From the NCBI GenBank assembly GCA_913062595.1, contig CAJXWT010000005.1:1-50353 (forward strand): DNA of 50,353 nt, written 5' to 3'. The notes under the pieces were generated by a model that was not told the DNA's origin, did no database searches, and saw nothing but the letters and a program-made list of their open reading frames with translations. Below, one piece after another: positions 1 through 50,353 of this stretch. This DNA is from an uncultured Fidelibacterota bacterium. GTDB lineage: Bacteria; Fidelibacterota; Marinisomatia; Marinisomatales; TCS55. A program made the position numbers and the translations under genes. Every line of letters starts with the position of its first letter. Within the stretch, counting starts at the first letter, position 1.

Positions 1-423
1 CTATAAACAAAAAAACCCGGGATACCCCCCCCCACTTATATAGGGGAAGTGTACCCCAAGGGGGGTCTGCGATTATATGAAAGTTGGTAAAATTAGGTAC
101 CCTTTTTTAGGTACCCTTAATGGTAATTAATGGGTTTATATGACAAAGGTTGGAAAGGCGTTTCTCCTCTATAAACAGCGTTTCAGAGAATCCGATTTTC
201 AACTTGGGAAGCTCGGGTAATAGCCATTATACGACGCCCGCATTCTGAATAAAATTTATTTGTTTCAAAGAAATATAAAAATACTAATTCCTAATACGGA
301 TAATTGATTATTAGTCCCAAAGATTAATAACAATTCAGAAAATTATTTTCTTCGAAAACTACTTTAAAGATTTGGTAATTTATCAATAACGTATTCATTA
401 ATCACTGAAAAAGGATATCAATC
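1..423. other. Upstream non-coding, low-complexity region
   Basis: No convincing gene is visible. The first 70 bases hold a run of nine C (25-33) and a run of six G (60-65). These flank a second inverted pair, CACTT (33-37) and AAGTG (47-51), so the whole could fold into a nested hairpin. A 12-base direct repeat TTAGGTACCCTT lies at 93-104 and 107-118. A 9-base repeat CTATAAACA lies at 1-9 and 169-177. From about 240 on the DNA is strongly AT-rich and probably holds the promoter of the peptidase that starts at 424. The ribosome site AAGGA sits shortly before its ATG. No function is assigned to the repeats. Confidence 0.5.
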
Positions 424-2331
424 ATGAAAAAATCATTAGTTCTTTGTTTTTCAATATTCACCCTTTGCTTTGCCCAGGAAAAACGTGAATTGGGAAATTT
501 AATTATGGAAAATGTTCCAGAAATTTCAGCGGAAATTAAGGAGCGATCAAGGCAATACCGAAATACAAGATCAGCCTCATTCCGGTCTTGGAATCCGAAT
601 GGAAAAGGTATGATCATTGGTACTCGATTCGCAGAAACAACCCAGCTACATACTGTTACCGAACCTCTTGGATCGAGGAATCAGATTACATTTTTTAATG
701 AGCCGGTTAGAGGCGGGATATATTGCCCTGACCCAACCCGGAACGGCTTTCTATTTACCAAAGATACAGGCGGCAATGAATATTACCAGATTTATTATTT
801 TGATTTGAATTCGGGATCGTCTACCCTATTAACCGATGGCCAATCAAGAAATAGCATAGGCCCATGGTCAAGTGATGGCAAACGTTTCACATTTACTTCA
901 AATATGGGCAATGGTGTTGATATGAATATTTTCGTTGGTGATCTTTCTGGCATCCATACACCATTGGTTGAGGAACCAGGCTATTGGGGAGCCATGGACT
1001 GGTCGAAAAAAGATGAGAAGGTTCTAGTTATTAAATATGTTTCTATTAACGAATCTTACATCCATATCGTAGATACTGAAAGCGGTGAGTTAGAGCCTTT
1101 CAATTCAAAAGAAAAGAAAATCAGCTACGGTGGAGCACTATTCAGTAAAGATGGTAAAGGAATCTACTATACATCAGATGAAGACACAGATTTTCGACAT
1201 TTACGCTATTACGATATCAAATCTGGTGCGCACACCATATTAACGGGAAACATTCCATGGGATGTGTCCGGTTTAGATCTATCTGAAGATGGCCGCTACC
1301 TGGCCCTTACAACTAATGAGGATGCTGTATCCAGATTAAGGATATTTCGTACAGATCGGTTCAAAGAAGTTCCAATTCCTGATTTGCCTGTAGGGTTAAT
1401 GGGTGGTCTCGAATTCCACCCCAATGGAAAAAAATTAGCACTGACGCTTAACACGCCAAAGACTCCCGGAGATGTTTATGTATTAGATATCCGAAAAAAA
1501 CTACTCACAAAATGGACCGAAAGCGAAGTTGGGGGCCTGAATACTGAAAATTTTGTTGAACCTCAACTGATCCATGTGGACTCATTCGATGGATTTACTG
1601 TACCGGGATTCATCTATAAACCGGAAGGCAAAGGGCCTTTTCCCGTGATCATTTATATCCATGGCGGTCCCGAAAGTCAGTTTCGACCAGGATTTATTTC
1701 CACCTTTCAATACTGGATCAACGAATTAGGTGCGGCGGTACTGGCCACAAATGTTCGTGGCTCTGCTGGGTATGGGAAATCATATGTTCAGCTGGATAAT
1801 GGCTTTAAGCGAGAGAATTCAGTCATGGATATTGGATCATTTTTAGATTGGATTGAGACCCAACCTTATCTAGATAATGATAGAATAGCTGTCTATGGTG
1901 GCTCCTATGGTGGCTATATGGTGTTAGCTTCCATGACACATTTCAACGACCGACTAAAATGCGCTGTGGATGTAGTAGGAATTTCAAATTTCGTTACTTT
2001 TTTAAAAAACACTAAAGAATACCGGCGAAATTTGAGGAGGGCAGAATACGGTGATGAGCGTGATCCGGAAATGAATGCGTTCCTGGAAAAGATATCACCG
2101 AACAATAGTGCCCAGAAGATCACGAAACCACTTTTCATTGTACAGGGGTATAATGATCCCCGGGTTCCCGTAACTGAAGCGTAACAAATGCGAGATGTGA
2201 TTCGAAATAATGGAGGAGATGTGTGGTATATAGTAGCTATGGACGAAGGCCATGGTTTTCGAAAAATATTCAACCGCGACTATTATACTAATGCGGTAAG
2301 CTTATTCTGGGAAATGAACCTGTTCGATTAA
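424..2331 (+). pseudogene. S9 family prolyl oligopeptidase-like peptidase, interrupted by an in-frame TAA
   Basis: A secreted or periplasmic serine peptidase of the S9 (prolyl oligopeptidase/acylaminoacyl peptidase) family. A signal peptide (residues 1-18, ending CFA) is followed by a TolB/WD-like beta-propeller (about 40-370) and an alpha/beta-hydrolase domain. The nucleophile Ser494 lies in GGSYGG and the acid Asp578 in NDPRVP. Codon 587 (2182-2184) is TAA, in the conserved stretch VPVTEA-x-QM where relatives usually have Glu or Gln. The same frame then stays open for 48 more codons to a TAA at 2329-2331 and includes the catalytic His610 (DEGHGF). Truncation at 587 would remove this histidine. 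TAA is the normal stop of other genes here, so recoding is unlikely. A recent nonsense mutation or a sequence error fits best. The start is supported by AAAAAGGATATC upstream. Confidence 0.85.
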
Positions 2332-2398
2332 TCTAAATAAAATGTAACTCCCTACAGTTAGTCATTCTTCACACCTCTGAATTTTAATGAAACTATAC

Positions 2399-3661
2399 TT
2401 ACGCCGGATCCGGACGGGGCGAACCGATTTTTATTTCATTTTGAAAATAATATGTCAGCAAAAATGATATAATGAAATAGAATATAAGTCCATAAACATA
2501 AAAACCACTTAAACCAAACCAGCTGTAATTTTGAAAATAAAGTAGGCTGAATCCCAAACTCAACTTCACAGACTCCGCTACCAGAGCATAGTTACGATGA
2601 TCTAACGTAGATGTGAATGAGAAAACGTTAACAATGAGCATGATGGCGTATAGATAATTCAATATGGCGCTAAAGCTGGGGATGATTGTGAACATATGAA
2701 ACATCAATATGATCGTTATATTAAGCTGTACCCATGAATTGGCAACCAAAAGAATCGAATTTTCAGTTTTGTACTTTATTTGTTTTTCTGGATTTGTAAC
2801 CTCTTGCAGGGGGTACTTTTCTTTGACATCCGCCGGCCGCCAGCCGGTGGGCATAAACCAGATCCGTAGCTTATCAAGGATTCGTTCCGTGTGCCACGCA
2901 TCTTTGAACAACTGCCACATATGTTTAAAGTTAATGATCACCGGATTCCAGGTCTGAGCCGGCTTGAGCGTTCCATATACTGGTTTTACATCATCAAGCT
3001 CAGGCTGGAAGGTCCCAAACAGCTTATCCCAGAATATTAAAATCTGACTGTAGTTTCTATCTATATATTCAGGGTTGATTGCGTGGTGTACCCGGTGATG
3101 AGATGGCGTAACCAGAATATATTCAAGTAAGCCCAGTTTACCGATCAGTTGCGTGTGGTACCAGAACTGCATAAACAGGTGCAGGGGTCCCAAAATTGCA
3201 AAAATTTTGGTGGGAATACCAAGCAGAGCTGCAGGAATCATAAAAATTGCAGCAAAGCGTATCGTATTTGAAATTGACTGGCGCAGAGCACAGGAAAGGT
3301 TAAATTCCTCGCTGCTGTGATGAATGATATGCCTGTTCCAAAAAATATTGACGCGATGATTCAATCGATGCATCCAGTACCCTGAAAAATCCTCAACCAC
3401 AAAAGCGATAACTACAGCAAGCCAGACTGGTTCCAGTTTATAGACGGTCATATGATCGACCAGCCAAGAATAGCTGATGATGGCAAAGCTGAATTTTACA
3501 CCATCACGAATCGTATTTGTGATCCCGGAGCTCAAACTTGAGATAACATCTGCTGAATGATTGATCTTTACCCCTTTGCGCTTGGCGGCTATCGCTTCAA
3601 CGAGAATAAGTGCCACAAAGGTGGGAATCGCAAAGAAAAGGGATGTTATGTAAAAGTTCAT
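2399..3661 (-). CDS. Sterol desaturase / fatty acid hydroxylase family membrane protein
   Basis: An integral membrane di-iron oxygenase of the fatty acid hydroxylase superfamily. Histidine clusters typical of the family are visible: HRLNH (about residue 97), HIIHH (about 109) and HHRVHH (about 188). They lie between hydrophobic helices. The first roughly 270 residues match the usual family length. The protein then continues with about 130 residues that include several more membrane helices and a short charged tail, so it is longer than a minimal hydroxylase. Bacterial relatives act on sterols, hopanoids, carotenoids or alkyl-glycerol lipids, and the sequence does not say which. It stands alone, convergent with the S9 peptidase and downstream of the secreted protein gene, separated from it by a terminator. 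Confidence 0.85.
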   Translation of the reverse strand: MNFYITSLFFAIPTFVALILVEAIAAKRKGVKINHSADVISSLSSGITNTIRDGVKFSFAIISYSWLVDHMTVYKLEPVWLAVVIAFVVEDFSGYWMHRLNHRVNIFWNRHIIHHSSEEFNLSCALRQSISNTIRFAAIFMIPAALLGIPTKIFAILGPLHLFMQFWYHTQLIGKLGLLEYILVTPSHHRVHHAINPEYIDRNYSQILIFWDKLFGTFQPELDDVKPVYGTLKPAQTWNPVIINFKHMWQLFKDAWHTERILDKLRIWFMPTGWRPADVKEKYPLQEVTNPEKQIKYKTENSILLVANSWVQLNITIILMFHMFTIIPSFSAILNYLYAIMLIVNVFSFTSTLDHRNYALVAESVKLSLGFSLLYFQNYSWFGLSGFYVYGLIFYFIISFLLTYYFQNEIKIGSPRPDPA

Positions 3662-3764
3662 TTCCGCAGTGTCTGTTTACCAGTGTTTCAACAAATTATT
3701 AGCCTAAAATGAATTATTCCAATAAAACAATATTACACCACGTCAGTAATAAATGTCCATAAAC

Positions 3765-3793
3765 AAAAAACCCCGTTAATGGACGGGGTTTTT
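3765..3793 (-). terminator. Rho-independent terminator after the secreted repeat protein
   Basis: The perfect inverted repeat CCCCGT / ACGGGG (3771-3776 and 3783-3788) with a six-base loop is flanked by A6 on one side and T5 on the other. It could stop transcription on both strands. It lies just past the stop of the minus-strand gene 3816-5051, so that is its likely client. Confidence 0.85.
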
Positions 3794-3815
3794 ATATCAA
3801 AATAGTCGGTTAATT

Positions 3816-5051
3816 TTATTTCAATAAAATCATCTTTTTGGACTGCCGAAAATTCCCTGCTTTAATGGTGTAGATATATACACCGGCAGCAACACCATGC
3901 CCATTATCATTGGTAGCATTCCAGCGATATGATCTGACTCCAGGATCCTGCCGTTCATTAACCAGCGTAGCAACTATGTCACCGCGTATATCAAAAACAG
4001 CGATCGTCACAAATTCCGCTTTCGGTAGTTCATAGCTGAAAGTTGTTATCGGATTAAAGGGGTTGGGATAATTCTGTGAGAGGGATATTTGGTCTGGCAA
4101 AGTTGCAGGTGCAGCAATACTCAGGATCGATCTTCCTGGTCCATTGACATAAGTATATTCATTACGTTTTCGAGGGCGCCACTCATCATTACGCCACCTG
4201 GACGAGACTGTTTCCATGACCATCCCATCACCAGAAAATGTATTCTCCCGCAAGGCGACATTATTCCACGCATCGGTACTGTCCACTTTTTCCAAAAGAA
4301 TTTCTACAGGGTTATGAGCATCATCGCGACTGACAGTTAGCCTAGCTCTAGTCACCCAACTGGCATCGATCCATTTATAAAACATTTTTTGAGATAGATC
4401 ACCGTTATCATCATAAGAATATTCAGTCTTGTGCCGTTCAGTCCAGTCACTATCGGTCCATTTATATCCCACTTTTACATCCCTCTCGTCACTATCATTA
4501 TATGAAAATTCCTGTAAATAACGATTGGTCCAGGTACTGTCTTTCCAACGGTAGTAGGTATTATTCACGCATAACCCGCCTTCGTATTGTAATTCGGTCT
4601 GGGATCGATTATGCCAGGAATCACCATGCCACTTCAGTCGCGTTTTTTGGGTCAGGTCACCGCCGTCGTTATAGTCGTATTCATGCAAGGAACGATTGTA
4701 CCAGGATCCATCCCAGTATACCTGTTTAGTACTTGAAGTAGGTGCGCCATTATCATTATTGGTATAAGATATATTAGCGCGCACTAACCATTCATTATCC
4801 CTGAATTTGTGAAATTCAGACTCCGTTAAAAAACCGCTGTCATCATACGATTTCAGCCATTGCCATTTATAATGCCAGGCGCTATCCCACCAGACTTGCG
4901 TCGTCCTAGTATCAAAGTCAATACTGTTTCGATAGGCAATGTTGCCCTCTTCCTCAGCAATAACTTCATCCAGCTGATCCGTCCCAAAACTGAAGGAAGT
5001 GATCATCGAAAGCATTACAATGAATTTTATACTTGTGAAATACGCTTTCAT
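3816..5051 (-). CDS. Secreted repeat protein with C-terminal YPNPFNP sorting domain
   Basis: Function unknown. An N-terminal signal peptide (about residues 1-23) is followed by about eight imperfect repeats of roughly 27 residues built on the pattern W-x-D-S-x-W-x-x-R ... E-Y-x-Y-D-D-x-G-D-L. This Trp/Tyr/Asp-rich pattern looks like a repetitive beta structure, comparable in style to RHS/YD or 'LVIVD' surface repeats, but I do not recognise a named family. Residues about 325-411 form a beta-sandwich sorting domain beginning NYPNPFNPITT and ending MILLK, of the type IX / FlgD-like kind. The protein is therefore probably exported to the cell surface. It has its own terminator and appears to be transcribed alone. 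AGAGGATCC lies upstream of the ATG as a weak ribosome site. Confidence 0.8.
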   Translation of the reverse strand: MKAYFTSIKFIVMLSMITSFSFGTDQLDEVIAEEEGNIAYRNSIDFDTRTTQVWWDSAWHYKWQWLKSYDDSGFLTESEFHKFRDNEWLVRANISYTNNDNGAPTSSTKQVYWDGSWYNRSLHEYDYNDGGDLTQKTRLKWHGDSWHNRSQTELQYEGGLCVNNTYYRWKDSTWTNRYLQEFSYNDSDERDVKVGYKWTDSDWTERHKTEYSYDDNGDLSQKMFYKWIDASWVTRARLTVSRDDAHNPVEILLEKVDSTDAWNNVALRENTFSGDGMVMETVSSRWRNDEWRPRKRNEYTYVNGPGRSILSIAAPATLPDQISLSQNYPNPFNPITTFSYELPKAEFVTIAVFDIRGDIVATLVNERQDPGVRSYRWNATNDNGHGVAAGVYIYTIKAGNFRQSKKMILLK

Positions 5052-5304
5052 ATTGATGGATCCTCTTTAAATATCTTCCGTTACAATTCTACGTGCTTGC
5101 CTGAACATATCCTAATTAAATAAATAAGTAAATTAATTTAATTACTGTTCTTATATATGGATCGTGATTAATGACTCGCAAAGCTATAAAAGGTTAAAAT
5201 TTTTTCCCTATCTGGATAGCCTATTAATGGTGGTTTTTTAACTGACAACTACATCAATGGAAAAATTAAATGTAATTTTGTTCAACCATTTATAAGGATT
5301 AATC

Positions 5305-7620
5305 TTGATATCTCATTTTTCGCAGGTTGAAAACTGCTTTTTTGAAAGTTCCAATCTTGCAGAACCCACTACGCCAGTTCCCCATATTGTAGTCAAAAAT
5401 GTGCCCGACCTGGGGTTGCTGACTGCACTCCGGTTCCTTGAATGGACGGCGGACAATCCCCAAGGTGTGATCAGTTTACCAACAGGAAAAACTCCAGAAT
5501 ACTTTATCAAGTGGACCCAGCAAATCCTTGCTAATTGGAACGACACCAAAATAGAAAAATTGCGCCGAGAGCATGGCTTAAGTATTTCTGACAAACCTGA
5601 TTTGCACCAACTGCGATTTGTGCAAATCGACGAATTCTACCCGATCGATCCACAGCAGCATAATAGCATGTTCAATTATGTGCAGAAGTTTTATGTCAAC
5701 GGATTTGGCCTGGATCCGAAAAATTGTCTGTTGATCAACTGTGCGGAAATCCCCCGCCCTAGCAGATATTTACAGCAAGATATTTTCCCCAATTTCATAA
5801 TCGATCTTTCCCTGCGTCTCCGTGAACCAAAATCCGACATCGAGAAACGTCAAAAAAAGACCATCTTTGCCGTGGATCAATGGTGTAGTGAATACGAGAA
5901 TCGGATTCAAGAACTGGGCGGCATTGGATTTTTTCTCGGCGGGATCGGACCCGATGGCCACATTGCTTTCAATGTGCGTGGATCGGACCATAATTCCACT
6001 ACCCGAATTCTGGAAACAAACTTCGAAACCCAGGCTGCATCCGCTGCAGACCTGGGTGGTATTGAGATATCCCGCAACCGACTGGCCCTCACTATTGGTC
6101 TATCCACCATTACCAGTAATCCTGACGTAACAGCTATCATTTTCGCGGCGGGTGAAGCAAAAGCAGGAATTGTGAAAGATTCTCTGGAAAGTAACCCGGA
6201 TATAAATTATCCCGCTACAGTACTGCAGCGTGTGTCCGGCAGTCGTTTTTATCTTACCAAAGGGGCCGCAGTATTGTTGGATGACATGCAAATCAGTCCG
6301 GAAGCCTGGACGCCAGTACACACGGAACGGGCGGTGGTCCAGTTATGTAAAAAATTGAACAAGTTCGGACACCATCTCACTCTGGATGATCTAACCAATG
6401 ATCCTGTTACCGCTGCGATTCCTAACTTAAATGGGACTACCCTAGATACAGTTTTGGATTCGTTGAAAGGGAAAATCCAAAAATTGGCCAGTCTACCCAA
6501 TAACAAAGCCATATTGCACACTGGGCCCCATCATGACGATATACTATTAGGCTATTCACCACTGGTAACCCACCTTGTTCGTTCAGCAGAGAATAAAAAT
6601 TATTTTGCTGTTATGACCTCTGGGTTTACTTCTGTGACAAACAGTTACATTTCCAGTATATTGAAAAAAACGCTTGAACTACTGCAGGTCGATAAGATCC
6701 AAATGACGGATTACCCCGATTTTTTCGAAAAGGGATTTCAGTTAAAAAAAGGTAAAGATGTTTACCATTATTTAGATAAGGTTTCCGCACAAAATTTTGA
6801 TGGCCAGATTCGAGGACTTTGCCACCGTATAGTGCGTTCCTTGGTCAGCATATATAAACTAAAATCCAAAAAAGAACTGGCTGAAAAGATCGGTCAAATC
6901 CGCGAATATTTATCTGGCTACTATGACGGGGAAAATAATCCACCAGATATTCAGCGCTTGAAAGGCATGCTGCGGGAATTCGAGGAAGAGTTGGCCTGGG
7001 CCCATTATGGTGTACGGATGGAGGACATTCACCATCTACGTTTGGGATTTTACACTGGTGATATATTCAATGAGATTCCAGAGCGGGGACGCGATGTGGA
7101 ACCGATCTTGAATTTGATCAAGCAAACAAACCCTGATATTATTACTCTGGCACTTGATCCTGAAGGCAGTGGCCCTGATACACACTATAAAGTATTGCAG
7201 GCCATCGCGGAAGCCATTCGTATTTGGGAAAAAGAAAAGGATTTATCTAATGTACGCATCTGGGGATACCGCAATGTCTGGTATCGTTTTGATCCAGCTG
7301 AAGCAAACCTCATGTTTCCAGTTTCCCTGAATTCAATGGCTGTACTGCGGGATACATTTATGACCTGCTATCTCAGTCAGAAAGAAGCCTCATTCCCTAG
7401 CTACGAATTGGATGGTCCCTTCTGCGATCTGACCCAAAAAATATGGGTAGAACAGCACGCCACAATGGAACTGGCCCTGGGCAAGGATTTCTGGTATCAG
7501 AATGAACACCCCCACCTCCGGGCGACTCATGGGCTGGTATTTTTAAAAGAGATGACAGTCGATGATTTCCTCAGCCAAGCACGGTCACTTGAAGAAAGTG
7601 TCGAAGGGATTCAGGGCTAG
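5305..7620 (+). CDS. Glucosamine-6-phosphate deaminase-like domain fused to a LmbE/PIG-L deacetylase-like domain
   Basis: A cytoplasmic two-domain protein of 771 residues. Residues about 25-330 match the NagB / 6-phosphogluconolactonase fold: a GKTPE loop (61-65), IDE (108-110) and the active-site signature GGIGPDGHIAFN with His219. Residues about 395-740 look like a LmbE/PIG-L metal-dependent N-deacetylase, with the metal motif HHDD at 409-412 where the family usually has HPDD. Similar NagB-like/LmbE-like fusions of about 650 residues are known in Bacteroidetes, but their substrate is not settled to my knowledge. An obvious hypothesis is de-N-acetylation plus deamination of an amino-sugar phosphate. 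The start is TTG at 5305 with TAAGGA eight bases upstream. There is a roughly 250-base divergent upstream region, and the gene is a single plus-strand unit. Confidence 0.85.
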   Translation: MISHFSQVENCFFESSNLAEPTTPVPHIVVKNVPDLGLLTALRFLEWTADNPQGVISLPTGKTPEYFIKWTQQILANWNDTKIEKLRREHGLSISDKPDLHQLRFVQIDEFYPIDPQQHNSMFNYVQKFYVNGFGLDPKNCLLINCAEIPRPSRYLQQDIFPNFIIDLSLRLREPKSDIEKRQKKTIFAVDQWCSEYENRIQELGGIGFFLGGIGPDGHIAFNVRGSDHNSTTRILETNFETQAASAADLGGIEISRNRLALTIGLSTITSNPDVTAIIFAAGEAKAGIVKDSLESNPDINYPATVLQRVSGSRFYLTKGAAVLLDDMQISPEAWTPVHTERAVVQLCKKLNKFGHHLTLDDLTNDPVTAAIPNLNGTTLDTVLDSLKGKIQKLASLPNNKAILHTGPHHDDILLGYSPLVTHLVRSAENKNYFAVMTSGFTSVTNSYISSILKKTLELLQVDKIQMTDYPDFFEKGFQLKKGKDVYHYLDKVSAQNFDGQIRGLCHRIVRSLVSIYKLKSKKELAEKIGQIREYLSGYYDGENNPPDIQRLKGMLREFEEELAWAHYGVRMEDIHHLRLGFYTGDIFNEIPERGRDVEPILNLIKQTNPDIITLALDPEGSGPDTHYKVLQAIAEAIRIWEKEKDLSNVRIWGYRNVWYRFDPAEANLMFPVSLNSMAVLRDTFMTCYLSQKEASFPSYELDGPFCDLTQKIWVEQHATMELALGKDFWYQNEHPHLRATHGLVFLKEMTVDDFLSQARSLEESVEGIQG

Positions 7621-7631
7621 ATTATATTTTT

Positions 7632-8603
7632 CTATTCTTGATTAGATATTATTTTATCAATTTGCTGCATCAGTGAATCGTCAAACTGGTCTACATAATC
7701 CAAAGTCTTCAAATTTTGCTTTAACTGTTCTGGCTTCGAAGCGCCCAGGATCACAGTACTTACATGTTTATTCTGTAAGCACCAGCCCAAAGCCATATTG
7801 ACCAGCGGTATGCCTGCGGTATCTGCTAATTGCTGTAATTGGTTCGCCTTATCAACCATAGCACGACCTACCTCACTTTCCAGCCGCTCACGCAAAAACT
7901 CGTAACCGCTCAGGTTCATGCGTGTGTCTCCTAGAATACCATTTTTGTATTTTCCAGTTAATAATCCAGAAGCCAACGGCGACCAGGTTGTAGTACCAAT
8001 ACCCCTTTTGTTAAATAAATCTAGATATTCTTTTTCCAGCTTCGACCGATTAAACATGTTATACTCTGGTTGTTCCATGGTCGGAGGCGTGAGATAATGT
8101 TTTTCCGCGACCTGGTAAGCTTCCTCAATTTGTGCAGCTTCCCATTCGGATGTTCCCCAGTATATGATCTTACCCTGAATGACCAATGCATGCATCGCCC
8201 GTACAGTTTCCTCAATCGGTGTTTCCGGGTCCGGTCGGTGACAAAAGAACAGATCTAAATAATCGACCTGCAAACGCTGCAGTGCTGCATTGCAGGCATC
8301 CGTTAAATGTTTAGCGCTCAGTCCCCGCTGGGTTGGCAGCTGTCCGCCCCAGAAAGCTTTACTGGATACACAATAGGTATCACGGGTAAAACCGAGTGTT
8401 TTCAATGCTTCCCCCATTATAATCTCTGATTCACCATTGGCATAGGCTTCAGCATTATCGAAGAAATTGACACCGGAATCGTAGGCGATTTTCAGCATTT
8501 CCGCGGCCAGAGACGTGTCCAATTGAAAAGAGAATGTGACCCAAGAACCATAAGAAAGCTCACTAACCTTTAATCCTGATTTACCCAGATTGCGATACTT
8601 CAT
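7632..8603 (-). CDS. Aldo/keto reductase (KCNAB / YghZ-like)
   Basis: An NADPH-dependent aldo/keto reductase, 323 residues, the normal length for the family. The catalytic tetrad is visible: Asp49 (FFDNAE), Tyr54, Lys82 (SSKAFWG) and His122 (FFCHRPDP). The opening KYRNLGKSGLKVSELSYG and the segment QPEYNMFNR resemble the voltage-gated potassium channel beta-subunit / YghZ branch rather than the xylose-reductase branch. It is the last gene of a four-gene minus-strand cluster (11611 to 7632). AAGGAACAGG precedes the ATG. The physiological substrate cannot be read from the sequence. Confidence 0.92.
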   Translation of the reverse strand: MKYRNLGKSGLKVSELSYGSWVTFSFQLDTSLAAEMLKIAYDSGVNFFDNAEAYANGESEIIMGEALKTLGFTRDTYCVSSKAFWGGQLPTQRGLSAKHLTDACNAALQRLQVDYLDLFFCHRPDPETPIEETVRAMHALVIQGKIIYWGTSEWEAAQIEEAYQVAEKHYLTPPTMEQPEYNMFNRSKLEKEYLDLFNKRGIGTTTWSPLASGLLTGKYKNGILGDTRMNLSGYEFLRERLESEVGRAMVDKANQLQQLADTAGIPLVNMALGWCLQNKHVSTVILGASKPEQLKQNLKTLDYVDQFDDSLMQQIDKIISNQE

Positions 8604-8633
8604 TTTTTTACCTGTTCCTTCTTGATTGCATTA

Positions 8634-9683
8634 TTATCGCTTTGTATCGTAAAACATACTATTCATCACCGGACCAACAGGCTGTTCATTGCTGTATTCA
8701 AAGCCCAAGAATGCACCAATGGTTGCTGCGACCTGGCTGCTTGTCATTGGTTCATTATCCAATACTTCACCCATGGGTGGTGTATCCGGTCCAAGAACTG
8801 CCATCCAGACGTGTTCTGCGCCCGTAACCAAACTACCATGATTTCTCCAGGCATCGATCGTCTCATGACCGCGGCCATGGTCGGTGGTAATTAATATGGT
8901 GGTCTTATTTTTATAATGATAATTCTTTTGTGTCCAGTTCCACAATTCAGCTATGTATTCATCCAAAAGATTCGTTGCAATAAGATATTGATCATATTTT
9001 CCTTCATGTGCATACTCATCCGTCTCATCATAAGCAATATATAACAGTTTTGGCTTGTGCTGCTTCAGATAATCCATGGCAAAGTGATGGGTGATAGCAT
9101 CATACCGTACACTTTTCCAGGGTACAGGGATCTGGAACATTATTTCATTTAATAATCCGATTTTCGGTCCATTATATTTGCCCTCGAATGGTTCCATGCC
9201 TGAATTTACCAAGATACCAGACCTTTCTTCGTTAATGATAAAATCAAAAACATCCCAGGAACAGAAAGCTGCCACCTTCCCGCGAAAACCAGGCTGGTTA
9301 TGGACATATTCGAGAATGGTTACATTAGGATTATTTTCTCGATCGTTGCTGTCCCGGGTTGAATCCACATAACCCACCAGCATTTCACTGAAACCAGGAT
9401 ATGAAAACCCGTGAGGGTTCGCAAGTGTAACTGCACCACCCTTCCGCACGTTCCCGTATATTTGCCCCTCGGTGTTGATTGTACTCCAGAAAAATGGCAT
9501 TAATTTTTCTCTACGAGTCTGCGGTGTATCAGCCCAGTAATCTTCCAGTATTTGGTTACGTTCTTTTGTATACTCATCATTATTAATCAGCAAACTGTCC
9601 GCACCATAAAAGACTTCCTGCCAACGCAGTCCATCAAACGTAATAAAAATGACATTTCTGGTTTTTCCTTTGGCATTCAGCAT
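8634..9683 (-). CDS. Exported alkaline-phosphatase-superfamily phosphodiesterase/sulfatase-like enzyme
   Basis: A member of the alkaline phosphatase / type I phosphodiesterase superfamily. The N-terminal metal Asp is in FITFDGLRW, the likely nucleophile region is GFSYPGFSEM, a metal pair is in DETDEYAHEG, and the C-terminal metal motif is TTDHGRGHE. The family hydrolyses phosphate, phosphonate or sulfate esters. The first ATG is 9683, but the frame stays open upstream and encodes a clear signal sequence (NQLFILLLTLSIS). A non-ATG start is therefore likely. ATT at 9758, preceded by GGGGATAC, or CTG at 9734 would give a full signal peptide, and the listed start is conservative. It sits between the SDR and the aldo/keto reductase genes. 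Confidence 0.8.
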   Translation of the reverse strand: MLNAKGKTRNVIFITFDGLRWQEVFYGADSLLINNDEYTKERNQILEDYWADTPQTRREKLMPFFWSTINTEGQIYGNVRKGGAVTLANPHGFSYPGFSEMLVGYVDSTRDSNDRENNPNVTILEYVHNQPGFRGKVAAFCSWDVFDFIINEERSGILVNSGMEPFEGKYNGPKIGLLNEIMFQIPVPWKSVRYDAITHHFAMDYLKQHKPKLLYIAYDETDEYAHEGKYDQYLIATNLLDEYIAELWNWTQKNYHYKNKTTILITTDHGRGHETIDAWRNHGSLVTGAEHVWMAVLGPDTPPMGEVLDNEPMTSSQVAATIGAFLGFEYSNEQPVGPVMNSMFYDTKR

Positions 9684-9781
9684 AGAAATTGACAGTGTTA
9701 GCAGTAAAATAAATAGTTGGTTAGAATAATTCAGAATAGATCCAGATTTCGTTTTAATTGTATCCCCATAATTTCAAATAA

Positions 9782-10627
9782 TCAAGTTGAAGCTATATCA
9801 GAGCTGATCTGCCATAATCTCTTTCCAGTATCCATATTTCTGGATTCCCGGGAGCTGGTCTTTGGTTGGCATTTATAGAAATACTTACCAGAAACTCCCT
9901 TGACCTCAGGCGCAGAACAAAGAAAGATACTGGTTTTTGCCCCCTCTTCCGGATCAATAGCAGAAATCCGTTGGGCAATCTTTACTACTGGACCAAAAAA
10001 CCCACCGATATTGTGCCCAAAATTTGTGGCCACAAATCCGGGGTGCAGACAATTAACTGTTATGTCTGCTGGTACCTTTTTCAACAATTCATAGGTGAAT
10101 AAAACATTCGCCAGCTTGGATTTTTGGTATGCTTTCCAAGCTTTATATTCTTGCTCACCATTCAGATTTTCAAAATCCATATCTACACCATAATGGGCAT
10201 CAGATGATACATTTACGATCCGCGCCGGAGCACTGGACTTCAGTAATTCCATTAATTTATTTGTAAGTAAAAAATAGCTCATATGATTAAGGGCAAAGGT
10301 CCTTTCCAGGCCATCACTAGTTAGTTCATGTTTGGCAAAATATCCGCCTGCATTATTTAACAGTATATCCAAACGATCATAGTGGCTGATTACCTGTTCA
10401 GCGAGATCGCGCACTTCCTGCATGACTGCCAGGTCAGCCATAAGTAAATCGATATTTTCATTCCCACTACTGGATTTTAATTCAGCCAGAACGGTTGCTG
10501 ATTTTTCGGGGTTTCGCCCAACAATAATTACCTTGGCACCCTTCTCAGCCAAAACCCTAGCCGATACTTTACCGATGCCATCTGTCGCTCCTGTGACCAG
10601 GCAAACTTTTCCGTTCATATCTGTCAT
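9782..10627 (-). CDS. Short-chain dehydrogenase/reductase (retinol dehydrogenase-like)
   Basis: A classical Rossmann-fold SDR of 281 residues. The cofactor motif TGATDGIG is at 12-19, NNAG at 91-94, catalytic Ser at 141-142 and the YxxxK motif at Tyr167/Lys171. The Arg after GRN (38-39) suggests NADP(H). The overall pattern (NHMSYFLLTN, SSDAHYG, and the Cys-rich end KYFYKCQP) resembles retinol dehydrogenase / WW-domain oxidoreductase-like SDRs, common in bacteria with unknown substrates. AAGGAAAATC precedes the ATG. It lies 27 bases after the metallo-hydrolase gene, so the two are probably co-transcribed. Confidence 0.9.
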   Translation of the reverse strand: MTDMNGKVCLVTGATDGIGKVSARVLAEKGAKVIIVGRNPEKSATVLAELKSSSGNENIDLLMADLAVMQEVRDLAEQVISHYDRLDILLNNAGGYFAKHELTSDGLERTFALNHMSYFLLTNKLMELLKSSAPARIVNVSSDAHYGVDMDFENLNGEQEYKAWKAYQKSKLANVLFTYELLKKVPADITVNCLHPGFVATNFGHNIGGFFGPVVKIAQRISAIDPEEGAKTSIFLCSAPEVKGVSGKYFYKCQPKTSSRESRNMDTGKRLWQISSDIAST

Positions 10628-10654
10628 GATTTTCCTTTTTGAGTATTAATATTA

Positions 10655-11611
10655 TTAAAAATTAATGATCTTTCCTTGTTCAGCCACCTGAAAACCAGCA
10701 TTATTAAGTACCTTCCTGGCATTACTTCCAGGCTGGTACAATGGATTGGTATGATTGAAATGAATAAAATGAATTTTCTGCTTTTCCTTTATAGATAAAT
10801 TTGCGAATAATTGCATACTTTCAACAACGAATGGGTGCGGGATTTGGCTCATATTCCTTCCTGGCAATTCAGTCCCATCAAAAAATGTAGCATCCAAAAA
10901 TAAATAGTCATTTCTTTCTATTTCCGCAACGATGTCTTTTTGCCAGAGCTCCCATTTATCAATATCCGGAATAAACAGTACTGATTTATTTGGTCCCGAT
11001 ATATGAAAACCGACAGTTTCAGAATATTCATCGCGGTGCGGTACCAAAAATGGTGTGATTTTAATTTGATCGTTAATATTTATAATAACCCCATCCTGCA
11101 ATAGTTCAACATTAATGTTCTTCTTCGTTACTAATTGACTCCAGGGACCATTATCTGTAAGGAAATTCATCATTCGCGGCATGGCGTAAACAGGTATTTT
11201 ATTAGCCCCCATAACTTCAAGCCCTAAATGAGCTAAACCCGTATAATGACCAACATGAGCATGGGTCAAAAAAATACCGGCAATATTAACCGGATTTTCA
11301 CTGGCCGTAACATCATTGATCATTTGTAGCTGCTCACGAAAATCAGGAGTTGCATCAAAGATCCAGCATCTATTTTTAGCATTATCTACAATTGCAATCG
11401 ATGAGACCCAGCGGCGCAGTTCAGGTTTATTTTTAGGACCAATACAACATTTCTTCAAACAACCTGCTTGTGGATATCCGCCATCCTGGGCAACACCCAG
11501 AACATAAATAAATGTCTGATCTGGTAACTGATCCGTATCCTTCCCAATATCACAGGAACAAAAAAATATAACTAAACTCGCAGATAATAGTTGTTTAACC
11601 AAAAAACGCAT
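10655..11611 (-). CDS. MBL-fold metallo-hydrolase, PqqB-like lipoprotein
   Basis: A metallo-beta-lactamase-fold protein of 318 residues with an N-terminal lipoprotein-like signal (residues 1-20, ending FFCSC). The Cys-rich stretch GVAQDGGYPQAGC and the paired cysteines at 55-56 are typical of a PqqB-related subgroup seen in Bacteroidetes-type genomes. The metal motif is HAHVGH (117-122): the Asp of the canonical HxHxDH is Gly, as in PqqB relatives, so metal binding may differ. Later conserved elements are FLDATFFDG and HFIHFNHTNP. No other pqq gene is nearby, so a role in PQQ synthesis is not supported. First gene of the four-gene minus-strand cluster. The divergent selenoprotein gene starts 75 bases away. 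Confidence 0.8.
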   Translation of the reverse strand: MRFLVKQLLSASLVIFFCSCDIGKDTDQLPDQTFIYVLGVAQDGGYPQAGCLKKCCIGPKNKPELRRWVSSIAIVDNAKNRCWIFDATPDFREQLQMINDVTASENPVNIAGIFLTHAHVGHYTGLAHLGLEVMGANKIPVYAMPRMMNFLTDNGPWSQLVTKKNINVELLQDGVIININDQIKITPFLVPHRDEYSETVGFHISGPNKSVLFIPDIDKWELWQKDIVAEIERNDYLFLDATFFDGTELPGRNMSQIPHPFVVESMQLFANLSIKEKQKIHFIHFNHTNPLYQPGSNARKVLNNAGFQVAEQGKIINF

Positions 11612-11686
11612 CTTTTACACTTTAAAAAAATATTGCTCTAAACAATTTGCACCGGAGAACTTACACAAATATGGATAAATTAGACT

Positions 11687-13747
11687 ATGGGCAGAGACTT
11701 CTTCCAAATTCTTTTACCTATTTTCATCATCCTTTCTTCTATTGCTGGTAAAAACCTCATAGTACACGGCAGGTATGACCCGCAGAACAGGGAACTGCTG
11801 GATGTAAAATTCTCCGGGAATACCATGATTATTACGGGCAATCTGAACGGGACAGAATTCTATGATATATCCGATTCGTTGAATCCTATTCATCTTGCCA
11901 ACCTGGAAATACCTTTTGGTAACCAAAATCGGGCCTTGCCGAACTTTATCGCTGCAATTTCTGATACCATACTTTATTTATCTTCCCGGCAACGGGGTAT
12001 TGCAATCGTTAATATTTCGGACCCCTCCAACCCCCAATATATTGACATGGTTACCCAACCAGCTGGTTCAAACTACAGCTATGATGGACTAACGGTTCGT
12101 GATTCAATTCTATATGCTGCCGCCCATGAACATGGTGTAATTCTTTTCAATATCAGTTCACCTGAGTTACCCACCTATTATGGCCAGATTAATACGGAAA
12201 ATGCCTGGGGTACAGCCTTTTTTGATTCTTTGCTGATTATCATGGATGGTGAATTTGGTTTTAAGATTATGAATATCGCCGACCTCTCTAATCCAATTAC
12301 AATAGCGGATGTGTTTACAGAAGGAGCAACAAAGGATATGGCCCTGGATGGAGATCATCTAAACGTAGCAATGGGTAGTGACGGTATTGCCCGCTATGAT
12401 CTTTCGGACCCTTCCGATCCACAATTACTGGCCACCTATAATAGTGCTGGCTTCGCCAATAGAATCGCCCTCTTTAATGGCAAGATTGCCGTTTCTGAAT
12501 GGCTGGATGTAAAAATCCTAGAATACAATGGCAGTGAAATCGAACTGGTTGGTTATAAAAATACCGGATATCGCACAATGGCCATCAATACCAAAGGTAA
12601 TGTCATTTATTCCGCAGAATGGCGTCATTTACAGGTGCTGGAATACGGATCCATTTCCGGACCAGACCTGGACCTTAGTTCCCACGATATCAGTTTTCCG
12701 GAAATAAATATCGGAGAACAAGATACTATGCTGCTTTACTTAACTAATAATGGCAGCGAATTACTTGTGTTTGATTACGACTATTTTTCCCATGCAGATT
12801 TCTCTACTTCAACTGAACTAAACACATTAGCCGCTGGAGATTCAATTGTAGTTGATATCATTTACACAAAGTCTGGCCAAAACGCCACGGGCGTGTATAA
12901 CATTCCATCAAATGACCCTGACGAATCTCAATTATCTTGCGATATTTTGGGCAATTATGATGGCGTAAATATTGGTATGACTGCACCAGACTTTACCCTG
13001 CCCATTGCAGCCAACGGAACGGGGAATTTTAACCTCAATCAGCATTGGTCAAGTGCTGGTGAAATTGTGGTTATTGCCTTCTTTTCTCCTGGCTGACCTG
13101 TATGCAGTCCGGAGTTATCGGACCTGGAAGTTTCAATTTGGCAGGAATACAGTGACGATGTTGTCACCCTCATCGGTATAACTGCAGTTAATGAAGGGCA
13201 GATCAGCCAATTTGTGATTGATAATGGCCTCACCTTTCCTATTTTAAAGGATACGCGTAGTGGTCCTGGTATCGGTACAGGTGTTATTTATGATCAGTAT
13301 TATATTCCAAACCAGGGCTCACCCTACCCACGGGATTTTATAATCGGGACAGATGGAAATGTGTATTACGTAAATAACGAAATTGATACAGAATACATGA
13401 TCGCTGTAATAGAAATGCTCTTGGCTGGAGAAAATGTAAGTATTAAACCTGGAGAGAACATTATCACTCCAGAAATACAATTGGTTAAAGCCTACCCAAA
13501 TCCATTTAACGGATCCACAAACATCATTTATACTTTGTCAAAACCAGGTAATGTATCCATAAATATCTTTGATTTAACCGGTCGACTGGTATCAGGATTC
13601 GATCGGGGATTACAGCAAGCTGGGCGTCAAAATCTGCACTGGTCACCGAGAAACCAGAGAGCCGCGGGATTATCTTCCGGAATGTATATATATCAAATTG
13701 AAACGGGTAAAACCATAACTGATGGTAAAATGCTGTACCTGAAATAA
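11687..13747 (+). CDS. Secreted selenoprotein: beta-propeller, ASH-like domain, Sec-containing redoxin, sorting domain
   Basis: A single reading frame of 686 residues if UGA at 13094-13096 is read as selenocysteine (residue 470). Order: signal peptide (1-21); about seven LVIVD-like propeller repeats (about 25-325) with recurring NISDPSNP-type turns; an immunoglobulin-like ASH/'choice-of-anchor' domain (about 326-430); a TlpA/AhpC-TSA redoxin domain (about 431-600) opening TAPDFTLP; and a C-terminal YPNPFN sorting domain ending MLYLK. The active site reads FFSPG-U-PVCSPEL. UGA replaces the first Cys of CxxC, the second Cys follows, and the presumed cis-Pro is in SPYPRDF. The frame continues intact for 216 codons. 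A hairpin follows the UGA. A nonsense mutation of a Cys codon cannot be excluded by this gene alone, but the second case nearby argues for selenocysteine. It would act outside the cytoplasm, probably at the cell surface. Confidence 0.82.
13105..13126 (+). promoter_or_regulatory. Candidate bacterial SECIS hairpin for the UGA at 13094
   Basis: Downstream of UGA the perfect stem GTCCG (13107-13111) / CGGAC (13119-13123) closes a seven-base loop GAGTTAT. An alternative pairing adds CAG (13105-13107) with CTG (13124-13126) and leaves one bulged C. The loop opens with G, 16 bases after the UGA. This matches the spacing and the loop-G rule known for bacterial SECIS elements. The folding was done by eye. 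Confidence 0.65.
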
Positions 13748-13760
13748 AATTTCAGGTTTT
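13737..13760 (+). terminator. Rho-independent terminator of the secreted selenoprotein gene
   Basis: Perfect eight-base stem ACCTGAAA (13737-13744) / TTTCAGGT (13750-13757) with loop TAAAA and a following T run to 13760. The stop codon TAA (13745-13747) lies in the loop, so the stem begins inside the last codons. It separates this gene from the convergent thioredoxin-like gene. Confidence 0.7.
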
Positions 13761-13766
13761 ACTCAC

Positions 13767-14360
13767 TTAGTCCTTGAACTTTATCCCGCAACCCAACGCT
13801 TTTGTTGATGCATATTTTATTGTACTGCCGGTCAGCATCGCATCGATAGCATCGGCGACATATGGTTTTTTCACTTTATGTGGTTTTTTGGCATTATCAT
13901 CGATTGCACCGCGATAAACCAGTTGGTCCTCTGCATTGAATAAGTAGACATGGGGTGTCCTGGTAGCACCAAATTCTCGAGCCAGTTTCGCACCGCTATC
14001 CATGGCATAATAAAAATTATATCCTTTGTCCTTAGCATGCGCTTTCATTTTATCCATGCTATCCACGGAGCCAAAAGTTGTTTCGTTAGAATTCAACGCA
14101 ATCATGCCCACACCTTTAGACTGATATTTCTTAGCTAGTTCAACATAGCGGTCTTCCCATTTAATAACCCATGGGCAGGTATTGCAGGAAAAAATAACCA
14201 AAAGGCCATTCTCTCCCTTTGCTTCGCCTAATGATACTTTCTTTCCGCTAATATCCATCATTTTTACATCTCCCAGCGGTAAGTCAGAACCGAGATCTAA
14301 TTCTTCTGCTTGAATACCAAAGCAAAGTAATAATGTGACTACAAAAATTAACTTTTTCAT
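13767..14360 (-). CDS. Exported thioredoxin-like / redoxin protein with CNTC active site
   Basis: A periplasmic thioredoxin-fold protein of the AhpC-TSA/redoxin type, 197 residues. A signal peptide (1-18, ending IQA) is followed by the redox motif C59-N-T-C62 in FSCNTCPWV and by TPHVYLF with the presumed cis-Pro. This 'CNTCPWV / CNHCPYV' group is widespread and poorly characterised. It starts eight bases after the stop of the Sec-containing TlpA-like gene, with AGGAGT five bases before ATG, so the two form an operon. It keeps an ordinary Cys pair, and a natural guess is that it exchanges electrons with the Sec protein. This is inference. Confidence 0.88.
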   Translation of the reverse strand: MKKLIFVVTLLLCFGIQAEELDLGSDLPLGDVKMMDISGKKVSLGEAKGENGLLVIFSCNTCPWVIKWEDRYVELAKKYQSKGVGMIALNSNETTFGSVDSMDKMKAHAKDKGYNFYYAMDSGAKLAREFGATRTPHVYLFNAEDQLVYRGAIDDNAKKPHKVKKPYVADAIDAMLTGSTIKYASTKALGCGIKFKD

Positions 14361-14368
14361 GATGACTC

Positions 14369-14860
14369 CTATAAATTTATTGCTTTTTCTACCGTTTCAA
14401 TGAAGTGCTTTTCATGTTTTGAATTTTCCCAATAATCTACTATTGATCCTGATAATTTACCAAACACAATTGTAAAGGGCAGACTGCCAGTCCATTCCCT
14501 ATGAAAACCATTGATAAATTCTTCCCCAGGTTGGTCCTTAATATAAGATTGACCACTCACATCCATCGATTTCAGAAAATCTTTTACTTGTTTTTCCTCT
14601 TCAAGCCAATCGGCACTTACAAAAATTACCTTCAGGTCTTGATTGTATTTCTTGCCTAAACTATGAACAAACGGAAACTCCGCCATACAGGGACTTCACC
14701 ATGTTGCCCATACATTAATCAAAACCGCTTTTTTTCCCTTCTCTTCCTGTGCAGCAGCAAGTACGTCCTGGGCTGTGGCTCGCTCAAGGTTCAAACGATC
14801 ACAGCCATAATTAGAAAACAACGCTAGGTAAATAACTATTAGTTTTATATTATAATTCAC
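14369..14860 (-). CDS. TlpA-like selenoprotein (WATW-U-SPC), membrane-anchored or periplasmic
   Basis: A thioredoxin-fold protein of the TlpA/ResA type, 163 residues if UGA at 14698-14696 is read as selenocysteine (residue 55). The active site is NVWATW-U-SPC: in TlpA-like proteins this position is the first Cys of WCxPC, and here only that codon is UGA. The second Cys (58), the following MAEFP and the cis-Pro in GSLPF are all present, and the frame runs on to TAG at 14371-14369. The start is uncertain. GTG at 14860 gives a hydrophobic N-terminus (IKLIVIYLALF) ending in a Cys at residue 20 with a poor lipobox, and no clear ribosome site is seen. It lies 27 bases after the aminotransferase gene and directly before the CNTC redoxin gene. 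A gene caller that stops at UGA would report only the C-terminal 105 residues. Confidence 0.82.
14670..14684 (-). promoter_or_regulatory. Candidate bacterial SECIS hairpin for the UGA at 14698
   Basis: Twelve bases after the UGA the sequence GGCGGA-GTT-TCCGTT can fold with stem CGGA/TCCG, extended by two G-U pairs, and a loop starting with G (+18 from the UGA). It is weaker than the element in the neighbouring gene. Both share GGAGTT starting at +15, partly because both proteins need a Glu codon there. The folding was done by eye. Confidence 0.45.
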
Positions 14861-14887
14861 TAGGTTTCAGAATGCTCTTAGTTAGTG

Positions 14888-16309
14888 CTATTTCAGTAAC
14901 TGAATCCGTTTACTAGCCGCTAATTCACCCTGGATCAAGTTACATATATAAATGCCAGATGCTACTGGCTTGCCAAATACATTCTTTCCATCCCACGTTA
15001 AAGTATGGCTACCAATACCAATGGTACCGCTTACTATGGTTTTAATTTTTCGACCAAGTGTATCATAGATAACCAAGGATACTTTTTCATCACTCAAAGT
15101 AGAAAATTTGATCGTACAACTAGAATTAAATGGATTTGGATATACTGTATGCAATCCGAAAATCGCAGGTTGAATATTATTAACAGTGGTCTGTAAATCC
15201 AATGCAGCGGCCAGGGCAGTTAAAAATCCATTCATTTCATCTACAGTGCCAGTAGATACACGCAAATGCTGAGGCATATCCCAACCAGTCCTAACCTGAT
15301 AACCAGAATCTGCAAGTGCATTCAGAACAGCGCCAGCGTCCGTGCCCGTATCTACCATGATATAATTGGTCTCTGATGGAATATATTGCAGTCCCAAGTC
15401 GGTGAAACCAGTGTATAAAATCGTTTTCGCATTGATATTAAGAGAAACAGTATCACTGATATGATCCAAATCATCCAAACCAGCAATAGCAGCAGCCTGA
15501 GTTGCCCGGCTCACAGTAGCATAAAGTTGTGTATCGCTTATTTCGTCAGTTAGTTCAGTTGATGCCAGTGTGTAACCCACTCTTGCCCCAGCCAATCCGT
15601 ACGCTTTTGATAATGTGCGTATAATTACGATGGCAATACCCTGATCTATATAGGGCACACAACTTTCATAGTTTGTTGTCTGGACATATTCATGATAGGC
15701 TTCATCAACACACACAACCACCCCATCAGGTACCTCAGCTAAGAATGAAGCCATATCATCCTTATTGATTATTCTGGCCAAAGGATTATTGGGATTTACC
15801 AATGATATTAATGTTGTATTATTTGTAATAGCACTCAGAATTCCATCCAGATCAATAATGTAATTTTCATCCACAGGTACATATACAACCGTAGCACCAT
15901 TTGCAATCGCCTCATTCGCTATTTGTGTATAAGAAGGTGTAGCTGTAATGACTTCATCTCCTGGTCCCAGGAAAGCATCAGCAACTTTTTGGATCATTTC
16001 GGTCGCCCCTGCACCCACACACACATTGTCCTGATTTAAATCAAAATTATCAGCCACTGCATTTTCCACATTACTATTTAACCAATCTGGGTAGCGGTGC
16101 GTCAAGGCTGCTTCATCTCGTAGCGCTGCTAAAGCCAAGGGAGATGGACCAAGCGGATTTTCATTATAACAAATTCGTCCAACATAATCATTAGGATCAA
16201 TCGTTGAAAATGGTCGTGCATGAATTCGGCCGACACCAGGGAGCACCATTGCACTAAATACAGCAGCTGAATGCACAAATTCACGCCTAGAAAGTGTTGT
16301 TTTACTCAA
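14888..16309 (-). CDS. Exported histidinol-phosphate-aminotransferase-like PLP enzyme with Tat signal and sorting domain
   Basis: A fold-type I, class I/II aminotransferase most like HisC. The PLP lysine is Lys235 in RTLSKAYGLAGARVGY. Further family marks are CYNENPLGPSP near the N-terminus, GAGATEM, PSYTQIANEA, NPNNPLARI and VDEAYHEYV. The N-terminus carries a twin-arginine signal (SRREFV, then a hydrophobic stretch to IHA). The C-terminal roughly 80 residues are a beta-sandwich sorting domain starting VYPNPFNS and ending RIQLLK. The combination implies a folded, cofactor-loaded enzyme exported by Tat and then moved to the cell surface. I prefer TTG at 16309 as the start, because ATG 16372 would overlap the upstream gene by 58 bases and give an unusually long pre-RR segment. 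No his genes are nearby, so a histidine-synthesis role is unlikely. Confidence 0.82.
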   Translation of the reverse strand: MSKTTLSRREFVHSAAVFSAMVLPGVGRIHARPFSTIDPNDYVGRICYNENPLGPSPLALAALRDEAALTHRYPDWLNSNVENAVADNFDLNQDNVCVGAGATEMIQKVADAFLGPGDEVITATPSYTQIANEAIANGATVVYVPVDENYIIDLDGILSAITNNTTLISLVNPNNPLARIINKDDMASFLAEVPDGVVVCVDEAYHEYVQTTNYESCVPYIDQGIAIVIIRTLSKAYGLAGARVGYTLASTELTDEISDTQLYATVSRATQAAAIAGLDDLDHISDTVSLNINAKTILYTGFTDLGLQYIPSETNYIMVDTGTDAGAVLNALADSGYQVRTGWDMPQHLRVSTGTVDEMNGFLTALAAALDLQTTVNNIQPAIFGLHTVYPNPFNSSCTIKFSTLSDEKVSLVIYDTLGRKIKTIVSGTIGIGSHTLTWDGKNVFGKPVASGIYICNLIQGELAASKRIQLLK

Positions 16310-16314
16310 TCCTT

Positions 16315-17343
16315 TTATCTGCTTTGAAATTGAGGGAAAAGCGAACCTAGATACTGGCCCGACCCAGAACATACAGGTGTAAAATCCGGTATATTATCAG
16401 GTATGTTATCAAAATCATCATTAATCTTATCATAAACTTCAGTCTTTGAAGCAAAACTATAGGCGGGAGGAATAAAGTAATTGATTGTTAAGGTATTTGG
16501 GTCGTAAATAAAATGATTAAGCGAGTCAACACCTAATTCCAAAGTGAAATAAACAAGAAAGGAATCATTTTCTTCATTCATAAAAGAGTAAGAATAAAAT
16601 TCACCAGATGAATCAATTTCTATATTAAAGGTATGAGTGAAAAAACAGGAAGTACCCTCATTAGGATAATAGGGTACACCATCACATTTTCCTTCCCAAT
16701 CTCCGAAAGTAAAGTAAGCCCCGGCATCAGGAAAAAATATTAATGCGGAATCATGGTCTGTTCCCCTATCAACAATATCCCATGTTATTATTGTGTCACC
16801 TGAGGTAGAATCTATTGTAAACCCGATAGTATCTAACCAGGTACACTCATCTTTTAATTCCCATAAACCCTTGAATAAGTAAAGATCCTCTAAAGACGCT
16901 GTTGTGCCGCCGGTGGTATCCACGCAGGGTGAACAACTGTTGTAGCATACTATATCCAGAATTAAAGAATCATTATCAGGTATTTCCAACCAGCGATTAC
17001 CTGTACCAGATAAGGCGCAAGGTAAAGTATCTATTACTTCTGCATTCCCACCCAGAACATTACTATTTAGATAAATATATTGGACTGTATCTCCGATGGC
17101 ACAGGAAAGTGTTACTTCATATACGCCATCATCATTTGAATCCAACATTTCTTCAATAGAACCATTGGGGGATTCCATTGTGCCGGCAATATGTACACCA
17201 TTAGTGGATACAGTTTCGTTGCCCATATCAACTCTGAATGTCACGTTGGCTTCTGTAGAGGATTCTCCATTACCATTACAAGAGGGATAAAACAGTAAAG
17301 AAAATAGCGAAATAGTAAGTACGAAAAATTTTATCCGAGGCAT
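16315..17343 (-). CDS. Lipoprotein with an N-terminal CBM20/AMPK-like beta domain
   Basis: Function unknown. A type II signal peptide ends in FYPSC (Cys22), so the protein is probably a lipoprotein. Residues about 32-120 start VTFRVDMGNETVS, continue NGVHIAGTM and have a DSNDDGVYEVTL segment. This looks like the glycogen/starch-binding-like beta-sandwich often found at the N-terminus of Bacteroidetes surface proteins. The rest (about 150-330) is acidic and Cys-containing (CTWLDT, GKCDGVPYYP, TSCFF) with many beta strands, and may form a second binding domain or a calycin-like fold. The gene lies directly upstream of the exported aminotransferase and may be co-transcribed with it. Confidence 0.65.
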   Translation of the reverse strand: MPRIKFFVLTISLFSLLFYPSCNGNGESSTEANVTFRVDMGNETVSTNGVHIAGTMESPNGSIEEMLDSNDDGVYEVTLSCAIGDTVQYIYLNSNVLGGNAEVIDTLPCALSGTGNRWLEIPDNDSLILDIVCYNSCSPCVDTTGGTTASLEDLYLFKGLWELKDECTWLDTIGFTIDSTSGDTIITWDIVDRGTDHDSALIFFPDAGAYFTFGDWEGKCDGVPYYPNEGTSCFFTHTFNIEIDSSGEFYSYSFMNEENDSFLVYFTLELGVDSLNHFIYDPNTLTINYFIPPAYSFASKTEVYDKINDDFDNIPDNIPDFTPVCSGSGQYLGSLFPQFQSR

Positions 17344-17394
17344 AGACTGAATCTAATAAATTAAACAAAAATTATGTATACCGGAATCAAAATG

Positions 17395-18279
17395 TCAATT
17401 TTCAGTTGCTAAATCAATCGCCTTTCTTGCTGCGCTGATATAATCAGGGTTTGATCCGCAGCAGGCACCGACCACATTGGCGCCAGAAGTAAGATATTTG
17501 TTGATTTCATTGGCAAATTCTTCAATGGTTAACTTTTCCTCAATGACCCCTTCCTTGGTTGGCATTGCCGCACCTACATTTGGATAAACACCCCAGAGAC
17601 CTTTCCAATTCGTCAAAAGTACATCAACAGCCTGCGCTGTTATACTACACAGGTTGCAGTTCAATAATACCATTTCAATCCCGTAGTCTTTTATGTCAGG
17701 GAGAACATTTGTTAAATCAGTCCCATCAAGTAATGCATTGCCATTTTTCAAAATCAGACTTAACCAGCGTGGTATTTGCAGATCCCCCGTCACAGATAAC
17801 GCAGTCTTTATTTCCGGCCAGCAGCCCATTGTTTCAAACAACAGGGCATCTACACCAGCATCCTGCAACCAAATGGCAAGTTCTCTGAATTCTCTTTGCG
17901 CAAATTCAACACCCGGAAATAGTTCAGGTTCATAGCAATCTTCCAGAGGCGCAATAGATCCAGCAACAATAATACCATCTCCTGCAGCTTGTCTGGCCAA
18001 TTTCACTGCCATTTCAAGACTTTCATGGGATCTCAGTCTCGCTTCATGCTCTGCATATCTATTATTTCTATATGCTCTTGGGGTGGTACGAAAAGTGTTC
18101 GTTGTTAAAATATCTGCACCACCTGTTAAATATGCTTTATGTATTTTTCGTACATAGTCAGGGTGGGTGAGATTTATGTCACCAGACCAAATCGGTAATG
18201 GTAAATCAAGTCCGACACGCATCAGCTCCGTACCCATCGCACCATCCAGTAATCGAACTTGATTATTGGAGCTGGTCAT
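17395..18279 (-). CDS. Homocysteine S-methyltransferase family protein
   Basis: A cytoplasmic (beta/alpha)8 protein of 294 residues in the homocysteine S-methyltransferase family (BHMT / MmuM / MetH N-terminal domain). The start LLDGAMGTEL and TTNTFRTTP are family signatures. The three zinc cysteines are visible, one in LLNCN (about 208) and two in GACCGSNP (about 274-275). The methyl donor (S-methylmethionine, betaine or another) cannot be decided. It follows the penicillin-acylase-like gene by 19 bases and may be in the same transcript. Confidence 0.88.
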   Translation of the reverse strand: MTSSNNQVRLLDGAMGTELMRVGLDLPLPIWSGDINLTHPDYVRKIHKAYLTGGADILTTNTFRTTPRAYRNNRYAEHEARLRSHESLEMAVKLARQAAGDGIIVAGSIAPLEDCYEPELFPGVEFAQREFRELAIWLQDAGVDALLFETMGCWPEIKTALSVTGDLQIPRWLSLILKNGNALLDGTDLTNVLPDIKDYGIEMVLLNCNLCSITAQAVDVLLTNWKGLWGVYPNVGAAMPTKEGVIEEKLTIEEFANEINKYLTSGANVVGACCGSNPDYISAARKAIDLATEN

Positions 18280-18298
18280 AGTTAAAGAAGCATATATA

Positions 18299-20398
18299 TT
18301 AGGGTCTTATAAGTTTCATTATTTCTTTGGAAAATAGTTCGGCCTGGTCATCATAATGCGTAGAGGATTCAACACTCGTACTGGCACCAAACTGGTGGAT
18401 ACTTTCTGCACGGACATTACCGTTTGCATCCCATTCAACAAATTGCACATAGCAATCACCAGCCACACCTTTCATGATATTTTCATCATTTTTTGTGTAA
18501 ATGGCCCGGAGCATATCTGGACCACCAGCTAGAGGAAGGTCTGCCGTACCATGACGCAAACGCTGCACCTCTCCCAAAGGTACATCAATACGACCATAAT
18601 TAGTGGTCAGAAATTCTACTGCCGCAGCCAACTTTTCTACAATTTTATCATAATCGTAGGTGTATTTCTCAGGATTGAAACCGACATGACGAAATGTCAA
18701 GAAACCCAGTGCCGCAGCCCTATTTTCCAATTCACCAGAAAAATCCCAACTATTTAATAAATCTATTCCTGGCTTCAATTCTTTCCTTATGGTCTTGGAA
18801 TCCTTGATAAATTTTCTCAACACTTCAACCACCAATGACTCCTGAGAATATTTTTTATCATATTTATACCTGAGAAACTCCTCACGGGTAATACTTTTAT
18901 CCTGGCCATATAGCTCCAATGCTCTCAGCGCACGATTTGTCTGGTGCATATCCACGCCAGCATAGGCTGGCAGGCGATCGGGAAAATCGGAGGGATCATC
19001 GGTGCAAAGATAGGGCGTATTATTACAATTATAGATAAAGCCTCCCGGCGGATTTTCGATTTGCGGCAAATCCTCAAAAGGCAGGTATTCAGTCCACAAA
19101 TATACGGACGTATCGCCCGGGACTATGCTTCTCCAATCCAGATCAGGATGACGTTTTGGTATTCGGGCATTATAAACAAAATAGATATTGCCTGATTTAT
19201 CCGCATAACCAGTATTAAACATTGGAATAGCATTTATGGCCATTGCTTTTTTGAATTCTGTCAGGTTGTGAGCACGATTCATACGATACCATTGTTCAAT
19301 GAGTCGCAGATCTCCCATGGAGGCATACCGAATGGCGTAAGTCCCGTGGTCCGTTTTCAAGACCGGTCCATGGATAGACCTGTATAAATCTCTTTTCACT
19401 TTCCAGGATAATGGCCCCAGAATTTTAACTTTAATTTTTGTTTTCTTGACTTCCAGGTCACGCCAATTACCATCATACCAGTATTGATTTTCATTATCAG
19501 GATTAATTGTAAGATGGTAAACATCGATAAGATCAGGATCATTAATAGTATGGCCCCATCCCAGGTCAGGATTATGGCCTACGAACCCGACCGGTGACCC
19601 CGGAAAAAGACCCGCTACCATGTCCCAGCCATCATCACTGGAAATATGTGCTTCATACCATGCTACGGGGCCGCTCCAGGGCTGGTGGCTATTCACCATT
19701 AAGCGTGTATATCCATCGGCACTTCTTTTTGGGGCTACAGCTATGACATTGCTGGCCAGCATCTGCATTGGATCTTTTTCCTCTTCCGGGCCGAGACCGA
19801 TCAGCGTTGGTGGTTCTGCGCGCATTAGTTTTCTAATAACACCACCAAAACCATAAAATAATGGTGTACGATGCATAAAACCAGCAACTATATCAATGCC
19901 CTGTACTGGATATAGTTTTTTGTAGGCAGCTTTTGGATTATCCTTGACATAGAGGTTTATACCAGCGGCATAACCATCACATACATCACGGACATCAGCA
20001 GGCACCTCATTAATGTATCTTTTATCTAAACCATCCCAAATACCAATAACATGTACATAATAATCATTGGCAATATTTTCGATGCCTTTTACACCTGTTC
20101 CCTTTCCTTTTAACAAATCAAAAAATCCCTTAATGGATTTCAATTTCACGCCATATAATTGACCAAGCATACCTCGCGACGCCACAAGGACATTTTGAAT
20201 TGTCTTGAAATCATCCTGCGCATGGGCATAGGCCAGACCAAAAGCAGCATCTCCATCCGATCGACCATGGACATGGGGCACGCCCCAATTATCCCGGTTG
20301 ATTGTAGCCTTATATTTCCCGTCATTTATAATTATTGCATCTTGGGCAACAAGTACGGAAGTAAATATTAATAGTATAAATTTTGTGCTAATTCTCAT
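18299..20398 (-). CDS. Penicillin acylase family (Ntn-hydrolase) amidase
   Basis: A periplasmic N-terminal-nucleophile hydrolase of 699 residues. It has a signal peptide (1-19), an alpha-subunit region starting INRDNWGVPHVHG, a linker, and then a beta-subunit whose N-terminal Ser is most likely the Ser of LASNVIAVAP (about residue 214). Autocleavage just before this Ser would create the active enzyme. Typical later elements are VNSHQPWSGP, GHNPDLGWGHT and YADKSGNIYFVYNARIP. Relatives include penicillin G acylase, acyl-homoserine-lactone acylases and aculeacin acylase, and the substrate is not predictable. The start codon overlaps the stop of the ThDP enzyme gene (TGATG), which indicates translational coupling. 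Confidence 0.88.
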   Translation of the reverse strand: MRISTKFILLIFTSVLVAQDAIIINDGKYKATINRDNWGVPHVHGRSDGDAAFGLAYAHAQDDFKTIQNVLVASRGMLGQLYGVKLKSIKGFFDLLKGKGTGVKGIENIANDYYVHVIGIWDGLDKRYINEVPADVRDVCDGYAAGINLYVKDNPKAAYKKLYPVQGIDIVAGFMHRTPLFYGFGGVIRKLMRAEPPTLIGLGPEEEKDPMQMLASNVIAVAPKRSADGYTRLMVNSHQPWSGPVAWYEAHISSDDGWDMVAGLFPGSPVGFVGHNPDLGWGHTINDPDLIDVYHLTINPDNENQYWYDGNWRDLEVKKTKIKVKILGPLSWKVKRDLYRSIHGPVLKTDHGTYAIRYASMGDLRLIEQWYRMNRAHNLTEFKKAMAINAIPMFNTGYADKSGNIYFVYNARIPKRHPDLDWRSIVPGDTSVYLWTEYLPFEDLPQIENPPGGFIYNCNNTPYLCTDDPSDFPDRLPAYAGVDMHQTNRALRALELYGQDKSITREEFLRYKYDKKYSQESLVVEVLRKFIKDSKTIRKELKPGIDLLNSWDFSGELENRAAALGFLTFRHVGFNPEKYTYDYDKIVEKLAAAVEFLTTNYGRIDVPLGEVQRLRHGTADLPLAGGPDMLRAIYTKNDENIMKGVAGDCYVQFVEWDANGNVRAESIHQFGASTSVESSTHYDDQAELFSKEIMKLIRP

Positions 20399-22119
20399 AT
20401 CGATATTGAACCTTTTCTGAAGTCCGTTTCTCCGATCTTCATATTTATGGCAACACTTTCTCCTGTTGCAGCAAATTCTTTTGCCGTATTCAAAACATCA
20501 TCAATCTCTTTCTTATCCGTAATTTGCAATCCTTTCCCACCCAATGCCGCTACAACTTCATGATATTTTGTATTGCCCAATTCAGTGGCAACAGGATCCT
20601 TGAATATTTCTACCTGATCTCTGGCAATTTGTGTCCAGCCACTATCATTCCCAATAATGGCGATCATGGGAATGTTATGGCGCACAAAAGTATCAAATTC
20701 CACCATACTGTAACCAAAAGCGCCATCACCATAGATTCCCCATACTGTAGCATCTGGATGAGTTAACTTCCCACCTAAAATAAAACCTGCACCTACACCT
20801 AGGGTTCCAAAAGGACCCGGGTCGAGCCAACCCAGATTGGACCTCGGTCGCAAGATATAAGATGCAGTAGCAACAAAATCACCCCCATCTGCAATTAAAA
20901 TATCACCATCCTTCAGGTGGTTATTTAGCTTAGTAAAAAATTTCAATGGGTTAACATAATCTGTATTTATTTCGGACTGTTCGTGAATTTGGTCCAACCT
21001 TTTCTTATCTCTTTCCCGCAGCGTATCTATCCAGGTATCCGAATCAATCCTATCTCCTGATTTATTTTCAGGCAAACTTGAAAAAAAAGAACCTGGATCC
21101 GCCTGGATCGCTAAAGTAGGCTTCCGATTTAAATACAGATCACTACGACTGCGGTTTATGGATATGATTTCTGCTTCACGATTAATTTGCCTGCCGTATC
21201 CCAACCGGAAATCACACGGTACGCCTGCTAAGATAACCAAATCAGCTTCTTGCAATGCTTTTTTCCTTTGGTGGCGGAAAATATTCAATTCTTCTTTGGA
21301 CAACAATCCCCTGGCCATACCTGAAACAAACATAGGTATATTTAAAGACGCTAATTTCTGCGCCAAATTATCCACCTGGGTAACATTCAGCATTGTTTGA
21401 CTACCAATTAATAATACAGGTCTTTTCGAATTATACATCATTTTCGATACCTTTCGCATATCGCTGGGAACGGGCATTGGGCATGTAATTTCAGGAACAG
21501 GTTTTGGCGCCGTTTCAAAGCCGGCGAAAATACGGTTTAGATTTCGCTGTAAATATTTTTCCAACCACCAAGACATTTTTTGACCATCCGTATTCAATCC
21601 ATACAATTCACGAACCAGATCCTGCGGATATAATAAGTCCAGTGGTAATTCAACAAATACTGGGCCCGGGACACCTGATTGCGCGATTATAATTGCCTTA
21701 TTTATTTCATTAGCAATATCCTTACCCCTCTTGATGATAACCTGGTGCTTGGTAAGTGGCCTAAGAAGCGCCATTTGATCAATATCCTGCAAACTGCCGC
21801 GCCCCTTCAAAATAGTGGCAGTTGCCCCGCCAAGTAATAGCACCGGAACTTGGGCCATTTGAATATTTTTTACAGCAGTGAGCGTATTTGTCAGTCCTGG
21901 ACCCGCTGTAACAGCGGCCACACCAATCGCGGGGGATAAACGCGATACGGCATCCGCGGCGAAAACAGCCGTTGCCTCATGACGCACATCAACTACACGA
22001 ATGCCTTTTTCCCTGCAGGCCACCAAAATTGGTGAGATATGGCCTCCGCACAGGGTAAATATGAATTCTACATCATGCTGCTGTAAGGTTTCAGCAACGA
22101 TCGATCCACCATGTCTCAT
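20395..22119 (-). CDS. ThDP-dependent enzyme of the acetolactate-synthase-like / ILVBL (2-hydroxyacyl-CoA lyase) type
   Basis: A cytoplasmic thiamine-diphosphate enzyme of 574 residues. The activating Glu48 is in [13 protein letters not shown], and the ThDP/Mg motif [15 protein letters not shown] (about 461-475) ends in IGND. The segments [26 protein letters not shown] and [14 protein letters not shown] follow the human ILVBL/HACL2 sequence as I remember it more closely than IlvB. Cleavage of a 2-hydroxyacyl-CoA, or a related ligation, is therefore more likely than branched-chain amino acid synthesis. No small regulatory subunit or ilv gene is adjacent. The stop overlaps the acylase start by four bases. 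Confidence 0.85.
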
Positions 22120-22176
22120 TTATTGAAATTGTTTTTATGGTTAATTAGGGTGAATGCGAAACCCAAGATATTGTAG

Positions 22177-23487
22177 TTAATTTATCCATGAAGTTAAGGG
22201 TTCAGAGATGGTTTGTAATTTTTTCGAGACACTGGTAAATAAGTCCTGTTCAAAATCATCATTTGTTTCATAACAGCGACCGAAAACAGATTCCCAAACT
22301 TGACGATCTTCCATGCAAAAATAGAAAAATACTTCATCACACCAAGGTTGGAATGCATCCCAAACCCCAGAAAATATTTTTTTCTTCGTTTCCATTGGAT
22401 AAGATTTTTTGCCTGCGGCATCTACAAACGGCATCTGCAATATTTTGCTGCGCCTACTAGCCATTCTCAGGGATTTGATCGCCGGTTTAATGAACGTCAG
22501 CGTACCAAAAGATATCAACCCAATCTCCCGCGCTGAAAACATGGCCATTAGACGATTTATCAAGTCATTATAATCAGTATTCCAGCCGTGGTAGTAAACT
22601 ATAGGATGAAAATGAAAACCAACCAATATACCTGCGTCTGCCAGTTGGCGGGCCGCTTGCAATCGCTGTTCAATAGTAGCAGTTCGCGCTTCTTCATGAT
22701 CAATGAATACCTGTGGATTCAGTGACCAGCTAACAAAAATATTATTTGGCACTGCTGCTTGCAACAAATGACTTACATTTTTTGACTTGGTTTTAAATTC
22801 GAGAATAATATTCGGGTTATTGCGAGCAAATTCTAATTGTGTGTCTAGAATCCCGTTTTTGTTACCCAAGGCCAGTGAATCAGAGGACTGTCCTGAACCA
22901 ATATGGTAATTTTTATTGGGGTCGAGCTCTATAGCGGCAAGTTTATCAGCCAAATTTTCCTCAACAGCAATTGTTCCGCCTTCATAAAACGTTTGGATAC
23001 TACAGTAACTACAACCCAGACCACACCCTTGTGCCACATCAATTGTTCTTAGGTTGCAACAGACTGTTTTTTCTGAGGCGACAGGACACATGCCAAATAC
23101 AGCATTATCTCCATTGATAGTTTTAAGTTTTTTACCTTCGGTGTTGTATTCCCGTTTACTGCCATTGGCATCATAATTGGTCGCATTTTCTTTTAATTCT
23201 TCCCAATTGTTGTATATGGATCCAAGGATCTTCTTTTTTGCCATCTGGTCAGAGTGTTGAATAGATTTTTCTTTATAATTCCACTGTTTACCTATACTAG
23301 GTTCATCCCACATTACAAAATCAACTGCCATATCCGTTAGTTGACGTAATTCCTGGTAGGTGAGCTGATATTTGATGCCGATATCTTTTATTGCATTCCG
23401 CGACCCTTTCTCCAAATTCTGGTAAAGCTCGTAATTGCTGAATGAAGCAAAGCGCTTTTGATAATCTAAATCTTTGGTCATTTTCAT
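22177..23487 (-). CDS. SPL-family radical SAM protein (spore photoproduct lyase-like)
   Basis: A radical SAM enzyme of 436 residues. The 4Fe-4S motif is Cys155-xxx-Cys159-xx-Cys162 in GCGLGCSYCSIQ. It is preceded by extra cysteines (MCPVASEKTVCCNL) and followed by GSGQSSDSLAL and LEFKTKSKN, as in the SplB / 'DNA repair photolyase' group. The C-terminal part has FCMEDRQVWESVFGRCY. Spore photoproduct lyase repairs thymine dimers in spores, but homologues in non-spore-formers are common and mostly uncharacterised. The gene stands 57 bases upstream of the ThDP gene and just beyond a terminator for the divergent-side repeat protein. A DNA-repair role is plausible but unproven. Confidence 0.82.
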   Translation of the reverse strand: MKMTKDLDYQKRFASFSNYELYQNLEKGSRNAIKDIGIKYQLTYQELRQLTDMAVDFVMWDEPSIGKQWNYKEKSIQHSDQMAKKKILGSIYNNWEELKENATNYDANGSKREYNTEGKKLKTINGDNAVFGMCPVASEKTVCCNLRTIDVAQGCGLGCSYCSIQTFYEGGTIAVEENLADKLAAIELDPNKNYHIGSGQSSDSLALGNKNGILDTQLEFARNNPNIILEFKTKSKNVSHLLQAAVPNNIFVSWSLNPQVFIDHEEARTATIEQRLQAARQLADAGILVGFHFHPIVYYHGWNTDYNDLINRLMAMFSAREIGLISFGTLTFIKPAIKSLRMASRRSKILQMPFVDAAGKKSYPMETKKKIFSGVWDAFQPWCDEVFFYFCMEDRQVWESVFGRCYETNDDFEQDLFTSVSKKLQTISEPLTSWIN

Positions 23488-23553
23488 GATATTTGATTAT
23501 GAATATAAAATATGACTGTCAAAAAAAGTGTTACATTAAAAAGAAAATAAAAT

Positions 23554-23578
23554 AAAGCCCCGCATAACGGGGCTTTTT
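23554..23578 (-). terminator. Rho-independent terminator after the YwqK/MORN-repeat gene
   Basis: Perfect nine-base stem AAAGCCCCG (23554-23562) / CGGGGCTTT (23568-23576) with loop CATAA, T run on the plus side and an A-rich stretch on the other. It lies directly past the stop of the minus-strand repeat gene. Confidence 0.88.
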
Positions 23579-23594
23579 AATTGTTTTATAATAA

Positions 23595-26456
23595 TTATTC
23601 CAAAGAGTTGTTATTGATCAATGCACCTGCGGCATATACGCCTTCCGAAACCTTTGTTCCTGTTTCATCATAGAATACCCATAAACCATCTTTCTGATCA
23701 TCTATATAAAATCCTTCAGATTCTACTTGCCCATTGCTGTGCCAACTGAACCATTTACCAACCTTTTTACCATTTTCCCAATTATCTTCCGATCGTTTTT
23801 CTCCGCTTTCATACCAGGTTGTGAATTGACCATCATTTATACTTTTATTAAACCTTTTTGAAGACATGAGCTGTCCATTGCCATGGTATTCATATTCATA
23901 ATCCCATTCTTTGGATAAAATACCATCCACATAGAGTCTCTTCCAAACTTCCAAGCCATTGGCATTTCTGCCTACCCAGCTGCCATTTCCGTTCTCCAAT
24001 AAAATACTACCATTCTTTGACCAACGGTTTCTGAGTAGGAATTCACCTTCATCCCAAAGCCCTTCTTCTTTTTGTTTACCATTGTCAAACCAGGAAATGT
24101 ATTCTCCATCTTTCGCTCCGCCCTGGTAACCAGTTTTGGTTTTTAATTCACCATTTTCGTGGTATTCGTATTCAAATGTCCATTCATCTTTCAGTAAACC
24201 ATCTTCATAGAATTTTTTCCATGCTTCTAATCCTTCTTTTCGACCTATCCAGCCACCTGTACCATTTGCTACCAATTGACCGCCATTACTTAACCAGCGG
24301 TTCATTAGTAAATATTGTCCATCCTGCCACAGGCCATCCTCGCGTTTTTGACCATCTTCGAACCACACTGCATATCCATCATGTTGGTTATCATGCTGAT
24401 ATTTCCCCTGTTCCTTTAACTGTCCATTTTCAAACCATGTTTTATATAATCCATGTTTTTTGTCTTCAAAATAACCCGTCTCTGATTTTAACTGACCATT
24501 ATCGAAATATTCGTGTTTATTATCCCACTGAAACTCCAGCTTTCCTCCAATATATTCTTTTTCCCATAATACCAATCCTTCTTTATTCTTACCTTTTATT
24601 CTTCCTGCGCCATTCGTGATAATAGCATTGCCACTTTTATTCCAGCGGTTTTGGATCAGGTATTCACCATCTTCAGTCCACATACCTTCTTCACGCTTTT
24701 GTCCGTCTTCAAGCCATAATTCATAAAATCCGTAGGGTACGCCGTAGCTATTTTTACCATTTTCTTTAATTTGTCCATCTTCATACCATACTGAATAACG
24801 GCCATGTTTTTCATTTTCAGAATAACCAGTCTCTGATTTTAATTGGCCATTATCATAGTATTCATGAACATTGTCCCATTGGAATTCTAGCTTACCACCT
24901 ACAAATTCCTTTTCCCATAATACCAGCCCTTCTATATTCTTACCGGCAATCCTTCCTTCGCCATTAGTGATTATCAGATTGCCATTTTTATTCCAGCGAT
25001 TGGTTATAAGATATTCGCCTTCTTGCCAAACTCCTTCTTCCCTTTTATCTCCATTTTCAAACCATGCAGTAGATTCGCCATCTTCCTGACCGCCCTGAAA
25101 ACTGCTCTCATTTTTTATCTGACCACTATCGTAGTATTCGTACTTGTACTCCCAATCAGAAATGAGACGGCCATCTTGGTATTCCTTAGCCCAAAGTTTC
25201 CGACCTTCAGCATTTTTACCTATCCATTTTCCATTTCCATCTTCTATCAAAACGTCACCTTCATTATTCCAGCGGGTAGTTAAATAGAATTCATTGTCTA
25301 CGTATGAACCTTCTTGGCGCATTTGACCACTATCGAACCAATCCGAATAGGCACCATCTTTATTTCCTTTTAAGTTGCTACCTTTATTTTGCATTTGACC
25401 ATTTTCATACCAGGTGCTGAATTCACCTGTTAAAACACCTTCAACATAAGTTTTCTTTGTACTTAATTGACTATTTTCATACCATTCCTCAAAATTACCA
25501 TCTTCCTTACCTGCTTTAAAATTACCTGTGGATTTCATTTGACCATTTTCATACCAAGACGAATTTTCGCCATCTAATTTATTATTACGGGTACTCTTCA
25601 GCGATTTTTCCTTACCATTACTGTAGAACTGGTACTTGAATGCCCATTTATCAACAACTTTGTTATTCTCATATAAATATTTATTAGCAATTAATCCCTT
25701 ATCATTCCAAGTAGTCCATACGCCATCTTTTTTACCGTTAGAGTATTTACCTTCCTTTTTAGTATTTCCATTATTAGTATATTTGACCCACAGTCCATCC
25801 CGCTGATCATTTTTCCAGACGCCTTCTTCTTTCTTTGAACCATCATTAAAATAAAATGCATATGAACCATCTTTCTTGCCAGCCGCATAAGAACTAGTTC
25901 TCGCTAGGTTACCATTTTCATGCCAAATAGTCCATTTACCATTCCTTTTACTATTATTAAATACTTTATGTGATTTGATCTTTATTCTCTTTTTATCATA
26001 CCAGAAAAGAAACTGACCATCCGATTCATCAGCTGTTTTGATACCAATAACTTGGCCTGCTTTGATTTTATATCCAGTATCCTTATCTATATCTTCATTT
26101 AATTCATATAATTGGGCAACATCTACCTCGAAATCGCTGGCAATTTTTTCCAAGGTTTCATCACTTTGAATTTCATGAAAAACGTACTTGGATACAGCGC
26201 CCGTGTACTCAGTGCCATGACGATCCCAAAATTTCCAAGTACCTACGGGAAGGCCATCCTTATACTGCCCTTCGGTCTTCCTACTACCATTATTATATTT
26301 TGATGACATTTTACCGCTATAAGGCTTTTGAGCTCCTTGTTCATATTTAGCGCCATCTCTCTCAATTAATACGACTTCTTTTTCTTTCTTTCCGCAACCG
26401 AAAAGTAATAGAAGGACGATAATACCAATATTTCTATACCTAGAAAATTTCATCAT
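23595..26456 (-). CDS. Large YwqK/MORN-repeat lipoprotein with embedded LysM domain
   Basis: Function unknown. The 953-residue protein begins with a lipoprotein signal ending LLLFGC (Cys21). Nearly all the rest is made of MORN-2/YwqK-like repeats of about 23 residues (pattern Y-x-N-G-x-x-K-x-E-G-x-Y-x-x-G-x-K-D-G-x-W). Between the first repeats a single LysM-like domain (about 93-138, HEIQSDETLEKIASDFEV to IGI) is inserted, which suggests binding to peptidoglycan or another glycan. From about residue 395 to 810 the short repeats are grouped into larger units of about 91-117 residues. Each contains a RWN-K-x-GN-x-I motif followed by NGxGxxxGKN and W-K-K/E. AGGAGAG is placed six bases before the ATG. 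Transcribed alone, with its own terminator. Confidence 0.82.
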   Translation of the reverse strand: MMKFSRYRNIGIIVLLLLFGCGKKEKEVVLIERDGAKYEQGAQKPYSGKMSSKYNNGSRKTEGQYKDGLPVGTWKFWDRHGTEYTGAVSKYVFHEIQSDETLEKIASDFEVDVAQLYELNEDIDKDTGYKIKAGQVIGIKTADESDGQFLFWYDKKRIKIKSHKVFNNSKRNGKWTIWHENGNLARTSSYAAGKKDGSYAFYFNDGSKKEEGVWKNDQRDGLWVKYTNNGNTKKEGKYSNGKKDGVWTTWNDKGLIANKYLYENNKVVDKWAFKYQFYSNGKEKSLKSTRNNKLDGENSSWYENGQMKSTGNFKAGKEDGNFEEWYENSQLSTKKTYVEGVLTGEFSTWYENGQMQNKGSNLKGNKDGAYSDWFDSGQMRQEGSYVDNEFYLTTRWNNEGDVLIEDGNGKWIGKNAEGRKLWAKEYQDGRLISDWEYKYEYYDSGQIKNESSFQGGQEDGESTAWFENGDKREEGVWQEGEYLITNRWNKNGNLIITNGEGRIAGKNIEGLVLWEKEFVGGKLEFQWDNVHEYYDNGQLKSETGYSENEKHGRYSVWYEDGQIKENGKNSYGVPYGFYELWLEDGQKREEGMWTEDGEYLIQNRWNKSGNAIITNGAGRIKGKNKEGLVLWEKEYIGGKLEFQWDNKHEYFDNGQLKSETGYFEDKKHGLYKTWFENGQLKEQGKYQHDNQHDGYAVWFEDGQKREDGLWQDGQYLLMNRWLSNGGQLVANGTGGWIGRKEGLEAWKKFYEDGLLKDEWTFEYEYHENGELKTKTGYQGGAKDGEYISWFDNGKQKEEGLWDEGEFLLRNRWSKNGSILLENGNGSWVGRNANGLEVWKRLYVDGILSKEWDYEYEYHGNGQLMSSKRFNKSINDGQFTTWYESGEKRSEDNWENGKKVGKWFSWHSNGQVESEGFYIDDQKDGLWVFYDETGTKVSEGVYAAGALINNNSLE
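24023..25275 (-). repeat. Tandem super-repeats inside the YwqK/MORN lipoprotein gene
   Basis: The codons for the recurring RW(N) motif fall at about 25270, 24995, 24645, 24296 and 24023. This gives units of about 275, 350, 350 and 273 bases. The two central units (roughly 24296-24645 and 24645-24995) are clearly similar at the DNA level, which points to duplication within the gene. The length difference of about 75 bases equals one extra short repeat of about 25 residues. Confidence 0.75.
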
Positions 26457-26561
26457 TAAAAACTCTCCTATTTAGTTAATTATTATTTATTAAATGAAAA
26501 TTATTTGTGGGATAAAAACCAAGTTTAGCACCAAAGTTAATAAAAACCTCATACTTAGCAA

Positions 26562-26586
26562 AATCTTTCATTCTAAATGAAAGATT
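26562..26586 (-). terminator. Perfect AT-rich hairpin after the long catabolic gene run
   Basis: AATCTTTCATT (26562-26572) and AATGAAAGATT (26576-26586) form a perfect 11-base inverted repeat with loop CTA, six bases past the stop of the SGNH hydrolase gene. The following T tract is short on the minus strand, so it may be a weak terminator or an mRNA-stabilising hairpin. It could also be an operator for the downstream lipoprotein gene. Confidence 0.5.
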
Positions 26587-26591
26587 AATTA

Positions 26592-27254
26592 TTAATCCAA
26601 TGTCTGAGCAATTCGATCTCTAACAATTTTTGTCCATAAATCATAACCTGTTACATTTAGATGCAATCCATCTTCAATAAACAATTTAGGATTTGGTGTC
26701 CCTTCTATTTCCAACATTGGAGTTGCAGTGTTAACATAATAGAGTGCTGAATTCCATTTCGACAATGTCAGTATTTTATGATTTGTTTGGTTCATGTTAT
26801 CCCATTTACCCCAGCGACTTATGCTAGGTTTGATCGGGATATAATAGAATTTTACCGCAGGAAAAAGGCTGATAATTTTATCATAAATACGTAAAAAATC
26901 ATTGTAGACATGGTCAGGAGTTTTACCACTAGAAATATCATTGTCTCCACAATAGAATACGACCGCTTTAACAGAATAGGGATTAATAATTACATCAATA
27001 TAATGCAGCATATCAGAAATGTGTGCGCCGCCAAAGCCCCTGTTTAGCGCGTTATAGTCAGGGAAATATTGATCCAGTTCCCAAAGGCGAATACTGGAAC
27101 TCCCGATAAACAGGACCACACTGTCTGGCAACAAACTTTCCTGAGTTGATGTAAGAAATTGATCGATTTGAGATTGAAATCGTTTTGGATCAGGATCACT
27201 GACCGTACTATCCTGACTGTGCCCAACAGTTCCAATAACAAGGGCTAGTACCAA
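26592..27254 (-). CDS. Exported SGNH/GDSL-family hydrolase
   Basis: An SGNH hydrolase (esterase/lipase-like, often a carbohydrate esterase) of about 220 residues. Block I is FIGSSSIRLW with the nucleophile Ser, block II NRGFGG, block III YCGDND with Asn, and block V DGLHLN with the Asp/His pair. The N-terminus is a signal peptide (to HSQ). The listed start is TTG at 27254. The frame stays open upstream and would give a better charged N-terminus (INKVNFLVLALVIG) from an ATT or ATA codon near 27272, so the exact start is uncertain. It is the last gene of the long minus-strand run, 42 bases after a symporter gene, and may remove acetyl or other ester groups from glycans. That role is inferred from context. 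Confidence 0.83.
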   Translation of the reverse strand: MVLALVIGTVGHSQDSTVSDPDPKRFQSQIDQFLTSTQESLLPDSVVLFIGSSSIRLWELDQYFPDYNALNRGFGGAHISDMLHYIDVIINPYSVKAVVFYCGDNDISSGKTPDHVYNDFLRIYDKIISLFPAVKFYYIPIKPSISRWGKWDNMNQTNHKILTLSKWNSALYYVNTATPMLEIEGTPNPKLFIEDGLHLNVTGYDLWTKIVRDRIAQTLD

Positions 27255-27295
27255 GAAATTGACTTTATTTATAATAGAGATTTTACAGTATTTAG

Positions 27296-29173
27296 CTATT
27301 TCATCTCAGATCTTGCATCTTCAATTCGTTGCGGATCAATAGGTTCGGAAAGACCCATGTGAAAAGCGAGAAACCACATCACAAAAATGCCGTAGGCCAG
27401 AAAAACCAGCTGCCATACCCAAAGTGACGGCATGTGGAATGGTACCCACAGTGCAGGAGTATTGGGATCTGAAAAAAGTGAGTTCCCAATGCTAGCGAAA
27501 GGACCGAAACCTACTAGAAACCAGATCAGAGTAAGGATCCAAGCGAGTGGCAGTTTCTTTCTGCGCTCTGAGTTCATTGCTGATACTGCCTGCAAAAATT
27601 GATGCCTTTTCTCTTTTGTTTTAACTGTATTCTCATCATCCTTAGTAAATCTTGAGACTAGTATGGTCGTTGCCAGATTAAAGAGAATCCCCCAACCAGC
27701 GCTATGAATAGTGAGTGGGTAGGCACCCCAAGGCACTCCAAACCATGCTGAAGTTTTATCTGTTAATGTTACCGCAATAAGACCGACAACTAATCCCGTC
27801 ACAACCCCCTGTCTGGTAAAACCTTTATAATAGCAAATACCAATTAAGGCCGGATACATTTGAAACCCATAGGCCACAGCGAGACCGCCCAGCATCACAA
27901 TTGCCTGGGTAGAATTTGCAGCCACAATCAATGCCGCGCCTGCAACGATAAAAACAAAAATACGACCAATGAATTTTTGTGATCGATCCGAGGCTGTAGG
28001 CGCAACATACTTGGCATAAATATCCCGGGTCACCATGGCACTAAATGTAGACATATATGCCGCTCCAGTACTTTGCATCGCTGCCAAGGCACACACAGCC
28101 AGCAAGCCCACCAGCCAGGGCATGGAATCAGAGAGCAGATTGATTAATTGGGGGACAAGGTTCTTATCATTTGCCGTTGAAAATATACCTTTCTCAAGAA
28201 GGATATGACCTCCTACGCCTTGAAAAATAGTAAACGTAAACAAAATAATACCTATAACTACAGAAGATGCGACCACCTGCTGCCAGCGAAATGCACGACT
28301 AGTTTTATTTGCAAAGGCCCACATAGAAAATGCTGGGGAAGATTGTATACCCATCAGGGCAAACATGTACGTCATGCACATCATCCCTGTCCAGGTTCCG
28401 CCTACTGCTTTAGAACCTGCAGATACAAATTGAATGCTACCAGGAATGGCAACAGTACTTGAATAACCAGCTGGTGTCAGGTTGTTGCCGCTATTAATAT
28501 CGCGGCTGACCATATCTCCCAATCCATTCATTAATCCTGTCCAGCCCCCTGCAAAATGAATTGCAATTCCGCCAAGAATTACAATACCCAAAGCCAGTAA
28601 AATACATTGGGCACAATCTACATAAGCAACGGAACGCAATCCGCCTGAAGCCACATAGATCACAACAATAGTTGATAGGGCAAACATGCCAAAATTCACA
28701 CTTACCAGACCATCAGTGAGCACATAGAATAAATCGCCAGATGCTCTAAGCTGTACGCCAAGATAAGGTATACTAAATAGGAAAGCAACCAACACGGTCA
28801 GTAATCGAATCGAATCGCCGCCATAATAATCGCTATACATCTCACCTGGAGTGATATATTTATAGGCTTTACCTAGAGCCCATTGACGCCGCAAAAACAG
28901 GACTCCAGTAAATGGGATCGTCAGCGCGTAAAAGGACGCAAATGCATACGGTAAACCATCATTAAATATTTTCCCAGGATGGCCGACAAATGTCCAACCA
29001 CTGAAGCTTGTAGCAGTTGCCGCCAGGACAAACACAATGACACTTATTGATCGTCCTGCTAGAAAATAGTCAGTAGATGTCTTAGCCGTCTGGGCACCCT
29101 TTATCCCCCAAAACAGACAGTATGCCCAGTAAATTCCGACAAACGTAATTAACCAGAAAATTTTTGGATCCAT
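27296..29173 (-). CDS. Sodium:solute symporter (SSS family), 625 residues
   Basis: An inner-membrane LeuT-fold carrier of the SSS family, with about 13-14 hydrophobic helices. Family marks are the N-terminal STDYFLAGRS and ATATSFSGWTFVGHPG, YVASGGLRSVAYVDCAQ and STGAAYMSTFSAMVTRDIY. The last contains the conserved Ser/Thr of the Na+ site. The substrate is not evident. A strong ribosome site, AAGGAGGTGTGAGG, precedes ATG. It lies between the nucleotidyltransferase and SGNH hydrolase genes, so a sugar or sugar acid is a reasonable guess. Confidence 0.88.
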   Translation of the reverse strand: MDPKIFWLITFVGIYWAYCLFWGIKGAQTAKTSTDYFLAGRSISVIVFVLAATATSFSGWTFVGHPGKIFNDGLPYAFASFYALTIPFTGVLFLRRQWALGKAYKYITPGEMYSDYYGGDSIRLLTVLVAFLFSIPYLGVQLRASGDLFYVLTDGLVSVNFGMFALSTIVVIYVASGGLRSVAYVDCAQCILLALGIVILGGIAIHFAGGWTGLMNGLGDMVSRDINSGNNLTPAGYSSTVAIPGSIQFVSAGSKAVGGTWTGMMCMTYMFALMGIQSSPAFSMWAFANKTSRAFRWQQVVASSVVIGIILFTFTIFQGVGGHILLEKGIFSTANDKNLVPQLINLLSDSMPWLVGLLAVCALAAMQSTGAAYMSTFSAMVTRDIYAKYVAPTASDRSQKFIGRIFVFIVAGAALIVAANSTQAIVMLGGLAVAYGFQMYPALIGICYYKGFTRQGVVTGLVVGLIAVTLTDKTSAWFGVPWGAYPLTIHSAGWGILFNLATTILVSRFTKDDENTVKTKEKRHQFLQAVSAMNSERRKKLPLAWILTLIWFLVGFGPFASIGNSLFSDPNTPALWVPFHMPSLWVWQLVFLAYGIFVMWFLAFHMGLSEPIDPQRIEDARSEMK

Positions 29174-29269
29174 ATTACCTCACACCTCCTTGAACGGTAT
29201 ACGTAAGTATAATAAACAGATAGTAGCGGAAAAAGTGCAAATATTTTGAGAGGATTTACCACCTGATAA

Positions 29270-30154
29270 TTAGCCAAATAACTTAAGCGGATAAAACCCC
29301 TTCTCAATTAGTTTCTGGATTTGGTCAACCACATAAGGTTTATCTTCTTTGTACGTAACTCCAAACCAGGACGCATTACTATACAAAACATGAACACTTT
29401 CTTTCCCTGACCGGATGAGATCATTGATTACATTGGGAATTAAAAATTCACTTTTTAATTCATCTCCCCGTTGTGCTAGAAAATCCACAAACATATCTTG
29501 TAAATAATCAAAAATAACGGGTGTAAAACCCCACATGTTCATTGAGACGGGTTCACTGCCGTTTAAATCAACATCTCGATCTGATGCAATCCCCGAATTT
29601 ATTTTTTGAAGATTATCTGTCTCGACTACAGTGGCTAGTCGATCATTTTCCACTTCGCATAATCCTCGCGTTACAGGTCCAAAAATAGATAGTGTATTTT
29701 CCAGGCGAAACGTAACCATGCTAAAAACATTACTTTCATGGGCATAAAAATCCGCTATTGTTTGGAATGATTCTCGACCATAATAATCATCGGCATTAAT
29801 CGCATTAAAGGGACCATCGATCAATTCCGCAGCAGATAAAATGGCGTGACCTGTCCCCCAGGGTTTTTCTCGACCTTCAGGACAGGTGAAACCATTTGGA
29901 AGATTCTGAATATCCTGAAAAGAAAATTCAACCTGGATCTTATCGGCGAATTTATCGGATACCTTTAATTTGAATTCCTGCTCAAAATCCTGGCGAATGA
30001 TAAAAATAACCTTGGTAAAACCTGCTGCAATAGCATCATACACTGAATAATCAATAATGGTCTCCCCACCGGGACCAACTTCATCTAATTGTTTTAAACC
30101 GCCATAGCGCGAACCTATTCCTGCGGCCATAACCAGCAATGTGATATTATTCAT
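29270..30154 (-). CDS. Sugar-1-phosphate nucleotidyltransferase-like protein
   Basis: A cytoplasmic NTP-transferase-fold protein of 294 residues. The nucleotide-binding signature is LLVMAAGIGSRYGGLKQLD (GxGxR...K), and NADDYYG provides the metal Asp pair. It resembles an uncharacterised group of nucleotidyltransferases found next to a GHMP kinase in FCB-group bacteria. The expected reaction is sugar-1-phosphate + NTP to NDP-sugar + PPi. It starts 24 bases after the GHMP kinase gene, so the two probably act in series. Neither the sugar nor the nucleotide can be named from sequence. UDP-galactose or UDP-GalNAc would fit the neighbouring glycosidases. Confidence 0.82.
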   Translation of the reverse strand: MNNITLLVMAAGIGSRYGGLKQLDEVGPGGETIIDYSVYDAIAAGFTKVIFIIRQDFEQEFKLKVSDKFADKIQVEFSFQDIQNLPNGFTCPEGREKPWGTGHAILSAAELIDGPFNAINADDYYGRESFQTIADFYAHESNVFSMVTFRLENTLSIFGPVTRGLCEVENDRLATVVETDNLQKINSGIASDRDVDLNGSEPVSMNMWGFTPVIFDYLQDMFVDFLAQRGDELKSEFLIPNVINDLIRSGKESVHVLYSNASWFGVTYKEDKPYVVDQIQKLIEKGFYPLKLFG

Positions 30155-30178
30155 AGAAAAAACAGACCTTCATGGGAT

Positions 30179-31225
30179 TTATACAATTCTCGTACCACTA
30201 TCTGAACTAATTATAAAAGATTTACCACCAACTTTTTCAATGGCTTCGGCTACAATTTCAGCATTTTTTGGAGCATAAGCAAACATACATCCCCCGCCTC
30301 CTGATCCATTGATCTTACCACCCAACGCACCGGCATCTAAAGACGCATCTAGCATAGCTTCGATTTTGGGTGTGCTGACCTGTAAAATATCCCGTAACAC
30401 AGCATGATGTTGGGTTAAACGAGTGCCGATACAAGTAGGATCAGGTCTTACTTTTTCTAATTCGGGTAAAGCTTGTCTCAAAATATTCCTATTTTTGATT
30501 GTCCCTTGGAAAATACCTTTCTCTTCATCATTCAATGGGGACATATCCACATCGGTGCAAGTATGAATGTTAAAATCCGGATTTTTTACTTTTAATTTTT
30601 TGATGATCTCCAGCCGGGTATCCCGGCAACGTTGCAGAATACTCATAGTATCCTTCGGCTCGCAAGAATCTCCTAAAACAAAAATCCCCAAATTTGGGTT
30701 CAAGGATTTGATGGATATCTCCGGTTCGGACTCTAAATAGAGCAGGTGACCCATGGTGGCGGAATACTGGTCCATCATACCACCTGGTTCCGCAAACTCC
30801 AACACCTCTGCTTTATAAGCCAGTTCACCAATTTTTTGGGCATTCCAAGCTACTGGCGTATCCGCCATACGGGACAAGAAATAAATCCAACTCACCATAA
30901 CCGCTGATGAACTGCCAACACCAGCCTGAATGGGAATTTCGCTAGTAATTTCGCTTTCAAAGCCATTAGAAAAAACAAGTTCCTCTCCACTGCAGATTTT
31001 TATTCCGCTTTTGAAATAATCACGCGGTTTGGTGTAAACTAAATCATTAAGTAAAAATGACTCCGTTTCACCGATGTCCGGCTTATGAATAATAACTTGC
31101 TGATCTTTTCGCTTTTGACCGGTAATTTGGGCTCGAAGTGATATGGCCATGGCTACCACTGGTAGCCCTAGATAATCCTGGTGCTCTCCGAAAAGACAGA
31201 TCCTTCCGGGAGTGCTTATTTCCAC
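30179..31225 (-). CDS. GHMP-family sugar-1-kinase (galactokinase-like)
   Basis: A GHMP-superfamily kinase of 348 residues. The galactokinase-type signature is TPGRICLFGEHQDYLG (residues 5-20), the ATP loop IQAGVGSSSA (about 122-131), and the C-terminal glycine-rich motif NGSGGGGCMF. I place the start at GTG 31225, because the earlier ATG 31378 adds 51 residues that merely overlap the upstream symporter gene and resemble no kinase. From GTG the overlap is 10 bases, as is typical of coupled genes. The expected reaction is ATP-dependent phosphorylation at C1 of a hexose or hexosamine. The exact sugar (galactose, GalNAc, fucose or a uronic acid) is open. Confidence 0.82.
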   Translation of the reverse strand: MEISTPGRICLFGEHQDYLGLPVVAMAISLRAQITGQKRKDQQVIIHKPDIGETESFLLNDLVYTKPRDYFKSGIKICSGEELVFSNGFESEITSEIPIQAGVGSSSAVMVSWIYFLSRMADTPVAWNAQKIGELAYKAEVLEFAEPGGMMDQYSATMGHLLYLESEPEISIKSLNPNLGIFVLGDSCEPKDTMSILQRCRDTRLEIIKKLKVKNPDFNIHTCTDVDMSPLNDEEKGIFQGTIKNRNILRQALPELEKVRPDPTCIGTRLTQHHAVLRDILQVSTPKIEAMLDASLDAGALGGKINGSGGGGCMFAYAPKNAEIVAEAIEKVGGKSFIISSDSGTRIV

Positions 31226-32946
31226 AAGCGGGTTAAACCAAAAGCTGAAACCCCGGCGAGCCCGATCAATGCGATTCCAAATGGTTCCCCATAAATCAGT
31301 TGGCCAACACCAAGGAGTACACCATAAACAGCGAAACAGCCGAGCATCATACACAGTATCCCATTTGGTACCGGCCACGGTTCAGAAGAGACTCCATGGG
31401 AATATCTCGACCAGCCCGGACCACCAGGGTTTACTTTTTTCACAAAGTTCTTAAGTGTTTCTTCATCATCTGGCGGTGTAAAATATGTGGCTACAACCCA
31501 TACCACAGTGGTTAAAATTGCGCCAATAACTATTTTCTCCCACCCGGGAAAACTTTGATTGATAAAATTAAAATAAAAAGCAATACATAATGAACTAACC
31601 ATGGCCACGATCTCTGTGTAGGCGTTGATCCGCCACCAGAACCAGCGCAGGATATAGATCATTCCCGTACCGGCACCGATCATAAGTAACAGTTCGAACG
31701 CCTGGCCAGCGCTGGTCAGGAAAAGGCCTAGACCGCCTCCAAGAATAATCGATATTACAGTAAATAAGCGGCCTACATTTACCAGGTGTTTTTCAGAAGC
31801 ATCTGGTTTAATAAAGCGCTGGTAAAAATCATTTACTAGGTAACTAGCACCCAAGTTAAGTTGAGTAGACATGGTACTCATAAAAGCTGCAATCAGCGAA
31901 GCAGCCACCAGACCAAGTAAACCTGTGGGCAGTAATGTTAGCATGGCTGGATAAGCTACATCATGGCCCAGTTTGTCTGGCGATAAATTTGGAAATGCAT
32001 CTTGTATATCTGACAATTCAGGAAATACAATTAGCGAGGACAAAGCAATAAGGATCCATGGCCAGGGACGCAACGCATAGTGGGCTACATTGAAAAACAG
32101 GGTAGCACTGACAGCATTCTTTTCATCTTTAGCAGAAAACATACGTTGCGCGATATACCCACCACCACCGGGTTCAGACCCGGGATAATAACTGGCCCAC
32201 CATTGTACAGCTAATGGGACCAATAAGATGGGCACCCAAATATCTGGATCTGACAGATCCGGAATAAGCGCCAGTTTATCAACAACATTTGCATGGGTGA
32301 TCAAATTGGATAAACCACCAATTTGTTCTAAACCAAGAATATATATCATGGCCCATATCGAACCGACCATGGCCAGTGAAAATTGAACAAAGTCTGTAAT
32401 AATTACTGCCTTCAGTCCTCCCAACGTGCTGTATGACAATGTAATTGAGCAGGCAATTAGAAGCGTTAGCCAGCCGGGCCAGCCTAATACAATCTCGCCA
32501 AATTTTACTGCGGCGAGGCTCACTGCACCCATAACTAAAACATTGAATACCAATCCAAGATATAAGGCGCGGAATCCTCGTAAAAATGCTGCTGCCTTAC
32601 CGCTGTACCGAAGTTCATAAAATTCAATATCAGTCAATACTCCGGAACGGTGCCACAGTTTAGCATAGACAAAAACAGTCAGCATCCCTGTGAGTAAAAA
32701 TGCCCACCAGACCCAGTTGCCTGAGACACCATTTTGGCGAACGAGATCAGTAACAAGATTAGGCGTGTCCGTAGAGAATGTCGTGGCCACCATACTAACC
32801 CCCAGCAGCCACCAGGGCATATTGCGACCGGCCAGGAAAAAAGATTTCGTATCTTTTCCAGCCTGTTTTGATGCCCAGATGCCCACGGCCAATGAAAGCG
32901 CAAAATATGCGCCAACAATAGTCCAATCAAGTGTCGTTAAAGTCAT
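31216..32946 (-). CDS. Sodium:solute symporter (SSS family), 576 residues
   Basis: An SSS-family carrier. Marks are KSFFLAGRNMPWWLLG, VATTFSTDTPNLVTDLV, YSTLGGLKAVIITDFVQ and FMSTMSTQLNLGASYLVNDFYQRF. The segment YYPGSEPGGGGYIAQRMFSAK is typical of a sugar-linked SSS subgroup seen in FCB bacteria next to glycoside hydrolases. About 13 membrane helices. It starts three bases after the GH109-like gene, and its 3' end overlaps the GHMP kinase start, so import and phosphorylation of the same sugar is a reasonable inference. Confidence 0.88.
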   Translation of the reverse strand: MTLTTLDWTIVGAYFALSLAVGIWASKQAGKDTKSFFLAGRNMPWWLLGVSMVATTFSTDTPNLVTDLVRQNGVSGNWVWWAFLLTGMLTVFVYAKLWHRSGVLTDIEFYELRYSGKAAAFLRGFRALYLGLVFNVLVMGAVSLAAVKFGEIVLGWPGWLTLLIACSITLSYSTLGGLKAVIITDFVQFSLAMVGSIWAMIYILGLEQIGGLSNLITHANVVDKLALIPDLSDPDIWVPILLVPLAVQWWASYYPGSEPGGGGYIAQRMFSAKDEKNAVSATLFFNVAHYALRPWPWILIALSSLIVFPELSDIQDAFPNLSPDKLGHDVAYPAMLTLLPTGLLGLVAASLIAAFMSTMSTQLNLGASYLVNDFYQRFIKPDASEKHLVNVGRLFTVISIILGGGLGLFLTSAGQAFELLLMIGAGTGMIYILRWFWWRINAYTEIVAMVSSLCIAFYFNFINQSFPGWEKIVIGAILTTVVWVVATYFTPPDDEETLKNFVKKVNPGGPGWSRYSHGVSSEPWPVPNGILCMMLGCFAVYGVLLGVGQLIYGEPFGIALIGLAGVSAFGLTRLWK

Positions 32947-32949
32947 AAA

Positions 32950-34302
32950 TTAATATTGATCGTTTAAACCAAATACAGGTTTGTTGGTTTTCCATTTCCC
33001 CCTGGTAAAGTCAGGTATTTTTATGGATGCACTATTTTGTCTAATGGACTTTTCTGAGAGTGGACTGATTACACTCCAGCTAGCGGCATCATATACATCC
33101 AATGGAGGCTCTGTGTTGCGCTTCATTGCTTCCAGGAAAGCGCGAAGCACAAAGAAATCCATTCCGCCATGGCCCGCGCCAGCTGCCTGATCCTCAAATC
33201 TTTGCCATAACGGATGATCATATTCTTTCAGGTATGCTTTATCTTCTTCCCAGCGATGATCCATAGGGCTTACGCTCTCAATGTATATAGACTGACTGTC
33301 CTTCATCCATAAGCCCTTAGTCCCCTGCACTCGGAAATTCAAACTATAAGGTCGGGGTGAATTGGTGTCGTGACTAAGCATGATAGTTTGACCATTGGCA
33401 CATTTTATAACTGTAGTAACTATATCACCTAATTTGAAGTCTATTGCCGCATTGGGATGATTAGAGCCACCGTGCTCCACGATATACTGATGCAGCCCGC
33501 GTGTTTGTGTTGCTGTAGATGTCAAATGGACCATCCGGTTACCGTGATTAATATCCAGCATGTTGCTTACCGGCCCGAGTCCGTGGGTAGGATATAGGTC
33601 ACCGTTACGATTCACACTATGATTTGTACGCCATTTCGCTTCGCTGTAGCCTTTTTCACCGAATTCAACACCACCCCCATATGGTTTTATGCCATCATTA
33701 AATTTTACTCTCCGTAAATCATGCTGGTACCCCCCCTGACAGTGCAATAATTCGCCAAAGAGACCTTTACGCACCATATTTAAGACTGCCATAACATCAC
33801 GTCGATAGCACACATTTTCCATGATCATACAGAACCTGCCAGTTTTTTCGGAAGTATTAACCAGATCCCAGCAATCCGCAACCGTAAGAGCTGCAGGTAC
33901 TTCCGTGCCTACATGCTTTCCTGCGTTCATGGCTGCCACGGCCATAGGATGGTGCCATTCCCATGGGGTTGCAATAAATACACCATCTAAATTCTCATTC
34001 TTCACCAGATTTCGAAAATCTTCATCCCCTTTATTATACACTGTTGGTTCGGGTCGGCCTGCTTTCTTCAGTACTGTCAATGCCCTGTTTACCATACCAT
34101 CATCTATATCACAAATTGCTGGAATATCTACATCGTCTCTGTGGGTTGTGAGTCGCATCATGCCTTGCCCTCGCAATCCAGTACCAATAAATCCAACCCG
34201 CAATCGGTTTTTCGTTACAGGATATGAAAATAACTCACTGGGAATTATCGCTACGGCTGAGCCCAATAAGGAGCTCATAAGTAAAAATTTCCGACGCTTC
34301 AT
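32950..34302 (-). CDS. GH109-like NAD-dependent glycosidase (Gfo/Idh/MocA fold), Tat-exported
   Basis: A 450-residue Gfo/Idh/MocA-fold protein. A twin-arginine signal (MKRRKFLLMSS, then a hydrophobic stretch) is followed by a Rossmann motif VGFIGTGLRGQG (about 37-48). The segments EVPAALTVADCWDLV, ENVCYRRDVMAVL, THGLGPVSNMLDINHG, KLGDIVTTVIKCANGQT and RPYSLNFRVQGTKGLWM are those I associate with the GH109 alpha-N-acetylgalactosaminidases, which use bound NAD+ in the reaction. Tat export fits a protein that must fold around NAD before crossing the membrane. Alpha-GalNAc release is the best guess. Other Gfo/Idh-type glycosidases with different specificity are possible. It is flanked by two Na+ symporter genes. 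Confidence 0.85.
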   Translation of the reverse strand: MKRRKFLLMSSLLGSAVAIIPSELFSYPVTKNRLRVGFIGTGLRGQGMMRLTTHRDDVDIPAICDIDDGMVNRALTVLKKAGRPEPTVYNKGDEDFRNLVKNENLDGVFIATPWEWHHPMAVAAMNAGKHVGTEVPAALTVADCWDLVNTSEKTGRFCMIMENVCYRRDVMAVLNMVRKGLFGELLHCQGGYQHDLRRVKFNDGIKPYGGGVEFGEKGYSEAKWRTNHSVNRNGDLYPTHGLGPVSNMLDINHGNRMVHLTSTATQTRGLHQYIVEHGGSNHPNAAIDFKLGDIVTTVIKCANGQTIMLSHDTNSPRPYSLNFRVQGTKGLWMKDSQSIYIESVSPMDHRWEEDKAYLKEYDHPLWQRFEDQAAGAGHGGMDFFVLRAFLEAMKRNTEPPLDVYDAASWSVISPLSEKSIRQNSASIKIPDFTRGKWKTNKPVFGLNDQY

Positions 34303-34336
34303 AGTATTATTTATTGGTTACCGCTAATGGTAATAT

Positions 34337-35965
34337 TCAGCTTGCGGCCCAGGTCAAAAGCAAATAAATGGCTACGGTTGCACTGAAAATACCAGCGGAT
34401 ACTTTCTTTGCCATAGGCCAGGGTGTCATATCTACAGGTGCAGGCGTCTTTTCCTCACTAACGGCAATTTCTTCTGTTGTTTTGGGTGCTAGATAACCAA
34501 TGATCAGCATAACACAAATGGAGGCCAAGAAACTAATAAAATAACCATGCAGCCAATGCAGATCACCATCGGTGTTAGCAAAAAATGGGATTACATCTTT
34601 TATATTTACAAAGGTAAAGAATGAATAAAATGAAATACCTACAATCATCCCAACCTTCGCTGCCAGAGCAGGTACATGTCTTGTAGTTATTCCCAAAAGG
34701 AATATTCCTATGATTGGAACACTATAGAGACCATTAACCTTTTGTAAATATTGAAATATGGATTCCATCTGGGCCAATTGTGGTGCAATAAGAATAGAAG
34801 CCACGGCTAGTAGTATACAAAAATACTTTCCGATTTTTACAGTCTCTTCACCAGAAGCAGAAGGATTGATATAGCCGCGATAAAATTGTAGGGAAAAAAG
34901 TGTGGAAGCGCTATTCAATGCACTATTGAAGGAGCTTAAAATGGAACCAACCAGCACTGCAGCAAATAGCCCCAAAGACCAATCTGGTAGAACATGACGT
35001 ACGACAGCGCCATACACCTGATCCTGTTTACCAATATTCAAATCTGGCATATGAAGGGCAATTATTCCTGGCAGACATAACATAATTGGGCCCAATAATT
35101 TCATACCTGAAGCAAAAAGGATACCCTTTTGGCCCTCCGCTAAACTACGGGCAGCCATGGCCCGTTGCACAATAACCTGATTTGTAGACCAGTAAAAAAC
35201 TTGGATAAACATCATGCCGGTAAATAAAGTTGGCCATGGTACAGTAACAGTTTTACCGTCCAGGTTTGTTTGAGCTAACACTGCCAGGTATTGAGGATTA
35301 TCTCGGCCTAGAGTTGCCATTCCATCAAAGAATGATCCACCACCCAAAGCGGCCAAAGCTAGATAGGGAATTGCCAGACCACCGATAAGCAGACCGATCC
35401 CATTCAAGGTGTCACTTACTGCAACAGATTTTAATCCACCAAAAATCGCATAGGAACTACCCAAAACTCCAATGATAGCAACAACCAAATAAAGGGGCAT
35501 ATTCAACCCGAACATAGTTATTAAAGCCAGGGATCCAGTATACAAGACCACCGGCAATAAAACAGTTACATATCCAAATAGAAACAGACCTGAAACCATT
35601 GAACGGGTTGTCTTGTCAAAACGTTTTTCCAGGAACGCAGGTGTTGTTGTAAATCCACTAGCGAGATATGTGGGTAGAAAAACAAGTGCCGTGGCAATCA
35701 TGGCAAATGCGGCCAAAGCTTCCCAAGCCACACCTACCAAGGCCTTATCTCCAAATACATCACCATTCAGCCCCACTAATTGCTCAGTGGATAAATTAGT
35801 AAGTAATAATGAACCAGCAACAATCGGCCAGGTTAAGGCCCTCCCACCGGTAAAATATTCTTCCGTTGCACTCTTGCTTTTCTTCATTCGTCCGACAAGG
35901 ATATAAGTAAAAACTGCGACTGCCGCCGTAGCTGTAATGAAAGAGACTATAGAGATAGTATTCAC
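34337..35965 (-). CDS. Sodium/sugar symporter, vSGLT-like (SSS family)
   Basis: An SSS-family carrier of 542 residues with about 14 membrane helices. The N-terminal part, SATEEYFTGGRALTW then NLSTEQLVGLNG, and the TTPAFLEKRFDK segment follow the Na+/galactose transporter vSGLT pattern. The Gln of STEQ, the Glu of WEALAAF and the Asn of YWSTNQVIVQR correspond to sugar-contact residues known in vSGLT. A monosaccharide such as galactose is the most likely substrate, which agrees with the beta-galactosidase gene that ends 21 bases upstream. Confidence 0.87.
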   Translation of the reverse strand: MNTISIVSFITATAAVAVFTYILVGRMKKSKSATEEYFTGGRALTWPIVAGSLLLTNLSTEQLVGLNGDVFGDKALVGVAWEALAAFAMIATALVFLPTYLASGFTTTPAFLEKRFDKTTRSMVSGLFLFGYVTVLLPVVLYTGSLALITMFGLNMPLYLVVAIIGVLGSSYAIFGGLKSVAVSDTLNGIGLLIGGLAIPYLALAALGGGSFFDGMATLGRDNPQYLAVLAQTNLDGKTVTVPWPTLFTGMMFIQVFYWSTNQVIVQRAMAARSLAEGQKGILFASGMKLLGPIMLCLPGIIALHMPDLNIGKQDQVYGAVVRHVLPDWSLGLFAAVLVGSILSSFNSALNSASTLFSLQFYRGYINPSASGEETVKIGKYFCILLAVASILIAPQLAQMESIFQYLQKVNGLYSVPIIGIFLLGITTRHVPALAAKVGMIVGISFYSFFTFVNIKDVIPFFANTDGDLHWLHGYFISFLASICVMLIIGYLAPKTTEEIAVSEEKTPAPVDMTPWPMAKKVSAGIFSATVAIYLLLTWAAS

Positions 35966-35986
35966 GATATGTTACTCCAGTTCACC

Positions 35987-39169
<3,183 letters not shown>

Positions 39170-40471
39170 TTAGTTGAAATTATCATCCATTAATACCTTA
39201 TTTAAAGTTTCAACCAATTGATCAGTATTATCATTGGTAAACACCATTGGTGGTTTGATTTTTAGAACATTATGATCTGGACCATCGGTGCTTATAAGTA
39301 TTCCATGATCTTTCATATCATTCGCTATTTTTTCCGCCTCATCACTTGCAGGGGTCAGTTTTTCAGGATCTTTTATCAATTCTATACCAAAAAATAGACC
39401 ACGTCCCCGCACATCACCAATAATATTATGCCTTTGTTTCAAATCATTTAATTGGTCCATTAAATACGAACCCACCTGTAACGCATTTTCTTGTAATTTT
39501 TCTTCTTCTATTACTTTCAGCACGGCTCGACCGACAGCGCAAGATACAGGGTTACCTCCAAAAGAATTAAAGTATTCCATACCATTGTTAAATGCATCAG
39601 CAATTTTTTTAGTTGTCACCACTGCAGATAATGGATGACCATTACCCATGGATTTTCCCATTGTTACAATGTCTGGCCGTGCATTCTCTGATTCGAAACC
39701 CCAAAAATGGGACCCTACCCTGCCAAAACCAATCTATACTTCATCAGCAATGTATAAGCCACCGGTTTGCTGTACTTTTGTACTAGCTGCAGCTAAAAAC
39801 CCTTCTGGAAAAAAGATCTGGCCACCGCAGCCCAGTATTGCCTCGGCAATAAAAGCCGAAACCTGTTTATTATCATCGTGTAAAACATCAAGGATCTGCT
39901 GGACACAATCAGCATATTTTAAAGCAATATCACCATCGTTGGACCTGTATTTACCCCGATATGGATCCGGCATTGGGATCTGGTGCACAAAATCTGGTGA
40001 TCCTGCACCACCCGGACCATCAAATTTATACGGACTTACTTCAATTGTGGCCTTTGTATGACCATGATAGGCACCTGCAATCACAATCGTTTGATTGCTG
40101 CCAGTATAATTCCTGGCCATACACAAAGCCAGGTCATTGCTTTCGCTCCCTGAATTGGTGAAATAACAAACATCCAGTTTCGCTGGTAATTTATTGGTCA
40201 ACTCTTCAGCATACGTAACAATATTGTCATGGAGGTACCTGGTATTGGTGTTCAATAACCTGTTTTGTTCCTCCAGGGCCGCAAGAACACGGGGGTGACA
40301 ATGACCCACATGACTGATATTATTCACTGCATCAAGATATTGCCTGCCATCGCTGCCATATAAATATTGTCCTTTTCCTTTTACGATATGCAATGGTTCA
40401 TGATAAGAAAGACTTAAAGATGGACCGATATATTGGCACCGGAGTTTCTTGATATTCTCAGTGCTAAGCAA
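39170..40471 (-). pseudogene. Class III aminotransferase-fold phospho-lyase (AGXT2L-like), interrupted by an in-frame TAG
   Basis: A PLP-dependent class III aminotransferase-fold enzyme of 433 codons. It resembles the ammonio-phospho-lyases AGXT2L1/ETNPPL (phosphoethanolamine) and AGXT2L2/PHYKPL (5-phosphohydroxylysine): HVGHCHPRV, FTNSGSESNDLAL, AYHGHTKATIEVSPYK, and the PLP Lys273 in [11 protein letters not shown]. Codon 246 (39736-39734) is TAG where the conserved motif DEVQxGFGR needs Gln, so a CAG-to-TAG change is the simplest explanation. The frame is otherwise intact on both sides. Truncation would remove the PLP lysine. TAG also ends a normal gene here (7620), so general reassignment is unlikely. 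A nonsense mutation or a sequence error fits. It follows its partner kinase gene by six bases. Confidence 0.82.
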
Positions 40472-40477
40472 AATACC

Positions 40478-41503
40478 TCAATGGAAAGTTTTATCCACAA
40501 CTTGGTCTGACCAGCCCTTCAGATCCGCATTCTTCATTTTTCTCAAGAAAGCCCAGGCCTGATCTTCGGTTACTGTAATATATTTATTATCAGGAAATAA
40601 CTGTTTGCGGTAGGCTGCCATCGTTACCGAAACGCACAGGCGTAGGCAAATAAAATACATGATCACACTGATTTCCAATTCCGTTAATGGAAATACCGCT
40701 TGATACGCCTTAATTAACTCCGCGGCAAGACCTATCGGATCAGGATTATTTATGACCAGATAAGCGAGACAGATAGCAGGTTCACAGATAATATAAGTAT
40801 GGACCATATCACCAAAATCAATGATACCATGGGCACGATTATCTTTATTAACGATTACATTGTGGTCATTGCCATCATTATGAATAACTGCCCTGTTTAA
40901 TTCATGACTGATCGGAACAATATTTTTTTCATATTCCTGAAGGAAGTGTTGGATAATTAATTGATCTTCTTTAGAACGAATATTATCCTGATTATTTATC
41001 AAGAAATCTGTTTGGGCTACATTCCATGGAAAAGACCGTTTAGCTGCTGGATGTTCAAAATCCTGTAGTGCAAGATCCAATCTGCCAAGCAAATAGCCAA
41101 GATCAATAATTAAACCATTCGTTTGTTTTCCCAGGTCTTTCATTAATTCACCTGGAACATATTCCACCATACGAATATAATGCTTTTCATTAGAAGCAGT
41201 TTCATGGTGAAAAATAAGTTCATTATCCAATGTATTTACTGTACGAGGTAATTGGATTTCAGGGTCATACAAATATATGTGTGCGAGGGCGGCATGCTGC
41301 ATTTCCAATACATCGAATGATTCAGCAGCATGAGAGATCTTCAAAACGTATTTTGGCTCGGCTTTTTCCTTTAATAAAAAATTTTGGTCCCGTTCGCTCG
41401 TAAGAGCTGTAGCAGATAAATCTAATCCATATACATCTCTAACTATGCTTCGAGCTGCCTTTCTTGAAATATTTGGTCCTGCTGTGTTGAAAATCGAAAG
41501 CAT
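40478..41503 (-). CDS. APH-fold small-molecule kinase, AGPHD1/hydroxylysine-kinase-like
   Basis: A cytoplasmic kinase of 341 residues with the aminoglycoside phosphotransferase fold. Lys55 is in YVLKIS, the catalytic loop HNDGNDHN is at 208-215, and the metal motif DFGD at 229-232. Its place directly before an AGXT2L-like phospho-lyase matches the known animal pair AGPHD1 (hydroxylysine kinase) and PHYKPL. Bacterial homologues are also known fused to, or next to, such lyases. The pair would phosphorylate a hydroxy-amine (5-hydroxylysine, or alternatively ethanolamine-like or homoserine-like compounds) and then eliminate phosphate and ammonia. The substrate is inferred from family and context only. 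Confidence 0.8.
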   Translation of the reverse strand: MLSIFNTAGPNISRKAARSIVRDVYGLDLSATALTSERDQNFLLKEKAEPKYVLKISHAAESFDVLEMQHAALAHIYLYDPEIQLPRTVNTLDNELIFHHETASNEKHYIRMVEYVPGELMKDLGKQTNGLIIDLGYLLGRLDLALQDFEHPAAKRSFPWNVAQTDFLINNQDNIRSKEDQLIIQHFLQEYEKNIVPISHELNRAVIHNDGNDHNVIVNKDNRAHGIIDFGDMVHTYIICEPAICLAYLVINNPDPIGLAAELIKAYQAVFPLTELEISVIMYFICLRLCVSVTMAAYRKQLFPDNKYITVTEDQAWAFLRKMKNADLKGWSDQVVDKTFH

Positions 41504-41538
41504 AAAATTCTTTTTAGTTTAGTTTTATCTCTGTTGGA

Positions 41539-42432
41539 TTAATCGATTACATCTCGTAAAAAACCGTTCGCATCCAGAAGAAGTTTTTCAGCAACGTCCA
41601 AATTGCAATCTTTTTTAACCATAACAAGGGCAGTTTTTACGGACATTTTTGCTGCAACCAATATTCTATGGGAATCTTTAAAATTCAGATTTGTAAAATC
41701 TTGTATAATACGGATTCCACGATCTACTAGTTTTTCATTAACTGCCATCAGATCAACCATCAAATTACCATATACTTTTCCCAGGCGAATCATTGTGGCT
41801 GTGGAGATCATGTTCAAAACCATTTTTGTTGCTGTTCCCGCTTTCATGCGGGTTGAACCGGTTATGATTTCAGGACCTACATCAATAAAAATAGTTAGAT
41901 CAACATTAACAGGATAAAATGGTTTAGCAGTACAGGTCAGGTAAATTGTTTTTGATCCTATTTCGTGGCCATAGTTTAATGCAGACTGAACATATTTTGC
42001 TGCACCACTGGCGCTAATACCGATAATCACATCCCCTGCTTCAATGCCATGGGTGGTCAGATCTTTAATGGCAGCATCGGGCTTATCCTCAGCACCCTCG
42101 ATTGATTTTCGCAGTGCCATATCACCTCCAGCAATGATGCCTTGAAACCAATCTATGGGAACGGAATATGTTGGCGGCATTTCTGAAGCATCCAACACTC
42201 CCAATCTACCGCTCGTGCCGGCGCCTAAATAAAACACTCTTTTACCATTCCGTAATGCAGCCACTGTTAGCTTTACTGTATCTTCAATTTCAGGCAAAGC
42301 ATCCCCTACTTTTTGAGCCACGGCCCGATCTTCTCTATTGATCATATCCAAGATTTCACGCACGGATAAATCATCAATCCTGTTCGATGATGGATTGCTT
42401 TGTTCAGTTGTCAGGTGTCGCCGTTTGCTCAT
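41539..42432 (-). CDS. murQ: N-acetylmuramic acid 6-phosphate etherase
   Basis: A cytoplasmic SIS-domain lyase that splits MurNAc-6-phosphate into GlcNAc-6-phosphate and D-lactate, used in peptidoglycan recycling or scavenging. The 297-residue length is typical. Signatures are LTTEQSNPSS, GAGTSGRLGVLDASEMPPTY (about 71-90), ISASGAAKYV and GSTRMKAGTATKMVLN. Its start overlaps the stop of the AGCS symporter gene (ATGA), so the two are coupled. No MurNAc kinase (AnmK) or MurNAc PTS gene is in the window. The nearby APH-fold kinase or the GHMP kinase is not a known substitute. Confidence 0.95.
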   Translation of the reverse strand: MSKRRHLTTEQSNPSSNRIDDLSVREILDMINREDRAVAQKVGDALPEIEDTVKLTVAALRNGKRVFYLGAGTSGRLGVLDASEMPPTYSVPIDWFQGIIAGGDMALRKSIEGAEDKPDAAIKDLTTHGIEAGDVIIGISASGAAKYVQSALNYGHEIGSKTIYLTCTAKPFYPVNVDLTIFIDVGPEIITGSTRMKAGTATKMVLNMISTATMIRLGKVYGNLMVDLMAVNEKLVDRGIRIIQDFTNLNFKDSHRILVAAKMSVKTALVMVKKDCNLDVAEKLLLDANGFLRDVID

Positions 42433-43790
42433 TGTTTCAGAGTCGTAAAATAACGTTTTGCTTCGTTCATTACTTGTGGTGAAAGCAAGAGCGCCGAAAC
42501 CATGGTCGGAATGGCCATCAGCGCATAAACCCCATCAATGATATTTATGACCACATTCAGGGAAACGACGGCCCCGAAAATCACCGCAATGACATAAAAT
42601 AAATTATACTTCTGTTGCCAACGTGTGCCAAACAAATAGCCTGTACATTTACTGCCGTAATAAGATTGCCCGAACATCGTCGTAAGACTGAATATGAAAA
42701 CGCAAATTAATAGCAGTGATTTACCCATGCTGCCCAGTTCCTGGCTGAAGGCCATGGTCGTAAGGGTTACGCCGCTGGTTTCATCCCCCTGCCACAATCC
42801 GGATAATAAAATGACAATCCCTGTGATGGAGCAGACCACAATGGTATCGATAAAAGGTCCTAACATGGCCACTAGTCCTTCCCGTACCGGTTCACGGGTT
42901 TTGGCTGCACCATGTGCCATAGCTTCGGTCCCCAGACCAGCTTCATTGGAAAAGGATGCTCGACGGACACCAGTGATAATTACGGATCCGATCACGCCGC
43001 CTGCAGCTGCTTTTCCGGAAAATGCATCACTGAAAATAAGTGCCAGTAGGTCAGGAATATGTGCCAGATTTGTAATCACGATAAATATTCCAGCCAACAG
43101 GTATAACGAAACCATGAGTGGTACCAGCCTGGACGCTACATAGCCAATCCTTTTGATCCCGCCAAATATCACAAACGCTACTAAAACAGCAACGGGTATT
43201 CCTACCATCAGGTTACCTGTTAAAACAGCATCAGTAAACCAACCATTTTTCATCCAGATCTCATCACGAATGATCTGGGTCAACTGGTTTGCCTGGAACA
43301 GAGGCAGGCAGCCAATTAACCCCGCTGTACTGAACAAAATTGCCAAGGCCTTGAATTTTCTTCCCAGTGCAGTTTCTATCACATACATGGGTCCGCCCTG
43401 CACATCTCCCCGATCATCTTTTCCGCGAAACATGATACTCAGTGTACAGGTGAAAAATTTCGTAGACATGCCCACAAATGCACTGATCCACATCCAAAAT
43501 AAAGCCCCAGGCCCACCCATGCTGATAGCCACTGCCACGCCGCTTATGTTCCCCATTCCGACTGTACTGGCTAGGGCTGTAGACAATGCCTGAAAATGGG
43601 TTAAATCGCCGGGATCTTGCGGGTTGTCATATTGACCGAGAAGAATTTTGACGCCATGCCTGAAAAATCTGAACGGTGTAAAACGGGAATAAACAGTGAA
43701 AAAAACTCCGCCTCCCATCATCAGAATGAGTAGCGGATAACCCCACATGAGTGAGGCGAACTCCGAAGCTAGTTTTTCAAGGTAAAGCAT
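42429..43790 (-). CDS. AGCS-family sodium:alanine/glycine symporter
   Basis: An inner-membrane Na+-coupled amino-acid carrier of 453 residues with about 11 helices. Family signatures are LSTALASTVGMGNISGVAVAI-like near residue 70, GPGALFWMWISAFVGMSTKF, and RRASFSNEAGLGTEAMAHGAAKT. The usual substrates of the family are alanine and glycine. It lies between nhaC and murQ in the long minus-strand run. Confidence 0.93.
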   Translation of the reverse strand: MLYLEKLASEFASLMWGYPLLILMMGGGVFFTVYSRFTPFRFFRHGVKILLGQYDNPQDPGDLTHFQALSTALASTVGMGNISGVAVAISMGGPGALFWMWISAFVGMSTKFFTCTLSIMFRGKDDRGDVQGGPMYVIETALGRKFKALAILFSTAGLIGCLPLFQANQLTQIIRDEIWMKNGWFTDAVLTGNLMVGIPVAVLVAFVIFGGIKRIGYVASRLVPLMVSLYLLAGIFIVITNLAHIPDLLALIFSDAFSGKAAAGGVIGSVIITGVRRASFSNEAGLGTEAMAHGAAKTREPVREGLVAMLGPFIDTIVVCSITGIVILLSGLWQGDETSGVTLTTMAFSQELGSMGKSLLLICVFIFSLTTMFGQSYYGSKCTGYLFGTRWQQKYNLFYVIAVIFGAVVSLNVVINIIDGVYALMAIPTMVSALLLSPQVMNEAKRYFTTLKQ

Positions 43791-43844
43791 TATAAATCAG
43801 AAGCAAAAAATAAAATGAAAATACACCCTGAAAAGATGAATTGA

Positions 43845-45512
43845 TTACTCGTGTAAAATTGGTTTACCAAATATTTTCAGTACGCCTATCACCAGAACTA
43901 ACCCCACTGAAAGACTCACAATCAAGGATATACCCAAACCGGTAAAAATGTATCCCGCAAGCAATGCAATCACGCCGGAAATTAAAGCGTAAGGCAATTG
44001 AGTGCGTACATGGTCAATGTGGTCAGATCCTGAGGCCGTAGAGGATAAAACTGTCGTATCAGAAATTGGGGAGCAATGGTCACCGAATACCGACCCAGAC
44101 AGTACGCCGGCAAATGTAGAAAGGAAGATAGGATCCTGAACCACTTGATTTCCTTCACCGCCCAGTAATTGGATAGACATAGGTACAGTAACCGGGACCA
44201 GGATTGACATGGTGGCCCAGGAGGAACCGGTGGAAAAGCTAATAACAGCAGCAGTAAAAAACGTGACAGCAGGCAGGAGTGCAGGAGTTAAAAATCCAGA
44301 GGTCAGATCCACGATATATTCAGCTGTTTTCATATCCGCACAGACATCTCCAATAGTCCAAGCCAACACCAGAATAATACAAGCCATAACCATGGATCGT
44401 ACTCCACTGATCCAGGCATCCATGGCCTTTATCAAGGATAACAGTCCCCCGCTCACAGACATAATGATGGCAATAAACCCAGCCAGGAATGAACCCCAAA
44501 TCAGACTGGCATTGGCATTAGAATTTCCGATGATATTGCGGATTGTCTTCGGGGAACCATTATCCAGGCCTTCAATGCCGGTAATAAACAAACCGCAAAT
44601 GGTAATTACAAGCACAGCCAAAATCGGGATCAGGCCGTTACTCCAGTGACTCAGTTTACTTTCTTCAAATTCTCGGACCAGAGATTCATCCACCATAGGC
44701 TGAGCATTTTCTGCCAACACGGCACCGGTGGTTTGCGATCGTGTCTCCGCTTTATGCATGGGTCCCATCTCTCTGCGCATCAATACAGTGGCAAAAAGGA
44801 ATACCAATGTAAATATGCAGTAGAAGGAATAGGGAATACTCTGTAGAAAAGTCAAATACAGATTGGCCGAAATACCGTGTGCTTTATAGGGACTGTCCAA
44901 GAGGCTCATCTGGAAAATAGACCAGGTACTGATGGCGGCCAGGCTGGCCACAGGCGCAGCCGTAGAATCCACCAAGTAGGACAGCTTTTCCCTGGAAATT
45001 CGGACACTGTCTGTAAAGGGGCGCATCATATTACCCACCAGCAGGGTGTTGGAATAATCGTCAATAAAAATTACCAGACCCATAATAGCTGTGACCAACT
45101 GACCCCGGAAATTGTTTGTTGCATATTTAGATGCGGCAGCAACGATCCCCTTTAAACCGCCGTTGGCGGACATCACTCCGATCAAACCGCCGAAGGCAAG
45201 AGTAAACATCAAAATAGAGGTATGACTCGAACTTCCCGCCAAAGAGTTCACCAGGTAAGTATCCAGGGAAGTCGTTAATCCTGACCAGATGCCTCCCGTA
45301 TGAATGCAAACACCGATGAAAATACCCATAAACAGGGATAAATGAGCCTGCCGGGTAATCAATGCCAAAACAATGGCTACCACGGGCGGCATTACTGATA
45401 CCCAGGACACTCCACTTTGACCTTCCCCGAACCCAGGTGCAGCCAAGGCCAGACTACCGCAAAAAACGAGTAGAATCGGTAAAACCAAGGGATACCGTTT
45501 TACTAGATTCAT
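43845..45512 (-). CDS. nhaC: NhaC-family Na+/H+ antiporter
   Basis: An inner-membrane ion antiporter of 555 residues with about 12-13 hydrophobic helices. Typical NhaC-family segments are FGGLIGVMSANGGLKGIV, IFIDDYSNTLLVGNMMRP, LVDSTAAPVASLAAISTWSIFQMSL, TGSSWATMSILVPVTVPMS and GDHCSPISDTTVLSSTA. Some family members exchange organic compounds such as malate and lactate instead of only Na+ and H+. It heads the long catabolic gene run, preceded by a small membrane ORF, and could balance the Na+ load of the four Na+ symporters encoded downstream. This is inference. Confidence 0.9.
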   Translation of the reverse strand: MNLVKRYPLVLPILLVFCGSLALAAPGFGEGQSGVSWVSVMPPVVAIVLALITRQAHLSLFMGIFIGVCIHTGGIWSGLTTSLDTYLVNSLAGSSSHTSILMFTLAFGGLIGVMSANGGLKGIVAAASKYATNNFRGQLVTAIMGLVIFIDDYSNTLLVGNMMRPFTDSVRISREKLSYLVDSTAAPVASLAAISTWSIFQMSLLDSPYKAHGISANLYLTFLQSIPYSFYCIFTLVFLFATVLMRREMGPMHKAETRSQTTGAVLAENAQPMVDESLVREFEESKLSHWSNGLIPILAVLVITICGLFITGIEGLDNGSPKTIRNIIGNSNANASLIWGSFLAGFIAIIMSVSGGLLSLIKAMDAWISGVRSMVMACIILVLAWTIGDVCADMKTAEYIVDLTSGFLTPALLPAVTFFTAAVISFSTGSSWATMSILVPVTVPMSIQLLGGEGNQVVQDPIFLSTFAGVLSGSVFGDHCSPISDTTVLSSTASGSDHIDHVRTQLPYALISGVIALLAGYIFTGLGISLIVSLSVGLVLVIGVLKIFGKPILHE

Positions 45513-45522
45513 AGATTAAAAA

Positions 45523-45651
45523 TTATATAAAACACAAGTCGCTTCCAACAAGCAGAAACACAAGTAACGTCATCCATATTAATCCTGAAAAGTACGCAAA
45601 CCATTTTTTCAGGGCCCGCCAAGTAAAAGTACTACTATGGGATGAACCCAT
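45523..45651 (-). CDS. Small single-helix membrane protein, 42 residues
   Basis: A short ORF between lptF/G and nhaC. It would encode a basic N-terminus (FTWRALKKWFAYF) followed by one hydrophobic helix (SGLIWMTLLVFLLVG) and end GSDLCFI. GGTGAG lies about six bases before ATG, and the stop is ten bases before the nhaC ATG, so it is positioned as the first gene of that transcript. The start codon lies in the stem TATGGG / CCCATA (45636-45652), which might limit translation. Small one-helix proteins encoded next to transporters are known accessory subunits in other families. I do not recognise this one. Confidence 0.45.
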   Translation of the reverse strand: MGSSHSSTFTWRALKKWFAYFSGLIWMTLLVFLLVGSDLCFI

Positions 45652-45805
45652 AAAAAGCTCACCAGGTCCGCCATTGTTTGATTTAGTGTTTGAATTAAGT
45701 CAGCCAATATTTCCTATCCTGTGTAATTAAAAATGGTTGGGGTAATATATTCCGAAATATACGTATTATATGGAAATTCAACTGAAGAAAAATATCCAGC
45801 AAACA

Positions 45806-46897
45806 ATGAAACAACTTGATCTATACCTTATCCGTCAATTTTTGACCATTTTGGGTATATCCATCCTGGGCTTTACCTGCATTTTCCTTGTTGTAGACCT
45901 AATTGAAAATCTAGATCGTTTTATTGATAATAATGTACCCTGGAAGTTTGTATCAAAATATTATGTTTATACGGTCCCATGGTTTTTCAATATAGCGCTG
46001 CCAATGGCCATGCTGATTGCGACCGTATTTAGTGTTGGTCTCCTGGTCAAACGCAACGAGTGGACCGCCATGAAATCAAGCGGCATAAGCCTCTATCGTA
46101 TTGCAATACCATTAATAATTATTGGTATTATTATAAGTTATGCATCATTTGAATTTGAAAATAGAGTGGTAAGCAGTGGCAATGAGGTGCGGTCCGCAAT
46201 CGAACAAAAATACATTAAAAAGAAATCACGCCGGAAAATGAAACACGTTTATAATGACATCTTTTTGCAGAAAAAGGAAAAAATTCATATTGCTTTAGGT
46301 AAATATAAAGTTCGTCAAAAAAGCGCGGAAGGTGTAACTATCCTATCAATGAGCGAGGGTATCATTTTGAACCGTATTGATGCGAAGAAGATTACCTGGA
46401 TCGATTCACTGGAACGGTGGGCAGCGTCAGAATATTCTATCAGAACTTTCGATGAAAATGGCTACGAAATCGATGTATCCATTCATAAATCAGATTCCTT
46501 GATCCAGATCGATTTTACTCCTGATGACATATTGAAACAGGGAAAATTACCCGACGAACTCAATTACAATGAGCTGACCGAGCGAATTGTACAGTTAAAA
46601 GAAAATGGTGTGAAGACAACGCGCTGGGAAATAAGCAGATATTTTAAAATATCGTTCGCATTTACAAATCTGATTGTGGTGCTTTTTGGTCTACCGCTAG
46701 TAGTTATTAAACCACGTGGCGGACTTACTTTTGGGGCTGGGATGAGTTTTCTGGTGATATTCTTTTATTACGCGTTTATTAAGTTTGGCCAGTCCTTAGG
46801 TTTTAAGGGTGTATTGGAGCCGATGGCCTCCGCTTGGATCGGTAATGTAGTATTTTCTATTGGAGGTCTACTACTGCTTTTATTCGCCCGAAAGTGA
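45806..46897 (+). CDS. LptF/LptG family lipopolysaccharide export permease
   Basis: An inner-membrane permease of the YjgP/YjgQ family, half of the LptB2FG ABC extractor that lifts LPS from the inner membrane. Six helices are seen in the usual 3 + 3 pattern around a large periplasmic beta-jellyroll-like domain (about 120-265). The opening KQLDLYLIRQFL and GIISLYR-like segments are typical. I place the start at ATG 45806, where homology begins. An upstream in-frame ATG at 45770 would add 12 residues, and neither start has a clear ribosome site. LptF and LptG cannot be told apart here. The 3' end overlaps the convergent outer-membrane protein gene by 18 bases. Confidence 0.88.
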   Translation: MKQLDLYLIRQFLTILGISILGFTCIFLVVDLIENLDRFIDNNVPWKFVSKYYVYTVPWFFNIALPMAMLIATVFSVGLLVKRNEWTAMKSSGISLYRIAIPLIIIGIIISYASFEFENRVVSSGNEVRSAIEQKYIKKKSRRKMKHVYNDIFLQKKEKIHIALGKYKVRQKSAEGVTILSMSEGIILNRIDAKKITWIDSLERWAASEYSIRTFDENGYEIDVSIHKSDSLIQIDFTPDDILKQGKLPDELNYNELTERIVQLKENGVKTTRWEISRYFKISFAFTNLIVVLFGLPLVVIKPRGGLTFGAGMSFLVIFFYYAFIKFGQSLGFKGVLEPMASAWIGNVVFSIGGLLLLLFARK

Positions 46898-48448
46898 TTC
46901 ATCGGAATCCGGTTCTGCATCCTGCGTTGGTTCTTCAGATGATTCATCACTAGACCCCGATTCTTCCTCCGGTTCTCCATCAGTACCAGCATCTTCCGGT
47001 AATGGTGCAGGACCATCACTTGGTGCTGCTGGCTTGCTATCGCGACCTTTAAAACTGGTCAATGTTAACTGCAATGACAAATTCAGTCCTTGCATAGAAT
47101 GGATCCATACACCATTCTTGAAGCCAAAGCCGAAATCGAATATCAAAGGTCCGGTATGATAACCAAATCCTAAGCCGAGTTCTTTGAAGGTAGGACCACC
47201 AAAAGCAAATCCCACGCGAAGAGGTATATTTTGAAACTTTAAAAACTCGAAACCTACTGACCAGCGCCAGCCGGCATGGGCATAGAATCGATTGCTGAAA
47301 CCTGTCCAAATATCTGAGCTGATAACAAATAGCTCATTAGTATAAGAAACACCGGCCCGAAAAATTGCTGGATAGCGAGTTTTGAATTCCTTTGGATTAC
47401 CATCAGGGTCTGTATTGTCAACCGCTTTGAAGGGTTCACTGGTAAAAATATCTGGGCTCGATAATCCTTCAGCATTAACACTATCAATCTTGTATTCATA
47501 GAAAATAGCCTGGTATTCACTTATCGCTGGGAAACCCAAGAATGCGGCTGGATTAAATACATCATCATCTGTTCCCATCGTACCATCTGGTCCAGCAACT
47601 AAATCTTTCATCAAACCCTGTTTATTCCACTCAATAACACCCAGAGCATTAATTAATGCAACACCAGCGCGAAACCCGTTGTATTCCTTGGTCACAAATC
47701 CTAGATCAAGACCGAATCCACTACCCCCTACACCGAAGCGAAAAAGGTATTTTCCTGAACCATAAACGTGATAATCACTGGTAACAATGGTTGCTATACT
47801 AGAATCTGGATCTACGCCAAAATAAAAAAGACCCTGTAAATACTTAACCGTCACACCTAATGCAAATCGATCATATGGAACCGCAAAGGTAAACCCAAGT
47901 TCATTGATGCCAAATACCTCCACATTAAAGGTCATGTCCAACTCTGGTCGTTTACCGTTGCCGTAAAACAATAATTCCAGAATCCCTAATGGAAATACAA
48001 TATTACTCATCCATACCAGATTGCTTGTAAAGGCCATATTTCCCGATGAATAATTGATTATCGGCAATGGTAGATGAATATTTTGAGCAAAAGCTAACCC
48101 ACCAGCATCTTGAAACTGCCGAAAAAGTCTATCCTTACTGTTATCGTTAGGATTCCTTGGATTTTCACCTGCAGCATAGAGCGTATCACCACTGAGGGAA
48201 TTAAGATTCTTCAAAGAGATGAAATTCCCCGATAAACCCAAATCGAATCCAAATAATTGCAGCATAAAGGGTTTATCTTGCTGGTAGGCAAGCATAGCTG
48301 GATTATAGCCTACCGCAAAAAACCCATCTGCAATAGTCGTATATGCATTCGCCATCGCTACGGATCGTGGATCACGTTTTATTTGCCCCAAGATGGTGGT
48401 GTGAACCATAACAATAATAATCAAACAGTAAAAAACTAAGCGTTTCAT
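46880..48448 (-). CDS. Predicted outer-membrane beta-barrel protein with acidic C-terminal tail
   Basis: Function unknown. A signal peptide (about 1-21) is followed by KRDPRSVAMANAYTTIADGFFAVGYNPAMLAY, a pattern of FadL/PorV-like and DUF5723-type barrels (given here as separate motifs: DPRSVAMANAYT and VGYNPAMLAY). Many alternating aromatic beta strands follow (FRFGVGGSGFGLDLGF, FGGPTFKELGLGFGYH, FDFGFGFKNG). The last roughly 47 residues are a low-complexity tail rich in Pro, Asp, Glu and Ser, unusual after a barrel. The DNA for its last residues overlaps the end of the convergent LptF/G gene. Its start overlaps the stop of the upstream gene (TGATG), which indicates coupling with the partial surface protein. 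Confidence 0.78.
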   Translation of the reverse strand: MKRLVFYCLIIIVMVHTTILGQIKRDPRSVAMANAYTTIADGFFAVGYNPAMLAYQQDKPFMLQLFGFDLGLSGNFISLKNLNSLSGDTLYAAGENPRNPNDNSKDRLFRQFQDAGGLAFAQNIHLPLPIINYSSGNMAFTSNLVWMSNIVFPLGILELLFYGNGKRPELDMTFNVEVFGINELGFTFAVPYDRFALGVTVKYLQGLFYFGVDPDSSIATIVTSDYHVYGSGKYLFRFGVGGSGFGLDLGFVTKEYNGFRAGVALINALGVIEWNKQGLMKDLVAGPDGTMGTDDDVFNPAAFLGFPAISEYQAIFYEYKIDSVNAEGLSSPDIFTSEPFKAVDNTDPDGNPKEFKTRYPAIFRAGVSYTNELFVISSDIWTGFSNRFYAHAGWRWSVGFEFLKFQNIPLRVGFAFGGPTFKELGLGFGYHTGPLIFDFGFGFKNGVWIHSMQGLNLSLQLTLTSFKGRDSKPAAPSDGPAPLPEDAGTDGEPEEESGSSDESSEEPTQDAEPDSDESLSGE

Positions 48449-50353
48449 CAGCGGGATTTCCCAAGCTGCTTTATTTTGCCATTATTTATCACTGCATTAC
48501 CGGTTGATGTGCTGCTTTGCAATCCGCCGGTAACACTAAAATACCAGCCACTGATATCATTTAGTTCAGAACTTGAATCTCTAATTCTAATGCGTACACT
48601 ATCTTCTAGAAATAAAGGTGTCCATGCTAGCGAGTCATTATTCACTATATTTTCTAGAATTTCTACCCACTGATCCTCGCTAGTATTTACACCAGTAGCA
48701 TAATGCACATCTACGTTACCGACTGTCCCATATGTTTTCCAGCGGATCATATAGTCAGTCCCTGCCAACAAATTTTCACCACCATTTGGGTAATGGAGCA
48801 CTATATCATTTTCTGTTGGCCCTAATATGCCTGTGCTCGCAACACGGAAGGTGATGAAGGATTTAATATCAATAGCATCGTACCTAGAAAAAAACCTTTC
48901 TGAATCACCTGTTGGATTAAAAGAAAACCTTGGTACTATATATCGTAAACCATAATCAGTAAGCAGAAAAATTCTGCCTGTATCCAAGACACTACTATAA
49001 CTTGTTATTCCCGGCACGGCAACCTGACCCTTGTGGCCTTCCGAATTTGTTTCTTGGTATAAGGAATCCGGATCAGGTAGCAATACACGGAAGAGAGTAT
49101 CAACATATGATACTACCGTATCCATCACAGCATCTTTGTGTTTTACCAAATATTTTACACCATCCACACACTGGGTGGAATCGCTCATTACATTAAATAT
49201 ATAAATATTTCCACTGGAAGGACTAAGCAAGTCGCATTCATCAATAATATATAAACTATCATTTGAATCCCAGCCAGGTTGATCTTGATTTGCCATCGTA
49301 TCGACAAAAGCGCCTAATGCTTCACTGGTTATATCCTTAGGAAAAAAGGGCTGATTGGACAGCAAAATCGCGAATTCACCCCCTAATGGTAAACTATTCT
49401 CTACGGTGGTCGTTAATTCAGAATGGATAAGTGAATGCCGTATTTTATTTCTAATATCATGATCCATAGCATCAAGTTTTGAAACGCCGGTTGGTGGAAT
49501 GAATGCTGGCGCATTCATCGTTACCAAAAATGGTAATTTTAAACTAAAAGCACCTCCTATACTTCCCGGTTTCGTTCTAATGGTCGCATCACCGTCAAGT
49601 TTTGCATTTACTTGGGCTACTGTCGCTAATGGCATTGCTGCAAAAAAATCAACAATTGAAACTTCACCCGAAATTGGTGGCGTGGCTGTGCTGTCAATCC
49701 ATTGCGCTGAATCATGAGGAGCGTAGACAAGAGTTGTACTTCCTGATTTATTCCAGCGAATTATTGATTTAACTTTAGAAACGGAATAGGATTCTGGCGT
49801 AGGCAGACTAATAGTTAATGGGGATTTTATCTGCTCTCCAGATGGACTAACGCCAACCATATTTATATTAATTCCTAAGGGTAGATTCACTGAATATTCA
49901 AACTCAAACTCGAATTCAAGTCCTGGGAATCCAATGCCTGTCATTTCGGATGGATAACCAGTAATATCCAGTGTATCTGCAGTTAATTCCTGATATATAA
50001 AAGCCTGAAAATTATCGAAAAACAAGGAACCAAAACTCAAATCCAAACCAAAACCACCCAAGGATTCACTACCAAGTGGAATAGTCGCTTGCTGAGCAGG
50101 TATAATTACAGCCAGCGAGCAGGCCAATGAACCAAGAATAGTCTCCGGGGGTAACGGTTCAAGAGTATATCCATATAATTCGAAAGTTTTATTTATAGCT
50201 GGATTGGCTGCACTTAAGACAGTATCAATTTTAACCAGGTTTCCTCCTGTGGACGGAGGCATAAAGTTAGGTATATACAAATAAAATTTTAAATCCCAAG
50301 GAAAGGAACTCTGGAGATTATCAATTATCATTTTATTTCCATAATCTTTGAAA
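48448..50353 (-). CDS. Large envelope/surface protein, 5' end beyond the window
   Basis: Partial. The frame is open to the window edge. An ATG exists at 50331, but codons continue upstream, so the true start probably lies outside. No known enzyme domain is seen in the first roughly 500 residues, which are rich in beta strands and Pro/Ser/Thr (GFGLDLSFGSLFFDNF, SLPTPESYSVSKVKSIIRW). Near the C-terminus (about 520-605 of the visible part) a Kre9/KNH-like Ig-type domain is recognisable: HYPNGGENLLAGTDYMIRW followed by RIRIRDSSSEL and YFSV. It ends without a YPNPFN domain. The stop overlaps the start of the barrel gene, so the two may form one complex in the outer membrane. This is inference. Confidence 0.7.
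   Translation of the reverse strand, partial: FKDYGNKMIIDNLQSSFPWDLKFYLYIPNFMPPSTGGNLVKIDTVLSAANPAINKTFELYGYTLEPLPPETILGSLACSLAVIIPAQQATIPLGSESLGGFGLDLSFGSLFFDNFQAFIYQELTADTLDITGYPSEMTGIGFPGLEFEFEFEYSVNLPLGININMVGVSPSGEQIKSPLTISLPTPESYSVSKVKSIIRWNKSGSTTLVYAPHDSAQWIDSTATPPISGEVSIVDFFAAMPLATVAQVNAKLDGDATIRTKPGSIGGAFSLKLPFLVTMNAPAFIPPTGVSKLDAMDHDIRNKIRHSLIHSELTTTVENSLPLGGEFAILLSNQPFFPKDITSEALGAFVDTMANQDQPGWDSNDSLYIIDECDLLSPSSGNIYIFNVMSDSTQCVDGVKYLVKHKDAVMDTVVSYVDTLFRVLLPDPDSLYQETNSEGHKGQVAVPGITSYSSVLDTGRIFLLTDYGLRYIVPRFSFNPTGDSERFFSRYDAIDIKSFITFRVASTGILGPTENDIVLHYPNGGENLLAGTDYMIRWKTYGTVGNVDVHYATGVNTSEDQWVEILENIVNNDSLAWTPLFLEDSVRIRIRDSSSELNDISGWYFSVTGGLQSSTSTGNAVINNGKIKQLGKSR

Follow-up and report, generated by a model that had tools for sequence, protein, structure and literature searches.

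A predicted selenocysteine-containing redoxin joined to a beta-propeller and a type IX sorting domain in Neomarinimicrobiota

The window, i.e., the whole stretch of 50,353 nucleotides analysed here, belongs to a metagenome-assembled genome (90% complete) from Neomarinimicrobiota, an abundant ocean phylum that is uncultured. Its forward strand carries a reading frame at 11687-13747 which runs for 469 residues, meets a TGA at 13094-13096, continues for 216 codons, and ends in TAA. The TGA is the sole interruption of the frame, and the chance probability of an open run of 216 codons is ~2.5e-6 at the composition of the window. The TGA falls on the first position of the UxxC motif of a redoxin domain (FFSPG-U-PVC). 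Redoxins with selenocysteine (Sec) are a familiar class of proteins. A preliminary description of this DNA had placed a UGA at the first Cys of the redoxin motif with the frame open for 216 codons beyond it, and our analysis reproduced both. The features of the gene are as follows.

11687-13747, forward strand: focal gene, predicted selenoprotein of 686 residues with Sec as residue 470; signal peptide, beta-propeller, Ig-like domain, Sec-redoxin, and type IX secretion (T9SS) sorting domain
11687-11755, forward strand: putative signal peptide, hydrophobic N-terminus, about residues 1-22, MGRDFFQILLPIFIILSSIAGKN; the N-termini of relatives are alike, and the model has a helix at 4-19
11753-12649, forward strand: beta-propeller with LVIVD repeats (PF08309), about residues 23-320; all-beta in the AlphaFold2 model, with propeller matches in Foldseek
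12668-12952, forward strand: Ig-like (ASH/HYDIN/choice-of-anchor-D-like) beta domain, about residues 328-422; Pfam and NCBIfam matches below cut-off, strands in the model
12965-13390, forward strand: redoxin domain (AhpC/TSA, ResA-like) with UxxC; PF00578 at 1.4e-14, PF08534 at 2.1e-12, profile match to ResA structures
13094-13096, forward strand: UGA codon predicted to be read as Sec, residue 470
13107-13123, forward strand: putative SECIS hairpin G-UCCG-GAGUUAU-CGGA-C; its CGGAGTT core occurs also in a neighbouring UGA gene
13493-13747, forward strand: T9SS C-terminal sorting domain (Por_Secre_tail); PF18962 at 37.6 bits (cut-off 27), TIGR04183 at 45.1 bits (cut-off 23)

The union of a propeller, a redoxin, and a type IX-like sorting domain in one chain, as originally proposed, was borne out by Pfam matches above cut-off (AhpC-TSA, 54.6 bits against 26; Redoxin, 47.5 against 26.6; LVIVD, 24.2 against 20.2), and by the presence in the same genome of the T9SS translocon SprA (611 bits) and the sortase PorU (573 bits). 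Among NCBIfam models, none scored above cut-off in the focal protein except the sorting domain. The assignment of an ASH-like domain fared less well, as Pfam ASH (14.6 bits, cut-off 27) and HYDIN Ig (20.8 bits, cut-off 25.5) both stayed below threshold, though the model has a beta-rich domain there; the resemblance is at the level of fold only. The AlphaFold2 model, built from 36 homologues (mean pLDDT 85.4, pTM 0.77), comprises an all-beta propeller-like region at ~23-320 (pLDDT mostly 83-96), the beta domain at 328-422, the redoxin, and a C-terminal beta domain. In U470-P-V-C473, U470 lies just ahead of the active-site helix (473-486 in the model), and these two are the only cysteine-type residues retained in all 36 aligned sequences. 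Foldseek matches to the whole model were dominated by generic propellers, PorZ being the top match, while the redoxin profile was nearest to the solved structures of ResA (1e-16), followed at lower scores by bacterioferritin comigratory protein and by Prx structures.

We then looked for relatives in 245 Neomarinimicrobiota genomes using a profile of the focal protein and three relatives in which Cys was written at the Sec position, so that Cys forms would be equally findable. The search returned 48 relatives in 47 genomes (46 besides that of the window), each with one TGA, and direct inspection placed it at the first position of UxxC in 48/48, at amino acid identities down to 29%. The alignment at residue 470 that the preliminary description had proposed as a check thus gave no random residues; the Cys homologues that it had expected did not appear, as none of the 48 full-architecture relatives from the 245 genomes has Cys at this codon. 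The next profile matches after these 48 were to the propeller alone or the redoxin alone. The same taxonomic family contributes three of the full-length relatives (identities of 67, 37, and 37%), all with a single TGA in the same place. The tree of the relatives has deep divisions: one family is set apart from the rest by an internal branch with 1.74 changes per site. The collection-wide scan beyond the phylum consisted of two peptide patterns, and the family has been seen so far in one phylum. To our knowledge, it is unusual for a redoxin selenoprotein to lack a Cys form in as many as 48 relatives, and this absence suggests that selenium is required and not merely better. Separately, we observed a truncated copy in genome G034 (L129, about 3245-3956) which holds the first third of the gene (231 residues, 90% identical to G039) and whose similarity ends abruptly; it is either a relic or an assembly join.

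Downstream of the UGA, the hairpin TCCG-GAGTTAT-CGGA at 13108-13122, with a loop starting in G (G13112) 16 bases past the UGA, was found as first described. Codons +5, +6, and +8 after the UGA are CCG, GAG, and TCG in 48/48 sequences, and codon +7 is TTN even where it encodes Leu, which fixes the hairpin as UCCG-GAGUUNU-CGGA with its stem beginning 11 nt past the UGA. The background usage of these codons in the same genes is only 0.21 for CCG, 0.30 for GAG, and 0.095 for TCG. Columns restricted to a single codon number three among 45 degenerate columns with a conserved amino acid, and all three are inside the hairpin; codons +1, +2, +3, and +9 vary freely in the 48 sequences. Such fixation of synonymous codons is indicative of an in-gene SECIS element. 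The folding energy of the hairpin is unremarkable (z = 0.37 for 60 nt, -0.13 for 40 nt, and -1.48 for 23 nt), the invariant stem offers no covariation to measure, and an Rfam scan of 11600-15000 gave no family matches. The SECIS search that had been suggested is answered at synonymous sites and is not significant by folding energy alone; it is conservation, and not folding energy, that argues for this putative element. Over the full 2.37 Mb of the genome, the pattern TGA-N6-TGY-N4-CGGAGTT-NN-C has two matches, which both lie in the window (the focal UGA, and a UGA at 14698 on the reverse strand), and the reversed-pattern control in the same genome has 0.

The machinery for Sec is encoded in the genome of the window. 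A tRNA-Sec was detected at 66.4 bits (cut-off 47), with which ARAGORN agrees (anticodon TCA); selA (512 bits) and selB (370 bits) adjoin each other; and selD (391 bits; L017, contig C63 of G000) has an in-frame TGA of its own (SHGSG-U-ACKIG), so SelD is probably itself a selenoprotein in this organism. A genome lacking sel genes had been named in advance as the finding that would overturn the proposal, and all four genes are present. Across the 47 genomes with relatives the machinery is found in every one, as tRNA-Sec in 38 and as SelB above the curated cut-off in the other nine. That the UGA is instead a true stop, which would leave a 469-residue propeller protein and, after it, either a remnant or a redoxin with a start of its own, is formally possible, and a GTG start exists at 13214. 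Such a start would omit the active site, however, and a genuine stop does not account for a codon that is TGA and never TAA or TAG in 48/48, for the in-frame continuation in all of them, for a UxxC motif invariant across the codon, for the SECIS conserved at codon level, or for Sec machinery in 47/47 genomes; we regard it as highly improbable. A genome-wide code change by which UGA would encode another amino acid (Trp or Gly) accounts for the open frame only, and its probability is smaller still. TGA is the ordinary stop of 8/33 genes in the window, so the code has not been reassigned; moreover, a tRNA-Sec with the TCA anticodon and selA/B/D are present, and codon 470 corresponds to the residue that attacks in a CxxC-type site. 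Pseudogene, read error, and code change were all considered and ruled out on the strength of the TGA in 48/48, the SECIS codons, the sel genes, and the TGA stops elsewhere. Reading of UGA 13094-13096 as Sec is thus very strongly supported by comparative sequence evidence. Elsewhere in the window, at 39734-41518 on the reverse strand, an ORF of 346 codons and one of 247 share a frame on either side of a TGA at 40480 with no redox motif nearby; these are probably two adjacent genes.

The tails of the relatives are more variable than the rest of the protein. The T9SS sorting domain, which the preliminary description had reported, is confirmed in the protein of the window and is not universal: it is found in 32/48 relatives, and 14/48 end in dockerin. 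Against a query with a T9SS tail, 31 sequences (that of the window included) aligned as far as its C-terminus, and the G116 protein, also counted among the 32, has a leucine-rich-repeat insert followed by the sorting domain. The remaining two relatives are one whose tail has neither sorting domain nor dockerin and one cut by the contig end. Dockerin tails were assigned by HMM in the 3 of 14 tested and by the same repeat pattern in the remainder.

L115-L118, L120-L124, L130, L132, L143, L145, L146: dockerin type I repeats in place of the T9SS domain

Since 14/48 relatives carry dockerin, the means of anchoring to the surface varies within the family, and the two kinds of tail look interchangeable. 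By these alignments, the conserved core is the propeller, the Ig-like domain, and the ResA/Prx-like Sec-redoxin, and the attachment module is exchangeable. Export of the focal protein is well supported, and display at the surface would follow from its C-terminal domain. Alternatively, the same selenoprotein might stay periplasmic or be held by a scaffold outside the cell, with its C-terminal domain acting only as a general attachment module. The 14 relatives with a Dockerin_1-type tail and the one with neither tail are in keeping with this, but the sorting domain in the protein of the window is well above both curated cut-offs and the genome encodes SprA and PorU, so that we consider such a location quite unlikely.

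Next to the focal gene, on the reverse strand, lie two further redoxins.

13767-14360, reverse strand: exported redoxin with CNTC motif and no UGA, PF08534 at 59.6 bits; between the focal gene and the second UGA gene
14369-14860, reverse strand: second selenoprotein candidate, a TlpA/ResA-like redoxin (WATW-U-SPC) with a GTG start; Thioredoxin_8 at 38.5 bits
14673-14698, reverse strand: UGA (14698-14696) of the second gene with its SECIS-like element, GCGGAGTTTCCGT, from the genome-wide pattern search

The second UGA redoxin (14369-14860), which did not figure in the preliminary description of the focal gene, is reduced by ordinary gene calling to a C-terminal part of 105 residues. Its short hydrophobic N-terminus ends in cysteine (LFSNYGC), making it a probable lipoprotein, and the congener G002 keeps its UGA (WATWUSSC). 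In the phylum at large, an extra redoxin gene occurs within the examined flanks of 15/48 loci; none was seen in 33/48, many of whose flanks are short, and a redox partner is therefore not obligatory. Eight genomes (G010, G039, G065, G066, G111, G124, G128, and G130) have a redoxin as the gene directly after the focal one, on the same strand, and this adjacent partner in other genera has a T9SS tail in the example tested. Partner redoxins come in Cys forms (n = 7) and in UGA forms (n = 4) with the following motifs.

L138 (G111): SWUSFC
L149 (G188): SWUTNC
L151 (G189): SWUTIC
L153 (G191): SWUTVC

After the codon, a GCGGAG element (GCGGAG..TCCG) is present in all four UGA forms and in none of the seven Cys forms. 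These UGA/Cys pairs are an independent natural control for the predicted SECIS and offer a compact natural test of what the SelB of this lineage recognises. The surroundings of the focal gene otherwise differ by genus, and no single phylum-wide arrangement that would make a conserved operon was found. Ten loci (L159, L160, L140, L137, L142, L144, L143, L145, L148, and L114) have a DUF3179 lipoprotein close to the focal gene, often together with an outer-membrane-like protein starting CCSL/CCTL. A DUF6029 outer-membrane-like protein lies upstream of the focal gene in L125-L128 (G194-G198), L151, and L153, with CxxC redoxins further upstream in several.

We interpret the focal protein as a thiol:disulfide oxidoreductase that depends on selenium and acts outside the cytoplasm, probably displayed on the cell surface; we give this reading a probability of about 80%. 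SelB and Sec-tRNA would read UGA 13094-13096 as Sec under the guidance of the in-gene hairpin at 13107-13123, and the 686-residue product would be exported by the Sec pathway. The type IX system would most likely recognise the C-terminal domain and carry the protein over the outer membrane, so that its propeller, Ig-like domain, and Sec-redoxin would come to lie on the outer face of the cell. In that place, Sec470 would attack and Cys473 would resolve, as in a thiol:disulfide oxidoreductase with a UxxC site and a ResA/Prx-like fold. The propeller may be a docking platform for substrate or partner proteins, which is a guess, and the exported redoxins next door could plausibly be its redox partners. 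The main rival to this interpretation is that the same selenoprotein is a surface peroxidase (Prx-like) which removes hydrogen peroxide or organic peroxides. AhpC/TSA is indeed the best Pfam match, the weaker profile matches include bacterioferritin comigratory protein and Prx structures, and Sec suits peroxide chemistry. The nearest profile matches are nevertheless to ResA, and in known Sec-peroxiredoxins the motif is TxxU, in which Sec comes second (PMC13188914), whereas the focal motif is UxxC with Sec first, as in thiol:disulfide enzymes; the Sec-peroxiredoxin model NF040737 gave 15.9-25 bits against a cut-off of 270. Peroxidase activity is hence unlikely, and thiol:disulfide exchange is the chemistry that the motif suggests. 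Conceivably, the phylum might run a dedicated surface selenium redox system, in which the obligate-Sec propeller redoxin, the Sec/Cys-switching T9SS-tailed redoxin, the DUF3179 lipoprotein, and the outer-membrane protein would form an extracellular thiol/electron relay fed through the envelope; we put this forward tentatively, as a doubtful proposition. Ordinary gene calling would split the focal gene, so this trait, which is spread through the phylum, has probably been annotated as fragments.

Both UxxC Prx-like selenoproteins and Sec-redoxins fused with further domains are already known (PMC1088965, PMC2398784, PMC13188914). The Prx-like thiol:disulfide selenoproteins (PF00578, UxxC; 'Prx-like 1', ocean metagenomes) resemble the focal protein in redoxin fold, in a UxxC motif with Sec as its first residue, and in a SECIS just downstream; they are listed as redoxin-domain proteins, whereas the focal protein is a four-domain exported one, seen in one phylum so far and with no Cys form found. 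ResA, TlpA, and StoA are likewise exported with a CxxC site and are the nearest structures by profile (ResA 1e-16), but the focal protein has Sec for the first Cys, a propeller and an Ig-like domain in front, and a sorting domain behind. The focal redoxin lies under all NCBIfam redoxin cut-offs, including that of NF041054, a ResA-like WAxxUGC selenoprotein which also bears Sec but has UGC where the focal motif is UPVC (score of 25 bits, cut-off 300). In the fusions from the Global Ocean Sampling (Prx-PP2C; Prx-like 3/Unknown_3), a Sec-redoxin is similarly fused, with phosphatase or Cys-bearing unknown domains as partners; in the focal family the Sec-redoxin is combined with a propeller, an Ig-like domain, and a tail of T9SS or dockerin type, and there is no family-wide Cys outside UxxC. 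Propellers that are T9SS cargo (choice-of-anchor B/LVIVD; PorZ by fold) also precede a sorting domain, without redoxin or Sec; the focal protein scores 19.8 bits against the cut-off of 100 of the choice-of-anchor B model TIGR04312, and its fold match to PorZ is generic for propellers. A propeller-fused or type IX-sorted selenoprotein is absent from the published inventories examined, supplementary lists aside, and may have been sighted unlabelled in earlier metagenomes; our literature search found no selenoprotein with a type IX tail and no described Marinimicrobia selenoproteome. In essence, the kind of selenoprotein is known, and what is new is the architecture, a propeller-bearing Sec-redoxin with a type IX address.

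Follow-up and report, generated by a model that had tools for sequence, protein, structure and literature searches.

Does the in-frame UGA at positions 14696 to 14698 of the minus strand end a gene, interrupt a decayed one or encode selenocysteine (Sec)? The window, a stretch of 50,353 nucleotides, belongs to a metagenome-assembled genome (MAG) of Neomarinimicrobiota (SAR406/Marinimicrobia), a draft of 134 contigs that is 90% complete. Without recoding, the listed open reading frame is only a 105-aa fragment (14369-14686), and standard annotation pipelines would split the gene at 14369-14860 or label it a pseudogene. Translation with TGA as Sec, from the GTG start at 14860 to the TAG stop at 14371-14369 (minus strand), yields 163 codons with one TGA, at residue 55 within WATWUSPC. 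This triplet replaces exactly the first Cys of a WATW-C-x-P-C thioredoxin site (WATW-C-S-P-C here), thus forming the first position of a UxxC motif. The resolving Cys58 (14687-14689), which is invariant in the alignment, Glu61-Phe-Pro, the cis-proline P128 (14477-14479; SLPFT, an invariant column) and the C-terminus are all intact. The first-pass annotation had placed the UGA at the first Cys of a TlpA/ResA active site with the second Cys, the cis-Pro loop and the C-terminus preserved, and the translation bears out both its coordinates and its reading. The start position is common to the congeneric orthologs, whose start codons are GTG, GTG, ATG and TTG.

A homology search with the full protein, which had been proposed as a check, retrieved both Cys orthologs and a TGA-bearing clade of a single genus. 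The nearest genomes are the Candidatus Neomarinimicrobiota MAGs NAT422, PW3.metabat2.108 and NAT38 together with MED-G176, all from the same genus as the window genome. Relatives were recovered by an alignment-based genome scan; a single-sequence scan, whose patterns lay on variable parts, matched none. TGA occupies the identical codon in all five congeneric genes (the window and four other genomes; WATWU[SG][PS]C), and Cys without any stop is found in this column in all 51 other relatives compared, which stem from Neomarinimicrobiota, Balneolota, Bacteroidota, Verrucomicrobiota and others. The predicted Cys/Sec exchange among related genomes was thus found exactly at residue 55, a pattern much too regular to be accidental. 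In the tree of 56 proteins, the five TGA genes group together as a single clade (support 100/100) nested within the Cys-containing Neomarinimicrobiota, which indicates a single Cys-to-Sec exchange in one genus. The simplest history, judged from these sequences, would be that Cys was replaced by Sec once in the ancestor of the genus. The situation represents a clean natural experiment. With one exchange in one genus and with close Cys-containing relatives that share the partner gene, it allows tests of what Sec contributes and of how a SECIS element arises. One more genome of the genus, the sixth (G003; 72% complete, 210 contigs), yielded no close copy of the gene, and incompleteness may account for its absence. 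A second copy at a contig end of the NAT38 assembly (L124; end of NZXJ01000011.1, G002:C43:27898-28065) comprises the first 56 codons to the TGA and is a duplicate or strain variant.

The most obvious objection is that the TGA is a mutated Cys codon, produced by a sequencing or assembly error or by recent pseudogenization. A single substitution suffices to turn TGC or TGT into TGA, and the genome is a fragmented draft; the same TGA is nevertheless present in four other genomes, and its recurrence in five separately assembled genomes excludes a sequencing error, one of the refuting outcomes that had been named. In addition, the reading frame stays open before and after the codon, with constraint in both parts. 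Comparison of the window gene with its sisters in the region past the UGA gives dN values of 0.17 to 0.24 and dS values of 1.3 to 2.0 (for L020 versus L021 dN is 0.168 and dS 1.371, i.e. dN/dS about 0.12). These low ratios show that coding constraint continues beyond the UGA under strong purifying selection. Conserved TGA and downstream selection together refute an error or pseudogene, which we regard as very improbable, also in view of the full Sec machinery encoded in the genome.

The second objection takes the UGA for a real stop that separates a protein of 54 aa from one of 105 aa starting at the ATG at 14686, or terminates an upstream part with a regulatory role. The ATG at 14686 is indeed the mechanical start of the 105-aa frame, but the four sister genes have ATA, ATA, GTT and ATT as the codon after Cys58. 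This codon is not a start codon in any of them, hence an internal start is not conserved and the split-gene reading is unsupported. The 105-aa fragment would moreover begin just past the active site, and both constraint and residue identity run continuously along the single-frame Cys orthologs. Two separate products therefore have a very small chance of being correct, comparable to that of a mutated codon.

Decoding of the UGA as Sec presupposes the corresponding pathway, whose sel genes the first-pass annotation had wished to see checked, and this pathway is complete in the window genome. The genes selA (512 bits) and selB (370 bits) are located side by side on contig C3, and selD (391 bits, with an in-frame TGA of its own) and a tRNA-Sec with the anticodon TCA (66 bits) were found as well. 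UGA is the ordinary stop of 8 of the 35 window genes, which argues against a general reassignment of the code. Reading of the UGA by any other means than SelB and tRNA-Sec, such as near-cognate suppression by Trp or Cys or a code change, is the least probable explanation of all, because UGA regularly terminates window genes, every exchange is to Cys at one redox position, which is the hallmark of Sec, and the complete pathway is accompanied by selD and a TxxU peroxiredoxin that also carry TGA at known Sec positions. We consider Sec decoding established in this Neomarinimicrobiota genus. It is also common in the group, since selA scored above the cut-off in 75 of the 101 related genomes searched. 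A survey from 2016 listed three SAR406 single-cell genomes with an orphan SelD (PMC5029168), for which incompleteness is the likely reason. Two further genes of the window genome deserve mention. The selD gene (G000:C63:231-1157, L009) is itself a selenoprotein gene with a TGA near its start (ggt tga gca, G-U-A), and a Bcp-type peroxiredoxin (G000:C1:19822-20235, L053) has a TGA at PGUTTEG followed after 14 nt by GGGATT; its TxxU site resembles that of known Sec peroxiredoxins.

A bacterial SECIS stem-loop is predicted immediately 3' of the UGA (14661-14692, minus strand), and the sequence GCGGAGTTTCCG is part of this hairpin. None of the five Sec genes deviates in its core GCGGAGUUUCCG, shortly past the UGA. 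The apical part GCGGA-GUU-UCCG is identical throughout, the lower stem is variable, and the first nucleotide of the consensus apical loop GUU is a G, the 18th nucleotide past the UGA. The element has the form of a bacterial SECIS, i.e. a stem-loop that directly follows the UGA and has a small G-containing apical loop, and its support from folding energy is modest: compared with synonymous recodings it is individually significant in only two of the five genes (fractions 0.008 and 0.0085), with fractions from 0.09 to 0.29 in the others. Covariation is minimal, with changes on both sides in only one base pair. At the codon level, positions +5 to +9 past the UGA (GCG GAG TTT CCG TTT) are identical in all five genes, five consecutive codons compared with 30 identical codons among the 70 conserved-residue columns overall. 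The hairpin includes the motif GGAGTT (14676-14681), which lies 14 nt past the TGA and recurs at the same offset behind the neighbouring recoded TGA at 13094; it is in part explained by the conserved Glu-Phe/Leu of the protein family. A search with Rfam at the gathering threshold matched no family within the window. TGA-N14-GGRRTT was rejected as a selenoprotein marker on its own, with 80 genome-wide matches versus 49 in the reversed control. A third match to TGA-N14-GGAGTT in the window (38833-38855) was taken as an out-of-frame chance match, as it falls within the open 1058-aa gene at 35987-39163, in which no stop interrupts the first 154 codons.

Due to the conservation of TGA at the position of a redox Cys, the complete Sec pathway, the purifying selection past the UGA and the invariant hairpin, we read the locus as a selenoprotein gene. 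Judged from sequence comparison, UGA55 is almost certainly decoded as Sec and the gene, from an organism known only through metagenome assemblies, would encode a genuine selenoprotein. SelB would bind the hairpin right after the UGA, with its apical GUU and conserved G, and thereby deliver Sec-tRNA-Sec to the ribosome.

The protein belongs to the thioredoxin/redoxin group of Pfam with PF13905 (Thioredoxin_8) as the best match. A structure model based on 44 relatives (pLDDT 93) exhibits the order beta-alpha-beta-alpha-beta-(alpha-beta)-alpha-beta-beta-alpha, i.e. a thioredoxin fold that includes the additional helix-strand characteristic of ResA and TlpA. The W-[AC]-x-x-C-x-x-C site with Sec as its first Cys, the cis-proline and the extra helix-strand after the third strand are all present and define the TlpA/ResA/DsbE fold class. 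ResA-type oxidoreductases (4nmu and 1st9) are the nearest PDB structures, and TlpA (1jfu) was found by profile. The scores are far below the equivalog cut-offs for TlpA (NF047696, 52.7 of 230 bits), ResA (NF002854, 45.5 of 170) and DsbE (TIGR00385, 38.4 of 123.15), so that the label "TlpA-like" of the first-pass annotation, with which fold and motif agree, is appropriate, whereas plain "TlpA" would claim too much. None of the selenoprotein models in NCBIfam claims the window protein. Its N-terminus comprises a hydrophobic helix (residues 4-15 in the model) and Cys20 (14801-14803), the predicted lipid-attachment cysteine, which is invariant in an eight-sequence alignment. The lipobox is weak in the window protein (SNYGC) and canonical in the sister species (LIGC/LLGC). 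We infer a lipoprotein-type TlpA/ResA-like thiol-disulfide reductase, and likewise its substrate. Viral contigs and phages provided only distant thioredoxins, with no sign of a mobile or viral gene.

The candidate partner is encoded directly downstream (13767-14360, minus strand), an exported protein of the AhpC/Redoxin family with a CxxC motif (FSCNTCPWV) and the C-terminus LGCGIKF. Its ATG follows 8 nt past the selenoprotein stop, hence both genes probably form one operon. Of 55 homologous loci, 42 have the redoxin gene immediately behind the TlpA-like gene and nine have it about 3 kb downstream; in the other four, the retrieved stretch does not contain it. This pairing holds for Sec and Cys versions alike and extends across several phyla. 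In the nine loci with the distant arrangement, all from Neomarinimicrobiota (L085, L087, L088, L091, L095, L098, L099, L100 and L106), an aminotransferase-like match is located in between. Gene order and presence make it fairly probable that the TlpA-like protein and the redoxin are a functional pair.

The product would be exported and held by a lipid anchor at Cys20, and its thioredoxin domain would lie on the outer side of the cytoplasmic membrane. The selenolate of U55 would attack a disulfide, and C58 would resolve the mixed selenosulfide. The exported CxxC redoxin is the most likely direct client or partner, and both proteins may constitute a two-component extracytoplasmic thiol-redox module in which the lipoprotein reductase gives electrons to the redoxin or takes them from it. 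The U55-C58 pair would then have to be re-reduced, plausibly by a membrane reductase of the DsbD type. Such a protein (DsbD_TM) is indeed encoded on another contig of the genome, where it adjoins another redoxin; on the basis of gene presence we name it only tentatively as the reductant. The replacement of Cys by Sec presumably provides faster thiol exchange or more resistance to over-oxidation.

The gene on the other side of the redoxin (11687-13747, plus strand) is a candidate selenoprotein of its own. It has a TGA at 13094-13096 and combines LVIVD/choice-of-anchor repeats with a redoxin domain, which contains SPGUPVC, and with a type IX secretion tail. Its ortholog in L063 has TGA at the same codon, which substantiates the earlier suggestion of mutual support between the two adjacent cases. 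In L062 the gene is reduced to a short remnant that lacks most of its length, and the corresponding place in L061 and L064 yielded no ortholog. Upstream of the TlpA-like gene, a HisC-like aminotransferase is fused to a type IX secretion sorting tail/FlgD_ig domain (14888-16372, minus strand). This unusual fusion shares 58 nt with the gene at 16315-17343, and the syntenic positions in L061, L062 and L064 yielded no match to it.

Selenoproteins of this general kind are not new. UxxC TlpA-like and thiol-disulfide isomerase-like selenoproteins are already catalogued, mostly from marine metagenomes. The thiol-disulfide isomerase-like UxxC selenoprotein (cd02966 TlpA-like; PF13905 in an earlier review) was first described from the Sargasso Sea (PMC1088965, PMC9312934, PMC13188914), and current selenoprotein lists contain this family (PF13905/cd02966) next to the Prx-like thiol:disulfide oxidoreductase (PF00578) and the Redoxin family (PF08534). 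The window protein shares the domain class (PF13905), the UxxC motif and the origin from marine bacteria with the former, a likeness of domain and motif only, but the redoxin pairing and the genus-level Cys-to-Sec exchange do not appear in the portions of the descriptions at hand (PMC1088965, PMC9312934, PMC13188914). Trx-like 1 (COG0526; 321 Sec sequences) and Prx-like 1 (PF00578; 225) are among the commonest selenoproteins of ocean metagenomes in the Global Ocean Sampling data (PMC2398784). They have the same UxxC thioredoxin fold, but are broad domain-defined classes that do not resolve the lineage and the neighbours of the window protein. NF041054, the ResA-like WAxxUGC selenoprotein of NCBIfam, is comparable in its ResA-like domain with Sec in the WAxx motif, but it contains UGC instead of UxxC in a model of 354 positions, and the window protein scores 15.9 against a cut-off of 300. 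ResA, TlpA and DsbE (CcmG) have the same WATWCxPC-type motif, extra helix-strand and cis-proline and are membrane-anchored, as the window protein is predicted to be; the latter, however, has Sec for the first Cys and is a short protein with a thioredoxin-like N-terminus. New are the lineage, the clean single exchange of Cys for Sec and the conserved redoxin partner. A bolder reading, slightly less likely than not, would be an uncatalogued selenoprotein subfamily, a short TlpA-like UxxC lipoprotein reductase that is joined with a PRX-like CxxC redoxin in a two-gene extracytoplasmic redox module of ancient conservation. Within it, a single marine Neomarinimicrobiota genus would have swapped Cys for Sec once, and the SECIS would have evolved inside a coding motif that was conserved before.
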